Source: Pedobacter sp. HDW13 (GTDB lineage: Bacteria > Bacteroidota > Bacteroidia > Sphingobacteriales > Sphingobacteriaceae). From it: a stretch of 64,000 nucleotides of DNA. Below the pieces are notes generated by a model that did no database searches, was not told where the DNA came from, and saw only the letters and a list, made by a program, of their open reading frames with translations. Of this stretch, positions 1 to 64,000 are shown in pieces. Each line of letters starts with the position of its first letter. Position 1 is the stretch's first letter. The stretch spans positions 2,542,001 to 2,606,000 of the forward strand of contig NZ_CP049868.1 of assembly GCF_011303555.1 (NCBI RefSeq), in the 5' to 3' direction. The translations under genes and the position numbers were made by a program.

Positions 1-21
1 ATGTTTTTATTAATCTGTTAA

Positions 22-900
22 TTAATTTTTATTTTTTAGCTCAGCCACTTTCTTATCAATGAAAGAAGATAAGGTTGGGTTTGCCGCTAATTTTTTGCTT
101 GCTAAATAGGCGTTAACCGCTTCTTTATTTCTGCCTAAATTTTCTAACGCTGTACCTAAATAAAAATAGGCCTCAGGAGTTGGAGCAGCAGCAATTACCG
201 TGTTAAAACGTGGAATAGCTTTGTCAAACTGACCCGATTTAATAGAGAATAAACCTAAATTCATATTTGCTTTAACGTTTTTAGGTTCTTTAGTAACTAC
301 CTCGAGCAGCATGGCAATACCTTGCATTGGCGCTCCTAAGCCATTTACTATTGTTACACCTAAGCCCGTCTTAGCTTCAATGTTTGTAGAGTCTTTCTCT
401 AATGCGTTTTTGTAAGAAAGATTGGCTTTCTGCAATAAAGCAGGTTGAGCCAAACTATCTTGTGTGCTTTCAAAAGCTTTTATAAACTGATTACCTGCGG
501 CCAACCACGTTTTCGACGATGGTTCTGCCTGGGCAACAATCTCTAAATAAAGTGCTGATGGGGTAATTTGCTCAACATCATCCCATTTTTGGGCCAGTTG
601 TTTTGCAAGTTCTACTTTTTCTGCACCATTTGCGCCTTTGTAACTGTTCTCTAAAGCTGTAATATCTGTAGCTAAATTTTTATTTATTACATTTTTTGCA
701 GCTGTAGAAGAAGTCTGGATGTTTAGTGCCGTTGAAGCTGACGGTGCTCCTGCTTCTGCCATTTGGCCGCTTGCAGGCATTTTACCATTTTCTTCAGTCG
801 GTTTAACTAAACCCTTAATGTCTCTTGTAAATAAGAACGCAACAAGCAATACAATCGCTCCAATAATAATGGTTTGTTTTGATCTGATGCTGCTACTCAT
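22..900 (-). CDS. TPR-repeat membrane-anchored protein
   Basis: A 292-residue protein. One hydrophobic segment (about residues 9-26) follows a short basic N-terminus, so it is probably anchored in the inner membrane with its body in the periplasm. A low-complexity linker leads to helical repeats; the C-terminal half (about 165-290) reads as tetratricopeptide repeats, for example the stretch beginning AYFYLGTALENLGRNKEAV. TPRs bind other proteins, and the partner cannot be told from sequence. It starts 12 bases after the HU gene ends on the same strand, so the two are probably co-transcribed. The TPR assignment is firm; the cellular role is unknown. Confidence 0.85.
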   Translation of the reverse strand: MSSSIRSKQTIIIGAIVLLVAFLFTRDIKGLVKPTEENGKMPASGQMAEAGAPSASTALNIQTSSTAAKNVINKNLATDITALENSYKGANGAEKVELAKQLAQKWDDVEQITPSALYLEIVAQAEPSSKTWLAAGNQFIKAFESTQDSLAQPALLQKANLSYKNALEKDSTNIEAKTGLGVTIVNGLGAPMQGIAMLLEVVTKEPKNVKANMNLGLFSIKSGQFDKAIPRFNTVIAAAPTPEAYFYLGTALENLGRNKEAVNAYLASKKLAANPTLSSFIDKKVAELKNKN

Positions 901-912
901 ATGACTTAAGAA

Positions 913-1215
913 CTAGGCTTCTACGTTAATTTTTTTTGAATTACTTTTTACTTTATCAACAAATACTTTTGCTGGTTTAAAGCTAGGAACGAAGTGTTCT
1001 GGGATAATTATTGCAGTATTTTTAGAGATGTTTCTCGCAGTTTTTTGCGCTCTCTTTTTAACAACAAAGCTTCCGAAGCCTCTAACGTATACATTTTCAC
1101 CGCCAATCATGCTGGTTTTGATAACCTTGAAAAATGCCTCAACTGTTTCCTGTACATCAACCTTCTCAATTCCGGTTTTTGTTGATATTTCTGAAATAAT
1201 ATCTGCCTTAGTCAT
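913..1215 (-). CDS. HU-family DNA-binding protein
   Basis: A 100-residue histone-like nucleoid protein that bends DNA as a dimer. The N-terminal helices (TKADIISEISTKTGI) and the beta-arm region with the family signature around VRGFGSFVVKKR (about residues 43-55) are clear. A basic tail of about 10 residues extends beyond the 90-residue core typical of E. coli HU. It is the first gene of a two-gene unit with the TPR protein. A TAnnTTTG box lies about 55 bases upstream of the start. Whether it is the main HU or one of several paralogues cannot be decided from this window. Confidence 0.93.
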   Translation of the reverse strand: MTKADIISEISTKTGIEKVDVQETVEAFFKVIKTSMIGGENVYVRGFGSFVVKKRAQKTARNISKNTAIIIPEHFVPSFKPAKVFVDKVKSNSKKINVEA

Positions 1216-1269
1216 ATTTTATTATTTATTATATTATTATGTTTTAATATTACTACTGTTTTGGGGTTG

Positions 1270-1277
1270 CAAAAGTA
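1270..1277 (-). promoter_or_regulatory. -7 box for the HU-TPR unit
   Basis: On the minus strand this reads TACTTTTG, a perfect match to the Bacteroidota -7 consensus TAnnTTTG, 55 bases upstream of the HU start codon. No good -33 TTTG is visible at the usual spacing. Confidence 0.55.
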
Positions 1278-1385
1278 TTGCTTTTTAATGAGATAGGGAA
1301 ATAAAAGATGATTTTTTTATCTCCAGACTTATCAGCCAAATGCAACTTTTTTTTTAATCGGATAAATTGGCCGTAATTTGCAGTA

Positions 1386-2447
1386 ATGACATTTCAAAAT
1401 GAACTCATCAATTGGTACCTGATAAACAAGAGAGATTTGCCCTGGAGGCACACTAACGATGCTTATACCATCTGGTTATCAGAGGTTATATTACAACAAA
1501 CAAGGGTAGAGCAGGGACTTCCGTACTTTAATAAATTTTTAGAAAATTTTCCGACTGTTACCGATTTTGCCAATGCAACCGAAGCCAGGGTTTTGAAGCT
1601 TTGGCAAGGCTTAGGTTACTACTCGCGGGGAAGAAATATGCATGCCACCGCGCAGATTGTGGTAAATAATTACCGCGGAATCTTCCCAAATCTGCACGAT
1701 GAGTTGATAAAATTGAAAGGAATTGGTGAGTATACCGCTGCTGCGATCTCTTCTTTTTCATCAGGTGAGGCGCGTGCTGTAGTTGATGGAAATGTGTTTA
1801 GGGTGCTTTCGCGCTATTATGGTATCCATACTCCTATAAACTCGCCTGCCGGCAAAAAAGAGTTTTATGCGCTGGCTAACGAATTGCTTTATCAGAAAGA
1901 TCCTGCACTTTATAATCAGGCTATTATGGAGTTTGGAGCCATGCAATGTAAACCCAAAAGCCCCAATTGTAACATTTGCCCTCTGGTGCAAAGCTGTTAT
2001 GCTTTTAAAAAGGAGCAGGTTAATACTTTGCCTGTAAAAATTGGCAAGATCAAGCAAAAGCATCGTTACATCAATTATTTTGTATGTGTAGAAAACGACC
2101 AGATTTTGGTTAAAGAAAGGCAGGCAGGCGATATATGGCAGCATTTATACGATTTTCCAAGCCTGGAGACAGCAGAAGGTAGTGGGATTAACGACACAGC
2201 CTTTTTAGAGGCTGTAAAATCGGTTTTTGGAGAGGCTGTTGAACTGACGCTGGTCAGCACAAAAAAACACCTCTTAACACACCAAATAATCCATGTGCAA
2301 TTTTTTGCATTAAAAAATTATATATTTAACTTTAAGAAACAAAAGGAACTTAATTGGGTTTCTTTTGATAAGTTAGATGAGTTACCGCAACCAAAAGTAA
2401 TCCATGATTTTATTCAGGGATACTTTTATAAAAATGATATGGAGTAA
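1386..2447 (+). CDS. mutY: A/G-specific adenine DNA glycosylase MutY
   Basis: A 353-residue base-excision repair enzyme that removes adenine mispaired with 8-oxoguanine. Catalytic Glu33 sits in SEVILQQT, the helix-hairpin-helix is LKGIGEYTAAA (about 110-120), and catalytic Asp134 is in VVDGN. The four iron-sulfur cysteines are C188, C195, C198 and C204 (C-X6-C-X2-C-X5-C). A C-terminal NUDIX-like domain (about 225-345) recognises the oxidised base. Length is normal for the family. The ATG is preceded by GTAATTTGCAGTA, a near match to the -7 box, so the leader may be extremely short. ssb follows 54 bases downstream on the same strand. Confidence 0.97.
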   Translation: MTFQNELINWYLINKRDLPWRHTNDAYTIWLSEVILQQTRVEQGLPYFNKFLENFPTVTDFANATEARVLKLWQGLGYYSRGRNMHATAQIVVNNYRGIFPNLHDELIKLKGIGEYTAAAISSFSSGEARAVVDGNVFRVLSRYYGIHTPINSPAGKKEFYALANELLYQKDPALYNQAIMEFGAMQCKPKSPNCNICPLVQSCYAFKKEQVNTLPVKIGKIKQKHRYINYFVCVENDQILVKERQAGDIWQHLYDFPSLETAEGSGINDTAFLEAVKSVFGEAVELTLVSTKKHLLTHQIIHVQFFALKNYIFNFKKQKELNWVSFDKLDELPQPKVIHDFIQGYFYKNDME

Positions 2448-2501
2448 CTAACCATCTTAGTGGTGCGCATTTTTATACAAAACAACTAACCAAAAATATT
2501 T

Positions 2502-2939
2502 ATGTCAGGGATTAACAAAGTTATTTTAGTAGGCCACTTGGGTAAAGACCCTGAGGTGCGGCATTTAGATGGTGGCGTAACTGTAGCCAGTTTTCCATTA
2601 GCTACATCAGAAACATACAACAAAGACGGAAAAAGAGTAGAGCAAACAGAATGGCATAATATTGTGCTGTGGCGTGGCCTGGCAGAGGTGGCATCTAAAT
2701 ATTTGCAGAAGGGTAAGCTGGTTTACATAGAAGGCAAACTAAGAACCAGGTCTTTTGAAGATAAAGAGAAGGTTAAAAAGTATGTAACTGAGATCGTTGC
2801 AGAGAACTTTACCATGCTGGGTAGAAAAAGTGATTTTGAACAAAGCCCGGCAGCACCAGTTCATCAAAGTACCGAGTCTAAAATTGAAGATGAATTTACC
2901 ATAGGCCCATCTGATGAGAACGGTGATTTGCCTTTTTAA
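2502..2939 (+). CDS. ssb: Single-stranded DNA-binding protein SSB
   Basis: A 145-residue protein with an N-terminal OB fold (about residues 1-110; it begins MSGINKVILVGHLGKDPEVR and contains WHNIVLW). A short disordered linker leads to the conserved acidic tail DENGDLPF, the docking site for repair and replication partners. SSB coats single-stranded DNA during replication, recombination and repair. Its position after mutY places two DNA-maintenance genes together. A strong terminator follows directly. Confidence 0.96.
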   Translation: MSGINKVILVGHLGKDPEVRHLDGGVTVASFPLATSETYNKDGKRVEQTEWHNIVLWRGLAEVASKYLQKGKLVYIEGKLRTRSFEDKEKVKKYVTEIVAENFTMLGRKSDFEQSPAAPVHQSTESKIEDEFTIGPSDENGDLPF

Positions 2940-2957
2940 GATATAAACTCATTTAAC

Positions 2958-2992
2958 AACGGCTATCTGATAACAGTTAGCCGTTTTTTTTT
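2958..2992 (+). terminator. Intrinsic terminator after ssb
   Basis: AACGGCTA and TAGCCGTT form the outer stem, with CTG/CAG continuing inside, followed by a run of nine T on the plus strand. Position and T-run fit rho-independent termination of mutY-ssb. Confidence 0.9.
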
Positions 2993-3013
2993 GGTGTCAG
3001 GTTAAGGCACAAA

Positions 3014-3045
3014 AAAACTCCCGCCGGTTTAGTGGCAGGAGTTTT
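3014..3045 (-). terminator. Intrinsic terminator after the DUF4270 gene
   Basis: AAAACTCCCGCC pairs with GGCAGGAGTTTT with one mismatch. Read on the minus strand, the hairpin ends in a T-run (A-run at 3011-3017 on the plus strand), 20 bases past the DUF4270 stop codon. Confidence 0.8.
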
Positions 3046-3064
3046 AAAATTTTGTTTATTACTA

Positions 3065-4438
3065 TTAATTAATCTTAGTGTAGTAAATATTAAGTTTTAC
3101 TTTATTGGTGGTATTTGTAGTTGCCCCAAGAACTGATCTTTCTGCGGTAATGGCGGTCGGAACTACCTGAAACGCATCTAAGCCGGTTGGTGCGATGAAA
3201 GTACCATAATCTTTTACAGTTTTATCAATCAGGCCTTGTACATAATTAGTTACAATAAAGATGTATCTGTTTTTAAGCGAATCGTAATAGCCGCCAATTA
3301 CCCCAGGGCTTGTTGAGCTATAATCAGGAGTTGTGGTGGGCTGGTTTGCAATATCCCAACGGTATAAAGATAGGCGTTGAATTGGTGTAAAAGGATAGGC
3401 ATATGTTCCTGCGCTTAAATCAACCACTAACTCTGCTTTGTTTACTACAACTTTACCATATGTGCCGGTAAATGCATCGAGCAGAGGAAAAGAGATCTTT
3501 GTTTTAACGCCCGCCAAACCTTGAGTATAAGTTACGGTATAAGGTGAAGGAGAGCTTGTTGGTGGGTTCTTTAACTGTGTATCAACGTTTGTGCCTGTAT
3601 AATCGTGCACAATTGTTGCGGCTGCAGCACTTGTAGTAGAAACAGGGAAGTTAACCGAAACGGTATCGATTCCACTTGTTGAACTCGTTTTTTTGTATAC
3701 TAATTGTAAATAAGAATTATTCAGGTTGATAAAAGCCACACCTCCAACACCTGTGGAAGTATTTTTGTTCACCTCGGCATATAGACCTTTAAAATAATCG
3801 ACGAATTTAGCATTTGTCGATGTACCTGTTGTAGGTAAGCTTAATATTTGCGATTGGATAAATGCTTTATCTAATGGGATCCTGATTTGTGCTTTAACCG
3901 TTTTTAAAGTGTCTGTTTTGCCTGTAACCACATCGGTAACCTTAAAAGGTGTGTTTGGATACAGTTTCTTTTTTACATTACCCAATAATTGTGCGTTGTG
4001 TGCCTGCACGTCAGAACTTTTGTAAGTAGTCACCTTATTGGTTAACTGATACACATCGATGCTATATTGAGATGAAGTGGTATCACCGTAAAATTTATTG
4101 GTGGTAGTATCAATTCTTAAAACCAGAATAGCAGAGTCTAAAACAGGCGAAGTACCAAAATCATAGCTTAAGCTACTTGGAGTAACGGTCATGGCTACAC
4201 TCGATTTGGTTGTGCCAAAAACAGGATCAACCATATAGCCTAATGGGTAGCGCGTTAAGCTTTGTGTGTTGGCAGCAGGTTCGGCTATGGTTTCCGATCT
4301 AACCTCGCTGGTTACCAAAGTACCGGTAATTGCTGTGCTTGGATCAACATCTAAACCAACACTATCAGGGTTTTTGCACGATGCAAAAAGAAAAAGACCT
4401 ATCAACAGGGTTAATAAGTCTTGTTTTGTAAATTTCAT
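3065..4438 (-). CDS. DUF4270 family lipoprotein
   Basis: A 457-residue secreted lipoprotein. The N-terminus is a type II signal peptide with lipobox LFASC (Cys21), followed by NPDSVGLDVDP, typical of DUF4270 proteins of Bacteroidota. The rest is Ser/Thr-rich and predicted beta-rich, consistent with an outer-membrane-anchored protein. No enzymatic motif is visible and the function of the family is not established. It lies 21 bases downstream of the glycogen synthase gene on the same strand, a pairing I recall as common in Bacteroidota, suggesting shared expression rather than a shared pathway. Confidence 0.88.
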   Translation of the reverse strand: MKFTKQDLLTLLIGLFLFASCKNPDSVGLDVDPSTAITGTLVTSEVRSETIAEPAANTQSLTRYPLGYMVDPVFGTTKSSVAMTVTPSSLSYDFGTSPVLDSAILVLRIDTTTNKFYGDTTSSQYSIDVYQLTNKVTTYKSSDVQAHNAQLLGNVKKKLYPNTPFKVTDVVTGKTDTLKTVKAQIRIPLDKAFIQSQILSLPTTGTSTNAKFVDYFKGLYAEVNKNTSTGVGGVAFINLNNSYLQLVYKKTSSTSGIDTVSVNFPVSTTSAAAATIVHDYTGTNVDTQLKNPPTSSPSPYTVTYTQGLAGVKTKISFPLLDAFTGTYGKVVVNKAELVVDLSAGTYAYPFTPIQRLSLYRWDIANQPTTTPDYSSTSPGVIGGYYDSLKNRYIFIVTNYVQGLIDKTVKDYGTFIAPTGLDAFQVVPTAITAERSVLGATTNTTNKVKLNIYYTKIN

Positions 4439-4459
4439 ATTTAAAATAATAATACCTAA

Positions 4460-5290
4460 TTAAGCAAGTGAAACCAATTCGTCATTTGAAATTTCTTCAT
4501 AAAAAGTATAGAAGTTTTCAAAATTCTCGGTTAAGTTAAATGCTAATGTTGGCTTATTTGAATCTTTAACAAATTTTAACAAAGCGGTATCCAGGTTTTC
4601 GTCGCCTAAAACCACTGCGTCTGAATGTGTTACCGCACCAATGTGCATGCTGTTGCAATCTGCTGGAATGAAAGCTTTGGTGTCGTCTTCAGTCATGTTG
4701 GCCATAACTGCTTTCTTAGCGAAATTATCGTTTAGTTTTTCAGTAAAGCCATCCTCATAAATAGAATATACCACTTTCGAGTTTTTAAAAGTAGGATCGT
4801 TTTTATAAGTAGTTTTAATATAAGCAGGTACTAAAGAGCTCATCCAGCCATGGCAGTGAACAATATCTGGTGCCCAGCCTAATTTTTTAACCGTTTCTAA
4901 TGCACCTTTGCAGAAGAAAATGGTACGCTCATCATTGTCGTCGAAAAATTTTCCGCTCGCATCTCTAAATACTTGTTTGCGTTGAAAATATTCTTCATTG
5001 TCTAAGAAATAAACCTGCATACGTGCAGCTGGGATGGAAGCCACTTTAATAATTAACGGGTTATCGTTGTCATCGATGATGATGTTCATTCCTGATAAGC
5101 GGATTACTTCGTGTAAACGATTTCTTCTTTCATTAATGTTACCGAATTTAGGCATCAAGATGCGGATTTCGAATCCTTTTTCTTGCATTGCTTGAGGTAA
5201 TTGGCGTGTAATTTCAGAAATTTTAGTAAGCTCGAGGAAAGGCGACATCTCGTGTGTAACAATCAGCAGCTTCGTTTTTGCCATCTCCAT
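4460..5290 (-). CDS. Glycogen/starch synthase, GT5 catalytic domain only
   Basis: A 276-residue protein matching the N-terminal GT5 domain of glycogen synthases, which move glucose from a nucleotide sugar to a growing alpha-1,4-glucan. Visible features are KLLIVTHEMSPFLELTKISE at the start, ILMPKFGNI, FFCKGALE and DIVHCHGWMSS. The C-terminal GT1-like domain of the usual roughly 480-residue enzymes is absent. The gene ends cleanly, so this is an intrinsic short form as found in Bacteroidota rather than a truncation. Whether it is catalytic alone is uncertain. ATG at 5290 is used; MAKTK at 5284 is an alternative start. A TAnnTTTG box lies about 42 bases upstream. Confidence 0.87.
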   Translation of the reverse strand: MEMAKTKLLIVTHEMSPFLELTKISEITRQLPQAMQEKGFEIRILMPKFGNINERRNRLHEVIRLSGMNIIIDDNDNPLIIKVASIPAARMQVYFLDNEEYFQRKQVFRDASGKFFDDNDERTIFFCKGALETVKKLGWAPDIVHCHGWMSSLVPAYIKTTYKNDPTFKNSKVVYSIYEDGFTEKLNDNFAKKAVMANMTEDDTKAFIPADCNSMHIGAVTHSDAVVLGDENLDTALLKFVKDSNKPTLAFNLTENFENFYTFYEEISNDELVSLA

Positions 5291-5331
5291 ATTCTAAGAA
5301 AATATTAAGTTAAATAAAAGATAATGAGCTG

Positions 5332-5339
5332 CAAAGGTA
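5332..5339 (-). promoter_or_regulatory. -7 box for glycogen synthase-DUF4270
   Basis: Reads TACCTTTG on the minus strand, matching TAnnTTTG, 41 bases before the start codon in the divergent glycogen synthase/panC spacer. Confidence 0.5.
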
Positions 5340-5424
5340 AGCATAATAATACTATTTATCAATATCGCAAGCATTTGTTTGGTTTCGTTTAGATTAATTT
5401 ACACCTTTACGGCTTTAATTTAGA

Positions 5425-6278
5425 TTGTCCGAATTGGAAATATTTAAAACAAAGGCTGCTCTTAAAGCTTTCTTAAAACCTTTAAAAGCATCAGGTAAAA
5501 AAATAGCACTTGTGCCTACAATGGGTGCATTGCATAATGGCCATATATCACTTATAAAACTGGCCCAGCACAACGCCGATATCATTATCTGCAGTATTTT
5601 TGTTAACCCAACACAGTTTACCGATCCTAAGGATCTGGAAAAATATCCGCGACCCATTGAACACGATCTGGCTATGTTGCAGGATGCAGGTTGCAGTGGC
5701 GTTTTTATGCCCAACGTAACAGAGATGTATCCGGCAGGTGCAGACGAAAAATGGCACATTGATTTGGGAAATGCCGAATTCCTGTTAGAAGGTGCTTTTA
5801 GAAAAGGGCATTACCAGGGGGTAACCCAGATTGTGAAAAAGCTCTTTGATGCAGTTGAGCCTGATGTAGCCATGTTTGGGCAGAAAGATTTTCAGCAGGT
5901 ATTGATGATTAAAAATATGCTTGCTCACTTTAACTTACCTATTACTATTATTACCTGCCCGATTATCAGGGAGGAGGATGGTTTGGCCATGAGTAGCCGG
6001 AATATCCATTTAACCCCGAAGACCGTAAGCATTCATTGGTATTGAGCAAATCGCTCCAGTTTGTAGTTGATCATTTTGATAAGTATACATTAGCCGAACT
6101 CGAAACCCTTGCAAAAGCATTATACGAGGATATTGAAGGGGTAGCCCTTGATTACTTTACCATTGCCAATGGCGATACCCTGGAACCAGCCAAAACTAAA
6201 GAAGCAAACAACCTTGTTGCTTTAGTCGCTGCAAAGGTAGGCTCAACCAGATTGATTGATAATATGATTATTAAATGA
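5425..6278 (+). CDS. panC: Pantoate-beta-alanine ligase PanC (one-base frameshift)
   Basis: Pantothenate synthetase joins pantoate and beta-alanine with ATP hydrolysis, the last step to vitamin B5. The nucleotide-binding motif MGALHNGH, the pantoate-site segment NPTQF and the KMSKS-like MSSRN are present. The frame breaks after IHLTP. Adding one C to the C4 run at 6014-6017 gives IHLTPEDRKHSLVLS and runs into the C-terminal part (6036-6278), for about 284 residues, the normal length. The deletion is therefore probably a sequencing error. The start is TTG at 5425, because the next methionine lies inside the HIGH-like motif. panD, which supplies beta-alanine, follows. Confidence 0.93.
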
Positions 6279-6418
6279 GGTAAGATTTGAGGTAAAATGG
6301 CAGAGGTAAGATGGATTTTAGAGCATATCGTTCATATTTAGAGTTTATCAATCATTAGCCATTTCCCATATTACATGGTAGTTACATTTTCCATTTTTTT
6401 CATCCAGTGCTTTATTAC

Positions 6419-6426
6419 TAACTTTG
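6419..6426 (+). promoter_or_regulatory. -7 box directly before panD
   Basis: TAACTTTG matches TAnnTTTG and ends four bases before the panD ATG, so panD may have its own nearly leaderless transcript separate from panC. Confidence 0.5.
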
Positions 6427-6430
6427 CCGA

Positions 6431-6781
6431 ATGGTTATCACAATATTAAAATCGAAAATACACCGTGTTAGGGTAACACAGGCCGAATTAAATTATGTAG
6501 GCAGTATTACGATAGATGAAGATTTGATGGATGCAGCTAACATTATAGCTAATGAAAAGGTGCAGATTGTAAATAATAATAATGGTGCGCGTTTCGAAAC
6601 CTATGTTATAAAGGGCGAACGTGGTACCGGAACTATCTGTTTAAATGGCGCAACCGCACGTTTGGCACAGCTTGGCGATATTCTTATTATTATGTCGTAC
6701 GGTGCATTGCCAATAGAGGAAGCTAAAAAATATAACCCTATATTGGTCTTCCCTGACGATAATAATCATTTGCTAAAATAA
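6431..6781 (+). CDS. panD: Aspartate 1-decarboxylase PanD
   Basis: A 116-residue pyruvoyl enzyme that converts aspartate to beta-alanine. The precursor self-cleaves at a Gly-Ser bond; the segment [11 protein letters not shown] (about residues 19-29) contains that site, so the serine would become the pyruvoyl group. Length and the conserved tail (VIIMSYG-type, here [11 protein letters not shown]) fit the family. It works directly with PanC upstream, the two making pantothenate for coenzyme A. The flippase-like gene starts three bases after its stop. Confidence 0.96.
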
Positions 6782-6784
6782 ATT

Positions 6785-7765
6785 GTGGCATTCGACCTTA
6801 AAGCAGCGCTAAAATATATCATCCTGTTTTTAATAGGAGTGGGAGTTTTATATTTAGCGTTTCGGGGTCAGGATTTAGGCAAAATCTTGGAAGAAATAAA
6901 AGGAGCTGATTTCTTTTGGGTAATCGTTTCTTCCTTCGCCGTATGGATAGCCCACGTTTTACGCGCATTGCGTTGGCAAATGCTTTACCGCTCCATACAA
7001 TATAATGTTGGTTTCTGGAATGCTTACCACGCCGTAATTATTGGTTATCTGGCCAATTTGGCTTTACCCCGTTTTGGCGAAATTGGTCGGTGCTCTGTTA
7101 TAAATAAGGCCGAAAAGGTGCCCATGTTCGCATCGATAGGTACTGTAATTACCGAAAGGCTTTTTGATGTACTGGTACTTTTACTTACCAGTGTAGCCAT
7201 GTTGGTTTTTCAGTACGATATTGTTTCTGATTTTTTACACGATACGATTTATCTTAATCTGGTTAAAAAATTAAGTGCCATCAATTATTTGTGGCTGCTT
7301 TTAATTGGCATTATTGTTATTCTGTTAATCGTAAGCGCAATTTATTTTATGCGTCAAAAATTTAGTCAAAAATTTCTGCGGATTTTTGTGAGCCTTCGCC
7401 AGGGTTTTGGTTCATACAGCAAGTTAAAGCAAAAAGGCTTATTTTTAAGCTATACCTTAGGCATATGGGTTTTCTATTCGCTATCGATGTATTTTGCCTT
7501 TTCATCTATTTCAGCTACGTCAGGCTTGCATTTTAGTGCAGCGTTTACCGCAATTGTATTTTCTGGTTTTGCTATGGCAGCTCCAATCCAGGGTGGTATT
7601 GGTGTTTTTCACTGGGTAGTTGCGCAATCGCTGGTATTATACGGTGTATTGTTTAAAGATGGTTTGGCTTACGCTACCATTATCCATTCCTCGCAGGTAT
7701 TGCTGATTTTAGTGCTGGGTAGTTTGAGTTTGCTGAGGGTTTTGGTGCAAAAACGGACACGTTAA
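6785..7765 (+). CDS. Flippase-like integral membrane protein (LPG synthase TM family)
   Basis: A 326-residue protein with about eight hydrophobic segments, related to the transmembrane part of lysylphosphatidylglycerol synthases (the old UPF0104 group). Family-like segments are WIAHVLRALRWQMLY, NLALPRFGEIGRCSVI, TVITERLFDVLVL and, near the end, PIQGGIGVFHW. It has no C-terminal aminoacyltransferase domain, so a lipid-flipping role is more likely than lysyl transfer; the substrate is unknown. The start is GTG, three bases after panD, implying co-transcription without implying a role in pantothenate synthesis. Confidence 0.85.
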   Translation: MAFDLKAALKYIILFLIGVGVLYLAFRGQDLGKILEEIKGADFFWVIVSSFAVWIAHVLRALRWQMLYRSIQYNVGFWNAYHAVIIGYLANLALPRFGEIGRCSVINKAEKVPMFASIGTVITERLFDVLVLLLTSVAMLVFQYDIVSDFLHDTIYLNLVKKLSAINYLWLLLIGIIVILLIVSAIYFMRQKFSQKFLRIFVSLRQGFGSYSKLKQKGLFLSYTLGIWVFYSLSMYFAFSSISATSGLHFSAAFTAIVFSGFAMAAPIQGGIGVFHWVVAQSLVLYGVLFKDGLAYATIIHSSQVLLILVLGSLSLLRVLVQKRTR

Positions 7766-7774
7766 AAATGGCCA

Positions 7775-10150
7775 TTAATTGGCTCTGTTTTCATCTTCGT
7801 TTTTTTTGTTTTCCTTGGCCTTGTAAGTTGAGCTGCCAAAATTATAAGTTAAGCTAAAGACCAATCGCCGGGCAGCATTATAATGATACATATCGTTGTT
7901 TATAATGTGTTTCTCTCTAAAAATGAGCCTTCTTTTAATGTTGTCAAAAGCATCGTAAAGTGTCATCTTCGTATTAAGCTTATTCTTTAGCCAGGTTTTT
8001 TGCAATCCAAAATCGACTCCATAAATAGGTGAGAAGATGTAAAGGCCGTTGCCGCTTTTCGATTCGTAAGTATAGCTCACATCAATTAACCAATCTTTTA
8101 AGGTAAAAACCTGACTGCCGTTAATCTTATAATCATAAACGGGTATTTGATAGGTTTGCCCGAAGTAAGGGGTTAACTCTTTATTGTAATTAAAGGATAC
8201 ATTGTTATTCATCCGCCACCATTTGGTTACTGTTATTGGAGAACTGACCTGCAGGTTTGCGAAATTTCTGTACGGGAGGTTTCTGCCTAAAAAAATTAAT
8301 TCATTTGTTTCGGGATTGTATTCGGGATAACGTGCCAAAACATCTGTTTCACGTCCGGCGTTTAATGAGATGTTGAGTGATTTTCTGCTGTAAGATAGCG
8401 CGAACAGGTTGGTTGTTGCAGGTTGCAGATAAGGATTTCCTATCCAATAATGGCGCGGACTATAATAAAAACGGAAAGGATTTAAAGCCGCAAAGGTTGG
8501 TCTTGTTAACCGTTTGCTATAGCTGAAACTAAGTTGTTCACTATTGTTAATTCTGTAGGTTAGATTAAGGCTTGGTAACCACTTCAAATACCTTCTTTCG
8601 GTAAGTATACCAGTTGTTACGGAATTTGCTACGGTAACAGTATGCTCGGTTCTTAAACCTAAGCTGTAACTTATTTTATCCAGTTGCCCGGTATAAAACA
8701 AGTAACCTGCTGCAATATGTTCGTGGTAACTAAATTGATTGCTGCGTTTGGGGTCTAAATTAAAGACAGCATTAGCCAGGGTATCGTAACGAAGGTTATT
8801 TTGAGTACTGTTGTAAGCATATTTGCCGCCAAATTCTAACTTTCCTTTACCTGTTTTTTGAATATAATCTGCTTGTAGGGTACGTATCAAAATATTGTTC
8901 CGTGAGTTTGTTTTCCAATAATTCACCAGCTCGTTTTTAAATATATTGCGGTTTTGAATATCCTCTGTTTGCCTATTGTCAATTTGAGCTAAGGTACTTA
9001 TGATGTGTAGCTCGCTGTTTTTAAACTGGGCATTATAATTAAGACCGCCTGCATAATTACGTTGTTTAGGCCGCGCATCGTTGTCGCTTTTAACAAGATT
9101 AAGGGTATAATCTAAGTCAGGTGTCTGGGTAAGCAGTTGGTTGCCTGATATGGCATTTCTGTTTACCTGGTTGGTACGTACAAAAGCTTCCAGGTTTTGC
9201 CCACTTTTTAATTCGTAAGTCACGGCCGCCTGTGCATTAAAATTCTGGTTAGCGGTAATGGTTCGCGTATCGGTAATTAGGGCATTGCTATTGGCCAGGT
9301 ATTGTAGCGCGTAATATTGGTAATAAGTGCTTCCATAGGCGTGGCCAAGTTTAAAGTCGTAACTGAATCGAGGTGTTTTTAAAACCAGCGATAGATTATT
9401 ATCGAGTAAACTGTAGTTGTTTTGCTGAAAACGGGTATTGTAAATCCCTCTTAAACCTAACGCAAGATTCCTTTTTAACCTGATGTCTATAATTCCTTGA
9501 TATTCTCCATCATATTTGGATGAAGGCTGGTTAATCATTTCGATAGATTCGACCATATCTGGCGATAAGCTATTCAGGTAAGTCAAGACTTCATCATTAC
9601 TCATGTTTATAGGTTTGCCATCAACAAATACAGTAGGAGTTGCTCTGCTAGCCATTTGTATTGTTCCATCCTGGCTAACCTGAAGTCCGGGAAGCTTTCT
9701 TAATACATCGAGCAAATTTGAAGCAGACTTGAAAAATGTATTGTTGGCAATACCGATTTTAATTTGTCCATTTTTCGTGCTGAAATTAGCTGTACCGCCC
9801 ATAATGGTTACTTCCTGGAGCAGGTTGATGTCTTCGGGTATTAAAATATGGCCTAGTTCTAGTATTTCTGCACTATTTTCATTAATCAATAGTATTTTTT
9901 CCACCTTTTGATAACCCATCAACGTAATGGTTAAACTGTATTTACCTTTGGGTATACTGCTAAATCCAAAGAAACCGGCAGTGTCGCTACTGGCATATTT
10001 AATTAAAAGCGGGCTGCCTTGATCAGTCAGCATCAGGTTAGCTAAAGGCAGGCTTTGGCCGGTCTTGCTGTCAACCACCCGTCCCTTAATAATCTGTGCG
10101 CTTAAATATGAGCTGATAAATAAAAAGAGGCACAATAATATTGGTTTCAT
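7775..10150 (-). CDS. TonB-dependent receptor-like outer membrane protein
   Basis: A 791-residue protein. After an N-terminal signal peptide (about 1-18) comes a carboxypeptidase-regulatory-like beta-sandwich (about 19-105, IIKGRVVDSKTGQSLPLANL), then a plug-like domain (about 110-230, with FVDGKPINMSNDEVL), then a long beta-barrel of the outer-membrane beta-barrel family ending in aromatic-rich strands. Such proteins take up ligands through TonB energy; the ligand cannot be inferred. The membrane-bound AraC-type regulator gene lies 108 bases upstream on the same strand and is a plausible regulator. A TAnnTTTG box lies 31 bases upstream. Confidence 0.87.
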   Translation of the reverse strand: MKPILLCLFLFISSYLSAQIIKGRVVDSKTGQSLPLANLMLTDQGSPLLIKYASSDTAGFFGFSSIPKGKYSLTITLMGYQKVEKILLINENSAEILELGHILIPEDINLLQEVTIMGGTANFSTKNGQIKIGIANNTFFKSASNLLDVLRKLPGLQVSQDGTIQMASRATPTVFVDGKPINMSNDEVLTYLNSLSPDMVESIEMINQPSSKYDGEYQGIIDIRLKRNLALGLRGIYNTRFQQNNYSLLDNNLSLVLKTPRFSYDFKLGHAYGSTYYQYYALQYLANSNALITDTRTITANQNFNAQAAVTYELKSGQNLEAFVRTNQVNRNAISGNQLLTQTPDLDYTLNLVKSDNDARPKQRNYAGGLNYNAQFKNSELHIISTLAQIDNRQTEDIQNRNIFKNELVNYWKTNSRNNILIRTLQADYIQKTGKGKLEFGGKYAYNSTQNNLRYDTLANAVFNLDPKRSNQFSYHEHIAAGYLFYTGQLDKISYSLGLRTEHTVTVANSVTTGILTERRYLKWLPSLNLTYRINNSEQLSFSYSKRLTRPTFAALNPFRFYYSPRHYWIGNPYLQPATTNLFALSYSRKSLNISLNAGRETDVLARYPEYNPETNELIFLGRNLPYRNFANLQVSSPITVTKWWRMNNNVSFNYNKELTPYFGQTYQIPVYDYKINGSQVFTLKDWLIDVSYTYESKSGNGLYIFSPIYGVDFGLQKTWLKNKLNTKMTLYDAFDNIKRRLIFREKHIINNDMYHYNAARRLVFSLTYNFGSSTYKAKENKKNEDENRAN

Positions 10151-10180
10151 CTTCGTGTGTTTGGTTTTTATAATTTATGC

Positions 10181-10188
10181 CAAAACTA
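10181..10188 (-). promoter_or_regulatory. -7 box for the TonB receptor gene
   Basis: Reads TAGTTTTG on the minus strand, matching TAnnTTTG, 31 bases before the start. It suggests the receptor has its own promoter apart from the upstream regulator gene. Confidence 0.5.
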
Positions 10189-10258
10189 GAAGTGGATGAG
10201 GGAGAGGTGGTTTTGAATTTCAGATTTGGGAGTTCTGAATTATAAAACCGGACAGTGT

Positions 10259-11335
10259 TTAGTTTGATGAAGCAACAGATAGCTGTTCTTTATAAAGTGT
10301 TGGGGTTGTTTGTTTATGCTTTTTAAAAGCGGTGTAAAAAGTAGATTTGGCATTAAAGCCCACTTCGTAACCAATAGCCTCGAGTTTAATGCCTTTATCG
10401 TTGATGATCAGTTCGCAGGCCTCATCTATTCTAAATTCGTTAATGTAGGCTGCAAAGCTTTTTCCTAAATTATCGTTAAGTAACTGAGATAGCTGGTGGC
10501 TCGAAATATTGATTTTTTTGGCAAGGTCATTTAACTTGAGGTCCGGATTTTTGTAAAGTTCTTCCTCCAGAATAAGTTTTTGGAGTTTTTGGGTTAAGGC
10601 TTTGGCCTGCTCCGTAGCAATCTTTTTGTTGGCATACTTGGGTAAATCGGGGTTGCCAGATAAAATATTGCTGTTTTTTCTTTCGCTAACAAACAAGAAA
10701 AAATTTAGATAAAGAACCAGTGAGAAAAATAAGGCCCCACTAATACAGGGCCCGTTAAAAAAAGAGAAAATAGATAACTTAAATGCAGCCGGAACAATTA
10801 TGTTACCTGCAAATACAGATAACAATAGCTTTTCGGTTATAGAAAGTTTGTCTCGTTTGGTAAATAAGGTAATAATAACACTTCTTAGCAACCAGGCTGA
10901 TAATAAGATATAGATGGTAAATTGTGCAGAAACGACTGTTCCGATGTAATTTTCCCACATATCAGGTCGGTTATCATAAGGTGCTATTATGCCCGCAATT
11001 GTAATGGCCAAAAACCAAAACAGATAAACCCCTTTTTGGACCATTGTACTTTTCTGATCCGGTACCAATGCCGATTGAATGAAATAATAAAGCGAGGGCC
11101 CCACTAAGGCACTTCCCATAATGCCAATTTCGATGTAGAGACCAGGGAGAGTGGGATAGAAGTAAAAAATAAATGATTTGCCAATTTTTAAGCAGAGCGA
11201 TAATAACAAAATTCCGAGGAGGTGTACAGAAACAGACTTCGGCTTTTTGAACAGCAACAAGTATCCACCAATGAGAAATGAATTGAATATGCCTAAAGCA
11301 CTGAAAAAAAATAAAATTTGTTGCCCCAGGTTCAT
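10259..11335 (-). CDS. Membrane-anchored AraC-family regulator
   Basis: A 358-residue protein. The first roughly 215 residues contain about seven hydrophobic segments. The last 100 form a two-HTH AraC DNA-binding domain, recognisable from LNDNLGKSFAAYINEFRIDEA and IGYEVGFNAKSTFYTAFKKH. It probably senses a signal at the cytoplasmic membrane and regulates transcription directly. The TonB receptor downstream on the same strand is the obvious candidate target. The start codon lies four bases from a TAnnTTTG box, suggesting a very short leader. Confidence 0.9.
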   Translation of the reverse strand: MNLGQQILFFFSALGIFNSFLIGGYLLLFKKPKSVSVHLLGILLLSLCLKIGKSFIFYFYPTLPGLYIEIGIMGSALVGPSLYYFIQSALVPDQKSTMVQKGVYLFWFLAITIAGIIAPYDNRPDMWENYIGTVVSAQFTIYILLSAWLLRSVIITLFTKRDKLSITEKLLLSVFAGNIIVPAAFKLSIFSFFNGPCISGALFFSLVLYLNFFLFVSERKNSNILSGNPDLPKYANKKIATEQAKALTQKLQKLILEEELYKNPDLKLNDLAKKINISSHQLSQLLNDNLGKSFAAYINEFRIDEACELIINDKGIKLEAIGYEVGFNAKSTFYTAFKKHKQTTPTLYKEQLSVASSN

Positions 11336-11339
11336 TTAA

Positions 11340-11347
11340 CAAAAATA
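11340..11347 (-). promoter_or_regulatory. -7 box abutting the AraC regulator start
   Basis: Reads TATTTTTG on the minus strand, matching TAnnTTTG, four bases from the ATG. If used, the transcript would be practically leaderless. Confidence 0.45.
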
Positions 11348-11442
11348 ATAATCTTTCGTTAACGCCAGCTAGTCATAATAAATACTTTCATTTTAAATGC
11401 GATAATCTTTTGCAGGATTGTTAAGTATTATCCAGCAAAATA

Positions 11443-11466
11443 AAATACTATGCAGCCATAGTATTT
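11443..11466. promoter_or_regulatory. 10-bp dyad (candidate operator) before acyl-CoA dehydrogenase
   Basis: AAATACTATG and CATAGTATTT are perfect inverted repeats around a 4-base centre CAGC. The dyad ends 15 bases before the -7 box at 11482 and covers the expected -33 position. That is where a repressor dimer would block RNA polymerase. There is no T-run, so it is not a terminator. Confidence 0.5.
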
Positions 11467-11481
11467 CTGATCTATAAATCA

Positions 11482-11489
11482 TACATTTG
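11482..11489 (+). promoter_or_regulatory. -7 box for acyl-CoA dehydrogenase
   Basis: TACATTTG matches TAnnTTTG, 28 bases upstream of the ATG. No clear -33 TTTG exists; that position is occupied by the dyad at 11443-11466. Confidence 0.6.
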
Positions 11490-11517
11490 ATTTACTAACC
11501 TTTTATACATAATTGTT

Positions 11518-12657
11518 ATGCATTTTGAATTAAGTGAAGAACAGATCATGATACAGCAAGCTGCGCGCGATTTTGCCCAGCATGAATTAAAACCTGGAGT
11601 TATTGAAAGAGACGAGCATCAGAAATTTCCGGCCGAGCAGGTTAAGAAATTGGGTGAACTCGGCTTTCTGGGAATGATGGTTGATCCAAAATACAATGGC
11701 AGCGGTTTGGATGCCATTTCTTATGTTTTGGTAATGGAAGAGCTATCTAAAATAGATGCCTCGGCTTCTGTTGTTGTTTCGGTAAACAACTCGCTGGTGT
11801 GTTACGGTTTAGAGGCTTATGGAAGTGAGGCACAAAAGGAGAAATATTTAAAACCACTTGCTGCCGGCGAAAAAATCGGGGCTTTCTGCCTGTCAGAACC
11901 CGAAGCTGGATCTGATGCCACCTCACAGCGAACTACAGCCGAAGATAAAGGCGATTACTATTTACTTAACGGTACCAAAAACTGGATTACCAATGGTAGT
12001 ACTGCTTCAACTTATCTGGTTATCGCACAAACTCATCCTGAATTAAGGCACAAAGGAATAAATGCCTTTATTGTTGAAAAAGGGATGGAGGGCTTCACCG
12101 TTGGGCCAAAAGAAAATAAACTGGGTATTCGCGGGTCTGATACACATTCGTTAATGTTTAATGATGTTAAGGTACCCAAAGAAAACAGGATTGGTGAGGA
12201 TGGCTTTGGTTTTACCTTTGCCATGAAAACCCTCGAGGGTGGGCGTATTGGTATAGCAGCCCAGGCGCTGGGGATTGCGCAGGGTGCTTTTGAGCTGGCT
12301 ACGCAATATGCAAAAGAGCGCAAAACCTTCGGTAAACCGATTTCAGAGCATCAGGCTATTGCTTTTAAGCTGGCCGATATGGCTACACAGATTGAGGCTG
12401 CCCGTTTATTGGTATATAAGGCCGCCTGGTTAAAAAGCCAGGGACTTCCGTATACACAGGCTGGCTCGATGGCTAAATTATATGCTTCGAAAGTGGCTAT
12501 GGATGTAACCATAGAGGCGGTCCAGGTGCATGGTGGTTACGGTTTTGTAAAAGAATACCATGTAGAGCGTTTAATGCGCGATGCAAAAATTACCCAGATT
12601 TACGAAGGAACATCTGAAATACAAAAGATGGTGATCTCGAGAGAGGTGATTAGATAG
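11518..12657 (+). CDS. Acyl-CoA dehydrogenase (short-chain type)
   Basis: A 379-residue flavoenzyme that introduces the alpha-beta double bond in acyl-CoA during fatty acid or branched-chain amino acid breakdown. Family motifs are FCLSEPEAGSDA (about 121-132) for FAD and substrate binding and QIYEGTSEIQ near the C-terminus, holding the usual catalytic-base glutamate. Length matches butyryl/short-chain enzymes; exact chain length cannot be assigned. It is a single-gene unit with its own promoter and a candidate operator dyad, and electron-transfer flavoprotein genes are not nearby. Confidence 0.95.
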   Translation: MHFELSEEQIMIQQAARDFAQHELKPGVIERDEHQKFPAEQVKKLGELGFLGMMVDPKYNGSGLDAISYVLVMEELSKIDASASVVVSVNNSLVCYGLEAYGSEAQKEKYLKPLAAGEKIGAFCLSEPEAGSDATSQRTTAEDKGDYYLLNGTKNWITNGSTASTYLVIAQTHPELRHKGINAFIVEKGMEGFTVGPKENKLGIRGSDTHSLMFNDVKVPKENRIGEDGFGFTFAMKTLEGGRIGIAAQALGIAQGAFELATQYAKERKTFGKPISEHQAIAFKLADMATQIEAARLLVYKAAWLKSQGLPYTQAGSMAKLYASKVAMDVTIEAVQVHGGYGFVKEYHVERLMRDAKITQIYEGTSEIQKMVISREVIR

Positions 12658-12669
12658 TTCATGGTTATC

Positions 12670-12700
12670 AGTTGGCAGCTCGAATTGCAAACTGCCAACT
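12670..12700. terminator. Inverted repeat between convergent genes
   Basis: AGTTGGCAG and CTGCCAACT form a 9-bp stem between the convergent acyl-CoA dehydrogenase and holin-like genes. The T-run is poor, so termination is probable from position rather than proven. Similar CAGTT/GGCAG text recurs near 51360-51400. Confidence 0.45.
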
Positions 12701-12710
12701 GAAAACTGAA

Positions 12711-13058
12711 CTATTCTTTCTCTCCCACAATAGCGCCAAAAACTGCTTTCAGCAGGGCTACAATTATTGCCAGAAAAGCTGCGGAGATAAAACCCGAGGT
12801 ATTAAAAGAAGTCATCATGTTATCAACCAATAATACCATTAATACGGTGATGATAAACGAAACCAGGCCCAGGGTAAGGAAATTAATCGGAAAGGTTAAT
12901 AGCCTTAAAATAAAGCCAATTGTAGCGTTGGCCAGGGCAATTAAAATGGAGGCAATAATGGCACTGCCATAGCTATCAATATGTACACCAGGTACTAAGA
13001 ATCTGGCGCCGATAAAAAAGGCCAGCCCTGTTAATAGTATTTCGATAATAAATCTCAT
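12711..13058 (-). CDS. Phage-holin-like four-TM membrane protein
   Basis: A 115-residue, almost wholly hydrophobic protein with four membrane segments, of the family often annotated as phage holin family protein (mycobacterial 4-TM holin superfamily). It includes the motif FLVPGVHIDSYGSAIIASI and the LPINFLTLG-like segment FPINFLTLGLVSF. Despite the name there are no phage genes around it, so it is best regarded as a chromosomal membrane protein of unknown function. It is divergently transcribed from the lipoprotein gene at 13077 with only 18 bases between starts. Confidence 0.85.
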   Translation of the reverse strand: MRFIIEILLTGLAFFIGARFLVPGVHIDSYGSAIIASILIALANATIGFILRLLTFPINFLTLGLVSFIITVLMVLLVDNMMTSFNTSGFISAAFLAIIVALLKAVFGAIVGEKE

Positions 13059-13065
13059 AATTGTT

Positions 13066-13073
13066 TATTTTTG
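13066..13073 (+). promoter_or_regulatory. -7 box abutting the lipoprotein start
   Basis: TATTTTTG matches TAnnTTTG and ends three bases before the ATG at 13077, predicting a practically leaderless mRNA. Confidence 0.45.
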
Positions 13074-13076
13074 TGA

Positions 13077-13508
13077 ATGTTAAAGTACTTTTTTAAATAT
13101 TTAGTCTTGTTTATCGTCGTGTTTTTGGCGATTTCCTGTTCGAATACAAACAACAGGCCAATTATTCAGTTTTCTGGCGATAGTACTTCAATAATAATTA
13201 AAAATATTGATGAGGCCAGCCTTTTGCAGGTTAAAAATGCCTATCGGGCTAATGCAGATACAGTTAATATGGTTACAGTGTTACTTAAGCCGGGGGAGCT
13301 GGACAGTGTACAAGACGAGCTTGAAGTGCCCGGAAAAATTAACATTGCCGGCGATTCGCTTGTTTTTAATCCCGATAGCTCATTTGTTAAAGGTAACACC
13401 TATATGGTAGAAAGTTACATCGGCGTAAAATTTGCCACGGTGGGTAATCTGATCTCAGGTAATGCAAAACAGAACTTACAGGCACAGCGACAAACACTTA
13501 GGCGGTAA
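13077..13508 (+). CDS. Hypothetical lipoprotein
   Basis: A 143-residue protein with a lipoprotein signal peptide: a hydrophobic stretch (about 4-20) ends in the lipobox AISC with Cys21. The mature part is polar, predicted beta-rich, with no motif I recognise. Residues about 60-130 (LLKPGELDSVQDELEVPG onward) resemble a small beta-sandwich, but I assign no family. It is monocistronic, with a -7 box just before the ATG, and ends about 120 bases before rimP, which has its own promoter. Confidence 0.75.
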   Translation: MLKYFFKYLVLFIVVFLAISCSNTNNRPIIQFSGDSTSIIIKNIDEASLLQVKNAYRANADTVNMVTVLLKPGELDSVQDELEVPGKINIAGDSLVFNPDSSFVKGNTYMVESYIGVKFATVGNLISGNAKQNLQAQRQTLRR

Positions 13509-13535
13509 TAATCAGCATAATAATTGCTGCAGGTG

Positions 13536-13566
13536 TTTGATTTTGTCTAAAAAATTACTACATTTG
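13536..13566 (+). promoter_or_regulatory. Promoter of rimP-nusA-infB
   Basis: TTTG at 13536-13539 and TACATTTG at 13559-13566 are separated by 19 bases, matching the Bacteroidota -33/-7 arrangement. Transcription would begin near 13573, giving a leader of about 57 bases that contains the hairpin at 13590. Confidence 0.75.
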
Positions 13567-13589
13567 CATCGTAATCGAAGAAAAGAGAA

Positions 13590-13609
13590 GGGGACAGTGT
13601 CCCCTTTTT
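13590..13609 (+). terminator. Terminator-like hairpin in the rimP leader (possible attenuator)
   Basis: GGGGAC-AGT-GTCCCC forms a compact GC stem followed immediately by five T. It lies after the promoter and before the first gene, so it would end transcription early unless read through. That is a plausible feedback point for an operon encoding NusA, a termination/antitermination factor. No alternative pairing partner is obvious. Confidence 0.6.
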
Positions 13610-13629
13610 CTATGAAATCAGGTTAAAAT

Positions 13630-14094
13630 ATGCAGGTAGAAAAGAGAGTTGCAGCCCTCGTAGAGGAAAAAATTGCCGATCGTCCAGAGTTGTTTCTGGT
13701 TGATGTGAAAATGTTGCCAAACAATAAATTAATTATCCATGTTGATGGCGATGAAGGCATTAGCATACAGGATTGCGTGGCTATTAGCAGGCACGTTGGT
13801 TTTCATCTCGAAGAAGAAAACGCAATAGAGCAGGCTTATAATTTAGAAGTTTCTTCGCCGGGTGTTGGCGAGCCATTAAGGCTTGTTCGCCAATACAGCA
13901 AAAATGTTGGCCGTACTTTAGGTATTAAGTTAAAAGATGGCCTGAAAAAAGAAGGTAAACTGCTGGCAGTTACAGAAAATGATTTGCTGATTGAAGAATC
14001 GGTAAAAGAAAAAGGGAAAAAGGCGGTAGCGGTTCAAACAACTGTTCCGTTTAATGATATATTAGAAACAAGTGTGTTAATTTCATTTAAGTAA
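13630..14094 (+). CDS. rimP: Ribosome maturation factor RimP
   Basis: A 154-residue protein needed for maturation of the 30S subunit. The N-terminal alpha/beta domain (about 1-80) has the characteristic NLEVSSPGVGEPL, and a C-terminal SH3-like domain follows (about 85-154). It is the first gene of the classic rimP-nusA-infB order, with nusA two bases after its stop. Length is normal. Confidence 0.95.
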   Translation: MQVEKRVAALVEEKIADRPELFLVDVKMLPNNKLIIHVDGDEGISIQDCVAISRHVGFHLEEENAIEQAYNLEVSSPGVGEPLRLVRQYSKNVGRTLGIKLKDGLKKEGKLLAVTENDLLIEESVKEKGKKAVAVQTTVPFNDILETSVLISFK

Positions 14095-14096
14095 GA

Positions 14097-15341
14097 ATGA
14101 GTACTACAACAATTAATTTGATCGACTCTTTTCAAGAGTTCAAAGATTTCAAAAATATAGATCGCCCTACGGTGATCAGTGTGCTGGAAGAGGTTTTTCG
14201 TAGCATGTTGCGTAAAAAATACGGAACAGATGAAAACTGTGATGTAATTGTGAACCCGGATAACGGGGACTTGGAGATCTGGAGAACAAGGAAAGTAATG
14301 GAAGATGGCTTTTCTGAGGATGATGATTTAGAAATCGAACTTGCTGATGTACACAAACTTGATCCGACTTTAGAAGTTGGTGATGATTATATCGAGCAAA
14401 TTACTTTAGAAAGTTTCGGTCGTAGGGCAATTTTAGCAGCACGCCAAACACTCGTTTCTAAAGTATTGGAGTTAGAGAAAGATGAAATTTTCAAAAAATA
14501 TAAAGATCGCGTTGGTGAAATTGTAACCGGCGAGGTTTATCAGGTTTGGAAAAAAGAAACTTTGGTTTTAGATGATGAAGGTAACGAACTTTTAATGCCT
14601 AAAACAGAGCAGATCCCAGCTGATTATTTCAAAAAAGGCGATTCTGTAAAAGCAGTAATCTCTAAAGTGGAAATGATCAATGCCAATCCGAAAATTATCA
14701 TTTCGAGAACTGCGCCTGAGTTTTTACAGCGCTTGTTCGAGCTTGAAGTACCTGAGATTTTTGATGGTTTAATTACCGTTAAGAAAATTGTTCGCGAACC
14801 AGGAGAGCGTGCTAAAGTTGCAGTAGAATCGTATGATGACCGTATTGATCCGGTTGGAGCATGTGTGGGTATGAAAGGATCGCGTATCCATGGTATCGTT
14901 CGCGAGCTGAAAAACGAAAATATTGATGTGATTAACTTCACAAACAACATCTCATTATATATTACCCGTGCTTTAAGCCCGGCTAAAATCACATCTATTA
15001 AATTGGATGATGAAACCAAACATGCATCGGTTTATTTAAAACCAGATCAGGTTTCATTGGCAATCGGACGTGGCGGACATAACATTAAACTGGCTGGTAA
15101 ATTAACCGGTTACGAGATTGATGTTTACCGTGAAGCTGGAGAAGAAAGCGACGAGGATGTGGATTTAGAAGAATTCTCAGATGAGATTGATAGCTGGATT
15201 ATTGATGAATTAAAGGCTATCGGGTGCGATACTGCTAAGAGTGTTTTAGCACTTACAGTAGAAGATTTGGTAAAACGCACCGACTTAGAAGAAGAAACCA
15301 TTAAAGAAGTGGTTCAGATTTTACAGTCAGAATTTGAATAA
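14097..15341 (+). CDS. nusA: Transcription termination/antitermination protein NusA
   Basis: A 414-residue RNA-polymerase-associated factor controlling pausing, termination and antitermination. Domain order is the N-terminal polymerase-binding domain (about 1-130), S1 (about 135-200) and two KH domains (about 200-345, with VGACVGMKGSRIHGIVREL and IGRGGHNIKLA). A short acidic tail follows, with one helix-hairpin-like segment at the end (IGCDTAKSVLALTVEDLVKR). This compact C-terminus is usual in Bacteroidota. It is transcribed with rimP and infB and could act on the leader hairpin at 13590. Confidence 0.96.
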   Translation: MSTTTINLIDSFQEFKDFKNIDRPTVISVLEEVFRSMLRKKYGTDENCDVIVNPDNGDLEIWRTRKVMEDGFSEDDDLEIELADVHKLDPTLEVGDDYIEQITLESFGRRAILAARQTLVSKVLELEKDEIFKKYKDRVGEIVTGEVYQVWKKETLVLDDEGNELLMPKTEQIPADYFKKGDSVKAVISKVEMINANPKIIISRTAPEFLQRLFELEVPEIFDGLITVKKIVREPGERAKVAVESYDDRIDPVGACVGMKGSRIHGIVRELKNENIDVINFTNNISLYITRALSPAKITSIKLDDETKHASVYLKPDQVSLAIGRGGHNIKLAGKLTGYEIDVYREAGEESDEDVDLEEFSDEIDSWIIDELKAIGCDTAKSVLALTVEDLVKRTDLEEETIKEVVQILQSEFE

Positions 15342-15401
15342 GTGGTGTAATTGCCAAATAAACACTACTTTTGTTTTATTATAAAAAATAACAGGAGCTA
15401 A

Positions 15402-18400
15402 ATGTCAGACGACAAACCAATCATTTTAATTAAAGCTATTAAAGAACTTAATATAGGCATGAGTACGGCCGTTGAGTTTTTAAACAAAAAGGGATTCTCT
15501 GCCGAGAAGAGCCCTATGTTTAAACTTACGGGTGAGATGTATAATGCCTTATTGAAAGAGTATCAGGGAGATAAGATCGTAAGAGAAGAAGCCAAACAAA
15601 TAGTGATTGGTAAAATACGTCGCGACGAGCCTGAAACTGAGAAGCCAGTAGAAGCGCCGAAGAAAAATACCGATTTTGAGAAAAATGAAGAGATTTTAAT
15701 CAAAAATGCTCAGTCATTTACTTCTCCGGTAGAAAAACCAAAGGTGGTTGAAACACCTAAAGTAGAAACTCCGGCACCAACCCCTGCGGCAGCAGCGCCG
15801 GTTGCAGCACCAAAAGCTGAAGAAAAAGCTGATGAAAGCGCTTTACCAGGTGTTAAAATTGTAGGAAAGATCGATTTAAGCGATCTTAATTCAAAAACAC
15901 GTCCGGTTAAGAAAGAAGAAACTCCTGCACCAGCAGCTCCGGTAGCAGCCGCACCAGTTGCAAAAGCACCAGAGCCAGTTAAACCGGTAGAACAACCTAA
16001 AGCAGAAGAAAAACCAGTAGAGGTTAAGAAGGAAGAAACTCCAGCTCCTGCACCAACACCTGCTCCGGTAGCAGCAGCACCAGTTGCAAAAGCACCAGAG
16101 CCGGTTAAACCGGTAGAACAACCGAAGGCAGAAGAAAAACCAGCAGATACTAAACCTGTAAGCAACGAGCCCGAAGTAATTAAGGCGCGTACGGTTAAAT
16201 TAACTGGTCCGAATATTATTGGTAAAATTGTTTTACCAACTACGCCAGATCGCAGAAACGGTCCCGTAGCTTCATCTAGCGATAGTGAAGCAGCTAAACG
16301 TAAGCGTAAGCGCAAAAAAACTCCTGGAGCACCAGGTCAGCCAGGCCAACCTGGTGGTCATGGTCAGCAAGGACAAAATAATCCTGCAGGTCAGGGTGGG
16401 GCACCGGGTCAACCTCGTCAGCCTTATCAAGGCAACAGGCCAGGTGGCGGTACACCATACCAGGGTAACAGACCAGCCGGACAAGGCGGTACTCCTTACC
16501 AGGGTAATAGAAATAACAACAGACCAGGTTTCCAGAATAGAAATGCTGCACCAAGCGGACCTAAAGAAGAACCTACAGAGAAAGAGATTCAAGATCAGAT
16601 TAAAGCCACACTTGCCCGTTTAAGTGGAGCAGGTAAATCTGGTAAGTTTGCACAACGCGCCAAGTTACGTCGTCAGAAACGTGATGATGTGGCCAGTAAC
16701 GCTGAAGAAGCAGCAAACGAGCTTGAATCGCAATCGAAAATATTAAAAGTAACAGAATTTGTTACGGCGAATGAGCTGGCGAACATGATGGATGTACCGG
16801 TAACCAAAATTATTGGTACCTGTATGAGCTTGGGTATGTTCGTTTCCATTAACCAGCGTTTAGATGCTGAAACCTTAACCATTGTTGCCGATGAGTTTGG
16901 TTACGAAATTCAATTCGTTAAACCAGATGAAGAAGAAGATAATGTAATTGAGGAAGAAGATAACGAAGAAGATTTAATCGAAAGAGCTCCGGTTGTTACG
17001 ATTATGGGTCACGTCGATCACGGTAAAACCTCATTGCTGGATTATATCCGTAAAGCGAATGTGGTAGCTGGTGAGGCGGGTGGTATTACCCAGCACATTG
17101 GTGCTTACATGGTAACTACCCCTTCTGGTAAAAAAGTAACTTTCTTAGATACACCAGGTCACGAGGCCTTTACCGCGATGCGTGCACGTGGTGCTAAGGC
17201 TGCAGATATTGCCATTATTGTTATTGCTGCGGATGATGCAGTGATGCCTCAAACAAAAGAGGCGATTAACCATGCACAGGCAGCGGGTGTGCCATTGGTA
17301 TTTGCTTTTACCAAAATTGATAAACCAGGTGCAAACGGAGATAAGGTACGTGAGCAGTTATCGGTAATGAATATTTTGGTTGAAGACTGGGGGGTAAATA
17401 TCAATCGCAGGAAATTTCGAGCAAAAGCGGCTTAAATGTAGACTTACTTTTAGATAAAGTATTATTAGAAGCTGAGTTATTAGAACTGAAAGCCAATCCG
17501 AACAAACGTGCTACAGGTACGGTAATCGAATCGGCATTAGATAAAGGACGTGGTATTGTAACTACAGTACTGGTTCAGGGTGGTACTTTAAAAGTTGGAG
17601 ATCCAATTTTAGCTGGTAGTTACAGCGGACGTGTAAAAGCGTTAACCAATGAGCGCGGTGCTAAAGTAGATTCGGCAGGTCCATCACAACCGGTACAGGT
17701 TTTGGGTATGCAGGGCGCACCTACAGCTGGCGACAGGTTTAATGCTTTAGAAAGCGAAACTGAAGCCCGTGATATTGCAAACAAACGGATGCAGTTACAA
17801 CGCGAACAAGGCTTACGTACGCAGAAACACATTACTTTGGATGAGATCGGTCGTCGTTTGGCAATCGGTAACTTTAAAGAGCTTAACATCATCGTTAAGG
17901 GTGACGTGGATGGTTCTATCGAGGCCTTAGCAGACTCATTGTTGAAACTATCAACTGAGCAGATCCAGATTAATATCATTAGTAAAGGTGTTGGTCAGAT
18001 TTCAGAATCTGATGTATTGTTGGCTTCGGCTTCGGATGCGATTATTATCGGTTTCCAGGTTCGCCCATCAACAGGTGCACGTAAATTAGCTGAAGCAGAG
18101 CAAATCGATATCCGTTTATATTCTATCATTTACGATGCGATCAACGAGATTAAATCGGCAATGGAAGGTATGTTAGATCCGGAATTTGAAGAGAAAATTG
18201 TGGCTAACGTTGAGATCCGCGAAACATTCAAAATCACTAAAGTGGGTACCATTGCAGGTTGTATGGTATTGGATGGTAAGATTACCCGTAACAGCAAAAT
18301 CCGTATCGTTAGAGATGGTGTTGTAGTTTACACAGGAGAGCTTGCATCATTAAAACGCTTTAAAGATGATGTGAAAGAGGTGAACAAAGGTTATGAATGT

Positions 18401-18487
18401 GGTTTAAACATCCAGAACTTTAATAACATCGAAGTTGGCGATATCGTTGAAGCTTACGAACAAGTAGAAGTAGCGAGAAAGCTGTAA
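15402..18487 (+). CDS. infB: Translation initiation factor IF-2 (one-base frameshift)
   Basis: IF-2 is the GTPase that places initiator tRNA on the ribosome. After an N-terminal IF2_N motif comes a long Pro/Ala/Lys-rich and then Gly/Gln-rich linker. The GTPase core has GHVDHGKT (G1), DTPGHE (G3) and TKID in place of the usual NKID (G4), then domains II-IV. The frame breaks after ILVEDWG; adding one G to the G6 run at 17389-17394 gives [15 protein letters not shown] and reads on to 18487, for about 1028 residues. Because the gene is essential, the deletion is almost certainly a consensus error. The linker holds a tandem duplication of about 40 residues. Confidence 0.96.
15906..16148 (+). repeat. 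Tandem duplication inside the infB linker
   Basis: Two adjacent units (15906-16022, 117 bases; 16023-16148, 126 bases) encode nearly the same peptide. Each begins [10 protein letters not shown] and ends with [16 protein letters not shown]. They differ by a short Pro/Thr/Ala insertion and a few silent changes, so the duplication is recent but not identical. Confidence 0.9.
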
Positions 18488-18511
18488 TCAGTTTTCTGTC
18501 AAAATAAAAGT

Positions 18512-18544
18512 AAGGGCATCAATAATATTGATGCCCTTTTTTGT
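18512..18544 (+). terminator. Intrinsic terminator after infB
   Basis: AAGGGCATCAAT and ATTGATGCCCTT form a perfect 12-bp stem with a 3-base loop and a T-run. It closes the rimP-nusA-infB operon. Confidence 0.92.
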
Positions 18545-18569
18545 TGCGGAGAGCAATTGGTTGTTCTTT

Positions 18570-18749
18570 TTAAAAATCTGATTGAATAATTATCTGATGA
18601 ATCGGAATATTGTAGAGTCCTGCAATTTTATCCAGTTGTGATATGACAAAATCTAATTCGTTATTTTTAAGAAGAGGAACTGCTCCCGCAAATATGATTA
18701 AGAAGGGATACAGAAAGCAATATCTACAACTGTAATATTTTACGTACAT
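18570..18749 (-). CDS. Small hypothetical protein or gene remnant (59 aa)
   Basis: An uninterrupted ATG-to-TAA frame of 59 residues on the minus strand, between two strong hairpins. It starts MYVKYYSCRYCFLYPF and ends HQIIIQSDF. The first 23 residues are hydrophobic and aromatic, and the rest looks like a normal amphipathic coding sequence. I recognise no family. There is no TAnnTTTG box upstream, so expression is unsupported. It may be a real small gene or the C-terminal fragment of a lost one. Confidence 0.35.
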   Translation of the reverse strand: MYVKYYSCRYCFLYPFLIIFAGAVPLLKNNELDFVISQLDKIAGLYNIPIHQIIIQSDF

Positions 18750-18756
18750 AAATGTT

Positions 18757-18791
18757 AAAAGGGTTCATAATTAATTCTGAACCCTTTTTTT
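18757..18791 (+). terminator. Hairpin with T-run before the acyltransferase gene
   Basis: AAAAGGGTTC pairs with GAACCCTTTT (10 bp, 12-base loop), followed by a T-run on the plus strand. No annotated plus-strand gene ends here, so it either backs up the infB terminator or serves an unseen short transcript. Confidence 0.7.
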
Positions 18792-18827
18792 AACGGATAT
18801 TTGCCGATTCATCTACCAAAACATTTA

Positions 18828-19916
18828 ATGGATATCGAATTAAAGAAAGAAACTGCGGCTGTAAAAAAGAATTTTGATTTCGTTAATACCATCCGGTGTA
18901 TCTCCATGATGGGTATTGTATTTGAGCACAGCCACATTGTTCAGGCTCCTATGTATAATACCATTGGGGATACGATTGTGGAAGCAGGCGTTATACAGTT
19001 TTTTAAGTTCTCTACAGTAGCCTTTTTTTTGATAGGTGGTTTCCTGATAAACCATAAATTTCAAGAGTATTCAGCAGTCCAATATCTAAAAAATAGGTTC
19101 AAAAATACAGTAAGCCCTTGGCTTTTCTGGATGTTTGTTTTTATTGCCATTACAATGCTGGATAGGTGCGTTGCTTTTTTTAAAGGAAGTGATGGTGGCT
19201 TAATGTTTACAAATTTCTGGGCTTATATCTCGGATTTTGTTTACCGGGTATTGTTCTTTAGCCCGTACTGGTTTATTCTTAATTTTTTAATCTGTATTAC
19301 CTTATTGCTGGTGTTTAAAAAATATCTTTATAAGTATTGGCTTGGGGTATTTTTTGGATTAATTTCACTTGTGTATAGTGTAAATTTATATTTTAAATGG
19401 TTCGAAACTACGCATACTTCTGCCCTTTTTGGTTTTGTATTCTATCTGTGGCTTGGGGTATATTTAAACAGATATTATGTAGAGGTAAAGAAGTTTGTAA
19501 AAGAAACACCGTGGTTAATCTGGATATTTTGTTTAGTATTAACTTTTGCGCTGGGCATTGGAGAATCTGTAATCCTTATTAAATTAGGAAGTAAAGATGC
19601 TTACAATACGCTTCGTATAACAAATATTATTTATTCGTTTGTAGCCTTTGGAGTTTTACTTAAAATAGGAAACATTAAAATCCTTAATCGCCTTAAGCCC
19701 AGGGAAACGACATTTGGAATATATTTATTACACAGTATCGTAATTGAAAGGCTTTTACCCCTGATTTTTCAACCTTTGAAATTAGATGTGGAACATTATA
19801 ATGTTTACGAAAACACAGGGTTGCTAGTCTTTAGATTTTTAATAGCCTATTCTATCAGCTATTTGTTATCTGCAGTACTTATCAAAACCAGAATGAAATG
19901 GACTGTTGGGCAGTAA
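18828..19916 (+). CDS. Acyltransferase family 3 membrane protein
   Basis: About 362 residues with around ten hydrophobic segments, of the acyltransferase-3 family that O-acylates surface sugars. The N-terminal NTIRCISMMGIVFEHSH carries the family's histidine-containing first helix. It lies at the edge of the glycosyltransferase region, where it could acetylate the polysaccharide; this is inference. ATG at 18828 is preferred; a TTG in the same frame at 18801 would add nine residues. It ends one base before the convergent glycosyltransferase gene. Confidence 0.86.
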   Translation: MDIELKKETAAVKKNFDFVNTIRCISMMGIVFEHSHIVQAPMYNTIGDTIVEAGVIQFFKFSTVAFFLIGGFLINHKFQEYSAVQYLKNRFKNTVSPWLFWMFVFIAITMLDRCVAFFKGSDGGLMFTNFWAYISDFVYRVLFFSPYWFILNFLICITLLLVFKKYLYKYWLGVFFGLISLVYSVNLYFKWFETTHTSALFGFVFYLWLGVYLNRYYVEVKKFVKETPWLIWIFCLVLTFALGIGESVILIKLGSKDAYNTLRITNIIYSFVAFGVLLKIGNIKILNRLKPRETTFGIYLLHSIVIERLLPLIFQPLKLDVEHYNVYENTGLLVFRFLIAYSISYLLSAVLIKTRMKWTVGQ

Positions 19917-19917
19917 T

Positions 19918-20925
19918 CTAGTCTAAAATTTGTTTAAGACTGTTTTTTGCTGCCCTTCTAAATTTCTTAAAATTAAAATAGTTCCTTTCGAATATCTCAG
20001 TTTTAAAGTACCATTTTAAGTTCAGACCATTAATCTGGTCAGATATTAAAATCTCCATCCATTTATTAAACAGAAAACGATTAAATCGTTCTGGGTTATG
20101 TCTTTTAGAAATATTGTTAGCTAATTTAAGCTCATGGAACAGGTTTAAATAATCACCTAAGTGTGTTTTACTGAGACTCCAGTTGAACAATTCAACATGT
20201 AAATTAATCCACTTTGCATGATTTGTTAAGCCAATATGTTCTTGCATACTACTGATAATTTTTCTCTCATTTGCAAGTCTTATATCTAGGTTTAATGAAG
20301 AGGTATTATTGCTATGGATACGATAATCGACAAGTGTTTCATCCAGGTTTGCAACTTGATACTTCTCTGCCATTCGTATAAAAAGGTCAAAATCTTCGGA
20401 TATTGTATAGTTTTGGTAACCCCCAAGTTCGATAAAAACATTGGTTTTAAACATCGTTGTAGAATTAACGAAAGGATTTCCGAACAACATAAATAAATCA
20501 ACCGTATTATCTACCGGTACCATTAATTTTGTTCCTGTTTTTTCGCTATGCTCATTAATTATCGCTGCATGACCACCACATAGTACCACATCTGGGTTAG
20601 CCAGAAGATACTTGTACTGAAGTTTAAGTCTATTGGGATAAGCAATGTCATCTGCATCCAGTATTGCAATATATTCACCCTTTGCCAACGTTAACAAGAG
20701 GTTTCTGGTATAAATCAAACCTTTATTACTTTCATTCTGTATCAGTCTGATTCTTTCATCATTAAATGATTTAACAATCGAAACAGTATCGTCAGTAGAA
20801 CCATCATCTACGACAATCAATTCAAAATCAGGGAAGCTTTGGATTAATATGCTATTTATGGAATGTTTGATAAAATCTGCCTGATTGTAAGCAGCCATAA
20901 ATACAGTTATTTTTGGATGTCCCAT
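19918..20925 (-). CDS. Glycosyltransferase family 2
   Basis: About 335 residues. The GT-A fold signatures are VFMAAYNQADFIKHSINSIL, IVVDDGSTDDT (about 36-46) and ILDADD, the DxD-type nucleotide-sugar motif. The C-terminal third has no recognisable domain. GT2 enzymes use UDP- or GDP-sugars; donor and acceptor are unknown. ATG at 20925 (MGHPKI) is chosen over an in-frame TTG at 20934. It is convergent with the acyltransferase and divergent from the GT4 gene at 21072. Confidence 0.93.
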   Translation of the reverse strand: MGHPKITVFMAAYNQADFIKHSINSILIQSFPDFELIVVDDGSTDDTVSIVKSFNDERIRLIQNESNKGLIYTRNLLLTLAKGEYIAILDADDIAYPNRLKLQYKYLLANPDVVLCGGHAAIINEHSEKTGTKLMVPVDNTVDLFMLFGNPFVNSTTMFKTNVFIELGGYQNYTISEDFDLFIRMAEKYQVANLDETLVDYRIHSNNTSSLNLDIRLANERKIISSMQEHIGLTNHAKWINLHVELFNWSLSKTHLGDYLNLFHELKLANNISKRHNPERFNRFLFNKWMEILISDQINGLNLKWYFKTEIFERNYFNFKKFRRAAKNSLKQILD

Positions 20926-21071
20926 TATTTGCAAAATAGATAAATTTGAACTTAAGTAATTAGTTCCAAATATACCAACAAACTAGTGTGGTGTAAATGC
21001 AATTACATTATTTATGCTTTAATTTGCATATCCTGTAAAAAAAATAAGGTTACTTTCATATCGGAGATTAG

Positions 21072-22181
21072 ATGAAGAAAATATTGTTTATAACGCATAA
21101 CCTAGGTAGAACAGGTTCAGAAATGTTGCTTTGGTACTCTTTAACCAATTTAAACAAAGAGAAGTTTATGCCCCTTTTATTTACCAAAGATAAAGGTGTA
21201 CTCATTGATGAACTGCCTGGTGAAATTAAACATTTCCTGCCCTATAAAAAAAATCCGAAAAGATCTTTAAGGCTTTTGAGGTCTATTTTAAAGATCTTTA
21301 AAATAGATTCTTTAGCATATCAGCTAAGCCAGATACATAAAAAAAACAAAGTGGATTTTTGGTATGTAAACACGATTGTAATTCCTGAGGTTTATCCAAT
21401 AGCGAAGAAATTGGGGGTTAAAGTGATCACGCATGCGCATGAGTTACCATTAGCTTATAACTTTGTTTCTTATACAGATTTAGAAACAATTGTATCTTCA
21501 TCAGCAGCTTTAATTGGCTGCTCGGAAGCTGTATGTGAAAAGATTACTAATATGGGTAGGCCTGATGTGAATTTGCTGTATGGATTTATCGATAAATCTA
21601 AAATAGTTTGTACAAAAACTGCTGAAGAAGTAAAGGCAAATACTGGTTTTAAGGATCAGGATTTTGTTTGGGCAATTTCTGGTAAAACATCTTTGATAAA
21701 AGGGGTTGATTTTTTGGTTTTGTTACTCCAGGAACTTCCAGATAATATTAAAATTATCTGGATTGGTGGAGAGGAAAATACGGGAATATACTATTATGCT
21801 AAAAAGGCTGTCGAAAATAAATACCCCGGTAGAGTTAAATTTTTAGGTGCACAAAGTACAGAATACTACAATTATCTTAATTCTGCCGATGGCTTTTTAT
21901 TATTGTCCAGGGAAGATTCATTTCCATTGGTAATGTTAGAAGCGGCATCGCTGGGCAAGCCAATTGTGGGCTTTAATTCTGGAGGAATTAGCGAATTTGT
22001 AAAAGAGGGTACCGGGATTGTTGTAGATTCCTGGAGGGCAAAAGATTTAGCGGCAGCCATGATGGCGGTTAAAAACAATCCTGAAAGGTTTAACGTCGAA
22101 GAAATAAAGCGGCAAGCATCTGGTTATGAAGTAAAAAAACAGGTGTCGATTTTGGAGAATATACTGGATAGTGTAAATTAA
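21072..22181 (+). CDS. Glycosyltransferase family 4 (GT-B)
   Basis: A 369-residue retaining GT-B enzyme. The start KKILFITHNLGRTGSEMLL gives the N-terminal Rossmann domain. The C-terminal GT1 domain has the motif SREDSFPLVMLEAASLGKPI (about 280-299), whose E-x7-E type glutamate binds the nucleotide sugar. It probably adds a sugar to a lipid-linked glycan on the cytoplasmic face. It is the only plus-strand gene within the cluster and is probably transcribed alone. Confidence 0.93.
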   Translation: MKKILFITHNLGRTGSEMLLWYSLTNLNKEKFMPLLFTKDKGVLIDELPGEIKHFLPYKKNPKRSLRLLRSILKIFKIDSLAYQLSQIHKKNKVDFWYVNTIVIPEVYPIAKKLGVKVITHAHELPLAYNFVSYTDLETIVSSSAALIGCSEAVCEKITNMGRPDVNLLYGFIDKSKIVCTKTAEEVKANTGFKDQDFVWAISGKTSLIKGVDFLVLLLQELPDNIKIIWIGGEENTGIYYYAKKAVENKYPGRVKFLGAQSTEYYNYLNSADGFLLLSREDSFPLVMLEAASLGKPIVGFNSGGISEFVKEGTGIVVDSWRAKDLAAAMMAVKNNPERFNVEEIKRQASGYEVKKQVSILENILDSVN

Positions 22182-22230
22182 TATTATCCCCGATCGATCG
22201 CCGGTCTTTTTACATCATTAGGTTTTCGGA

Positions 22231-23349
22231 TTATGCTGATTCCAGTCCGTTTTTTAACGCCTTTAAATAACGGTGACCATATTGCTGATCGGGCTCTAAG
22301 TGGCAGCCTTCTGCCCATTCATTCCAGGCGTTTACAAAAAATAAGCGCTCTTCTCCGTTAAAATGTTCATTGGTATATTGGGCTGTTTTTGTAACCCATT
22401 CCTGAAATTTCTCAGGGCTTGAGTTTACAAAAACGGTTGCATCTTTGGCCCTTCTTGCCGAATTATCCCAGCTCGGAAAAACTGAACGGAAGTATTTATA
22501 CGGTTTGGGTGCTTTTTTTTCCATTTTATCAACCATTTCTTCATAGTCGAATACTTTATTGGCAAGCAGTCCATTCTCTTTTATAGCGGTTTTATGAAGT
22601 AGCTTCCTGAAAAAATGATTAATCGGTTCTTTTTTACTGTATTTCTGTAAAGGGATTGAAAAATCTGGGGCAAATTCCATACTGGCATCAAAATCATGGC
22701 CTTTAGGATCGAAATCTCTCTTGAAATTTTCTACCCTGATCAGATAGAGGTCTTCAAAACCAGCTTTTTTTGCTTCCTCGCGCCATATTTTTACGGCCTC
22801 GTTGATATTTGGATGAAGTTCTGACCGATACATCAGATAAACAGGCTTACCATCAATTTTGATATATCTCTCATCCTTAAAAAATGGCATTAGGTATTGG
22901 ATATGTTCAAGGTCGTCTTTTAAGTCATATTCCTGCTTAATTAAAACATCTGCCTCCAACCCATCCCACCGCCTGGTCCAGTTTTCATTCGCCCAACATA
23001 AACAAAAAGGGAAATCAGGTTTTTTAGATTTTAACATTTGTTCCAATGGGTTTTCCATTAAAAGTTTTCCATTAAACCAGTAGTGGTAAAAACAGAAACC
23101 ATAAACGCCATAAGCTTCTGCGAGGACAGCCTGCTCAATCATGGTGTCCAATAATCTAAGATCATAAAAGCCTAAATCAGTTGGCAAATGGGGCTGATAA
23201 TGTCCTTTAAATTTTGGTTTCGATTTGGTAACATTTGTCCATTCTGTAAAACCTTTTCCCCACCATTCGTCGTTTTCCTTAAAAGGATGGAATTGTGGCA
23301 GGTAAAGGGCTATGGCCTTCAGGTTATTTTTGCTGGTAGAATTTTGCAT
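22231..23349 (-). CDS. WbsX-like / GH99-like protein
   Basis: A 372-residue protein of the WbsX family found in O-antigen loci, related to glycoside hydrolase family 99. Diagnostic text includes IALYLPQFHPFKENDEWWG, GFTEWTNV, FCLCWANENWTRRWDG and VNAWNEWAEGCHLEPD. The TIM-barrel fold suggests sugar cleavage or transfer; WbsX proteins are usually annotated as putative glycosyltransferases without biochemical proof. It is the last gene of the minus-strand polysaccharide run, 12 bases after the GT2 gene. Confidence 0.88.
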   Translation of the reverse strand: MQNSTSKNNLKAIALYLPQFHPFKENDEWWGKGFTEWTNVTKSKPKFKGHYQPHLPTDLGFYDLRLLDTMIEQAVLAEAYGVYGFCFYHYWFNGKLLMENPLEQMLKSKKPDFPFCLCWANENWTRRWDGLEADVLIKQEYDLKDDLEHIQYLMPFFKDERYIKIDGKPVYLMYRSELHPNINEAVKIWREEAKKAGFEDLYLIRVENFKRDFDPKGHDFDASMEFAPDFSIPLQKYSKKEPINHFFRKLLHKTAIKENGLLANKVFDYEEMVDKMEKKAPKPYKYFRSVFPSWDNSARRAKDATVFVNSSPEKFQEWVTKTAQYTNEHFNGEERLFFVNAWNEWAEGCHLEPDQQYGHRYLKALKNGLESA

Positions 23350-23361
23350 AAACTGTTGATG

Positions 23362-24258
23362 TTAATATCCCATTTTTAAAGCGAAATTAAATCGGCTGAT
23401 AAGATTTCTCTTTTTTAAATCGGGGAAATAATATGGATAATTTCTGATCATTTGAGTGATCAGAAACGTATTGTATCTGCTCTTTTTTGTAAAGCTATTA
23501 TATAATTCAGTAATAAGATGTTTATCTTCTGTACTAAGGTTCGCGTAATCTTTTAAAATTTCAAGGTTTTTTGTTTTTTCCAAAAAACGAGCCTCATTTT
23601 GTTTACTGGAATTAGCCTGTTCCTCTTTATTCATTACAGAACTGCTGTGAATTCTGTGCCGTGTTAAATTGCTATTTAAATAGGCTATTTTTTGATGGTA
23701 AAGAGCAATGAAGCCCATCCACCAATCGTAGTAACCTTCATTAGGAATTGGTAATATATAGGTAATAAAGATGCGTTTAAAAAGGACAGTATGACCAGTA
23801 ACAAAGTTATAAAAAAGTAAACTCCTGAAATCTCTCTTACCAAGTTCAGAAGTTTGCTGAAGCAGGGTTTTATTTAAATCATTATTATGTTCATCTACAA
23901 ATACCGAATTAGAAAAAATGAGCCAGTTTTCGCCAATGTGGTTAAGCAAGAGTTCCAGTTTATTTAATTCCCATATATCATCCTGGTCACTGATTGCAAT
24001 GTAATCGCCAGTGGTTAGTGTTATTGCTTTTTCAAAATTCTTGTTAAAACCGAGATTTTGCTTGTTTTGATATAATTTGATTTGAGGGTAAGATTTTTCA
24101 AAGGTTTTTACAATATCTATGGTGTCATCCGTAGAACTGTCATCGACTATAATAACCTCAATGTTTTTATAGGTTTGGTTTAAGATGCTTGTTAACTGCT
24201 GATGCAGGTATTTAGCTCCGTTGTATGTGCATAGCGCTATCGAAATTAGAGGTTGCAT
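23362..24258 (-). CDS. Glycosyltransferase family 2
   Basis: A 298-residue GT-A enzyme resembling rhamnosyltransferases of the GT2 family. It starts PLISIALCTYNGAKYLHQQL, has VIIVDDSSTDDT (about 36-47), and AISDQDDIW carries the DxD motif. The C-terminal region contains GYYDWWMGF, common in this subgroup. It sits 14 bases after the upstream glycosyltransferase gene, in one operon. The rhamnosyl assignment is from family resemblance only. Confidence 0.92.
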   Translation of the reverse strand: MQPLISIALCTYNGAKYLHQQLTSILNQTYKNIEVIIVDDSSTDDTIDIVKTFEKSYPQIKLYQNKQNLGFNKNFEKAITLTTGDYIAISDQDDIWELNKLELLLNHIGENWLIFSNSVFVDEHNNDLNKTLLQQTSELGKRDFRSLLFYNFVTGHTVLFKRIFITYILPIPNEGYYDWWMGFIALYHQKIAYLNSNLTRHRIHSSSVMNKEEQANSSKQNEARFLEKTKNLEILKDYANLSTEDKHLITELYNSFTKKSRYNTFLITQMIRNYPYYFPDLKKRNLISRFNFALKMGY

Positions 24259-24272
24259 CGGCAGAAAAAGAT

Positions 24273-25280
24273 TTAAGCATTTACAAAAACTGTTTTTACC
24301 GCTGCTTCAAATTCCTGTTCTTCACGGTAAAGGGCTTCACGGTAGGGAATAAAGTTCTTAATTTCTTCGTCGTAGTTGTTTAAGCAGGTATTTATCGTTT
24401 CTATGATTGCATCGATATTATCGTCTGTTTTATCAAAACGGTATTTTTCAAGGATTGGCATGTCCTGATCAAAAGCGGCCGAGCCTTCTTTACCGATAAT
24501 CATACAGCAACGCATAATACAGGCCTCCCTTGGCATTCTTTCTTTGCCTGGGTGATAACCAAAATCTACATAAAGTTTGGCCCTATTCATCCTATCAGCT
24601 ACTTTTTCGGGAGTTAATCCTTTTAATGCAACCCAGTTAAGGGTAGGGGTTTTGGCAATAATCTTCTGTAAATATTCCCCGTTTTTTACCGGATTGTAAA
24701 TAATGATATCTTCTTTTGTGATCTGATTATCTACCCGCATAAAGAACTGGTGGTTCATATAATCGGATATTTGGCCAATTGGCTTTATTCCGGCTTTAGC
24801 TAAATGATCCATCGAAAAATAAGAATGGCCAATATTCGCAATACTCATTTCCTTTATTTTGGTTAATGTTGCAAACTCAATAGGATTATATATTTTTCTG
24901 ATCCAGTAGATTGGTTTTCGCCTGGTTCGTCTGATAACAGGTGCTAACATTTTGTAATAGTTAGTTACACTTAACCACCAAATTATCTTTTTAATTTTGC
25001 TAAACTCCTTTTTAAAAATGATTTCAGGAGAAGTTTCGGGTAAGATCAGGAAATTGGATGTCGAGTTTTCTAGCGTTGTAACATAAGGTACGTTATAGCC
25101 TTTATAAAATGGATGAACCGGATCTGCCTTAGGCTTTACAAGCGGGAAATAGTACATTTTGGCGTTCATGCCCATTTTTATAAGCTGATGTGCCAATTGA
25201 TGTAAGGCTTCTGGGCCACCGGTTGCAAAATTCGGTGCGCAGAAAATGTATATGGTAGAATCTTTCTTTATTTTAAGCAT
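24273..25280 (-). CDS. Putative glycosyltransferase (GT-B-like)
   Basis: A 335-residue protein. The start IYIFCAPNFATGGPEALHQL resembles the glycine-rich first loop of GT-B enzymes, and the region GYHPGKERMPREACIMRCCMI (about 240-260) resembles the donor-binding segment. Similar proteins occur in capsule and O-antigen loci without a defined activity. It overlaps the end of the upstream gene by eight bases, so the two are likely translationally coupled. Confidence 0.78.
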   Translation of the reverse strand: MLKIKKDSTIYIFCAPNFATGGPEALHQLAHQLIKMGMNAKMYYFPLVKPKADPVHPFYKGYNVPYVTTLENSTSNFLILPETSPEIIFKKEFSKIKKIIWWLSVTNYYKMLAPVIRRTRRKPIYWIRKIYNPIEFATLTKIKEMSIANIGHSYFSMDHLAKAGIKPIGQISDYMNHQFFMRVDNQITKEDIIIYNPVKNGEYLQKIIAKTPTLNWVALKGLTPEKVADRMNRAKLYVDFGYHPGKERMPREACIMRCCMIIGKEGSAAFDQDMPILEKYRFDKTDDNIDAIIETINTCLNNYDEEIKNFIPYREALYREEQEFEAAVKTVFVNA

Positions 25281-26105
25281 CTTTTTTAACCTCTAGTACA
25301 TATAATTTCTTTGGCTTAAAAGCTTTATAATATTGCCTGACGAAAAATTTTATAGGTTGTAAATTGTAAAACCAGGCCGTAAACCAATTACCCGATAAAT
25401 AGTAACGTGTAATGGTTGTTGTCATGAAACGGCCCCTAAAAGCGTGGTTGTACTTTTTGATAAATGCCTTTCTCAATCTACGGAAGGATTCATCGGGATT
25501 GCCGTTGCTTTTATGTATGATGTTAAAATCGATTACATAAGCGTTAAAACCCAAAACATCGGCAATTAGACATAAATCAGGGCCATACATGTGAAAACCA
25601 GATAAGTTATGCGAAAGTGCAAGGTTAGCACTGTTTTTAACGACCATGAAATTCTCGTCAACTGTTTTTGTTTTTAAGGGCAGTTTAGGTTCCTTAATTA
25701 CTTTACCGGATCCCTGCGTAATGTTTGTGGCAATCCACTTAAGGTTTATGCCCCGGCATTGGCCAATATAGCCCAATTGGGATCGTTTTGTTCGATCTCG
25801 AGGATCCGTTCGGATAAATGTTTCCTGTCGTGATCGTGTATGATAATGTCCTGATGGCACAAGATGATGTATTTTCCCTTTGCCTGCTGTAGAAATTGAT
25901 TTAATCCCTTAAAAGCTTCAAATCCGGATCCTTCTGTATTATCGATAAACAGATACTCACAGCTTTTTTCATCAAACCCTTTCTGAAGAAATGAATCAAG
26001 CATTTCTGTATATTCTGATTTTCTGGTTACTAGAGTGCATATCGAATATTCATATTCGTAAACAGGGGTGGAAATTGATCTGGCTAAATTTAAAGCTGTA
26101 CCCAT
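25273..26105 (-). CDS. Glycosyltransferase-like protein (one-base frameshift)
   Basis: A GT-A-like protein of about 277 residues after repair. The N-terminal part has SICTLVTRKSEYTEMLDSFL, YLFIDNTEG and IILCHQDIIIHD, the last at the DxD position. The frame breaks at ILANAG. Adding one base to the C4 run at 25751-25754 (G on the coding strand) gives LANAGGINLKWIATN and continues through GSGKVIKEPKLPL to the end. It is three bases from the ABC exporter and overlaps the next gene by eight, in one operon. Donor and acceptor are unknown. Confidence 0.8.
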
Positions 26106-26108
26106 AAA

Positions 26109-27943
26109 TTAATCAGTAAAAGCCTGCATATCGATTAAACGTTTGTATAAACCATTGGTAGCCATTAATTCGCTGTGACTTCCGGTTTCTACAACGCTAC
26201 CTTTATCTATCACAATAATTTTATCGGCGTGCTGTATGGTACTTAAGCGATGCGCAATTACAATCGAGGTACGGTTTTTCATTAAATTATTGAGGGCTTC
26301 CTGAACCAGTTTTTCTGATTCGGTATCCAATGCAGATGTAGCCTCATCCAATAGCATAATTGGGGGTTTGCCAATACGGCTCTCGCAATACAAACACGTT
26401 GTCTTTGCCCGCCAGAAAGTCTATTTCCCCTGTCGCCAACAAAAGATTGGTAACCATTTTCTGTATTTTCAATAAAATCGTGCGCGTTGGCAATTTTTGC
26501 TGCAGCAACTACTTCTTCCATAGTTGCATTGGGATTGGCAAATGCAATGTTGTTAAAAATGGTATCGTTAAAAAGGAAAGATTCCTGGTTAACGGTTCCC
26601 ATTTGTGCCCTGATGCTTTCAGCCGTAAGATCTTTGTAATCATGGCCATCAATTTTGATGCTACCCGATTTTGGATCATGGAAACGTGGAAGAAGATCCA
26701 TTAAAGTACTTTTTCCACCACCCGATGGACCCACCAAAGCTATGGTTTTTCCCTTTTCGATGTCGAAGTTAATGTTGTTCAGAATCTGTTTTTCTCCATA
26801 ACTGAAAGATACATCTTTAAACTTTATGGCATGGTTAAAGTCTTCAAGTGCTTTTGCTTCCGGTGAGTTAACCAGCAACGGTTTGGTGTCGATTAGATCT
26901 AAAACACGTTCGCCTGCGGCAATACCTGAATGGATACCGCTAAATGAATCAGTTAATGCTTTAGCAGGTCTCATCACTTGTGAAAAAATAGCGATATAGG
27001 CTATAAAGTCTGTAGCAGCAAGGGCATCACTTTGATTGTTTATTATGAGTGATCCTCCATACCAAACAATAGTTGCAACCATTAATACACCCAAAAATTC
27101 AGAAACAGGAGAGCCAAGTTGTTGCCTTCTTGTCATTTTGCGGGTTAAATTGGAGTAATAAATGTTTTCCTGATTAAACTTGTCTTTAATCCTTTCGGTA
27201 GAATTAAAAGCTTTTATAATCTTGATACCACTAAGTGCTTCGTCCAGAAAGCCAATCATTTTTGCGAAAGACTCATGAGATTCTTTAGCCTGTTGTTTTA
27301 GGCGTTTAACAATTTTACTGATGATAAAGGCTGATACAGGTATAACCAGTAAGGAGAAAAAAGTAAGTTTGGCAGAGATGTTAAATAGTAGAACAACATA
27401 AACAATTAAGGTTACAGGTTCTTTAAATACTACCTGAAGTGTATTGGTAACCGTAAATTGTACAACCTGTACGTCAGAAGCAACCTTTGATATAATATCG
27501 CCTTTTCGTTCATTGTTAAAAAAACCAACATGCATATTCATTACATTGTTGAATACTGTTTTGCGGAGGTTCAGAAGGGTATGGACTCTTAGATCCTCCA
27601 TATACCTTTGAGAAAAATATTTAAATAGGTTAGAAAGTAGTACCGAAATAATAATTACAATACATACATATCCAAGTGTTTTTTCGGGACCATGTATATT
27701 TATTGAATCATTTACAAATTTCCTAAACTGGGCCAATATGTCAAAAGAGGAAGCTGCCTTTTCAGTTAGAGATTCTGTTTTACATTCTTTATTCTTGTTG
27801 TTCAGAAGTGTTTCGAAAAGCGGAGATAGTAAGGCCAGATTTAAGGTGCCAAATAAAATCGAAAGCAATGTTGCAATAACGTAAGGTATTGCAAATTTTT
27901 CTATGGGTTTAGCAAAAGATAATAAACGAAAATATGTTTTCAT
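26109..27943 (-). CDS. MsbA-like ABC exporter (one-base frameshift)
   Basis: A half-transporter of about 611 residues with an N-terminal six-helix domain (about 1-330) fused to an ATPase domain. Motifs are Walker [10 protein letters not shown], signature LSGGQRQR, Walker [13 protein letters not shown] and H-loop IAHRLS. The frame breaks after ARAVLANP. Restoring one base in the G5 run at 26362-26366 gives [17 protein letters not shown]. It resembles MsbA, the lipid A flippase. Within this cluster it may flip lipid-linked glycans, or it may be the general lipid A exporter. Confidence 0.9.
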
Positions 27944-28071
27944 TTTTATTTAAAATGGAATATGTAAGATGGAATATGTTATAAAACAAGCCCAAAAAAT
28001 CTAATTAAAACTTGGTAAAGGTACGGTTTTCAAATCAACCTTGTCGTTTTTGGGGAAAGCGGTCACTAAAA

Positions 28072-29058
28072 TTACAATCGTTTAATTTTTTTATGGTTAA
28101 CAGATTGATTGATAATGGCCATCACATCCGAAACATTTAGGTTAGAATTGTATTTATGTTTTAGGGCTTCTAAATGTGCTTTACTATCATTAATAAGATC
28201 TTTATGGGCTAAATAATCTTTATAGCTTTCCAATACCCAGGTTTTGCCAGTAAGCAGCTTAGGAATCAATTCGGTAAAAGCCTGTTGCAATGGGTATAAA
28301 GCTTTTCTTAATCCGTGCAGATGGATTCCCTGCAGGATGTAACGGTTGCGGTAGTAGATTTTTTTGATAAAATTGGATTTGATCTGCGTTTTTGTGCTAC
28401 CGCTTACGTGATGGAAACATGAAGACCGGTGCTCGTAATAACATTTCCAACCCAATTGCCATGCACGTAGGCTTAAATCAAAATCTTCTGAAGAGAATGG
28501 GGAGTAAATTTCGTCAAAACCACCAAGCTCTTTTAATTTCGTTGCATCTACTAAAGCATTCGCCCCCGAAAGATAAGCAGTATAAACCTCTTCATCTGCA
28601 GCATTTTCGCTATAATAAAACTTATTTGCTTTTATTCGGCAACCGCTATAGTACAATAAACGGGCAGCATCTTCTATTCTGGTTTCATCAAAGCTCATAA
28701 TGCGAGCCATGACCCCAAAAGTATCGGGCTTGTTAAAATACTTCCATTGATGTTCAAAGTAGTTTGGTGTAAGTTTAACATCAGAGTTTAAAAGCAAAAT
28801 CAATTCGTATTTAGCTTCGCTGATGCCGTGGTTACAGGTAAAAGAAAAACCTCTATTCCGATCGTTAATAAGCAGTTTTACATGCTGGTAATTTGCTTTG
28901 ATAAATAATATGCTATCATCTTTAGAACCATCGTCGATAACAATGACCTCAAATTCGGTATTTGCATTTTCGGCAGCGGCAAAAACCGAAGGGAGGTACT
29001 TTTCGAGCAGATGCCTGCCATTATAGTTTGGTATTACGATGGAAACGCTTTTCTGCAT
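28072..29058 (-). CDS. Glycosyltransferase family 2
   Basis: A 328-residue GT2 enzyme. It starts VSIVIPNYNGRHLLEKYLPS, has VIVIDDGSKDDS (about 38-49), LLNSDVKL at the DxD region and a C-terminal SEDFDLSLRAWQLGW. The pattern resembles rhamnosyl- or galactofuranosyl-type GT2 proteins. Its start abuts the stop of the upstream glycosyltransferase (no gap). A spacer of about 128 bases separates it from the ABC exporter; that spacer shows no clear promoter or terminator. Confidence 0.92.
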   Translation of the reverse strand: MQKSVSIVIPNYNGRHLLEKYLPSVFAAAENANTEFEVIVIDDGSKDDSILFIKANYQHVKLLINDRNRGFSFTCNHGISEAKYELILLLNSDVKLTPNYFEHQWKYFNKPDTFGVMARIMSFDETRIEDAARLLYYSGCRIKANKFYYSENAADEEVYTAYLSGANALVDATKLKELGGFDEIYSPFSSEDFDLSLRAWQLGWKCYYEHRSSCFHHVSGSTKTQIKSNFIKKIYYRNRYILQGIHLHGLRKALYPLQQAFTELIPKLLTGKTWVLESYKDYLAHKDLINDSKAHLEALKHKYNSNLNVSDVMAIINQSVNHKKIKRL

Positions 29059-29933
29059 CTACTTTACAATTTTATAGTTTCGGTATTCAAATAAGCGCAA
29101 GCCGGTTAAGTCTTCAATTTTTTGTAAAACCCTTCTGCGGAAATTCATTTTCGGGGTTTCTTTGGTTAAATCTTTGTCAAACTTCCAGTTTGCGGCAGCA
29201 ATTCTGGCCTGCATTACTTTTGGATGGCTACCCTTAAAATGCACTAAACGATCGGCATTGTGCATGTCGTAGGTATCCTGAACAGGATAATTTTCCTCTA
29301 TCCACTCTGGTGTTTGATAAAATTGATTGAAGTTACGCACCTTGCCCTGTAAACCCTTTGGTGGTTTTACCCAACCATAATGATAGATGTAAGCATCAAT
29401 TAATTTAACCTTTAGCTTTCTTTCATTAATCCTGAAGCCCTGAGCATCGCGATAAGAACTTACTCCTGATAGGTTTTTGATAATCCTAACTTCTCTTCTG
29501 TACCAACGCCTCGATTCTGCCAAATAATCATAAGAAGCGTAGAAGTGTTTATATTTTAAAAGGAGGGCTTCAACATTTGGATTATTGAGTTCCTGCTCCA
29601 TTTCTTTTTTAATCAAAGGGAGATAATCTTCGTGTATTGCCTCATCCCCTGAATGTAGATCATCCAATCGGTATCGGCACTTATTTCGGCCAGGGCTTTA
29701 TTGGTTTCGTCGGCAAAAACGCGTCCACCTTCCCGTATGCTGTCATCCCAAACCGTATCAATGGTCCTAATTTTAGGATCGATACTTTTAACCATTTCAG
29801 CAGTTTCATCAGAGGAATTGCCCAATGCCACGATAAAATCATCACACAAGGGTAACACTGAAAGTATGGCTTCTTTTGCGGGATAATCGTTTACAATTGC
29901 ATTTCTTAAAAAGGTAAAACCGGTAACTTTCAT
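29059..29933 (-). CDS. Glycosyltransferase family 2 (one-base frameshift)
   Basis: About 291 residues after repair. The start MKVTGFTFLRNAIVNDYPAK, then DDFIVALGNSSDET and DWMIYIQGDEAIHEDY, are typical of the GT2 subgroup often found in LPS core or glycan loci. The frame breaks at IYIQG; one more base in the C4 run at 29646-29649 (G on the coding strand) restores QGDEAIHEDYLPLIKKEM. It is the promoter-proximal gene of the minus-strand polysaccharide operon, with a TAnnTTTG box upstream. Confidence 0.88.
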
Positions 29934-29975
29934 TCGTGGTGGTGCTTTGTAGCTGATAATTTTTGTTTATTTGTA

Positions 29976-29983
29976 CAAAGATA
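29976..29983 (-). promoter_or_regulatory. -7 box for the polysaccharide operon
   Basis: Reads TATCTTTG on the minus strand, matching TAnnTTTG, 42 bases before the first glycosyltransferase start, in the divergent spacer with meaB. Confidence 0.5.
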
Positions 29984-29992
29984 GTTTTATTG

Positions 29993-30889
29993 ATGAATAC
30001 GCACCTATCCATTTTAAGCGAAGTAAAGGCAGGTAACTACAGGGCTTTGGCAAGGGCGTTAACGCTTGTTGAAAATAATATTAACCCGGCCAGTTCGATT
30101 TTAAGGGATTTGGATTGTAAGGCCAATACAACTGTTTTGGGTATTACCGGGCCTCCCGGAGCGGGTAAAAGTACCCTGGTAAATGTGATAACCAATCATT
30201 TTGTAGCTGAAGGGAAACGTATTGCGATTTTAGCGATAGATCCTACTTCGCCATTTAATTTTGGATCTCTACTAGGAGACAGGATTCGTATGGCCAGTCA
30301 GTTTAACAATCCAAATGTATACATCCGATCGTTGGCTACACGGGGAGCGCTGGGTGGAATTTCTGCAAAAACAATCGAAATGGTCGATGTTTTAAAATCA
30401 GCTAAATTTGACCTAATTATTGTTGAAACGGTTGGTGTTGGGCAATCGGAGGTGGAAATAGCAGGCCTTGCCGATAAAACAATTGTTGTGCTGGTACCTG
30501 AATCTGGAGATGAAATTCAGAACATCAAATCGGGACTAATGGAGATTGCGGATTGTTTTGTAATCAATAAGGCTGATAGAGATGGCGCTGATACCTTTAC
30601 CAATAATTTGAAGAAAATCGTTCATCAAGGGGTAAAGACGATCCCGATTTTAAAGACAATTGCCGATAAAAACTCAGGGATTGATGAATTGTGTGCCTGG
30701 ATTGCCAAATCCCCAAAAACAGATCATAACCGTAAGGCATTCCTTTTTGCCGAAAAAGCATGGAAACTTATTCAGCATAAAAGAATGATTGATATTGATA
30801 AAAAAAAGCTGCGAGAAAAAATTCAGGCAGCTTTAAAAAATGATGACTTTAATATTTATCGCTTTGCGGATAGCTTTGACAGAGCTTAA
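29993..30889 (+). CDS. meaB: Methylmalonyl-CoA mutase-associated GTPase MeaB
   Basis: About 298 residues of the G3E GTPase family, the chaperone that protects and loads B12-dependent methylmalonyl-CoA mutase. Motifs are Walker A GPPGAGKST, VETVGVGQSEVEIAGLAD (G3 region) and INKADRDGAD (G4). ATG at 29993 (MNTHLSILSE) is used; an in-frame TTG at 29963 would overlap the divergent promoter region. The mutase subunit genes are not in the window. It is convergent with the aminopeptidase gene. Confidence 0.94.
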   Translation: MNTHLSILSEVKAGNYRALARALTLVENNINPASSILRDLDCKANTTVLGITGPPGAGKSTLVNVITNHFVAEGKRIAILAIDPTSPFNFGSLLGDRIRMASQFNNPNVYIRSLATRGALGGISAKTIEMVDVLKSAKFDLIIVETVGVGQSEVEIAGLADKTIVVLVPESGDEIQNIKSGLMEIADCFVINKADRDGADTFTNNLKKIVHQGVKTIPILKTIADKNSGIDELCAWIAKSPKTDHNRKAFLFAEKAWKLIQHKRMIDIDKKKLREKIQAALKNDDFNIYRFADSFDRA

Positions 30890-30915
30890 CTGGTTTTTTG
30901 TTTAAACCGGTTAGC
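30884..30915. terminator. Bidirectional hairpin between meaB and aminopeptidase P
   Basis: GCTTAACTGGTTT pairs with AAACCGGTTAGC with one bulge, and T-runs lie in the loop region. It sits at the meeting point of two convergent genes. Confidence 0.55.
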
Positions 30916-30940
30916 TGAGCACTGTAAATCGCTAACTGAA

Positions 30941-32230
30941 TTAACTGTTCATAATATCTTCTATCTCTCCTGCCTCTAATGGGATATCGGCCATTAAATC
31001 TACATTACCATTTGCTGTAATCAGGATGTTGTTTTCTAAGCGGATACCCAATCCTTCCTCGGGAATATAAATACCAGGTTCAACGGTTAAGATGTTACCA
31101 ATGGCAAACGGCGTGTATCTCCCTGCAAAATCGTGTACATCTATTCCCAAATGATGCGATGTGCCATGCATAAAATATTTTTTATACACCGGATAGGCAC
31201 GGCTTTGTTTTTTCACGTCTTCCAACGAAATCAAACCAAGATTAACCAATTGCTCTGTCATAATCTCTCCAACCTGTTCGTGGTAGGTATTCCACAATAC
31301 ACCTTCACCAATTAATTTAATAGATTCTTTCATTACATGGCGCACTGCATTGTAAACATCCTTTTGCCTTGGCGTAAATTTTCCATTTACCGGTATCGAA
31401 CGGCTCATATCTGCATTGTAATTAGCATATTCTGCCCCAAAATCAAAAAGAATTACATCGCCATCTTTGCATTCCTGATTGTTATCGTTGTAGTGCAGAA
31501 TGTTTGCATTGTGCCCTGACGCGATAATCGGTGTGTATGCATGTCCGGTTCCGCCCTGACGGATAAATTCGTGAATAATCTCTGCCTCGATCTCATATTC
31601 TTTTACCCCAGGCTTGGTAAATTTCAGTACCCTAATAAAAGCATCGCGGGTTATGGCGCAGGCTTTTTTGGTTAATTCTACCTCAACATCCGATTTAACC
31701 GCACGTAAATCCCGCATAATGGGTGCTGAACGTTCGTAATGATGCAATGGATATTTTGCCCTCATTTTTTCGATAAAACGGATATCGCGGTATGGAACTT
31801 CGTGAGAATACCGGTCGTTTTCATTTGTATTTAAATAAATATGTTCGGCGTAGTTAACAATACTGTGTAAAATGTTGTCAAAATCTTCCAGCCAATATAT
31901 TGTTTCAATACCCGAAGCGGCCTTTGCTTGCTCTTTGGTGTACTTATAACCTTCCCAAACTTTAATATAATCGTTAGTCTGTCTTAAAAACAGGACTTCC
32001 CTGTACAAAGGATTAGGACAATCGGGATATAATAATAATATCGTTTGTTCCTGGTCAATTCCGGATAAATAAAATAAATCGGGATTTTGCTTAAAAACAA
32101 AGTTCTGATCGCCACTTCTTGGAAACTCATCACTTGCATTGAATATTGCTAATGAATTGTTTTTTAGGTGTTTATTGAAATTTTTTCTATTTAAAATAAA
32201 TAATGACTGATCAATAGTAGGATATTTCAT
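30941..32230 (-). CDS. Aminopeptidase P family (Xaa-Pro aminopeptidase)
   Basis: A 429-residue metallopeptidase that removes the residue before proline. The N-terminal creatinase-like domain (about 1-150) precedes the pita-bread domain. Metal ligands are visible in VILFDFGAEYANYNADMSRS (two Asp), HGTSHHLGIDVHD (His), LTVEPGIYIP (Glu) and IRLENNILIT (Glu). All five positions are kept, so it should be active. No signal peptide is seen, so it is cytoplasmic. It is probably transcribed alone. Confidence 0.94.
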   Translation of the reverse strand: MKYPTIDQSLFILNRKNFNKHLKNNSLAIFNASDEFPRSGDQNFVFKQNPDLFYLSGIDQEQTILLLYPDCPNPLYREVLFLRQTNDYIKVWEGYKYTKEQAKAASGIETIYWLEDFDNILHSIVNYAEHIYLNTNENDRYSHEVPYRDIRFIEKMRAKYPLHHYERSAPIMRDLRAVKSDVEVELTKKACAITRDAFIRVLKFTKPGVKEYEIEAEIIHEFIRQGGTGHAYTPIIASGHNANILHYNDNNQECKDGDVILFDFGAEYANYNADMSRSIPVNGKFTPRQKDVYNAVRHVMKESIKLIGEGVLWNTYHEQVGEIMTEQLVNLGLISLEDVKKQSRAYPVYKKYFMHGTSHHLGIDVHDFAGRYTPFAIGNILTVEPGIYIPEEGLGIRLENNILITANGNVDLMADIPLEAGEIEDIMNS

Positions 32231-32259
32231 GAAAATGGTATTTTTATATGGGTAACGGC

Positions 32260-32267
32260 CAAATGTA
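32260..32267 (-). promoter_or_regulatory. -7 box for aminopeptidase P
   Basis: Reads TACATTTG on the minus strand, matching TAnnTTTG, 29 bases before the start codon. Confidence 0.5.
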
Positions 32268-32315
32268 AGAAAATGATCAATGACTGTGAAGTTTGGAACG
32301 GAGTTTGTATAAAAG

Positions 32316-32345
32316 TTTGAAAATTTAAAATTTTGTTTAATTTTG
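32316..32345 (+). promoter_or_regulatory. Promoter of the OmpA-family gene
   Basis: TTTG at 32316-32319 and TAATTTTG at 32338-32345 are separated by 18 bases, a near-ideal Bacteroidota promoter. The start codon lies about 50 bases after the predicted transcription start. Confidence 0.7.
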
Positions 32346-32401
32346 CGATTACTAAAAAATTAATCAATTAAATTGTTTAACCCTTAAAAAAGAAAAAGAT
32401 T

Positions 32402-33742
32402 ATGAATTATTCTACTTTAAAGAAAAGTGTTGCGCTTTCTTTAGTGGCATTAACAGGAGTTGCTTCTCTTGCTGTCGCTCAGGATGCTCCTGCAACCTCT
32501 TCTGCTGTCAAGGTATTTGGCGGTAGAGGTCAGTACAGAACTTGGTCTATCGGTGTACACGGTGGTGTTTTAATGCCAGTTGTAGCTATCGGTGGTTCTA
32601 ACGACTTCAACAAATGGGATGCTAACTTAGGTTACGGTTTAAACATCCGTAAACAATTAGGTCACTCTTTCGGTTTAGAATTAAACGGAACTCGTGGTAA
32701 ACTTTCTGGTAATAACGATGGTATTACTTCATCAGTTAAAGAATTCGAAACTCAATTACAATATGCAGTAGATTTACGTGGTGTTGTGAACTTAGGTTCT
32801 ATCGATTTCTTACGTCGTGAAAACTCTGTAGGCTTCTTCTTAACAGCTGGTGCTGGTATGATGGCTTATGCTCCTAAGGTAACCACTACTTCAGGTGTAA
32901 TCGACTGGAAAGGTAAAGCTATCGGTCCTGCTGATGACAGACACGATGCTAAAGACTACGTAAAAGGTTTCTATATTCCAGTTGGTGCTGGTGTTAAATT
33001 CAAGGTTTCTGAGCGTGTTAACTTTAACTTAGGTTACACTATGAACTTTGTTGACGCTGATAACGTGGATGGAATTTATGCTAAAGGTGAAAGTAAAGAT
33101 AAATTCTCTTACGGTTATGCTGGTTTAGAATTCTCTTTAGGTTCTTCTGCTAAACCAAGTTTAGAGTGGACTAACCCATTAGCTACTATGTATGATGAGT
33201 TAAAAGATCCAACTTTACGTCAAGAAGTTGAAGCATTGAAAAACCGTGTTTCTGCTGTTGAGAAATCTGTTGAAGATTTGAAAAAAGATACTGACGGTGA
33301 CGGTGTTGCTGATCAATTCGATAAATGTCCAGGTACTCCTGCTGGTACTGCTGTTGATGGTTCAGGTTGTCCTCTTCCAAAACCAGCTCCAGTTGAAACT
33401 GCTACATCTAACGTAACTGGTTTCGAAAAAATCGCTTTCGATTTCAACTCTTCAGTTTTAAAAACTGAGTCTTACCCTACTTTAGATAAATTATCTTCAG
33501 TGTTACGTGAAAACGGTGGTAAAGTAACTGTAAACGGTTACGCTTCAAGCGAAGGTACTGCTGCATATAACTTGAAATTATCTAAAGACAGAGCTAACTC
33601 TGTTAAAACTTACTTAGTAAACTCTGGCGTTAACGCTAGTCAAGTTGCTACTAAAGGTAATGGCGAAGCTAATCCAATTGCTTCTAACGATACTGAAGAA
33701 GGTCGTATCCAAAACCGTCGTGTTGAAACTGCTAGAAACTAG
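32402..33742 (+). CDS. OmpA-family outer membrane protein
   Basis: A 446-residue major outer-membrane protein. Signal peptide about 1-26; N-terminal beta-barrel about 40-265; a short coiled coil (LRQEVEALKNRVSAVEKSVE); a thrombospondin type 3-like calcium segment DTDGDGVADQFDKCPGTPAG; and a C-terminal OmpA peptidoglycan-binding domain (about 335-446) ending with GNGEANPIASNDTEEGRIQN. It links outer membrane to peptidoglycan. Codon choice is markedly restricted (GGT, GCT, TTA, AAA dominate) compared with neighbours, which with the strong promoter and terminator suggests very high expression. Confidence 0.94.
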   Translation: MNYSTLKKSVALSLVALTGVASLAVAQDAPATSSAVKVFGGRGQYRTWSIGVHGGVLMPVVAIGGSNDFNKWDANLGYGLNIRKQLGHSFGLELNGTRGKLSGNNDGITSSVKEFETQLQYAVDLRGVVNLGSIDFLRRENSVGFFLTAGAGMMAYAPKVTTTSGVIDWKGKAIGPADDRHDAKDYVKGFYIPVGAGVKFKVSERVNFNLGYTMNFVDADNVDGIYAKGESKDKFSYGYAGLEFSLGSSAKPSLEWTNPLATMYDELKDPTLRQEVEALKNRVSAVEKSVEDLKKDTDGDGVADQFDKCPGTPAGTAVDGSGCPLPKPAPVETATSNVTGFEKIAFDFNSSVLKTESYPTLDKLSSVLRENGGKVTVNGYASSEGTAAYNLKLSKDRANSVKTYLVNSGVNASQVATKGNGEANPIASNDTEEGRIQNRRVETARN

Positions 33743-33764
33743 TATTTCAATATAAAATTTTTTT

Positions 33765-33797
33765 AAAAAAGTCCCGATGCAAATCGGGACTTTTTTT
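33765..33797 (+). terminator. Intrinsic terminator after the OmpA-family gene
   Basis: AAAAAAGTCCCGAT and ATCGGGACTTTTTT form a 14-bp stem with a 4-base loop and T7. It is strong, as expected after a highly expressed gene. Confidence 0.93.
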
Positions 33798-33831
33798 GTG
33801 CCGTTTAGTTTTCTGTGTTAAGCTTTTTCGC

Positions 33832-33839
33832 TAAGTTTG
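33832..33839 (+). promoter_or_regulatory. -7 box for the small membrane protein-ridA-recG operon
   Basis: TAAGTTTG matches TAnnTTTG and ends four bases before the ATG at 33844, directly after the preceding terminator. It supports the reality of the short gene. Confidence 0.5.
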
Positions 33840-33843
33840 TATT

Positions 33844-33981
33844 ATGTATTTCTTTCGAAAAAAGGATCCCAACAGGCCAACCAATATCAATATCAGGATT
33901 ATGCATTTTATCAATGCACTGGCCATATCTATTTTTCTCGCAGGTATCATTTACAAGCTGATTCAGTGGCTTGCTAAGTAA
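33844..33981 (+). CDS. Small single-TM membrane protein (45 aa)
   Basis: A complete 45-residue frame, too short for usual ORF cut-offs. It starts MYFFRKKDPNRPTNINI, a basic cytoplasmic head, followed by one hydrophobic helix (about residues 21-40, ending in LIQWLAK). The positive-inside rule fits an N-in anchor. It lies between the ompA terminator and ridA, with a -7 box just before its ATG and only 15 bases to ridA, so it looks like the first gene of the ridA-EamA-recG operon. I recall similar short proteins in other Bacteroidota but cannot name the family with confidence. Confidence 0.65.
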   Translation: MYFFRKKDPNRPTNINIRIMHFINALAISIFLAGIIYKLIQWLAK

Positions 33982-33996
33982 TCTTAAAAAACACTT

Positions 33997-34377
33997 ATGA
34001 AACAAATTATTAAAACAACAAATGCTCCAGCTCCGATTGGGCCATATAGTCAGGCTGTACAAGCCGGTAACTTTTTATTCGTATCTGGTCAGGTAGCTAT
34101 TAACCCTGAAAGTGGAGAATTAAATATTGGCAATATCGAAGAAGAAACACATCAGGTAATGCGTAACCTTAAGGCTGTGCTACTTGAAGCTGGATTAAAC
34201 TTTGATCATGTGGTAAAGTCGACAATCTTTTTAAGCGATATGGGTACCTTTGCACAGGTTAATGAAGTTTATGGTCAATATTTCACTGCCGATTTTCCGG
34301 CTCGCGAGACTGTTCAGGTTTCTGTATTACCTAAAAATGTAAACGTAGAAATTTCTGTGATTGCCATTGTAGGATAA
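33997..34377 (+). CDS. ridA: RidA family enamine/imine deaminase
   Basis: A 126-residue protein of the RidA (YjgF/YER057c) family, which hydrolyses reactive enamines and imines released by PLP enzymes such as threonine dehydratase. Signatures are the N-terminal NAPAPIGPYSQAVQAGNFLF and the C-terminal FPARETVQVSVLPKNVNVEI, whose arginine binds the substrate carboxylate. Cytoplasmic trimer by family analogy. It is two bases before the EamA transporter gene. Confidence 0.95.
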   Translation: MKQIIKTTNAPAPIGPYSQAVQAGNFLFVSGQVAINPESGELNIGNIEEETHQVMRNLKAVLLEAGLNFDHVVKSTIFLSDMGTFAQVNEVYGQYFTADFPARETVQVSVLPKNVNVEISVIAIVG

Positions 34378-34379
34378 TT

Positions 34380-35282
34380 TTGGCTGCAGCTAGAAGCAAA
34401 TATTTTATTGCTGGCATTGTTCCTTACATTATCTGGGGAACAATGTCAATTCCTTTGCGTAACATAAAAGGCTTTCCGCCACAAGAAATTTTATATTACC
34501 GGATATTTGTTTCCATATTAATGGTTTGGTCAACAATTTTGTTGTTTAGAAGAGCAAGCCTTAAAAAGGATTATACTTTTTTTAAATCTCTGAACTCGTC
34601 TAATAAAACCAAACTGATACTGCTGACCGTCTTATCAGCTTTTCTAATTACTGGAAATTGGTTTACCTATATTTATGCAGTAAATGGTGTGAGTTTAAAG
34701 GCCGCTGCTTTTGCTTATATGGTTTGCCCATTGCTAACTGCCCTCTGTGGCTTTATTGTCTTAAAAGAGCAATTAAGCAGAGAAAAAATCATTGCACTAA
34801 TCGTCGCGCTAATCAGTATTCTGCTTTTGGCAACAGGTTCTTTACAAGAGGTGCTTTGGGCCATTCTGATTGCTTCATTTTATGCTGTTTACGTAATTGT
34901 TTTAAAAGTAATTAAGGGAATTGATAAATTTAATTTTCTTGGTGTACAATTAATTCTGTCGGGCTTTATGATGCTGCCTATGTATTTGGTTAATTCAGAT
35001 CTGTTTCCAATCGAAACCATTTTTTGGTCGCATATCTTTTTAATTGCCATCGTATTTACCATTATCCCTTTATTTTTAAATTCTTATGCCCTGTTGGGGA
35101 TGCCCTCATCGGCCTTGGGCATTTTAATTTATCTTAATCCTATTGTTGCTTTTGCAGTGGCATTTTTCTATTTCAAAGAACAAATAGATAGTCATCAGCT
35201 TTTTGCTTATTTGCTTTTACTATTGTCTATCGTTATTTTTAATGCGCAATTGCTAAAAAATATAGTTTATAAGAAACAATAA
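34380..35282 (+). CDS. EamA/RarD-type drug/metabolite transporter
   Basis: A 300-residue membrane protein with ten hydrophobic segments in two EamA repeats (about 5-140 and 150-290). The start region AGIVPYIIWGTMSIPLR resembles RarD proteins. Substrate unknown. TTG at 34380 is taken as start, because the first ATG would remove most of the first helix. It overlaps neither neighbour but is tightly spaced with ridA (2 bases) and recG (5 bases). Confidence 0.88.
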   Translation: MAAARSKYFIAGIVPYIIWGTMSIPLRNIKGFPPQEILYYRIFVSILMVWSTILLFRRASLKKDYTFFKSLNSSNKTKLILLTVLSAFLITGNWFTYIYAVNGVSLKAAAFAYMVCPLLTALCGFIVLKEQLSREKIIALIVALISILLLATGSLQEVLWAILIASFYAVYVIVLKVIKGIDKFNFLGVQLILSGFMMLPMYLVNSDLFPIETIFWSHIFLIAIVFTIIPLFLNSYALLGMPSSALGILIYLNPIVAFAVAFFYFKEQIDSHQLFAYLLLLLSIVIFNAQLLKNIVYKKQ

Positions 35283-35287
35283 TTATT

Positions 35288-37393
35288 TTGTTTAATTCGA
35301 TCCTAGATACTCCTGTTGAATTTATAAAAGGCGTAGGGCCTAGTCGTGCCGATGTTTTGAAAAAAGATTTAGGTCTTTTTACTTTTCAGGATATGCTGGC
35401 GCATTATCCCTTTCGGTATATCGATCGTACCAAGTATTTTAAGATCAATCAAATCAATATCGATTCTCAATATATTCAGATCATTGGACGGATAATTGGT
35501 AAAAAGGTAATTGGCGATAAAAGATCAAAGCGGGTTGTAGCTATTTTTAAAGATGAAACAGGAATAATGGAACTGGTATGGTTTCAGAGTTTAAAATGGG
35601 TTGACGATAACATTCAAGTGGGTACGGCTTACGTGGCATTTGGTAAGCCAACATCCTTTAATGGTACCTTTAGCATTTCTCATCCCGAAATGGAGCTGTA
35701 TCAGAATAAGCCTGTTGGCAGAGGAAATTTAACCTTGCAACCTGTTTATAATTCGACTGAAAAGCTAAAAAAGTTCAATCTCGATTCTAAAGGTATTCAG
35801 CGCTTAATTGCAGGGTTGCTTGATCAGGTAATTCAGCAGGTGACCGAAAATTTACCTGCATATATAATCGATAAATACCAGCTGCCGGATAAAAGACTGG
35901 CATTACTGAATATTCATTTTCCAAAGAATCAAAAGGATCTGAGTGCTGCAGAAAGACGTTTGAAATTTGAAGAGCTATTCTTTATTCAACTTCAGCTTTT
36001 ACATAACAAACAGCTTCGGCAGTTAAAATTTAAAGGGGTGGCTTTTGATAAGGTTGGAGATAAAGTGAACCGTTTTTACAAGGAGTTTTTACCCTTCGAG
36101 CTTACCAATGCGCAAAAGCGCGTGGTTAAAGAAATCAGGATTGATACCCAGCGTGGCGTGCAGATGAACCGCCTTGTACAGGGCGATGTAGGAAGCGGTA
36201 AAACCGCTGTGGCGCTAATGAGTATGCTTTTGGCTAATGATAACGGCTATCAGGCTTGTATGATGGCTCCGACCGAGATTTTGGCTCGCCAGCATTATGC
36301 TTCGATAACTGAATTGGTTACTGATGATTTAGTGAAAGTGGCTATTCTTACCGGAAATACCAAAAAGAAAGAGCGTACTATTTTGCATGAGCAGCTGGAA
36401 AGTGGAGAAATCGATATTTTGATTGGTACACACGCGCTGATCGAAGATAAAGTGCAGTTTAAAAATCTTGGTCTGGTAGTAATAGATGAGCAACACCGCT
36501 TCGGTGTAGAACAGCGTGCTAAGCTTTGGCGCAAAAATGTTATTCCTCCGCATATTCTGGTAATGACAGCAACACCCATTCCCAGAACCCTGGCTATGAC
36601 TTTATATGGAGACCTGGACGTTTCTGTTATTGATGAACTGCCTGCAGGCAGAAAGCCTATTGAAACAAAACATCTTTTTGAGGGACAACGCCTCAGGATG
36701 TTTGGATTTATGAAGCAGGAAATCGCTAAAGGCCGTCAGGTTTATATTGTTTATCCCTTAATTAAGGAAAGTGAAAAATTAGATCTTTTACATTTAGAAG
36801 CTGGTGTAGAGCAGCTGAGTTATCAGTTTCCGCGACCAGACTACCAGATGAGTATAGTGCATGGACAAATGCCAAACGCTGATAAACAGTTCGAAATGCA
36901 GCAGTTTATAGCTGGTAAAAGCCAGATAATGGTAGCCACAACAGTAATAGAAGTGGGCGTAAATGTACCTAACGCTTCTGTTATGGTGATCGAAAATTCG
37001 GAAAGGTTTGGTCTTTCTCAGCTCCACCAGTTGCGTGGAAGGGTTGGTCGTGGCGCCGAACAATCTTTCTGTATTTTAATGAGTGGGAATAAGTTGAGCA
37101 AAGAAGGTAAAGTTCGTTTAGAAACTATGGTGAGAACCAACAACGGTTTCGAAATTTCGGAGATTGATTTACAGCTACGTGGCCCAGGCGATATTACCGG
37201 AACGCAACAAAGTGGGGTTTTAGAGCTGAAGCTCGCCGATTTAGCTAAAGACCAGGTTATTTTAGCTGAAGCCAGAAATACAGTAATTGCTTTATTTGAA
37301 GATGATCCACATTTGGTTAAACCAGAACACACTGCCTTAAAAGCTCATTTACAAAAGCTCGAAAGAGGAATCTCTTTTGATAAAATAAGCTAA
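35288..37393 (+). CDS. recG: ATP-dependent DNA helicase RecG
   Basis: A 701-residue superfamily 2 helicase that reverses stalled forks and moves Holliday junctions. An N-terminal wedge/OB domain (about 1-240) binds branched DNA. The helicase motifs follow: I GDVGSGKTAVAL, Ia MAPTEILARQH, II DEQHRFG, III TATPIPRT, V VATTVIEVGVNVP and VI QLRGRVGRG. TTG at 35288 is used as start, because the following residues already match the family N-terminus (TPVEFIKGVGPSRADVL). It is the last gene of its operon. Confidence 0.96.
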   Translation: MFNSILDTPVEFIKGVGPSRADVLKKDLGLFTFQDMLAHYPFRYIDRTKYFKINQINIDSQYIQIIGRIIGKKVIGDKRSKRVVAIFKDETGIMELVWFQSLKWVDDNIQVGTAYVAFGKPTSFNGTFSISHPEMELYQNKPVGRGNLTLQPVYNSTEKLKKFNLDSKGIQRLIAGLLDQVIQQVTENLPAYIIDKYQLPDKRLALLNIHFPKNQKDLSAAERRLKFEELFFIQLQLLHNKQLRQLKFKGVAFDKVGDKVNRFYKEFLPFELTNAQKRVVKEIRIDTQRGVQMNRLVQGDVGSGKTAVALMSMLLANDNGYQACMMAPTEILARQHYASITELVTDDLVKVAILTGNTKKKERTILHEQLESGEIDILIGTHALIEDKVQFKNLGLVVIDEQHRFGVEQRAKLWRKNVIPPHILVMTATPIPRTLAMTLYGDLDVSVIDELPAGRKPIETKHLFEGQRLRMFGFMKQEIAKGRQVYIVYPLIKESEKLDLLHLEAGVEQLSYQFPRPDYQMSIVHGQMPNADKQFEMQQFIAGKSQIMVATTVIEVGVNVPNASVMVIENSERFGLSQLHQLRGRVGRGAEQSFCILMSGNKLSKEGKVRLETMVRTNNGFEISEIDLQLRGPGDITGTQQSGVLELKLADLAKDQVILAEARNTVIALFEDDPHLVKPEHTALKAHLQKLERGISFDKIS

Positions 37394-37896
37394 TCTCGAC
37401 AGATTTATCATCCCGCTATCTCAAATTTAATTTCTTAACGGGTTGCATCACTAAATACTTTAATCCCAAAAGCAATATTAAACAACATTTTTGATGTTTG
37501 TATGTTTTTATCTACGCCGTGTAGTTTTGATGATTAAATTTTACCAATCTATCCCTTATAAATATCAATTTACCCCGTTTCTTAATTCATAATATTTTCT
37601 ATATTGCGGCTAACCAAATATAAACTGTCAAACTGACAAGTCCACTTCCGGGCGGGCCATACACAGTTGTTTTAAAGCCTTTTTATGCATGATAAGCATA
37701 TTTTTTAAAGGTTTTAATGAGGTTAATGATAGTTTTTGCTGCGATTGATGATATTTAATGCCTTTTAGGTAATAGCTGTTTTGGCTATGTAGTCATCTGT
37801 TTCAGTAATTGGTAATGTACGCAAGAATTGTATTTAGTCTATATATTAAATGCATTAAATAATTACAATAAATATCTAACCGAAAACTAAAAATCT
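37394..37896. other. 503-base intergenic region before susC
   Basis: An AT-rich spacer between recG and susC. I see no coding frame of note, no exact TAnnTTTG box and no strong hairpin. A GC-richer patch near 37645-37660 (CCGGGCGGGCC) is unexplained. It probably holds the susC promoter in a form I cannot recognise. Confidence 0.5.
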
Positions 37897-40800
37897 ATGA
37901 AAAAAAGTCTATGGAGAGCTTTTACCAAAAGCAGCATCTTTCTGATGTTCGGTGGTTGTCTCATTTTCCCCCCTTTATCAAGCACATCCGCTGCAACATT
38001 ATCAATCAAAAAAGAACCAAATTATTATAAGGTTCCGTTTGAGGATATTATTGTGAAGGGGCAGGTTACTGATGGTAAGGGGCCAATTCCGGGAGTAAGT
38101 GTTAAATTGAAAGGTGGAACGGCCACTACGGTAACAGATGGTGCCGGTAAATTTAGCATCAAAGTGCCTGAAGATGCAACCCTGGTTTTTACATACGTTG
38201 GTTATATAGACCAGGAGGTTCAGGTAAAAAACCAAACCAATATTAACATTCGCTTAGTAGAAAACAATCAAAACCTGTCGGAAGTAGTTGTAGTGGGTTA
38301 TGGCACTCAAAAGAAAGCCGTTGTATCTGGAGCAGTAGCGGCAGTTAAGGGAACAGAGTTGGCCAAATCCTCATCAGTAAATTTAACCAACTCGCTGGCC
38401 GGGCGTTTACCAGGTGTTACTGCTTTACAAGGCAGTGGTGAACCGGGTTATGATGGTTCTACCATCCGGATTCGCGGTATTAACTCGCTTGGAAATAATA
38501 ACGCATTAATTGTGATTGATGGTATTCCTAACCGGGCAGGGGGCATTGAAAGGCTTAATCCCAACGATATAGAAAGTGTATCGGTTTTAAAGGATGCATC
38601 AGCAGCTATATATGGTTCGCAGGCGGCAAACGGGGTAATCCTCATCACTACAAAACTGGGTAAATCGGGTAAACCCCAGTTTTCGTACGATTTTAGCTAT
38701 GGCTTACAACAACCAACGCGAATACCAAAAATGGCTAACTCGACCCAGTATGCAGAGATATTAAACGAACTGAATATTTTTGGTTCGGATCTTAATCCAG
38801 GTGAATGGGGTGCAGCATGGAACAGCTTTAAAACCAATGGCACTTATTTATCTACAGGCGGAAAAACAATTAATGCAGCTTATACTCCAGGTCAGATTCA
38901 GAAATTAAGTGATGGTTCTGATCCATTGCGCTACCCAAATACAGATTGGTTTAAAACTGTATTTCAAACCTGGTCGCCCCAACAAAGGCACAATGTTCAA
39001 ATTAACGGAGGAAGTGAAAATGTGAAGTATCTGGTTTCTCTGGGTTATCTGGATCAAGATGGATATTATAAAAATTCTGCTACTGGTTATCAGCAGTACG
39101 ATATGCGTTTTAACCTCGAAGCCAAATTAAGCAAATACATTACTACAACTTTGGGCGTAACCGCGCGCGAGGAAAACCGTAACTTTCCTACCGTTGGGGC
39201 CGGTGATATTTTCAGGTTTCTGATGCGGGGAAGACCTACGGAAATAGCCATATGGCCTAATGGAAAGCCAGGTAGAGATATCGAATACGGCTATAATCCG
39301 GTGGTTTCTACCACAGATTTAACAGGCTACAATAAAGACATCAGGGATTATTTTCAAACAACAGGTAAAGTTGAAATTAAAATTCCGGGTGTTGAAGGCT
39401 TAAAAGTTACTGGAACTGCAGCTATTGATAAGTATTCAGGCAGACAAAAAAACTGGCAATTGCCCTGGACACTTTACGATTGGGATAAGAAAACCTTCGA
39501 AGCTGATGGTGTAACACCTGTGCTTGCGGGGACCGTACGTTCTCAATATACCGACCCCAGACTTAGGGAAACGGCAGGAGGGCAATTGGCCATTAACTTA
39601 ACCGGAATGATCAATTATGATAAGAAATTCGGTGATCATAACATTGGATTAATGGCTGGGGTTACGCGGGAAAAAGTGGCAAACGATGGCTTTACCGCAT
39701 TTAGAAGGTACTTTATTTCAACCTCTGTTCAGGAATTACTAGCAGGTGATGAAAGAGAACAATCGTTAGGTAATAATTCGGGCGACCCTAACAACCTTTT
39801 TAACAGAGCACGTTTAAGCTATTTCGGAAGAGCTGGTTATAACTATAAAGAAAAATACCTGGCTGAATTTCTTTGGCGCGTCGATGGGTCTTATATTTTT
39901 CCAACCAACAGGCGTTTTGGTTTCTTTCCAGGTGTTTCAGTGGGCTGGCGCTTATCAGAAGAAGACTTCTTTAAAAACAATGTTAGCTTTATAAACAATT
40001 TAAAAGTCAGAGCTTCATACGGTCAGATGGGTGCTGAAGCTTATTTTGGCGATGCCCTGCAGGAATACCAATACCTTAGTTTAATGAATTTTGGGACCTA
40101 TATTTTCAATGATTTGGTTACCAAGACATTGTCTGAGGGTAAGGTGCCTAATTTCGATTTTGGATGGGAAGTGGCCAATAATACCAACATTGGTTTAGAC
40201 GCGTCGTTTCTAAATAATAAATTGTCATTTGAGTTCGATTACTTCTATAATAAACGTACAAATATTCTCATTAGCAGAGGTAGTTCGGTTCCGGAAAGCT
40301 CTGGTATAACCGATCGTTTGCCGCCTGTTAACTTAGGAAAGGTAAATAACAAAGGTTTTGAATTTAAGTTAAGCTACAATGATAAGGTTGGCGATTTAAA
40401 TTTTGGCGTGAGTGTAAATGGAGGGTATGCTAAAAACAAAATCGTATTCTGGGATGAAACCCCCGGTGCTCCTGAATGGCAGCGTTCAACGGGTAGGGTT
40501 ACCAACTCATGGCTAGTGTACGATTATGATGGCGTTTTTAAGGATCAGGCAGAAATTAGTGCCAATAAATTAAATTATAGTGCCTTAACCAATAACCTGC
40601 GTCCTGGCGACATGAAGTTCAAGGATATTAATGGTGATGGTAAAATCAATGCAGATGATAAGATCCGTTTGGATAAAAATGGCACCCCAACATTTACGGG
40701 CGGTGTAAACTTTAACCTTCAATATAAAGGATTCGATTTATCAGTGCTAATTCAAGGAGCTACAGGCGGGATGCAGATTGTTGGTTTAACCGAGTCGGGC

Positions 40801-41165
40801 GATATTGGTAACTTCTTAGAATGGTCGTATCTGAACCGCTGGAGTATTGATAATCCAAGTTCGGTAAATCCGCGTCTATCAAACAGGGGGCTACCTATTA
40901 TACCGATAGCAACAATGCATTAAACAATACCTATTGGTTGCGAAGTAATAATTACATCAGGCTTAAAAATGTTGAACTGGGCTATACATTACCTACTGGT
41001 TGGGTAGAAAAAATCGGCTTAAACAGTGTTAGGGTTTATGCAAATGGACTTAACCTATTTACACTCGATAAGATTAAAGTCTGGGATCCTGAATCAACTA
41101 ATTCAAGCGGACAGTATTATCCTCAGGCAAGGGTAATTAATATGGGAATTAAAGCCGCTTTTTAA
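37897..41165 (+). CDS. SusC/RagA TonB-linked outer membrane protein (one-base frameshift)
   Basis: About 1089 residues after repair. A signal peptide is followed by a carboxypeptidase-like domain (about 50-125, VKGQVTDGKGPIPGVSVKLKG), a plug domain opening with SEVVVVGYGTQKKAVVSGAV, and a long barrel. The frame breaks after RLSNRG. Adding one G to the G5 run at 40886-40890 restores GATYYTDSNNALNNTYWLRS and the C-terminal strands (40938-41165). With SusD it imports glycans or peptides through TonB. No glycosidase, sulfatase, sigma factor or hybrid sensor lies nearby, so the substrate is unknown. Confidence 0.93.
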
Positions 41166-41199
41166 TAATGTATAGCTGTTTATCAATTACAAAGAAGAG

Positions 41200-43083
41200 A
41201 TGAAAAATATAAAAGTAAAAATTCAAAATAGAAACTTGTATCTACTGGTTTTAGTCAGCCTTTTTGCGTTTGCATGTAAAAAAGATTTTTTGAACGTAGA
41301 TTCACCTAGCCAGGTACCAGCCGAATCGGTATGGAAAGATCCCGCAACTGCACAGGCGTTTGTTAACGATATTTATAATGGTTTGGGAAACGGCGGTTTT
41401 TCTGAGCAGATGCTGGCATCTGTTTCGGATGAAGCCATGTTTACACACCCTACCAGGGGAATAGATTTGGTGAATAACGCTACAATCAACCCTTCAACCC
41501 TAGGTTGGGTAGATGATACCTGGGCTTATAAGCAAATGTATAACCGTATCAGGGCTTGTAATATCACAATCGAAAAGATAACAGGAGGTGATAATTCGCT
41601 TACAAGTCAATCTTTAAAAGACCAGTTACTAGGCGAAGCCTATTTTTTAAGGGCTTATTTTTATCAGCAGCTCTTGCGATATTACGGTGCGGTACCATTA
41701 ATCACAAAAACTTATGTGCTCGACGATAATTACAATGTAAAGCGTAATACTTACGAAGAGTGCGTAAACTTTATTATTAAAGATTGCGAGGAAGCCAATA
41801 GGTTATTAACGGGTAAAACACTGGATAAGGGACGTACCAGTGCACTTGCTGCTTTGGCCCTTAAATCGAGGGTGTTGATTTATGCCGCAAGTGACTTGCA
41901 CGACCGGGCTAAACTTACCGCGAAAATTACCGGAATACCAGCCCAGAAATTAGATTTTCTTTCTTATGCCTCAGGTAATCAAACAGATCGTTATAAACTG
42001 GCTCAAACAGCTGCAAAAGCAGTTTTAGATGCTAATAAAGGCTATAAGTTTACGCTTTTAGCTCGCGAATCATTTGCAGATGGACAAGCGAACTTTAAAA
42101 GTATTGCCATGGGAGGGGGAAGTAAAGCACAGGGTATTGATGCTGCTGCAGCTTCCGAATTGATTTTTGCCCGTTATTTTATTACCCAGAGCAACAACAG
42201 GCATGCACAGCAAAACGGGCCAAATGGTTACCACAATTGGGCGGGTAATACGCCAATAGGTTTGTTGGTAGATGATTATGAAATGAATGACGGGAGCAAG
42301 TTTAGCTGGGCTAACGCTACGCAGAAAGCTAACCCATATCAAAACAGAGATCCACGTTTTTATGCTACTATTTTGTATGATGGTGCAGGATGGAAGCCTC
42401 GTGATAAAGCATCAGGAAATGTTGATCCAGCCAGTCAGATCCAGACGGGCATATATGATTTGTTGAGTAACGGAAGTGTAACGGACTTTAAAGGACTAGA
42501 TACGAGAGGAAGCTCTATCGAAAACTGGAACGGCAGCTGGACAGGTTATTACTACCATAAATTTATCGATCCGGATCCAACTATTGTTGATGCCTCTGCA
42601 CCTCAAACTATTCCATGGCCATTTTTTAGATACACCGAAGCAGCATTTAATTATATTGAAGCCAGCATTGAGTTGGGTGAATTAACAAATGCCACAAACT
42701 GGTTAAATAAAATCCGCTTTAGAGCAGGGATGCCAGCTGTTACGGCTACTGATCAGGCTGGTTTGAGAGAAGTATACCGCCATGAACGCCGTATTGAGAT
42801 GGCTTATGAGGAACAACGTTACCACGATACCCGCAGGTGGTTAATTGCAGGCGAAACACTAGGTAGAAAAGTTACTTACATTAAAGTTACCGGTAAATTT
42901 AAGCCAGGCAAAACCATGTCGGCCCCTTACCATTATGATAATACTGTTTACGATTATACCTATAGCCCGGTAGAAGAGAATGCACAGGAAAACAGAAGCT
43001 GGGACAATAAACTTTATTTCAGACCATTTAGCCGGGACGAAATAAACAAGAATAATCTGCTGGAGCAAAACCCAGGTTATTAA
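41200..43083 (+). CDS. SusD/RagB nutrient-binding lipoprotein
   Basis: A 627-residue surface lipoprotein, the lid of the SusC channel. The signal peptide ends in lipobox FAFAC (about residue 27) followed by KKDFLNVDSPSQVP. Tetratricopeptide-like SusD helices include AYFLRAYFYQQLLRYYGAVP, and the C-terminal RagB signature includes EVYRHERRIEMAYEEQRYHD. It begins 34 bases after susC and ends in a strong terminator, so the pair forms a two-gene unit. Confidence 0.95.
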   Translation: MKNIKVKIQNRNLYLLVLVSLFAFACKKDFLNVDSPSQVPAESVWKDPATAQAFVNDIYNGLGNGGFSEQMLASVSDEAMFTHPTRGIDLVNNATINPSTLGWVDDTWAYKQMYNRIRACNITIEKITGGDNSLTSQSLKDQLLGEAYFLRAYFYQQLLRYYGAVPLITKTYVLDDNYNVKRNTYEECVNFIIKDCEEANRLLTGKTLDKGRTSALAALALKSRVLIYAASDLHDRAKLTAKITGIPAQKLDFLSYASGNQTDRYKLAQTAAKAVLDANKGYKFTLLARESFADGQANFKSIAMGGGSKAQGIDAAAASELIFARYFITQSNNRHAQQNGPNGYHNWAGNTPIGLLVDDYEMNDGSKFSWANATQKANPYQNRDPRFYATILYDGAGWKPRDKASGNVDPASQIQTGIYDLLSNGSVTDFKGLDTRGSSIENWNGSWTGYYYHKFIDPDPTIVDASAPQTIPWPFFRYTEAAFNYIEASIELGELTNATNWLNKIRFRAGMPAVTATDQAGLREVYRHERRIEMAYEEQRYHDTRRWLIAGETLGRKVTYIKVTGKFKPGKTMSAPYHYDNTVYDYTYSPVEENAQENRSWDNKLYFRPFSRDEINKNNLLEQNPGY

Positions 43084-43102
43084 GTTCTTTTAGTAAAAGA
43101 AG

Positions 43103-43131
43103 CCCGATGAGTATCATACTCATCGGGTTTT
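43103..43131 (+). terminator. Intrinsic terminator after susD
   Basis: CCCGATGAGTA and TACTCATCGGG form an 11-bp stem with a 3-base loop, followed by TTTT. It closes the susC-susD unit. Confidence 0.9.
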
Positions 43132-43215
43132 ATTGTTTATGCCATTATAATTTCATAAATAAAAAAGAGGTTCCATAAAATTTAAAGCAGGTGGCAGATT
43201 TAAATTTTCATCGCG

Positions 43216-43223
43216 TAGTTTTG
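43216..43223 (+). promoter_or_regulatory. -7 box for the MFS transporter
   Basis: TAGTTTTG matches TAnnTTTG, 17 bases before the GTG start. GTGGCAGATT occurs both at the start codon (43241) and at 43191, a short direct repeat flanking the box. Confidence 0.45.
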
Positions 43224-43240
43224 CAGATAAACTTTTTTCT

Positions 43241-44562
43241 GTGGCAGATTCAGACCCCAATTCGGTTATTGTAAAACCAGATGCTTACGCAGCACTTCGT
43301 TATAGAGAGTTCCGCTCTTACCTGGGCATGCGTTTTTTCTTTACTTTTGCCTATCAAATGCAGGCTGTAGTTCTTGGAATCTATATTTATCACATTACCA
43401 AAGATCCATTGGCTTTGGGTTTTGTAGGTTTGTGTGAAGCCATTCCAGCAATTGGAATAGCGCTTTATGGAGGTTATGTAGCTGATAAAAGCGAAAAAAG
43501 AGGACTGCTGCTCAAGATATTTGGTGGGGTATTTCTTTGTACGTTAATTATGCTGTTGGTAACACTTCCTCAGTTTAAGTTGCAACAATTCGATATCATT
43601 TTTACCTTATTTAATTTGAAGGTAAACCTTATTGCCTTAATTATGTATGTGCTTGTATTCGGGATGGGAATATCCCGTGGTTTTTTCGGCCCTGCTACAT
43701 TTTCTTTGATGGCTCAGATCTTACCAAAAGAGTTATATCCAAATGCAAGTACATGGAGCAGTTCGAGTTGGCAGATGGCTTCTATTTTAGGGCCAGCTTT
43801 AGGGGAATGATTTACGGTTTTTTTGGTATCACGGTTACTTATCTTGTGATTATTTCATTCGTGTTTACTGCCTTGATTTGCATCTTCTTTTTAAAAGTGC
43901 ATCCTCCCCAATTTGTGCCGAAAGAAAATATTAAGGAAAGCTTACTGAAAGGGATAAATTTTGTGTTTAAAACCAAAATGATGGTTTGGGCCATGAGTCT
44001 GGATCTCTTTTCTGTGTTTTTTGGTGGCGCTGTTGCCATATTACCTGTATTTGCCAACGATATTTTAAAGGTTGGACCTGAAGGTTTAGGCTTTATGCGC
44101 GCAGCAGTTTCAGCAGGTTCGGTATTTACCATGCTTGCAATGACCCGTTTTTCACCCATGAATAAGCCGTGGCGAAATTTGTTAATCGCTGTAACAGGTT
44201 TCGGAATCAGCATTATTTGCTGGAGTTTATCTAAAAACTTCTACCTTACCTTGTTCTTTTTATTCTTAGAAGGCTCATTTGATAGTGTAAGTGTAATCAT
44301 CAGATCAACCATTATGCAATTGCTAACACCTGATGAAATGCGTGGTCGCGTATCGGCTGTAAATAGCATGTTTATTGGATCGTCAAATGAAATTGGCGCA
44401 TTTGAATCAGGGCTAACAGCGAAATTAATGAGAACAATCCCTTCCGTGGTTTTTGGCGGAAGTATGACTTTGGCTATTGCTGGTATTACCTGGTTAAAAA
44501 CAAAATCGTTAACGAAGTTAAGTTTGCAGGATATTAACGAACAGACTACAAAAGTTGTTTAA
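43241..44562 (+). CDS. MFS transporter (one-base frameshift)
   Basis: About 440 residues after repair, with some twelve hydrophobic segments. The loop after helix 2 has the MFS motif GGYVADKSEKRGLLL (GxxxDxxxRR type). The frame breaks after ILGPALG. One more G in the G4 run at 43802-43805 gives PALGGMIYGFFGITVTYLVI. It resembles enterobactin-exporter-like (EntS/TetV) members. The start is GTG at 43241. No regulator or pathway genes accompany it, so the substrate is unknown. Confidence 0.9.
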
Positions 44563-44573
44563 TGACATGTAAA

Positions 44574-44597
44574 ATGGTTCGTGTGGACACGAACCAT
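44574..44597 (+). terminator. Hairpin after the MFS transporter
   Basis: ATGGTTCGTGT and ACACGAACCAT are perfect 11-bp inverted repeats with a 2-base centre, 12 bases past the stop. There is no T-run, so it may stabilise the mRNA end rather than terminate. Confidence 0.55.
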
Positions 44598-44675
44598 GGC
44601 AGTAGAGGATTAATTTACTGCATAAAAATCAAAATGATTAACAAAGACGTTTTCGTAAATAACTCCTAAAAGTTA

Positions 44676-44753
44676 CCGTCATTTCGAACGAAGTTGAGAA
44701 ATCTACCTCGAGATAGATCTCTCCACTCCATTATGTTCCGGTCGAGATGACGG
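44676..44753. repeat. 78-base intergenic repeat with inverted ends
   Basis: CCGTCATTTCGA at 44676-44687 and TCGAGATGACGG at 44742-44753 are inverted with one mismatch; the interior contains GAGAAATCT. The left end also occurs at 56413 and 63455 in this window. It has the look of a small non-coding mobile or REP-like element. Confidence 0.75.
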
Positions 44754-44824
44754 CGATGAAAAGGACAGCATGATGTAAATCCACGTTTATCTGTGGCAAA
44801 AAATAAATCAAATCGATAAAAAAC

Positions 44825-44852
44825 AAAAGGTCCGTGGAAATACGGACCTTTT
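44825..44852. terminator. Terminator after the PLDc_N gene
   Basis: AAAAGGTCCGT and ACGGACCTTTT form an 11-bp stem with a 6-base loop. A-rich and T-rich flanks allow termination in both directions; on the minus strand it lies 28 bases past the stop. Confidence 0.8.
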
Positions 44853-44879
44853 CAATGTGTTATCAAAAATTACACTTTT

Positions 44880-45095
44880 TCAAAACTTCTTATTCTTGCC
44901 CCACATGAGGTAAATAAGCGAGCCCAAAAATGGAGCCAACAGGATAATGATAAACCACAACACCTTGACGCTAAAACCCATTGCACTGTTTCTGGATATA
45001 TGATAAAGGGCTACCAATATTAATGCCAGCCATAAAATGGCCGGTAAAATTATAAATAAGGCCACCTGGTTACTACTGATTTCTGCTAATAACAT
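44880..45095 (-). CDS. PLDc N-terminal domain membrane protein
   Basis: A 71-residue protein with two hydrophobic segments (about 10-30 and 42-62) and the family ending APFLGSLIYLMWGKNKK, as in the N-terminal membrane anchor of cardiolipin synthases. It has no phospholipase catalytic domain. Such stand-alone versions are common small membrane proteins of unknown role. It is the last gene after the ABC exporter, 18 bases downstream of it. Confidence 0.85.
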   Translation of the reverse strand: MLLAEISSNQVALFIILPAILWLALILVALYHISRNSAMGFSVKVLWFIIILLAPFLGSLIYLMWGKNKKF

Positions 45096-45113
45096 TTTAA
45101 AACATTTATTACC

Positions 45114-46889
45114 TTAAGCTTCAACAACTCTTTCGCCAATTTGTTGGCGCCACATGGCCTGGTACAAGCCATTTTGTGCAATTAGTTCTTCGTGCCTGCC
45201 CTGCTCAATAATGTGGCCTTTTTCTAATACGTAAATCTGGTCGGCATGTTTAATGGTCGATAAACGGTGGGCAATTAAAATGGTAATGTGATCTGTTAAA
45301 TCGGAAACTGAGCGGATAGTTTTGGTAATTTCTTCTTCGGTAATTGAATCCAAAGATGAAGTTGCTTCATCAAACACCAGAATATCAGGTTGACGCAACA
45401 GTGCCCGCGCAATGGATAAACGCTGTTTTTCTCCACCAGAAACCTTTACGCCACCTTCGCCAATTAACGAATCTAAACCTTTATCGGCACGTGCCAGTAA
45501 TGTTTGACAAGCGGCCTGATTTAAAACTTTATAACATTCCTCATCAGTTGCCATAGGGTTTACAAATAACAGGTTTTCCCTTATTGTACCCGAGAACAGT
45601 TGTGTGTCCTGAGTTACAAAGCCGATTTTTTCGCGTAAGGCATCTAAATCAATTTTGTTGCTTGAAATGCCATTGTATAAAATTTCACCCTCTTTTGCCG
45701 GGTATAGCCCAACCAATAGTTTTACTAAAGTCGTTTTTCCGGAGCCCGACGGACCAACAAAAGCAATGGTTTGGCCGTTGTGGGTTTTGAAAGAAATGTT
45801 TTCTAAAGCATTTCTGTTTGCCGTTTGATGCTTAAAACCAACCGCATTAAAAGTTAAATCTTTAATTTTTTGAATCGAAGTTGGGTTTTCGGGTTTCTTA
45901 TCAATAGGTGTACTTAAAATCTTTTTAAAATTACCCAGCGAAACTTCAGCTTCTCTCCAGGCTAAAATTACATTGCCCAATTCCTGTAGCGGCCCGAAAA
46001 GAAAGAACGAATAAAATAAAAACGTTAAATATTGTCCGGCAGAAATGGTGTTGTCGAAAATAAGTAACAACAGCACCAGCACCATGGTACTACGTACCAG
46101 GTTTACCGTAGTGCCCTGAACAAAGCTCATACTGCGTACGTACTTTACTTTTTTGAGTTCTAGCCCAAGTATTTTGTAAGTGGTTTTGTTAAGTCTTTCG
46201 ATTTCCTGGTCGGCCAGGCCTAAACTTTTAACCAGTTCAATGTTTCTTAACGATTCGGTAGTAGAGCCAGCTAAAGCAGTGGTTTCGCCCACAATGGCAC
46301 GCTGAATGGTTTTGATTTTACGGCTTAAGAACCAGCTTACGAAACTGATAATCGGGATAGCCGAAAAATAAACCAGGGTAACTTTGTAGCTTACCGTAAA
46401 TGAGTACACAATTACGAACACCATTCCGATTAAGCTTACAAAAAGGATACTGATAAATGCGGTGATAAACTTCTCAGAATCTAAACGTACTTTTTGTAAA
46501 ATACCTAAAGTTTCGCCACTGCGCTGATCTTCGAAAACCTGGTAAGGTAGTTTTAGCGAGTGTTGCAAACCATCGGCATACATTTTTGCACCAACCTTTT
46601 GTACAATAACGCTGGTAAAGTAATCCTGAAAGTTCTTGGCAATGCGCGATACCATTGCTGCTCCGATAGCGAGGCCGATTAACCCTACTGAACCCCAAAG
46701 GTATTCGGCATAAGTTAAGGTGTTTTTTTTGTTGATGAAGCGATCTAGAATTTTTCCGGTAATAAGCGGATCCATTAAAGAAAAGCCAATATTTAAACCT
46801 GCAAGCAATAACGCTAAGGCCACAATCCATTTGTGGCTTTTCAGGTAGTTGAGTAATAATCCCATTAAGTTTTGTTGTTTTATATACAA
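45114..46889 (-). CDS. ABC exporter (fused permease and ATPase)
   Basis: A 591-residue half-transporter. Six membrane helices (about 15-310) are followed by an ATPase with Walker A GPSGSGKTT, Q-loop FVTQDTQLF, signature VSGGEKQR, Walker B ILVFDEATSSLD and H-loop IAHRLS. It works as a dimer to export lipids, drugs or peptides; the substrate is unknown. ATG at 46889 is given; MGLLLNYL at 46865 is an equally good start and would leave more room after the preceding terminator. Confidence 0.93.
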   Translation of the reverse strand: MYIKQQNLMGLLLNYLKSHKWIVALALLLAGLNIGFSLMDPLITGKILDRFINKKNTLTYAEYLWGSVGLIGLAIGAAMVSRIAKNFQDYFTSVIVQKVGAKMYADGLQHSLKLPYQVFEDQRSGETLGILQKVRLDSEKFITAFISILFVSLIGMVFVIVYSFTVSYKVTLVYFSAIPIISFVSWFLSRKIKTIQRAIVGETTALAGSTTESLRNIELVKSLGLADQEIERLNKTTYKILGLELKKVKYVRSMSFVQGTTVNLVRSTMVLVLLLLIFDNTISAGQYLTFLFYSFFLFGPLQELGNVILAWREAEVSLGNFKKILSTPIDKKPENPTSIQKIKDLTFNAVGFKHQTANRNALENISFKTHNGQTIAFVGPSGSGKTTLVKLLVGLYPAKEGEILYNGISSNKIDLDALREKIGFVTQDTQLFSGTIRENLLFVNPMATDEECYKVLNQAACQTLLARADKGLDSLIGEGGVKVSGGEKQRLSIARALLRQPDILVFDEATSSLDSITEEEITKTIRSVSDLTDHITILIAHRLSTIKHADQIYVLEKGHIIEQGRHEELIAQNGLYQAMWRQQIGERVVEA

Positions 46890-46893
46890 ACAT

Positions 46894-46931
46894 AAAAAAA
46901 GGGAACGGATAAAAATCCATTCCCCTTTTTT
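46894..46931 (-). terminator. Terminator after the Oar-like receptor gene
   Basis: A long imperfect stem pairs the A-rich GGGAACGGAT arm with the ATCCATTCCCC arm; on the minus strand it ends in a T-run. It sits between the receptor stop and the ABC exporter start. Confidence 0.75.
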
Positions 46932-46966
46932 ATGACTTTAAGCTAAGAAACTTAGCTAAATGTAGT

Positions 46967-49900
46967 TTAGAAACCGTAGCGTAAACCGATTTGGGCCTGC
47001 CAAGGATTACCTGTTGGTATAACGATACCGGTATTGTTTACGCGGTAGTTGTAATTAGAAGTAGCCGCATCAAAACCTGTAACCGCATATAATGCCTGCG
47101 TACCTAAAGTTTCTGAAGTACCCCAGGTTTTCTTAAACAAATTGGCTACGTTAAACAAATCGCCAGAAATTTCAATGCTTTGTTTTTGACCACGTCCGAA
47201 TTTAATCTGATAAGCTAATCTTAAATCAATTGTACCATAGAAACCATTTATACCACCATTACGCTCAGCAAAGGTACCTTCATACTTAGTGATATAATCT
47301 TTCAAACTCTGGCTTGCAGCGCCATTATCCAATAAGGTTTGTAAACCAGTTCTAAGTGCAGCTGGTACATTGGTATTTGATCTGTCGAAGATATAGGCTA
47401 AATCGTTTGTTGCCACGAAATCACCATTGGTATTTCCACCCGATAGTAAACTATATCTGGTGCCGCCAATACCCGAATAACGAATTCCGGCTTTAATACC
47501 ATAGAATGATGGTAATGTGCCGTATACTACTACCTTGTTTCTAAATTGACCATTCGAATAACTCATTTTACTTAAGTTTCTTGGGTCATCAATCACAGGC
47601 AATGATAAGGTAGCTGAGTTGGCCACATTACCGTTATAAGATGTGTTGTCTTTAGTATCATTCCAGGTAAAGCTTGCCGTAATTTCTCCATCTTTAAAGT
47701 ATTTCCAGGTACCATCTATAACAACAGCAAATTGATTTACTTTACCTTTGCTATTCAATTCCAGTACACGGCCAAATTGATTGGTTAAACGGCCCAATTT
47801 CCAATCTGTATTGCCATTACCTGTATTAATTGAGCTTGATGGTACAAATACTCCCCTGTTTCCTTCATTTGATAAGGTGAAGAAAGGATTGGCAACCATA
47901 TTCCGATCCACATACATATAGTTGTTACGTGCTAAAGTTGCATAACCCGTAATACCTATTCGTATTTTATCATTTATCAATTTGTTGTATGATAGGTTGG
48001 CTTTATAAACCACTGGTACTTTCGCATCATCAGCATAGGTGTTTATGGTAGGGATTTGTAATGCAGGTAGGGTTGGTGCTGTAGCGGTTCCGTTTCTATA
48101 GCCGATAAAGTTTGGAGTTGGTACGCCCGTGCCAGTAACATCAACTGTAGCTAAATGTTTACCATCAAATGTTAAGTTGTTAATGGTTACATAGTTGTTA
48201 ACATCCGATCCGAAAATACCTGCCCCTAAGCGAAGGTAGTCGGTATGGTTTTCATTAACATCCCAGTTAAACTGGATACGGGGCTGAATTAAAAATTGTT
48301 TTAACTCATGATCTGTTCTTACACCGATAGCATCAAATAATTGTTGATTTAATGGTGATGTTGGGTACTTGCTATAATCTAAACGTAAACCACCTGTAAA
48401 GTCTAAGCCTTTACCTAGTTTGGTTTGCATCTGGCCGTAAATTGCAGTATTCCATAACTTGCCTACAACAGTTGGATCAGCAACTAACGGAACTTCTCTG
48501 TAATAACTGATTGGTAATAAATTATCGAAGTTTTGTAGCGCGGTTGGATCGGTTGCTCCAGTGCCTGATCTGTTAAACGTAAAACGACCATTTACTTCAC
48601 TGCCATACAATGATTTTGCATGGGTGTACATGATATCTACACCAAAAGTGTATTTAATTTTATCTGTGTTATAATATAAGTTATCTACCAATTGGAAAAC
48701 GTTATTGGTAAAGCCTTCTTGTCCGAAGCGGTGACCACCAATTTGAACAGCTGTTAATAAATTGCCAGCTGGGGTAGTAGATTGTAAGTTAGAAACTACC
48801 GCTCTTGGTATAGCAAAACCTAATTCATCATTTTGCGTACTGGCCTGGTAGGTGTACAAATGCTGCAATTTTAATTCATTGGTAACTTTGCTACTAATGG
48901 TTGAACGTAAGGTAGCCAATAAACTATTATCAACGTTTTTATCATTACCGTAACTTTCATAAAAGTTGATAGCCGTATTATCCGCCAATCCCAGCGGATT
49001 TCTATCGTTGGTATAGTTATCCCTAACCGTTAATAAATTCTTTTCATCAATTTGCCAATCCAAACGTAAGAAACCGGCATCAGTTCCCCGCTTTTTATCG
49101 AAAGAACCAAATTGTGGCGTGTTGGCTACACCATATTTTGATCTTGCAACAGCTAAGAAATTATTTAATGTGGCATTTGTAATGTTGAAACGGGCAACAT
49201 CCGCATCCGAGTTAATATCAGCAATAATTAATGGACGCGAATCTCTTTGGTGATCCCAAGCTGCAAAATAATGTAATTTATCTTTAATGATCGGGCCGCC
49301 TAAGCTAAAACCATACTGATAAGTTGAAAAATCATTAGTTCTTCTGTTGCCTCTGATGTCATACTTACTCGCAAGGAAATCGGCCCGGTTATAAGCAAAA
49401 GCACTACCTGTAATTTGATTTGTACCAGATTTAGTTACAGCACTGATTGTACCGCCACCAGAACGGCCTAAACTTACGTCGTACTGATTGGTTACTACTT
49501 TAAATTCCCTAACACTTTCAATAGAAATGGAGTATGGCGCACCACTACGACTGGTTGTACTACCTGCCGAAGTTGGGTTTTTGGCGGTCATACCATCAAT
49601 GGTGAAGTTGGTAGAAGAACCTAACTGACCAGAAATACCACCCGGACCAGCCAAAGGAGATAAATCTGTTAAGCTTGAAAAGTTACGGCCGTTTACCGGC
49701 AATAAATTCATGGTTTTCGACGAAATCTCTGTAGAGGCACCAAATTGCTGAACCTTATTTTTTAATGAAGATCCATTAACTTCTACTCCATCAAGCATCT
49801 GGGCGCTTTCTTGCATGTTAATGGCAACACGTACGGCATCACCTTGATTTAACATGTAGCCTGTTCTGTTTTGCTCAGCATAGCCGATATAAATGGCCTT

Positions 49901-50140
49901 TACAGTATAAGGACCACCTAAAGGAAGTTCTTTAAAAGTGTACTCGCCCTGTGCATTGGTTGAGGTTCTGGTGGTAAAACCAGTAGAGTTGTTTCTGATC
50001 TGTACCGAAACTCCAGGAATAGGTTTCTTTTGCTGATCGGTAATGATACCTGAAATAGATGCCTGTGTGGTTTGCGCCAGCACTGCATTATGGGTACAAC
50101 ACAGCAGCAGCAACACTGCAATAAGTAAATTTTTCATCAT
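46967..50140 (-). CDS. Oar-like TonB-dependent receptor with carboxypeptidase-like domain
   Basis: A 1057-residue outer-membrane protein. Signal peptide about 1-22; a carboxypeptidase-regulatory domain about 25-110 (ASISGIITDQQKKPIPGVSV); plug about 120-245 (LLPVNGRNFSSLTDLSP, SIESVREFKVVTNQYDVSLG); then a barrel ending in WQAQIGLRYGF, the terminal aromatic signature for outer-membrane insertion. It belongs to the Oar type of receptors, linked in some bacteria to peptide or protease secretion. It is a single gene with its own terminator. Confidence 0.92.
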   Translation of the reverse strand: MMKNLLIAVLLLLCCTHNAVLAQTTQASISGIITDQQKKPIPGVSVQIRNNSTGFTTRTSTNAQGEYTFKELPLGGPYTVKAIYIGYAEQNRTGYMLNQGDAVRVAINMQESAQMLDGVEVNGSSLKNKVQQFGASTEISSKTMNLLPVNGRNFSSLTDLSPLAGPGGISGQLGSSTNFTIDGMTAKNPTSAGSTTSRSGAPYSISIESVREFKVVTNQYDVSLGRSGGGTISAVTKSGTNQITGSAFAYNRADFLASKYDIRGNRRTNDFSTYQYGFSLGGPIIKDKLHYFAAWDHQRDSRPLIIADINSDADVARFNITNATLNNFLAVARSKYGVANTPQFGSFDKKRGTDAGFLRLDWQIDEKNLLTVRDNYTNDRNPLGLADNTAINFYESYGNDKNVDNSLLATLRSTISSKVTNELKLQHLYTYQASTQNDELGFAIPRAVVSNLQSTTPAGNLLTAVQIGGHRFGQEGFTNNVFQLVDNLYYNTDKIKYTFGVDIMYTHAKSLYGSEVNGRFTFNRSGTGATDPTALQNFDNLLPISYYREVPLVADPTVVGKLWNTAIYGQMQTKLGKGLDFTGGLRLDYSKYPTSPLNQQLFDAIGVRTDHELKQFLIQPRIQFNWDVNENHTDYLRLGAGIFGSDVNNYVTINNLTFDGKHLATVDVTGTGVPTPNFIGYRNGTATAPTLPALQIPTINTYADDAKVPVVYKANLSYNKLINDKIRIGITGYATLARNNYMYVDRNMVANPFFTLSNEGNRGVFVPSSSINTGNGNTDWKLGRLTNQFGRVLELNSKGKVNQFAVVIDGTWKYFKDGEITASFTWNDTKDNTSYNGNVANSATLSLPVIDDPRNLSKMSYSNGQFRNKVVVYGTLPSFYGIKAGIRYSGIGGTRYSLLSGGNTNGDFVATNDLAYIFDRSNTNVPAALRTGLQTLLDNGAASQSLKDYITKYEGTFAERNGGINGFYGTIDLRLAYQIKFGRGQKQSIEISGDLFNVANLFKKTWGTSETLGTQALYAVTGFDAATSNYNYRVNNTGIVIPTGNPWQAQIGLRYGF

Positions 50141-50886
50141 CGTTTTTTTAAGAATTGGATGTCTGCCAGGCGTTATTTATCTGCCACGCAGGTCATCATG
50201 ATTAGTTTCTGATTTTTTATGATGACAAAGATGTTAATGTAGTATTAAGCAGAATTGGATTCTATATTATGAAATGGTTTAGGAATAGTTAGGTTTTAAG
50301 GCAATTGTTAAAATAAATACATCAGGCCAATTAAGTAAGGGGGGCTGGTGTTAAACTAATGTTAGCTGAGTTTCTTTTTGCAGTGTATTGGACGCTGAAA
50401 ATTTTTAATTGCTTTTATTTTTTATTAATAATTATTAATTTAGTTATCTGCTGATAAGCCATATAAATTTGTTAATGGCACAAGGCAATGTTTCCTTCCC
50501 AGGCCCTTTATGGCCTAAAACCCACCCTAAAAAGGGCTCTCAAAGCCCAACATCCCACAATGATAATGCAGAGGTATAAAAGCTTCAGCATGGTATTTTA
50601 TATTTTTTAATGCTTGCTGCTGACCAATCCTCAGTGGCAGCGAAATTTAACAATGTGTGTGATGACCAATTGACTACTGCAACGAAACAATTAATACAGG
50701 AAGCCCAGCATAGCATGGTGGAAGCAAAACAATTGGTGCTGGTAGGTTAGCAAAGCAGGCTGCAGTACAAACAATCGACTATGACAATGAAACATATAAC
50801 TCTTGCATAAAAACATTGGTGTGTGGCTTTTGAACAACACATTGATCAATAAAAAAACATTAATAAGATTTATCTACAAACAAAAC
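50141..50886. other. Intergenic region with decayed reading frames
   Basis: A 746-base stretch without an intact gene. A -7 box at 50464-50471 (TAAATTTG) lies four bases before an ATG at 50475 that opens 34 codons (MAQGNVSFPGPLWPK...). The same frame continues past stops at 50577 and 50748 with plausible protein text (QLTTATKQLIQEAQHSMVE), and another frame carries on to about 50830. This pattern suggests a gene eroded by stops and frameshifts. Confidence 0.4.
50464..50471 (+). promoter_or_regulatory. -7 box before a decayed frame
   Basis: TAAATTTG matches TAnnTTTG, ending three bases before ATG at 50475, the same close arrangement as for several intact genes here. Confidence 0.35.
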
Positions 50887-51309
50887 ATGACACAAAAAGA
50901 AGAGAATTACCTAACAATGGCTAATGTAACATTTTAGGTATTGCATGCAAACAAATCAATCTGGTCTGAGCAGGCCGTATTCAGTAAAATTGTTGACGAA
51001 ATTGAGGAGGATGTGAAAAGCATTAATGCAGCCATCAATAGCGCCGGCGTAAAAAGCACCGGAGCTACGGCAACAAAATATCAGGCAGCAAGCTCAGCTA
51101 TTGGCCGTGCGGTTAAATACTCTGCCCTGGCCCAAATCCATGCTTTGGAAATTGGGGATACTATACTGTTTGATGCGCTTAGAACATCGGCCACTAAATT
51201 AGAAAGGCTGCCCGATCAACAATTAATCCCTGCATTGGAGCATATTTCACTCATCCTCGTTACAAACGAGGACCAAACACTGCTCAAACAAAAAACGGCC
51301 GATAAATGA
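50887..51309 (+). pseudogene. Amber-interrupted hypothetical gene
   Basis: ATG at 50887 opens 16 codons (MTQKEENYLTMANVTF), then TAG at 50935-50937, and the same frame continues for 124 codons to 51309 (VLHANKSIWSEQAVFSK onward). The N-terminus MTQKEENYLTM and VL-x-x-N-K-x-IW resemble a family of hypothetical proteins I recall from Pedobacter and relatives, usually about 200 residues. This copy therefore looks interrupted near the start and short at the end. The stop is not in a G/C run, so it differs from the seven frameshifts. A downstream TTG (50941) could in principle restart translation. Confidence 0.6.
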
Positions 51310-51461
51310 ATATCGGCCGTTGTATTTTTGGGTACTAACAGTTACAGTTAACTGTATGCACAGTTTTCAGTTAGCAATTGGCAGTTAATAATAGGCAGTT
51401 TGCTATGCAGCAATCCAACAATTAACCGATTTAAACAATTAACCAGTTAACCCAACAATTG

Positions 51462-52778
51462 CTATTTCTTATCCGCTGTATATTTATCGCTAAATTTCTT
51501 GTCCAGCTGTTTGTGTAGGTTATCGAGGTTAATATCCCTGCCCTGAATAAAAGCCTGCTCAACTTTGTTGGTACGCATATCCAATGCATCGCCGGCAGAA
51601 ATAAAGAAAGTGGCATCTTTGCCGGTTTCGATACTGCCAGTGGTTTTATCAACCCCCATAGCTTTAGCAGCATTTAAAGTAATGGTAGATAAGGCTTTTT
51701 CCTTATCCAATCCCCAGGCAGTAACAGTACCGGCCATAAAAGGCAGGTTGCGTTGTTGCCAGTAACCATCTATACTTAATACCACATTTAAACCTGCATT
51801 GGCCAGTACGGCTGCGTTTTTATAAGGCATGTTAACATCGTCATCATTATTGTTGGGCAAGGCATGAGGCTGCTTAACTATTAAGGTGATGTTGTTGTCT
51901 TTTAAGAAATCGATTACCAGATAAGCTTCATCAGCACCGGTAATAACCGGGGTAATGCCGAATTTTTTGGCAAAATTTACTGCAGCAACAATATCTTTCT
52001 GACTATCGGCTGCAATAAATAATTTTTCATCGCCTTTAAAAACCTTTTTCATGGCTTCGAAACGGGTGTTGATTACTTCGGGCTTGCTGATTTCAGCATA
52101 GGCTTTAGCTTCGGCAAAGAAAGAGGTTAACTGTGCAATGGCTGCCTGAGTTCTTTCTGCTAAAGCTTCGGGCGATTGCTGGGGACGGCCGAAACCACCA
52201 AAGCCACCTCTAAAACGTGGGGTAACCGGCCAGGTCATGTGCATGGCATCGTCAGTTTTTAATGCGGCATCTTCCCAGTTCCATGCATCGAGCTGTACTA
52301 CTGATGAACTTCCTGAAACGGTACCGCCTTGCGGGGTTGGCTGTGCCATTAAAATACCATTACTACGTAAAGTTGCGGGAACCTTTGAATCAGTATTGTA
52401 GGCCACAATAGAACGGATGTGCGAATTGTAATCGCCAATCTCTTCAAAATCCAAGGTAGCCTTTACTGCTTCAATTTCTGTTAAACCAAGGTTGGTGGTT
52501 GCGGCAATAAAACCGGGATAAATGTGTTTATCCGTAGCTACAATGCGCATTACATCATCCTGCGGTACCTGCCCATTGGCTGTAACCGAAATAATTTTTC
52601 CATTGCCAAAAAGAATGGTGCCATTTTCGATTATGGTTCCATTGCCAACGTGCACCGTAGCACCTGTAATGGCAATGGTTTTGCTTTGTTTTTTTGCAGG
52701 CGAAATGTTGGCCTGGGCAAAGCACATCAGACTTGTTGCCGATAAAGCCAGACTGAATAAATATTGTTTAGTGTGCAT
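51462..52778 (-). CDS. Secreted amidohydrolase-fold protein lacking metal ligands
   Basis: A 438-residue protein with a signal peptide ending near CFAQ (about residue 22). The fold is that of imidazolonepropionase-like amidohydrolases: an N-terminal beta-sandwich (IAITGATVHVGNGTIIENGT), a TIM barrel, and the C-terminal NAAKAMGVDKTTGSIETGKDATF. The HxH after the first barrel strand is replaced by AATTNLG, and the later His and Asp ligands are not apparent. It is probably not a standard metal-dependent hydrolase. Its start overlaps the upstream 1006-residue gene by 11 bases, so the two are translationally coupled. Confidence 0.85.
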   Translation of the reverse strand: MHTKQYLFSLALSATSLMCFAQANISPAKKQSKTIAITGATVHVGNGTIIENGTILFGNGKIISVTANGQVPQDDVMRIVATDKHIYPGFIAATTNLGLTEIEAVKATLDFEEIGDYNSHIRSIVAYNTDSKVPATLRSNGILMAQPTPQGGTVSGSSSVVQLDAWNWEDAALKTDDAMHMTWPVTPRFRGGFGGFGRPQQSPEALAERTQAAIAQLTSFFAEAKAYAEISKPEVINTRFEAMKKVFKGDEKLFIAADSQKDIVAAVNFAKKFGITPVITGADEAYLVIDFLKDNNITLIVKQPHALPNNNDDDVNMPYKNAAVLANAGLNVVLSIDGYWQQRNLPFMAGTVTAWGLDKEKALSTITLNAAKAMGVDKTTGSIETGKDATFFISAGDALDMRTNKVEQAFIQGRDINLDNLHKQLDKKFSDKYTADKK

Positions 52779-55700
52779 GTTCTTTCTCGGTTAATTCTGC
52801 TGAATAGTTTTCTAAGGTTTCGCAATTGTAAAGGCGTGGTGCATCACCCATTGGGCGTTGTGTGCGGCCACCTTTGCTTTTGCTTTCCAACATTTTTTGG
52901 ATCAAACGGGCTTTTTCTACCTGTTGGGCTTTAATCACCTGTGCATCTTTATCAAGATCCCAATAAGCAACGCCATCAACAAAGGTTTTTTCTGCTTTGG
53001 CATAAATAGAAAGTGGATTGGCCGTCCAAATCACCACATCGGCATCTTTACCAGCTTTTAAACTGCCCACTTTATCATCAATGTGAAGCATTCTGGCTGG
53101 ATTTAAGGTTACGAATTTTAAAGCATCCTCTTCAGGCACATTACCGTATAATACCGATTTTCCAGCCTCCTGGTTTAAGTGACGGGCCATCTCGGCATCA
53201 TCAGAGTTAAAGGCAGTGGTAACACCTACATTGTGCATAATTTTTCCATTGTATGGGATTGCCTCAGCAACCTCGTTTTTATAAGCCCACCAATCAGAGA
53301 AAGTAGAACCTGCTATACCATGTGCCTTCATTTTATCGGCCACTTTATAGCCCTCTAAAATGTGCGTAAAAGTGTTGATTTTAAAACCTAAGCTATCGGC
53401 TACGTGAATAAGCATGTTGATTTCGCTCTGCACATAAGAGTGACAGGTAATAAAACGCTTGTTGTTTAAAATTTCTACAATAGCATCTAATTCTAAATCG
53501 CGGCGTACGCTGTTACCTTTTACCGAAAGGGCTTTGGCATATTCTTTTGCGCGGGTAAATTCATCAACAAAAGTTTGCTCAACACCCATGCGGGTAACCG
53601 GGAAACGTGCACCTGTACCAAAGTTACTTTGTTTCACGTTTTCGCCGAGTGCGAATTTGATGAAACCATCAGCACCTACAAATTTCAATTCCTCAGGCGA
53701 TTTACCCCAGCGCAGTTTAATCAATTGCGACTGGCCACCAACCGGGTTTGCCGAGCCGTGCAGAATGTGCGAAGTAGTTACTCCACCGGCTAACTGGCGA
53801 TAAATATTTACATCTTCTGAGTTAATGATATCGGCAATGCGTACTTCGGCTGAAACCGATTGTGCCCCTTCGTTGATACCTCCCGCACCTGCAATGTGCG
53901 AATGCTCATCAATAATACCAGCAGTAATGTGTTTGCCAGTAGCATCAATTACTTTAGCTCCGTTTGCCGATAGGTTTTTACCTACGGCCTTAATTTTTCC
54001 GTTTTCTAAAAGTACATCAGCATTTTGCAGAATGCCATCTTTCTCATTCGTCCAAACGGTGCCATTTTTAATCAATACTGTTTCTTGTTTAGGCAGCTCT
54101 GTTGCGCCAAATGCAGTAAAAGGATAAATTATCGGGCCAATGGCTAATGTTGATTTAGGCTCGTCCTTTTTAGGCGTTTCTTTTGCCGCTTCTTTATAGG
54201 TTGCGGTAAACTTGCCTGTAGTACCATCGGCCAGTGCCGATTCGCCTTTTATGGTAATGGGATTGGCCGAAGTAATGTAACCACTTAAGCGAATATCGCC
54301 TTTAGGGTTTTTCTTTAAATTGAAGTTAATGCTTACCCAGTCGCCATTTCTGGTAAAGGTTGCAGTGGTTTTTACGCTATCAGCACCAGTTCTTTCAATG
54401 GCTGCGGCCGAACCACCGCCTGTACCTGTAATTTTAAGGGTTAATGCACCAACACCATCAACATTGAGGTTGTAAGTGCCACGCACATCGCTCACATCCA
54501 TTTTGTTTACAATGAAACGTTTGCCCTGCACCCAGTTTTCGAAGATAATATTGGTGTTTTTAAACAGGTTATCGGATGAGATTAAAAAGTTGGCCACTTT
54601 TCCTTTTTCGAGTGAGCCTACTTTGTCGCTAATACCCAGTAGGGAAGCTGGTACTTCTGTTACCGATTGTAAGGCCTGCTTTTCGGTTAAACCGTTTTCG
54701 ATGGCGGTGCGGATGTTCGCCCAAAAGTCGCGGCTGTTTTCTAATCCAAAAGTGGTTAAAGCAAATTTAATCCCTGCTTTTTCTAATGCTGCCGGATTGG
54801 TAGGTGCCAGCTCCCAGCCTTTCATTTGCGATAAACTCACATTTCTGGCCTCGGCAGGATCTTCCACATCGTAAGCTTTGGGGAAAGTTAAAGGGATAAT
54901 TAAACTTGCCCCTGTAGCCTTAACTTCGTTAATGCGCTGATATTCATCGCCCGTAGATTTGATGATATAACTCTTGCCAAATTCCTTGCCTATTTTATTG
55001 GCGCGGAGAATATTTTGCCAGCCATCTACCTCAAAAATTTGTGGGATAGCTTGTTGTTTGCCGAATTCATCTAAGGAGATATTGTACTCATCTTTTTGTT
55101 TGCCATACCATTGGGCATCGTAATAAGTTTGGCGCAATAAAGCAATCGAACCCATTAACGAAGTTGGGTAATCGTTTGATGATGTACCCTTGTTGAATGA
55201 ATAATTGGCTGCGGTTTGATCTTTCAGGATTACATTGTTATCGGCACCTTCGTTTAAGGTTACTGCTGCCGAAACACCACGGGCAATACCATCACGGTTA
55301 ATTACATTTACACTTCCAAAACCTACTTTACGCAACTCGTCGGCTTTTTTGCTATCGGTTGAGAAAATATTTTTGACGTAAGTTTCGGGTCTGATGGCTT
55401 CGTTCCAACCGTACGCCCCTTTTTTAGTCGAAACAAAAATAGATTGGCGCTGACCGCCAAAACCACGTTGCGCGGCTGGCGTTTCACTAATGCCGTAGCT
55501 GGTAAAGGCATCTACCAGCGATGGATAAATAAATTTTCCTTTCAAATCGACCACCACATAACCTTTAGGCACAGCTAAGCCGGCTCCAACAGCCTGAATA
55601 GTTTGTCCTTTAATTAAAAGGGTAGCATTTGTTAAGGTTTGATTGGCATTTACTACTATAGTTGCGTTGGTAAAGGCAAACATTCCAGGTCTGGTATCAA

Positions 55701-55788
55701 AAGAGCCGTTAACAGGGAAGGTTGTTTGCTGTGCAAACAGAAATGTAGCAGAAAATACCAACCCAAGGGCGAGTAAAATTTTCTTCAT
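52768..55788 (-). CDS. Secreted double amidohydrolase (degenerate N-half, intact C-half)
   Basis: A 1006-residue exported protein (signal peptide about 1-19, ending LFAQ). The first half (about 25-430) has the amidohydrolase layout including SLEKGKVANFLISSD but lacks HxH (DAFTSYG at that place). A linker domain (about 440-560) is beta-rich. The second half (about 575-990) has IIDEHSHIAGAGG, TCHSYV, FTHILEG and FNSDDAEM, giving the two-His, His, His and Asp ligands of an active site. The substrate is probably a cyclic amide or dipeptide-like compound; no closer call is justified. Confidence 0.88.
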   Translation of the reverse strand: MKKILLALGLVFSATFLFAQQTTFPVNGSFDTRPGMFAFTNATIVVNANQTLTNATLLIKGQTIQAVGAGLAVPKGYVVVDLKGKFIYPSLVDAFTSYGISETPAAQRGFGGQRQSIFVSTKKGAYGWNEAIRPETYVKNIFSTDSKKADELRKVGFGSVNVINRDGIARGVSAAVTLNEGADNNVILKDQTAANYSFNKGTSSNDYPTSLMGSIALLRQTYYDAQWYGKQKDEYNISLDEFGKQQAIPQIFEVDGWQNILRANKIGKEFGKSYIIKSTGDEYQRINEVKATGASLIIPLTFPKAYDVEDPAEARNVSLSQMKGWELAPTNPAALEKAGIKFALTTFGLENSRDFWANIRTAIENGLTEKQALQSVTEVPASLLGISDKVGSLEKGKVANFLISSDNLFKNTNIIFENWVQGKRFIVNKMDVSDVRGTYNLNVDGVGALTLKITGTGGGSAAAIERTGADSVKTTATFTRNGDWVSINFNLKKNPKGDIRLSGYITSANPITIKGESALADGTTGKFTATYKEAAKETPKKDEPKSTLAIGPIIYPFTAFGATELPKQETVLIKNGTVWTNEKDGILQNADVLLENGKIKAVGKNLSANGAKVIDATGKHITAGIIDEHSHIAGAGGINEGAQSVSAEVRIADIINSEDVNIYRQLAGGVTTSHILHGSANPVGGQSQLIKLRWGKSPEELKFVGADGFIKFALGENVKQSNFGTGARFPVTRMGVEQTFVDEFTRAKEYAKALSVKGNSVRRDLELDAIVEILNNKRFITCHSYVQSEINMLIHVADSLGFKINTFTHILEGYKVADKMKAHGIAGSTFSDWWAYKNEVAEAIPYNGKIMHNVGVTTAFNSDDAEMARHLNQEAGKSVLYGNVPEEDALKFVTLNPARMLHIDDKVGSLKAGKDADVVIWTANPLSIYAKAEKTFVDGVAYWDLDKDAQVIKAQQVEKARLIQKMLESKSKGGRTQRPMGDAPRLYNCETLENYSAELTEKEHAH

Positions 55789-55872
55789 AATAAGTTTAGA
55801 TTTTAATTTGTTTAAAACTAATATAAATAAGCGTTCATTTTGCAGAATAACCTATTTTTTACAATTAATGCC

Positions 55873-55880
55873 TACTTTTG
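55873..55880 (+). promoter_or_regulatory. -7 box for the four-TM protein
   Basis: TACTTTTG matches TAnnTTTG, 20 bases before the ATG at 55901, in the divergent spacer with the amidohydrolase operon. Confidence 0.5.
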
Positions 55881-55900
55881 ATTAAACATATTTTAGAAAA

Positions 55901-56344
55901 ATGTACAATATCTTAAAATCTGCGCACTCCGGATGGCGCTACATCGTATTAATTTTATTGGTTATCGCGGTAATAAATGCATTATCGGGCTGGTTTGGGA
56001 ATAAAACATACACAGAAGGTAACCGCAAACTAAATGTATTTACTTTGATTAGTGCACATATCCAATTGTTGATTGGCTTGGTGTTGTACTTTTTAAGCCC
56101 TTTAACAAAATTGCCAATGAGCGAGGCTGTTGGAAGGTATTTTAAAGCAGAGCATACTGCTATGATGATTATTGCAATCATTTTGATTACGGTAGGTAAT
56201 GCCAGATCGAAAAAAGTAGCAGACTCTGTTGCCAAACACCGCACCATTGCTGTGTTTTTCAGTTTGGCCCTGATTCTGATTATTGTGGCTATTTTATTGA
56301 TGGTTAAAGCAGTTCCCGGAAGATCGTTTTTTGGAGTTTCTTAA
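55901..56344 (+). CDS. Four-TM membrane protein, cytochrome b-like arrangement
   Basis: A 147-residue protein with four hydrophobic segments. Conserved-looking histidines occur near membrane faces: H9 and W12 in SAHSGWRYI, H52 in LISAHIQLLIG, H85 in KAEHTAMM and H111 in AKHRTI. The spacing resembles small heme- or quinone-binding membrane proteins, but I cannot name the family. Homologues in Bacteroidota are usually annotated as hypothetical. It is probably monocistronic and ends in a terminator. Confidence 0.75.
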   Translation: MYNILKSAHSGWRYIVLILLVIAVINALSGWFGNKTYTEGNRKLNVFTLISAHIQLLIGLVLYFLSPLTKLPMSEAVGRYFKAEHTAMMIIAIILITVGNARSKKVADSVAKHRTIAVFFSLALILIIVAILLMVKAVPGRSFFGVS

Positions 56345-56371
56345 TAAGATATTTTTTGCGAATTAATATAG

Positions 56372-56400
56372 AATCCTGCTTTATAAGAGCGGGATTTTTT
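56372..56400 (+). terminator. Intrinsic terminator after the four-TM gene
   Basis: AATCCTGC pairs with GCGGGATT (8 bp with one T-G pair), followed by a T-run. Confidence 0.8.
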
Positions 56401-56412
56401 GTTTTAAAAGCA

Positions 56413-56582
56413 CCGTCATTTCGAGCGAAGTGCAACGTAGCCAAGAAATCTTTAAAGTAAATCACTCCGTTTTTGTTAAGCTGTCATACTCGATGCAATG
56501 AAGCATCTGAAAGAGAAGAGCTCCATATGTGAACAATAATCTTTGCTATGTTAGAGATCCTTCGCTGCGCTCAGGATGACAA
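56413..56582. repeat. Composite intergenic repeat
   Basis: The left end CCGTCATTTCGAGCGAAGTG matches the element at 44676. The right end CGCTGCGCTCAGGATGACAA is the inverted counterpart type (GGATGAC versus GTCATTTC). The interior has AAGAAATCT. Further on, 56592-56625 and 56685-56717 contain other stock intergenic phrases (CCCGCAGATTTCGCTGATTT; CTTTGCGCCTCCCTTAGCGA). The spacer thus looks assembled from several repeat families. Confidence 0.65.
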
Positions 56583-56808
56583 CTTGAAGTAGGTTCCCGC
56601 AGATTTCGCTGATTTGCTCGCAGATAGCTTACCACTTATATTCCCTTACATTTCTTAAATGTTGAATGATTAACCTTTGCCTACTTTGCGCCTCCCTTAG
56701 CGACCTTTGCGGTTAAAATGATTAGGCTTATAAAGTATCATTCTCTCAAAATAATTAACCGTTTGCTCAATTATTTTTATAAATATTTCGCTTTTTCAAA
56801 ATTCTTTA

Positions 56809-56816
56809 TATTTTTG
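56809..56816 (+). promoter_or_regulatory. -7 box of the trp operon
   Basis: TATTTTTG matches TAnnTTTG and ends six bases before the leader-peptide ATG, so the leader peptide may be read from a nearly leaderless transcript. No exact -33 TTTG is present. Confidence 0.6.
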
Positions 56817-56822
56817 TGGCTC

Positions 56823-56891
56823 ATGATCAACAATATACACACATGGCTTTGGCAAAGTAATTCGAAAACGGATTGCGCTGGCTGCGTATGA
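56823..56891 (+). CDS. trpL: Tryptophan operon leader peptide
   Basis: A 22-codon frame, MINNIHTWLWQSNSKTDCAG followed by CV and TGA, with Trp at codons 8 and 10 (TGG-CTT-TGG), upstream of trpE. Trp is rare, so two within three codons mark a ribosome-stalling leader: when charged tRNA-Trp is scarce, the ribosome pauses here. The end of the frame (56876-56883) can pair with the 5' arm of the terminator at 56935. Confidence 0.85.
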   Translation: MINNIHTWLWQSNSKTDCAGCV

Positions 56892-56968
56892 AAAAAATAT
56901 AGTTTATCAACCTAAACCTTATTAAAGAACCATTAAAGCCCGGCGTAGAACCACACGCCGGGCTTTTT
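56876..56968 (+). promoter_or_regulatory. trp attenuator (antiterminator and terminator)
   Basis: The terminator is AAAGCCCGGCGT (56935-56946) with ACGCCGGGCTTT (56955-56966), a perfect 12-bp stem with an 8-base loop followed by more T. An alternative partner for the 5' arm is CGCTGGCT (56876-56883), which pairs with AGCC-C-GGCG leaving one bulged C and one G-U. It could form when the ribosome stalls at the Trp codons. A protective 1:2 hairpin is not evident. Trp attenuators of this kind have been described computationally for Bacteroidota (the Bacteroid-trp class). Confidence 0.82.
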
Positions 56969-57032
56969 ATTGTTAAAAAAAATAATTTAACCGTTGTTGC
57001 AATGCACGAAGCAATAACCACACTGTAAAATC

Positions 57033-58430
57033 ATGTATAAAATAAATACAACTTACAAAAAACTACTTGCCGATACCACCACACCAGTAAGCATTTATTT
57101 GCGCCTGCGCGATGTATATCCAAACAGCATTTTACTGGAGAGTTCGGATTATCACAGTCGCGAAAACTCGATGAGTTTTGTATGCGCGGATCCTGTTGCT
57201 GGTATCATTTTAAAAGGTTCACGACTGGAAACCTATTTTCCTGATGGAGTTGTTGAAATTACCGAAAGCAAGAACCTGATTGATGAAATTGCCGATTTTA
57301 AGGATAAGTTTAAAGAAACAGAACTGCCTGAAATCAAATTCATTTCGAGCGGCCTGTTTGGTTATTTTACCTGGAATGCCGTGCAGCATTTTGAAGATAT
57401 CAAATTTGTTTCTGAAACGCCGGAAGGAGAGGAAATCCCCGAAATGCAATATCACCTTTACCGGTATATTATTGCTATCGACCATTTTAAAAATGAAATT
57501 ACCCTTTTCAAAAATACTTTCGAAGGTGAAGAAGAAGGTGGCCTGGAGAAAATGGAATACCTAATCCAGAACAAAAACTATCCCGAATATAAATTTCAGA
57601 CCAGAGGTGAAGAATCTTCAAACCTGACCGATCAGGGTTTTATGGATCTGGTAGAAAAACTGCAAAAACATATTTACCGTGGTGATGTTTTTCAAATTGT
57701 GCCATCACGCGCTTTTAAACAAGCTTTTTCGGGAGATGAATTTAACGTTTACCGTTGCCTGCGTTCTATAAACCCATCGCCTTATTTGTTTTATTTCGAT
57801 TACGGTAATTTCAAGCTTTTTGGCTCGTCGCCAGAAGCACAGATTACCATTAAAAACAATTCTGCTAATATTTTTCCCATTGCCGGTACCTTTAAACGAA
57901 GTGGTAATGACGTTGAAGATGCTGAACAAGCCAGAAAGTTAGAACAAGATCCGAAAGAAAGTGCTGAGCATGTGATGCTGGTTGATTTGGCCCGGAATGA
58001 TTTGAGCAGGCATTGTAACCGGGTAGAGGTAAAATCGTTTAAAGAAGTACAATACTATTCGCACCTGATCCATTTGGTAAGCAAGGTTAGCGGTCATTTG
58101 CAGGAAAACGTAAGTGCCTTTAAGGTGGTGGCCGATACTTACCCTGCGGGTACGCTAAGTGGAGCGCCGAAATATAAAGCCATGCAGTTGATCGATGAAA
58201 ATGAAAAGCTTGGCCGTAATTTCTACGCCGGCGCAATTGGCTTTATGGGCTTTAACGAAGATTTTAACCATGCGATCATGATCAGGACTTTCATGAGTAA
58301 GAATAACGAACTGCATTACCGGGCAGGAGCAGGTATTGTGGCCGATTCGGTACCTGAAACCGAAATGCAGGAAGTAAACAATAAAATTGCCGCATTGCGT
58401 AAAGCAATAGAGATGGCAGTGAGTATTTAG
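57033..58430 (+). CDS. trpE: Anthranilate synthase component I TrpE
   Basis: A 465-residue chorismate-utilising enzyme; with TrpG glutamine amidotransferase it makes anthranilate. The N-terminal segment SILLESSDYHSRENSMSF carries the LLES element associated with Trp feedback binding. The catalytic core includes VFQIVPSRAFKQAF, LFGSSPEAQ, FPIAGTFKRSG and ASTYPAGTLSGAPK-type text (VADTYPAGTLSGAPKYKAM). It is the first structural gene after the attenuator. The feedback element and the attenuator together argue for a dedicated tryptophan role rather than isochorismate synthesis. Confidence 0.95.
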   Translation: MYKINTTYKKLLADTTTPVSIYLRLRDVYPNSILLESSDYHSRENSMSFVCADPVAGIILKGSRLETYFPDGVVEITESKNLIDEIADFKDKFKETELPEIKFISSGLFGYFTWNAVQHFEDIKFVSETPEGEEIPEMQYHLYRYIIAIDHFKNEITLFKNTFEGEEEGGLEKMEYLIQNKNYPEYKFQTRGEESSNLTDQGFMDLVEKLQKHIYRGDVFQIVPSRAFKQAFSGDEFNVYRCLRSINPSPYLFYFDYGNFKLFGSSPEAQITIKNNSANIFPIAGTFKRSGNDVEDAEQARKLEQDPKESAEHVMLVDLARNDLSRHCNRVEVKSFKEVQYYSHLIHLVSKVSGHLQENVSAFKVVADTYPAGTLSGAPKYKAMQLIDENEKLGRNFYAGAIGFMGFNEDFNHAIMIRTFMSKNNELHYRAGAGIVADSVPETEMQEVNNKIAALRKAIEMAVSI

Positions 58431-58441
58431 CCAGGGCAAAA

Positions 58442-58750
58442 ATGATAGATTCGCCAGAAAGCTGTAAAGATATAAATGAAATCCGGTCTGCTATTGATGC
58501 TATCGACCAGCAGGTTATTCAATTGATCGGGGAAAGATTTAAATATGTAAAAGCAGCTTCAAAATTTAAAGTAAACGAAGAGGCTGTTAAAGCTCCCGAA
58601 AGATTTAAAAATATGCTTTTACAAAGACGGGATTGGGCGGATGCAGCTGGTTTGAACCCCGATATTATTGAAAAAGTATACAGAGATCTGGTAAACTATT
58701 TTATCAGTGAGGAAATAAAAAATTGGAATATTGAAAATGGAAACAAATAA
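58442..58750 (+). CDS. PchB-like chorismate mutase / isochorismate pyruvate lyase
   Basis: A 102-residue all-helical AroQ-fold protein. The text RSAIDAIDQQVIQLIGERFK, YVKAASKFKVNEEAVKAPER and RRDWADAAGLN closely resembles Pseudomonas PchB, which splits isochorismate into salicylate and pyruvate and has weak chorismate mutase activity. The conserved Arg and Lys of the active site appear to be present. It sits between trpE (11 bases) and trpG (overlap of 14 bases), so it is made with anthranilate synthase. Whether it acts as a mutase for Phe/Tyr or as a lyase cannot be settled here. Confidence 0.88.
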   Translation: MIDSPESCKDINEIRSAIDAIDQQVIQLIGERFKYVKAASKFKVNEEAVKAPERFKNMLLQRRDWADAAGLNPDIIEKVYRDLVNYFISEEIKNWNIENGNK

Positions 58751-59324
58751 TAAAGTTCTGGTAATCGATAATTACGACAGTTTTACCTATAATTTGGTTC
58801 ACTTAATTAACGAAGTTGGTTATGAGGCCGAAGTATGGAGAAATGATAAATTCGATTTAGCAGATGTAGATAAATACAATAAAATTTTACTTTCACCAGG
58901 ACCGGGCATCCCTGAAGAGGCTGGTTTACTTTTAGATGTAATTAAAACTTATGCCTCAACCAAAAGTATTTTTGGTGTTTGTTTAGGACAGCAAGCCATT
59001 GCCGAAGTTTTTGGTGGTACCTTACTTAACCTGGGCAGGCCAATGCACGGAATTGCTACTCCGGTTACTGTAGTAGATGGCGATGAGCCATTGTTCTGGG
59101 AATGCCCGCAAACGATAAATGTTGGGCGTTACCACAGCTGGGTAGTAAGTAAAGAGAACTTTCCTACATGCTTAAAAATTACGGCCCGCGACCATAAGAA
59201 TGAAATTATGGCCTTAAGGCACGAAACGCTTGATGTGCGTGGTGTGCAATTCCACCCCGAAAGCGTGCTTACAGAGTATGGCAAACAGATGATGGAAAAT
59301 TGGTTAACAGCCCCGAACCCCTAG
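58737..59324 (+). CDS. trpG: Anthranilate synthase component II TrpG (glutamine amidotransferase)
   Basis: About 195 residues, a class I glutamine amidotransferase feeding ammonia to TrpE. The N-terminus VLVIDNYDSFTYNLVHLINE is typical. The catalytic Cys lies in FGVCLGQQAIAEVFGG and the His-Glu pair in VQFHPESVLTEYG. ATG at 58737 is preferred over TTG at 58731. In many bacteria the same protein also serves PabB in folate synthesis. The usual next gene, trpD, is missing; a repeat-bearing spacer of about 120 bases leads to trpC. Confidence 0.95.
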   Translation: METNNKVLVIDNYDSFTYNLVHLINEVGYEAEVWRNDKFDLADVDKYNKILLSPGPGIPEEAGLLLDVIKTYASTKSIFGVCLGQQAIAEVFGGTLLNLGRPMHGIATPVTVVDGDEPLFWECPQTINVGRYHSWVVSKENFPTCLKITARDHKNEIMALRHETLDVRGVQFHPESVLTEYGKQMMENWLTAPNP

Positions 59325-59343
59325 CGTCTATTCACCGGTCGTC

Positions 59344-59429
59344 ATCCTGAACTTTCTTCAGGATATCAATTGACTGGAATTAATTAAATTTTAGGTGCTG
59401 AAACAAATCCGATAGCTATCGGATCAGCA
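59344..59429. repeat. Hairpin repeats between trpG and trpC
   Basis: TCCTGAA-CTTTC-TTCAGGA (59344-59362) is a stock intergenic hairpin of Bacteroidota. TCCGATAGCTATCGGA (59408-59423) is a perfect 16-base palindrome embedded in a larger TGCTGA/TCAGCA pairing. Neither has a T-run. They occupy the place where trpD normally lies. Confidence 0.7.
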
Positions 59430-59446
59430 ATACGGATTAGAAAAAA

Positions 59447-60229
59447 ATGAATATTTTAGATAAAATCGTACTTCGTAAAAGAGAAGAAATCGCAGCTGCT
59501 AAAGCACTAGTTTCGATGCAGGATTTAGAAAAATCGGTACATTTTAACCGAACCCCTTATATTTTTAAAGAGTTCTTGCTGGCCGAAGATCGTACTGGTA
59601 TTATTGCCGAGTTTAAACGCAGTTCGCCCTCAAAAGGATTAATTAACGGAGTGGCTGATGTAGCTGAAGTTACGCAGGCTTACAACAATGCAGGTGCATC
59701 GGCTCTTTCAGTACTAACCGATGTTGATTTTTTCGGCGGTAAAACAGCAGATCTTGTTGCAGCACGGGCAGCAAACAATATCCCGATTCTGAGAAAAGAT
59801 TTCATGATTGATGAATATCAGATCCTTGAAGCTAAAGCCTGGGGAGCAGATATTATTTTATTAATTGCCTCGATTTTAACGCCGCAACAGATTAATGATT
59901 TTGGCAAGTTTGCTCATGATTTGGGTTTAAATGTGCTTTTAGAAGTGCATAATCTCGAAGAGTTGGAAAGAAGTATTTCGCCTAATTTAGATGCAATTGG
60001 GGTAAACAACCGGAACCTGGCCGATTTTACAGTTGATATCCAAACCTCGTTCGATTTGGTGAATAAGATTCCGAATGAGTTTTTAAAAATCTCCGAAAGT
60101 GCCATCAGCAATACAGAAACCATTAAAGAATTGAAAACAGCTGGTTTTAATGGTTTCTTAATTGGCGAAAACTTTATGAAAACCGATAATCCAGGTCTTG
60201 CCATTCAGCAATTTGTAGCCGGATTATAA
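59447..60229 (+). CDS. trpC: Indole-3-glycerol phosphate synthase TrpC
   Basis: A 260-residue TIM-barrel enzyme converting carboxyphenylamino-deoxyribulose phosphate to indole-glycerol phosphate. Motifs are IIAEFKRSSPSKGLING (strand 1 lysine), LTDVDFFGG, ILRKDFMIDEYQI, AIGVNNRNLADF and SESAI. It is monofunctional, without a fused TrpF. It follows trpG after a repeat-bearing gap and ends at a hairpin. trpD, trpF, trpB and trpA are not in the window. Confidence 0.96.
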   Translation: MNILDKIVLRKREEIAAAKALVSMQDLEKSVHFNRTPYIFKEFLLAEDRTGIIAEFKRSSPSKGLINGVADVAEVTQAYNNAGASALSVLTDVDFFGGKTADLVAARAANNIPILRKDFMIDEYQILEAKAWGADIILLIASILTPQQINDFGKFAHDLGLNVLLEVHNLEELERSISPNLDAIGVNNRNLADFTVDIQTSFDLVNKIPNEFLKISESAISNTETIKELKTAGFNGFLIGENFMKTDNPGLAIQQFVAGL

Positions 60230-60260
60230 ACCTCACAGATTTTTAAAACCCCTGAGGTTT
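60228..60260 (+). terminator. Hairpin after trpC
   Basis: AAACCTCA pairs with TGAGGTTT around a TTTTAAAA-containing loop, overlapping the trpC stop. A related hairpin lies at 61608-61640, so this may be a dispersed repeat that also terminates. Confidence 0.65.
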
Positions 60261-60368
60261 GGAAGAGCTAAAGCAACTTTCAGTGGGTTACTTTTCCATT
60301 TCATTGCGTTAAAAACTTTTATTGCATCCACATGGTTTGTTAATGGATTTACACGTTTGCAAATTTTG

Positions 60369-60376
60369 TATCTTTG
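60369..60376 (+). promoter_or_regulatory. -7 box for hflX
   Basis: TATCTTTG matches TAnnTTTG, 10 bases before the ATG at 60387. It rules against the upstream in-frame TTG at 60357, which would precede the transcription start. Confidence 0.55.
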
Positions 60377-60386
60377 TATCAATTAC

Positions 60387-61577
60387 ATGGGAAAACAAAA
60401 ATTTTATGATACTGCCGTTGTGCAGGAACGGGCAATTTTAGTGGGGGTGGTTACTCCCGGCGAAAAGGAAGCCCAAACCAAAGAATATTTAGATGAGCTG
60501 GCCTTTTTGGTAGATACAGCCGGTGGGAAGGTGGAGAAGGTTTTTACGCAAAAAATGCTTAAGCCAGAGCGTGCCACTTTTGTGGGCACCGGTAAGCTGG
60601 AAGAAATTAAAGCGTATGTAAAATCAGAAGAAATTGATACTGTAGTGTTCGATGATGAATTATCGCCATCGCAACTACGCAACATAGACCGCGAGTTAGG
60701 GGTTAAAGTATTAGATCGCAGCAATTTAATTCTCGATATTTTTGCCAACAGGGCTCAAACTGCTCAGGCCAAAACACAAGTAGAGCTGGCCCAGTTACAA
60801 TACGTATTGCCACGCCTAACAGGTATGTGGACGCACTTGGAGCGCCAGAAAGGTGGTATCGGGATGCGTGGGCCGGGTGAAACCCAGATTGAAAGCGACA
60901 GAAGGATCATTTTAAATAAAATCTCTTTATTAAAAGAACGCCTTAGAAATATCGACAGGCAGAATGAAACGCAGCGCAAAAACCGTGGTCAGTTGATTAG
61001 GGTGGCTTTGGTAGGTTACACCAACGTAGGTAAGTCGACCATCATGAACATGCTCTCGAAATCGGAAGTATTTGCAGAGAATAAACTGTTTGCTACTTTA
61101 GATACGACTGTTCGTAAAGTTGTGATCGAGAACCTGCCTTTCCTGTTATCTGATACGGTTGGATTTATCCGCAAACTTCCTCACCATTTGGTAGAATGTT
61201 TCAAATCTACATTGGATGAAGTTAGGGAAGCCGATTTGTTGGTTCATGTGGTAGATGTTTCGCATCCAAATTTCGAAGATCAGATCAATACGGTTAACGA
61301 AACTTTAAAAGATATTGGCGCAATTGATAAAGACATGATCCTGGTTTTTAATAAAATTGATGCCTATGTTTCGCCAGAGGTAGAGGAGGGTGATGAAGAT
61401 GGGAAACTGACGCTTGAAGATTTTAAAAACAGCTGGATGAGCCATGGCAAAGTGCCGGTGCTGTTTATTTCAGCCACACAAAAAGAGAATATAGAAGAAT
61501 TTAAAACGTTATTGTATGATAAGGTTAAAGCTGCGCATGTGGCGAGATACCCTTACGATAGCAATTTACTTTATTAG
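60387..61577 (+). CDS. hflX: GTPase HflX
   Basis: About 396 residues. HflX is a ribosome-splitting GTPase used in stress recovery. The N-terminal HflX domain (about 1-185) contains GGIGMRGPGETQIESDRR. The GTPase domain follows, with G1 GYTNVGKST, G3 DTVGFIRKLPHHLVE and G4 NKID. ATG at 60387 (MGKQKFYD) is chosen because the -7 box lies between it and the upstream TTG. It is transcribed apart from the trp genes. Confidence 0.95.
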   Translation: MGKQKFYDTAVVQERAILVGVVTPGEKEAQTKEYLDELAFLVDTAGGKVEKVFTQKMLKPERATFVGTGKLEEIKAYVKSEEIDTVVFDDELSPSQLRNIDRELGVKVLDRSNLILDIFANRAQTAQAKTQVELAQLQYVLPRLTGMWTHLERQKGGIGMRGPGETQIESDRRIILNKISLLKERLRNIDRQNETQRKNRGQLIRVALVGYTNVGKSTIMNMLSKSEVFAENKLFATLDTTVRKVVIENLPFLLSDTVGFIRKLPHHLVECFKSTLDEVREADLLVHVVDVSHPNFEDQINTVNETLKDIGAIDKDMILVFNKIDAYVSPEVEEGDEDGKLTLEDFKNSWMSHGKVPVLFISATQKENIEEFKTLLYDKVKAAHVARYPYDSNLLY

Positions 61578-61607
61578 ATAAAACCCCGTCATTGCGGTGG
61601 ACAAAAT

Positions 61608-61640
61608 AAACCTTGCGGGTTTTAAAAACCTGTATGGTTT
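61608..61640 (+). terminator. Hairpin repeat between hflX and rbfA
   Basis: AAACCTTGCGGGTTT pairs imperfectly with AAACCTGTATGGTTT. It shares the AAACCT...GGTTT layout with the hairpin at 60228. It lies within a possible GTG-initiated extension of rbfA, which argues against that extension. Confidence 0.55.
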
Positions 61641-61677
61641 GGTTCGTAAAAGCGCAATAACGATAGACAAATACAAT

Positions 61678-62055
61678 ATGGAAAGTAAACGTCAGCAGAA
61701 ATTTGCAGGAGTATTACAAGAGGAGTTAGCACAGGTTTTTCAGCGCGAAGGGGCTTCATTTTTGCCAAATACATTGGTTACCATTACCCGCGTAAGGGTT
61801 TCGCCCGATTTGGCAGTGGCAAAGGTTTACCTGAGCTTTTTTAATACCAATAATACCACGCTTTCTATCAATACCGTTAATGCACATGCGGGTGAGATCA
61901 GATATAAACTGGGTAGCAGAATCCGCCATCAGGTAAGGGTTGTACCCGAACTGACTTTCTTTGTAGATGATACCAACGAATACGTAGAGCGTATGGATCA
62001 TCTTTTTGATAAGATTGCAAAAGAACCCAGACAAAAGGACGAAGACAGCGAATAA
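61678..62055 (+). CDS. rbfA: Ribosome-binding factor A
   Basis: About 125 residues, a KH-fold protein for late 30S maturation and cold adaptation. ESKRQQKFAGVLQEELAQVF at the start and TITRVRVSPDLAVAKVYLSF in the middle are family-typical, and VVPELTFFVDDTNEYVERMD is the C-terminal signature. ATG at 61678 matches the family's N-terminus. A longer GTG frame from 61597 runs through a hairpin repeat and is rejected. The hemolysin III gene starts six bases after its stop. Confidence 0.93.
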   Translation: MESKRQQKFAGVLQEELAQVFQREGASFLPNTLVTITRVRVSPDLAVAKVYLSFFNTNNTTLSINTVNAHAGEIRYKLGSRIRHQVRVVPELTFFVDDTNEYVERMDHLFDKIAKEPRQKDEDSE

Positions 62056-62061
62056 TTTTCT

Positions 62062-62691
62062 GTGAGGAAGCTAAGGGAACCTGTTAATTTCTTCACACAC
62101 TTTATACCGGCTTTGATTGCAATTCCGGCAGGGTACTTTTTGCTTCAGAAATGCAATACGCCAATTGAACATACTGCCGCCTGGATTTATAGTATCGGTA
62201 CTTTTATTCTATTCGGGGTAAGTGCGATGTATCACGGTTACCCGACAACGGAATACGGTGTGCGGTTTTGGCAGAAATTCGACCATTGCTGTATTTACCT
62301 TATGATAGCTGGCTCTTACAGCCCAACAGCTTTACTGGTTTTTGATGACTGGTTAAGCTGGAGCCTTTTCGCTATTGTGTGGATTATTGCCATTGTAGGC
62401 TGTCTGCTAAAAATCTTTAACCGGTTAAAATCCACAGCCATGTCTTTATCAATCTATATTTTAATGGGTTGTTTAATTGTACCTTTACTTCAAAAAATGT
62501 TGGGTACACTGCCCATTGGTGCCGTAGGTTGGCTGCTTTTAGGCGGTATTTTTTACATTGGCGGCACTTACTATTATGCAAAAGACAAACAATTATCTAA
62601 GTGGATGCACAGTCATGAACTTTGGCATTTGTTTGTAATTGGCGGAGCGTTATCGCACTACATTTACAATTACGTTTATATTTTTAAGTAA
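62062..62691 (+). CDS. Hemolysin III / PAQR family membrane protein
   Basis: A 209-residue protein with seven hydrophobic segments. Metal-site histidines are visible: VNFFTHF near the N-terminus, SAMYHGY (with the following KFDHCCIYLMIAGSYSP) and SHELWHLFVIGGALSHY near the end. This is the zinc-dependent hydrolase-like core shared with adiponectin receptors. Bacterial members are called hemolysin III, but real haemolysis is rarely shown. The start is GTG, six bases after rbfA, so the two are co-transcribed. Confidence 0.9.
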   Translation: MRKLREPVNFFTHFIPALIAIPAGYFLLQKCNTPIEHTAAWIYSIGTFILFGVSAMYHGYPTTEYGVRFWQKFDHCCIYLMIAGSYSPTALLVFDDWLSWSLFAIVWIIAIVGCLLKIFNRLKSTAMSLSIYILMGCLIVPLLQKMLGTLPIGAVGWLLLGGIFYIGGTYYYAKDKQLSKWMHSHELWHLFVIGGALSHYIYNYVYIFK

Positions 62692-62699
62692 ACTTTCTG

Positions 62700-63386
62700 A
62701 TGCATATGCTTGAACAGGTAATTGCAGCCAACCGTGACTTGATCCACAGGGTTGTGGATTTCGATCCGGCACTTGATCAACTTTTAGCCTTGGATTTTAC
62801 CGCTGCCAATACCGAACTTAGTAACGATATTTTAGATAATATTGATCGGTTCACGGCTTGGATTGAAGAAAAACTTAAGCTAAATAACACGAGGTACGGC
62901 ATTGGTGGTTATAACGAACACCGCACCATATATTCGCGCAGTGCACATTTTGATACCGGCGAAGAACCCCGGAGGCTGCATTTGGGAGTAGATGTTTGGG
63001 CTCCGGCCGCAACGCCGATATACAATTTCTACGATGCAACTGTTCAGAGCTTTGCCAATAACAATAACTTTGGAGATTACGGTGCAACCATTATTTTAGC
63101 TTATGATATTGCAGGGTATAAATTCAATGCACTTTATGGTCACCTGAGTCTCAATTCTTTAAATCACCTGGACGAGGGAATGTTTATTAAAGCCGGAACG
63201 AAATTCGCCGAGCTTGGCAATAAGGATGAAAACGGTTGCTGGCCACCACATCTTCATTTTCAACTGATAAAAGATATGCAAGGCTTAAAGGGCGATTACC
63301 CGGGGGTGTGTAAGTTTAGCGAAAGGGAAAAGTATCTGGCTAACTGCCCTGATCCGGAGCTTATTTTGAGATCTACTTTTTCTTAA
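62700..63386 (+). CDS. M23-family metallopeptidase (LytM-like)
   Basis: A 228-residue protein with the zinc ligands of the M23 family: HLGVDVWAPAATPIYNF (HxxxD) and PPHLHFQLI (HxH), with YGHLSLNS between. M23 enzymes cut peptidoglycan cross-links. I see no signal peptide, which is unusual for a cell-wall hydrolase, so it may be exported in another way or act on another substrate. Starts eight bases after the hemolysin III gene in an apparent operon with rbfA. Confidence 0.87.
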   Translation: MHMLEQVIAANRDLIHRVVDFDPALDQLLALDFTAANTELSNDILDNIDRFTAWIEEKLKLNNTRYGIGGYNEHRTIYSRSAHFDTGEEPRRLHLGVDVWAPAATPIYNFYDATVQSFANNNNFGDYGATIILAYDIAGYKFNALYGHLSLNSLNHLDEGMFIKAGTKFAELGNKDENGCWPPHLHFQLIKDMQGLKGDYPGVCKFSEREKYLANCPDPELILRSTFS

Positions 63387-63396
63387 CGCAAAGATT

Positions 63397-63600
63397 TTTA
63401 ACCACAGCGTACACAAAGAAAGGCACTGAGCACACAGAGCGGTTTTTAGGCAATCGTCATTTCGAGCCTAGCAGAGAAATCTATGTTTCTGGCCACGGAT
63501 TCACGGAAGGCATGGATTGTTGATCTTATGTCTTGCCAGCAGGCTGCTCTTATTTTCATGGGCGCTTATACTTCTGTGTTTTCTGTGCCTCGGTGGTTAA
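63397..63600. repeat. Intergenic inverted repeat pair
   Basis: TTTAACCACAGCG at 63397 through GGCACTGAGCACACAGAG (ending 63439) is repeated in inverted orientation at 63571-63600 (CTTCTGTGTTTTCTGTGCCT and CGGTGGTTAA). Between them lies another CGTCATTTCGAG repeat end (63455-63466). The nesting suggests insertion of one repeat type into another. Confidence 0.7.
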
Positions 63601-63665
63601 TATTAGCCTTGCTGTATAAACTAAGTCCGTCTCATGCTTTCAGCTTTTTTTAGTAAATTAGTCTT

Positions 63666-64000
63666 ATGAAATACCTGTTCATTATTTGCTTGTTTTTCTG
63701 CTGTTCGTTGGGCATGGCCCAGGTGCAATTTAAATCGGGTAAAAGCGGTTTCACCAATTTCCTGAGAGATAATACTATTTATCCGCAATTTTCGAAAGAC
63801 AACTGCATTCAGGGAACTGTGAATGTAAGTTTTAAACTGGATGAGAAAGGGAAAGTATATTTTTCGAAAATAAGTAAAGGAATCCTGTCCGATTTGGATG
63901 AAGAGGCCTTACGCTTGGTGCGATTAAGCAGTGGCAAATGGCAGGTGCCTGCAGGTTATGATACGACCGTTTCGATTGTTGCGCCAGTTAATTTCAGGCT
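63666..64000 (+). CDS. TonB-like C-terminal domain protein (partial, cut by window end)
   Basis: An open frame from ATG at 63666 to the window end (111 complete codons). A signal peptide (about 1-19, ending GMAQ) precedes a domain with CIQGTVNVSFKLDEKGKVYF and LDEEALRLVRLSSGKWQVP, the pattern of TonB energy-transducer C-termini (G-x-V-x-V-x-F-x-V, then a helix, then W-x-P-A). Without an N-terminal transmembrane anchor it is probably a secreted TonB-like protein rather than TonB itself. The end lies outside the window. Confidence 0.8.
   Translation, partial: MKYLFIICLFFCCSLGMAQVQFKSGKSGFTNFLRDNTIYPQFSKDNCIQGTVNVSFKLDEKGKVYFSKISKGILSDLDEEALRLVRLSSGKWQVPAGYDTTVSIVAPVNFR

Follow-up and report, generated by a model that had tools for sequence, protein, structure and literature searches.

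DUF6728, a conserved small membrane protein encoded ahead of ridA in Pedobacter sp. HDW13, is predicted to be translated from a leaderless mRNA

In the window analyzed, the whole 64,000-nucleotide stretch of DNA from Pedobacter sp. HDW13 (contig NZ_CP049868.1, positions 2,542,001 to 2,606,000 of the forward strand), the short frame ahead of ridA was found to encode a member of the Pfam family DUF6728 (PF20498). Because of this match and of a pN/pS far lower in frame than in the other frames, it is almost certainly a real, conserved coding gene for a membrane protein, as judged from sequence. On balance, the reading that we favor for the locus as a whole is that the DUF6728 protein is genuine, a single-pass microprotein of the inner membrane with 45 residues and an accessory action, and that it is encoded on a leaderless mRNA that would continue into ridA and recG.

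The frame is located on the forward strand at 33844-33981, from the ATG at 33844 to the TAA stop at 33979-33981, and is complete with 45 residues (MYFFRKKDPNRPTNINIRIMHFINALAISIFLAGIIYKLIQWLAK). A start upstream of position 33835 is excluded because an in-frame TAA (33832-33834) sits within the promoter box; position 33832, the start reported earlier, is the first base of that box. The match to PF20498 was 59.9 bits (E 2.8e-16, residues 2-43 of 45) against a curated gathering cut-off of 27 bits, and it covered positions 11-53 of the 55 in the profile, the first 10 being absent here as they likewise are in much of the family. Purifying selection on the protein is strong: across 44 named loci the pooled pN/pS was 0.082 in frame compared to 1.26 and 2.34 in the two other forward frames, and the same 44 loci gave 0.062 for RidA. 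The first-pass annotation had called the protein unlisted, which needs qualifying: the family, though uncharacterized, is already listed in Pfam, so that the protein is not new. NCBIfam contained no family for the 45-residue protein, PHROGs gave only weak matches (E 0.064 and 0.32), the PDB profile search matched no chains, and Rfam had no matches at the locus. A full-text literature search on the name DUF6728 returned no paper. To our knowledge, no function has been described for this family.

The basic head and single membrane helix proposed earlier were both borne out. The AlphaFold2 model (pLDDT 88.4) consisted of a loose basic head (residues 1-13) and a single helix (residues 14-44), and the most hydrophobic stretch was found at residues 22-40 with a mean hydropathy of 2.08. 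This stretch is preceded by five K/R and one D/E and followed by one K/R, and by the positive-inside rule this charge distribution suggests an N-in topology with the short basic head facing the cytoplasm. The M-H-x-x-N motif ahead of one hydrophobic helix, a mark of DUF6728 membership, was present in the alignments, and F31 was identical in 160 of 160 core sequences from six families; the cores were located via M20, H21 and N24, which makes these three residues invariant by construction and leaves F31 as the sole independent finding. When the helix was tested for a single conserved face, the result did not reach significance (p 0.11). In some relatives the MYFFRKKDPNRP head was lost and the helix alone was kept. 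The Pedobacter sp. HDW13 form shares with other PF20498 members the K-x-DPN head, the M-H-x-x-N motif and the one helix, but it lacks the first 9-10 profile positions, which correspond to the longer N-terminal stretch seen in other families of the class.

The DUF6728 family was found to be widespread within a restricted range. Among genomes of the genus Pedobacter 115 of 132 had a match, and in the family as a whole the match was present in 133 of 151 genomes and 21 of 22 genera. Two further families of the class carried it in 79 of 81 genomes (f30; 73 of 73 among the good ones) and in 64 of 81 genomes (f28; 40 of 46 among the good ones). When the phylum was sampled evenly, the cut-off was passed by 28 of 296 genomes, all of them within the class to which Pedobacter sp. 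HDW13 belongs, and none of 14 control genomes had a match. The named close relatives are Pedobacter; the search for them gave 524 stretches encoding a relative, of which 80 named loci were kept for comparison.

At the locus, the frame lies downstream of a gene for an OmpA-family outer-membrane protein (32402-33742, forward strand; Pfam OmpA, 2.2e-25), which was upstream in 69 of the 80 named loci. This gene is followed by an intrinsic terminator hairpin with a T-run (33765-33796, forward strand; -19.6 kcal/mol, z -6.8 compared to shuffles), which a pattern scanner missed and which was found by folding. Downstream, 15 nt separate the DUF6728 stop from the ATG of ridA (33997-34377, forward strand; Pfam PF01042, 1.2e-42), and at E 1e-5 the genome has no other RidA match. 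The position between a terminator and ridA, 15 nt from the latter, thus agrees with the earlier description. A ridA gene was directly downstream in all 80 named loci and in two further sets of family loci (20/20 and 20/20). The operon goes on with an EamA-family transporter (34380-35282, forward strand; Pfam PF00892, 7.3e-24) and the recG helicase (35288-37393, forward strand; Pfam DEAD, RecG_wedge and RecG_dom3_C). RecG is constant within the family (78 of 80 loci), and for the EamA gene tblastn found nothing in 32 of 80 loci and only a fragment in two more. Of RidA, EamA and RecG, all named alongside the frame in the first-pass annotation, only RidA was linked to DUF6728 in more than one family; EamA was rejected as a functional partner since it is often missing. 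Outside the family of Pedobacter sp. HDW13, neither RecG nor EamA was found near DUF6728 in flanking sequence of roughly 1.5 to 7 kb. As a separate observation, the EamA gene is unstable in its place ahead of recG, and only short remnants of it are left in loci L076 and L079.

In other families the gene keeps different company. In f30, GcpE/IspG preceded DUF6728 in 29 of 30 loci and YjbR followed it in 30 of 30, and in 20 wider loci, picked by hand and none from the family of Pedobacter sp. HDW13, an LpxB gene pointed towards DUF6728 in eight; the identities of LpxB, GcpE and YjbR were tested by Pfam on single members. Because ispG and yjbR or lpxB are the neighbors in these families, whereas in Pedobacter sp. 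HDW13 the gene heads the ridA operon, no single pathway can be read from the operon partners. The ispG-DUF6728-yjbR order in f30 (L292-L321) is tight, and the end of the DUF6728 match often abuts that of yjbR. A 98-residue hydrophobic protein with no Pfam match was also seen between lpxB and surE (L149, 8459-8755), with relatives in 4 of the 20 loci.

Bacteroidota have no Shine-Dalgarno signals, and leaderless mRNAs are held to be few among them. The TAnnTTTG box that had been noticed four bases before the ATG is present as described (TAAGTTTG, 33832-33839, forward strand; spacer TATT). A box was found within 8 nt of the DUF6728 ATG in 78 of the 80 named loci (3-8 nt) and at exactly 4 nt in 65, and among these 65 loci the spacer had 27 different sequences, so varied in sequence and fixed in length. 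No such box preceded ridA in any of the same 80 loci. For the neighboring OmpA promoter a box within 8 nt was found in 0 of 68 loci (nearest 36-59 nt from the ATG), and for the neighboring PepP promoter in 0 of 61 (nearest at least 10 nt). Scanning for sigma-70 promoters gave no forward-strand hit here, which is expected because Bacteroidota use TAnnTTTG and the sigma-70 consensus is not applicable to them. Column counts in the 65 loci with 4-nt spacing showed that a TTTTT element (33824-33828, forward strand; -20 to -16 relative to the ATG) is also conserved, and it fits the AT-rich -18 motif of Flavobacterium promoters as given in the accessible part of PMC6847099.

In Flavobacterium the -7 box spans -12 to -5 relative to the transcription start, according to the available portions of PMC6847099 and PMC9723704, and a box at that distance followed by a 4-nt spacer would place +1 on the A of the ATG (33844, forward strand). 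On the strength of this spacing, the DUF6728 mRNA is very probably leaderless. Of 359 ORFs sampled from this genome, 14 had such a box no more than 8 nt from a possible ATG, in line with the fractions given in excerpts of the literature for leaderless mRNAs in Flavobacterium psychrophilum (5.5%; PMC9723704) and for 5' UTRs shorter than 10 nt in B. thetaiotaomicron (about 3.7%; PMC7366714). The survey in PMC3160421, by the part of it that was accessible, was able to detect Pribnow-type leaderless genes only. As in the leaderless mRNAs of Flavobacterium and Bacteroides covered by these excerpts, a -7 box would put +1 on or beside the ATG; the difference is that here one and the same gene keeps this arrangement across a family, of which no mention was found in the portions of the literature at hand. 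Two observations count against the leaderless reading. First, TAAGTTTG carries G at -9, a base that hardly ever occurs there in the F. johnsoniae promoter set, by the accessible part of PMC6847099. Second, across 17 genus codes of the family, only 13 of 20 loci from other genera had a TTTG box within 8 nt, at exactly 4 nt in nine. By eye, variant boxes were seen at the same distance from the DUF6728 ATG in L251 and L252 (TAACTTCG), and, under genus code g25, in L229 and L230, where TAACTTAG, with TAnnTTAG for TAnnTTTG, was still 4 nt before it; the -7 box upstream of ridA in L212-L220, under the same code, was likewise TAnnTTAG. Such variants may reflect lineage-specific changes in the -7 consensus.

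DUF6728 is dispensable and usually kept, as judged from the 17 of 132 genus genomes that had no match and from others that keep the helix only. In 15 of the 17 the OmpA-ridA synteny was retained; of the other two, G014 had no RidA match, and in G441 the sole match was distant and did not lie by OmpA. A TAnnTTTG box was still present within 75 nt of ridA in 13 of the 15 syntenic genomes, and in L164, L197 and L205 it was 4-6 nt from the ridA ATG, so that ridA itself would be leaderless there. Upstream of ridA in L202, the promoter box was followed after 3 nt by an ATG and then directly by TAA, which looks like the ghost of the gene, as though all of the frame beyond its start had been excised. 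On a quick tree of 107 rows, at least seven changes between full and lost or eroded DUF6728, with ridA kept, were required, and one loss fell in the large clade of Pedobacter sp. HDW13 (63 rows). Disruption of the frame in close relatives while ridA is kept had been named by the first-pass annotation as grounds against it. Such loss does occur in relatives, yet it is read as the repeated loss of a selected gene and not as the drift of a meaningless frame.

RidA is an enamine/imine deaminase that clears damage, and a protein encoded beside it could be its functional partner, DUF6728 tethering or regulating RidA, or the enzyme whose reactive enamine RidA removes, at the inner membrane. The evidence that speaks for this comes from the adjacency in the family of Pedobacter sp. 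HDW13 (f1) and from f28, where ridA was directly upstream of DUF6728 on the same strand, that is in reverse order, in 26 of 30 loci (all except L265, L268, L273 and L274). Both ends could be placed in 25 of these, and the gaps ran from -1 to 107 nt; the DUF6728 start was unplaced in L264. In all five f28 genomes tested, the RidA at DUF6728 was the genome's best match to that of Pedobacter sp. HDW13, directly upstream on the same strand in four and near, on the opposite strand, in G599. Because the gene orders are opposite in f1 (DUF6728 first, as in Pedobacter sp. HDW13) and f28 (ridA first), which amounts to adjacency in independent arrangements and counts against mere descent of one arrangement, the link is probably more than an inherited position. 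The ridA link is thus seen twice, in opposite orders, yet it is not universal: in f15, f25, f29 and f30 the best RidA match lay elsewhere in the genome. While the two orders favor a link, these unlinked families speak against a strict requirement, as do the 15 syntenic Pedobacter genomes in which ridA has outlasted DUF6728, and a literature search by title and abstract gave nothing relevant on a membrane partner of RidA. We know of no such partner, and we regard a functional partnership as doubtful. The fuller proposal that DUF6728 recruits RidA to the inner membrane, has been retained next to it in two opposite orders and is made from a conserved, strictly leaderless operon mRNA in Sphingobacteriaceae, seems somewhat less probable again.

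An improbable alternative is that the frame is a cis-acting leader cistron which feeds ribosomes to ridA by translational coupling or acts as a sensing leader peptide, its product being minor. The leaderless start and short gap would suit such a role, as would the 4-nt overlap of the DUF6728 stop with the ridA start in 12 of 80 loci and the replacement of the head in several relatives that keep the box, the spacing and the helix. Against it, purifying selection acts strongly on the amino-acid sequence itself, ridA persists behind a leader of 4-73 nt where DUF6728 is gone, and no Rfam element was matched. Moreover, an attenuator is expected to be needed in cis alone and to have no conserved protein elsewhere, but homologues of the same family occur without ridA at unrelated loci in other families, as in the ispG-DUF6728-yjbR order of f30. 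A spurious frame within the ridA leader, for which the short length and the disruption or absence in 17 of 132 genus genomes with ridA kept in at least 15 could be cited, was rejected as virtually impossible given the Pfam match, the pN/pS of 0.082, the homologues at unrelated loci across several families of the class and the near-universal presence in f30.

The genuine, accessory DUF6728 protein is the preferred reading, and the earlier judgment that a small membrane protein heading the ridA operon was likely real gains support from homology, selection and synteny. By this reading, the sigma-A -7 box would be placed for a transcription start on the A of the DUF6728 ATG, the same transcript would run on into ridA and recG, and DUF6728 would be co-expressed with RidA and possibly be functionally tied to it. 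The helix may pack against a larger membrane protein via the M-H-x-x-N motif at the membrane entry and F31. We propose only tentatively that the protein acts as a small accessory inner-membrane protein. CydX, KdpF and AcrZ are small bitopic accessory proteins of the same size, with a single helix and an operon or co-expression context; unlike them, DUF6728 is not known to have a large membrane partner, and there is no sequence link between them and DUF6728.

The leaderless consequence of the 4-nt spacing and the reverse-order ridA link go beyond the first-pass annotation. With this spacing, DUF6728 lends itself to testing leaderless translation in Bacteroidota, and the ridA link in two gene orders is a first lead on the function of a protein that is near-universal in some Bacteroidota families, such as f30.

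Follow-up and report, generated by a model that had tools for sequence, protein, structure and literature searches.

The window analysed here is a stretch of 64,000 nucleotides of the Pedobacter sp. HDW13 genome (6.4 Mb), and the region under study precedes trpE, the first gene of its operon (Table 1). The closest relatives of this trpE are in other Pedobacter, with no more than 98% protein identity. The gene order is trpE, a chorismate mutase/isochorismate lyase-like gene, trpG and trpC, the last two assigned by family matches. The gene in the gap between trpE and trpG (58442–58750) scores 135.7 bits against the NCBIfam isochorismate lyase model (cut-off 126) and is kin to chorismate mutase. 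On the 5' side of the leader, a same-strand gene encoding 147 amino acids ends at 56344. The putative terminator ends 66 nt before the start of trpE.

Table 1. Features of the trpE leader region, with positions given in the window; promoter and pairing assignments are predictions
Feature	Position	Strand	Description
Putative -7 promoter box TATTTTTG (TAnnTTTG)	56809–56816	+	From sequence; box-ATG gap 6 nt
Leader peptide ORF	56823–56891	+	22 codons and stop; ATG 56823, TGA 56889–56891; MINNIHTWLWQSNSKTDCAGCV
Outer protector stem, 5' side	56824–56836	+	Leader start, including U and G of AUG; pairs with 56897–56909; fold and swap test
Region 1, inner protector stem	56842–56864	+	Trp codons plus the bases after them; partner 56869–56890; swap test
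Regulatory Trp codons 8 and 10	56844–56852 (56844–56846, 56850–56852)	+	TGG CTT TGG
Region 2, antiterminator 5' arm UGCGCUGGCU	56874–56883	+	Within last codons of leader ORF; covariation at 56879
Outer protector stem, 3' side AUAUAGUUUAUCA	56897–56909	+	In spacer; conserved in alignments A1, A2 and A3
Conserved unpaired spacer stretch ACCTAAACC	56910–56918	+	Alignment A2 across Pedobacter; similar in Olivibacter and Sphingobacterium
Regions 3:4, intrinsic terminator	56935–56966	+	Arms 56935–56946 and 56955–56966, perfect 12-bp stem; loop 56947–56954; then TTATT
trpE	57033–58430	+	First gene of operon; NCBIfam TIGR00564, E = 4e-124

The original prediction for this site was a ribosome-mediated attenuator with a 22-codon leader frame and tandem Trp codons at positions 8 and 10. 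The frame and both Trp codons are present, but the codons are not adjacent: a Leu codon separates them, giving a WxW motif. The leader was compared with the regions upstream of trpE at 79 loci from relatives, for a total of 80 leaders including that of the window. The set covers Pedobacter, Mucilaginibacter, Desertivirga, Olivibacter, Sphingobacterium, Solitalea, one Flavobacterium and one metagenome-assembled genome of the Cyclobacteriaceae. All 79 loci of the relatives have a short, Trp-containing leader 5' of trpE. Trp codons 8 and 10 are invariant columns in alignment A1, and other genera have WxW, WW or WWW. A strict test required an ATG-initiated ORF of 8–40 amino acids with WW or WxW in the region upstream of trpE; 78 of the 80 real regions pass, compared to 1.5% of 4000 dinucleotide shuffles. 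When a TAnnTTTG box 3–9 nt 5' of the ATG is also required, 70 of the 80 real regions pass, compared to 0.025% of those shuffled. The two leaders that fail the strict test still contain Trp codons – L040 has a GTG start and L069 has two Trp codons that are widely separated. A TTG at 56814 in the window, in frame and giving the ORF a third Trp codon, was considered as an alternative start and discarded: it overlaps with the promoter box, precedes the predicted transcription start and would add a TGG that relatives do not conserve.

The perfect 12-bp stem proposed as the terminator stands out clearly from background (-22 kcal/mol, z = -5.6, with none of 200 shuffles as good). Its T tract is short, TTATT following a UUU that belongs to the stem. 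The competing pairing, originally placed at 56876–56883, is borne out and is longer: 56874–56883 pairs with 56937–56947 with one bulge, giving a duplex of -14.8 kcal/mol (z = -3.4). Over the 80 leaders this 2:3 pairing has a mean z of -2.6. Pairings were also compared between species by a swap test, in which the pairing energy of each leader's own partners is set against the energy after partners are exchanged between species. The test is conservative, because the swapped partners from relatives resemble the leader's own partner. Region 2 pairs better with its own terminator 5' arm than with swapped arms, both in 34 representatives (p < 1e-4) and in 19 leaders from outside Pedobacter (own -12.3, swapped -9.4, p < 1e-4).

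Covariation, suggested at the outset as a check on the stems, is found in both the terminator and the 2:3 pairing. Among 49 leaders, half of the predicted terminator pairs (5 of 10) show two-sided changes in one or more sequences, with covariation at 56942–56959 and 56943–56958. Three leaders (L029, L031, L074) have a three-way change, in which the base at 56879 becomes A, the G at 56942 becomes T and the C at 56959 becomes A; pairing is thereby preserved in both the antiterminator and the terminator. These three may reflect one shared event. Several terminators of clade B (L032, L033, L034, L049, L051, L054) have an A-C mismatch whose 5'-arm A remains paired with region 2, as though that base were constrained more by the antiterminator than by the terminator.

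The 1:2 protector hairpin had been described as weak or missing, and on the window sequence alone it is weak: the leader folded without the terminator is predicted to form a single long hairpin, which is not significant (z = -1.3, 22 of 200 shuffles as good). In the window the base at 56840 is C, which breaks one protector pair; most relatives have U at this position. Within the single sequence, plain duplex pairing of the leader with region 2 also gave no signal (1:2 z = -0.45 in the window), a result that is overturned by whole-leader folding and by the comparison between species. The pairing of the Trp region with region 2 is maintained in the 34 representatives (p < 1e-4) and in the 19 leaders from outside Pedobacter (own -12.4, swapped -10.4, p < 1e-4), as is the pairing of the leader start with the spacer (p = 1e-4; own -5.9, swapped -4.5, p = 3e-4). 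A positive result for the leader start with the region 2 segment (p < 1e-4, 19 leaders from outside Pedobacter) is expected, since this segment extends into the protector's 3' side. In the same 19 leaders, four control pairings outside the model gave p values of 0.18–0.96. The hairpin is rebuilt with different sequence in divergent genera (L070, L071, L083); the outer stem of L070 (Olivibacter) and L071 (Mucilaginibacter) forms a perfect 9–10 bp helix that includes bases of the start codon.

Within Pedobacter the protector varies little, so the support for it comes from the tests between genera. In two Pedobacter alignments it is mostly invariant or changed on one side only, and pair counts in clade A found no protector covariation beyond that of shuffles, with clade B slightly better. 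RNAalifold applied to 49 leaders together recovered only the terminator, because ORF lengths differ and the alignment is poor. From sequence comparison, the protector hairpin is judged to exist and to extend to the start codon. The conserved stretch ACCTAAACC that follows it lies outside the terminator, antiterminator and protector, and is possibly a pause or binding site.

A leader start with almost no 5' UTR had also been suggested, and a consensus -7 box directly before the ATG supports this as a prediction. In Flavobacterium johnsoniae, the G of the -7 box is at -5, followed by 4–5 nt to the start site (PMC6847099). By this rule, transcription in the window is predicted to start at ca. 56821, leaving a 5' UTR of ca. 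2 nt. Among leaders with a perfect box, the gap between box and ATG is 3–9 nt in 72 of 73 and exactly 6 nt in 48 of 73, from which 5' UTRs of ca. 0–5 nt are predicted. Published surveys show that transcripts with such short 5' UTRs are few in Bacteroidota: 87% of F. johnsoniae leaders are longer than 10 nt (PMC6847099), 3.7% of 5' UTRs in Bacteroides thetaiotaomicron are shorter than 10 nt (PMC7366714), and 5.5% of Flavobacterium psychrophilum mRNAs are leaderless (PMC9723704).

The leader combines a cognate-codon ORF, an intrinsic terminator, an antiterminator that uses the 5' arm of the terminator, and a 1:2 protector. In the mechanism proposed, RNA polymerase would start ca. 2 nt 5' of the leader AUG and a ribosome would load close to the beginning of the RNA. 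When Trp-tRNA is ample, this ribosome would reach the stop codon at 56889 and cover region 2, or would depart and allow the protector to re-form; with region 2 occupied, the terminator would form and transcription would end. With scarce Trp-tRNA, a ribosome stalled at codons 8–10 would hold open the arms of the protector at the leader start and Trp codons, and region 2 would be free to pair with 56937–56947, blocking the terminator and allowing trpE to be transcribed. If no ribosome loaded in time, the protector would shut over the AUG and region 2, and transcription would terminate.

Typical ribosome footprint sizes were used to examine the geometry of the leader. Region 2 begins 13–27 nt past the last Trp codon, and its end in the window lies immediately 5' of the leader stop codon. 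This geometry fits the mechanism, with region 2 beyond a ribosome stalled at the Trp codons and within reach of one terminating at the stop codon. In clade B of Pedobacter (e.g. L032), 19 nt separate the end of region 2 from the end of the stop codon; a ribosome at the stop codon would cover region 2 only in part, and in this clade the protector would have to do more.

The classical layout of ribosome-mediated attenuation that was originally proposed is conserved, in that relatives keep the Trp codons, the terminator and the antiterminator, and the transcription start predicted from the -7 box lies upstream of the leader frame. We put the probability of ribosome-mediated transcription attenuation at the trpE operon, with a near-leaderless start and in a Sphingobacteriaceae form, at ca. 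0.9. The basis for this reading is sequence and its comparison – the ORF, the Trp codons, the promoter spacing, the terminator and the maintained pairings – and we infer where transcription starts, where ribosomes are positioned, in what order the RNA folds and how it responds to Trp. Also counted in favor of attenuation is that pheA, ilvD, thrA and trpD in this genome each have a cognate-codon leader with a terminator after it.

The start codon itself may be a working part of the switch. Under this tentative proposal, which we regard as possible rather than probable, the near-leaderless AUG would be caught in the protector unless a ribosome loaded before 56897–56909 was transcribed, and the leader would sense both Trp-tRNA and the rate of Shine-Dalgarno-independent initiation. 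If so, each transcript would have one chance of translation.

Two other accounts accept attenuation and differ in its details. In one, the transcript begins further upstream, which would give the leader ORF a 5' UTR of usual length and make the near-leaderless start only apparent. The 5' end is indeed predicted from the box, several leaders of the Flavobacterium type have boxes 16–20 nt 5' of the ATG, and among control boxes before other genes at the same loci 21 of 56 are also within 9 nt of an ATG, so that in this small and redundant sample box position alone is no proof. The leader start remains a prediction because these controls are less clear-cut. Nevertheless, the length of the gap is fixed at 5–9 nt in nearly all Sphingobacteriaceae while its bases vary freely, and we consider an upstream start unlikely. 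In the other account there is no functional protector, so that the antiterminator forms by default without translation and termination needs only a ribosome over region 2 at the stop codon. The position of region 2 immediately 5' of the stop codon in the window would suit this, as would the weak fold of the window leader, but the swap tests for both protector stems are significant where the controls are not, and the rebuilding of the hairpin in L070, L071 and L083 also argues for a protector that is functional. We regard its absence as improbable.

The remaining accounts would do away with attenuation by a translated leader, and both appear very unlikely. If the operon were controlled by an RNA that binds a protein or tRNA, such as TRAP or a T-box, or by a DNA-binding repressor, the leader ORF would be incidental. 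Profile searches found no match anywhere in the genome to TRAP (PF02081) or TrpR (PF01371), an Rfam search found no T-box in the leader region, and the Trp-containing ORF is conserved in every relative; nothing was found in favor of such control. The hairpin could instead be a mere terminator for a transcript from upstream. The 147-amino-acid gene is on the same strand, and no other terminator-like site is found between its end and 56935. However, a promoter box and the leader ORF intervene between that gene and the hairpin, and the 5' arm of the hairpin shows covariation with a segment of that ORF, region 2.

Several other amino acid biosynthesis genes in the genome are preceded by similar candidate leaders. 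A second Trp leader, MIIKNLNNNWWWHNEIR, lies with a terminator 5' of trpD-trpF (L001:1521–1574; G000:C1 ca. 4,617,140), and 28 of the 30 Pedobacter loci examined have a Trp leader 5' of trpD. The trp pathway is split in this genome, each half with a separate putative attenuator. Upstream of pheA (L106:2722–2784) there is a Phe/Tyr leader, MKNFNTYYFGYFYYFSESRG, with a terminator and a 2:3 pairing of -19.7 kcal/mol (z = -6.7); upstream of ilvD (L105:2200–2277) there is an Ile/Val-rich leader, MNLNTNIISNIIIVISQQRGGYRCV, with a terminator and a 2:3 pairing with z = -3.4; and upstream of thrA (L103, minus strand, ca. 2187–2122) there is a Thr/Ile leader, MKFNTSIITTIIITTGINQRG, with a strong terminator and a 2:3 pairing with z = -2.4. 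In each of these three leaders the codons are cognate, and the 2:3 pairing lies close to the end of the ORF. The His-rich leader upstream of hisG, MNLTLNHHLHLHHRR (L098, minus strand, ca. 2235–2188), has a weak hairpin and a T run, and a search for a 2:3 pairing there found none. The idea that all leaders of the genome are near-leaderless was dropped, as box spacing gives 5' UTRs of ca. 8–15 nt for trpD, ilvD and pheA.

A class of trp leaders in Bacteroidota, Bacteroid-trp (Rfam RF01692), was described by Weinberg et al. 2010 (PMC2864571). Comparison with its covariance model had been proposed for this leader, and the model does not match it, either at E ≤ 5 in the window or at E ≤ 10 genome-wide. 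RF00513 (Trp_leader) had no match at E ≤ 5 in the window, and 12 weak matches to Rfam at a permissive threshold in the leader region were all below gathering cut-offs, did not include Bacteroid-trp and were judged to be chance. With membership of the RF01692 class set at a score of at least 49 bits, the trpD leader is below threshold (41.3 bits), while the Flavobacterium trpE leader L083 is a member (78.8 bits). In a phylum-wide sample, RF01692 was found in 13 of 148 Bacteroidota genomes, all of one family, and many of the matched leaders have a 5' UTR of 12–16 nt by the same box rule. In the RF01692 consensus, the Trp codons are bracketed by the protector hairpin and the 5' arm of the terminator lies at the end of the model; both this class and the leader in the window have a Trp-rich ORF 5' of trp genes in Bacteroidota. 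The leader in the window is thus Bacteroid-trp-like in its layout and proposed function, but not in its score with the covariance model. By testing pairings across genera, these results document in detail trp attenuation in the Sphingobacteriaceae that is missed by the Rfam model, in a phylum without Shine-Dalgarno use. A near-leaderless, Trp-sensing ORF could be a compact natural reporter for initiation in Bacteroidota with almost no 5' UTR, and the same ORF could report on the coupling of transcription and translation.

The trpL leader of E. coli encodes a peptide with two Trp codons and forms mutually exclusive 1:2, 2:3 and 3:4 pairings. The layout of two Trp codons and alternative pairings is common to trpL and the Pedobacter leader, but in Pedobacter region 2 is inside the ORF, the protector is predicted to extend to the start codon, there is no TrpR, and the host, unlike E. 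coli, belongs to the Bacteroidota, without Shine-Dalgarno use. The Trp attenuator of Sinorhizobium meliloti (trpL/rnTrpL), an Alphaproteobacterium, is an RNA beginning directly with the start codon (ATG) of its leader ORF, giving a leaderless leader peptide (PMC7298713). It is likened to the Pedobacter leader by layout, not by sequence comparison; the Pedobacter RNA is instead predicted to begin 0–5 nt before the ATG and to have a paired start codon. The F. psychrophilum transcriptome gave clues for leader-peptide attenuation of amino acid operons, with structured regions 5' of pheA and hisG among them; the main text of that paper does not include trp, and its passages found on such leaders describe neither the pairings nor a near-leaderless start (PMC9723704). 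As far as the main texts of the open-access literature searched show, the Sphingobacteriaceae form of the trp attenuator, its conserved near-leaderless start and a protector that reaches the start codon are new.
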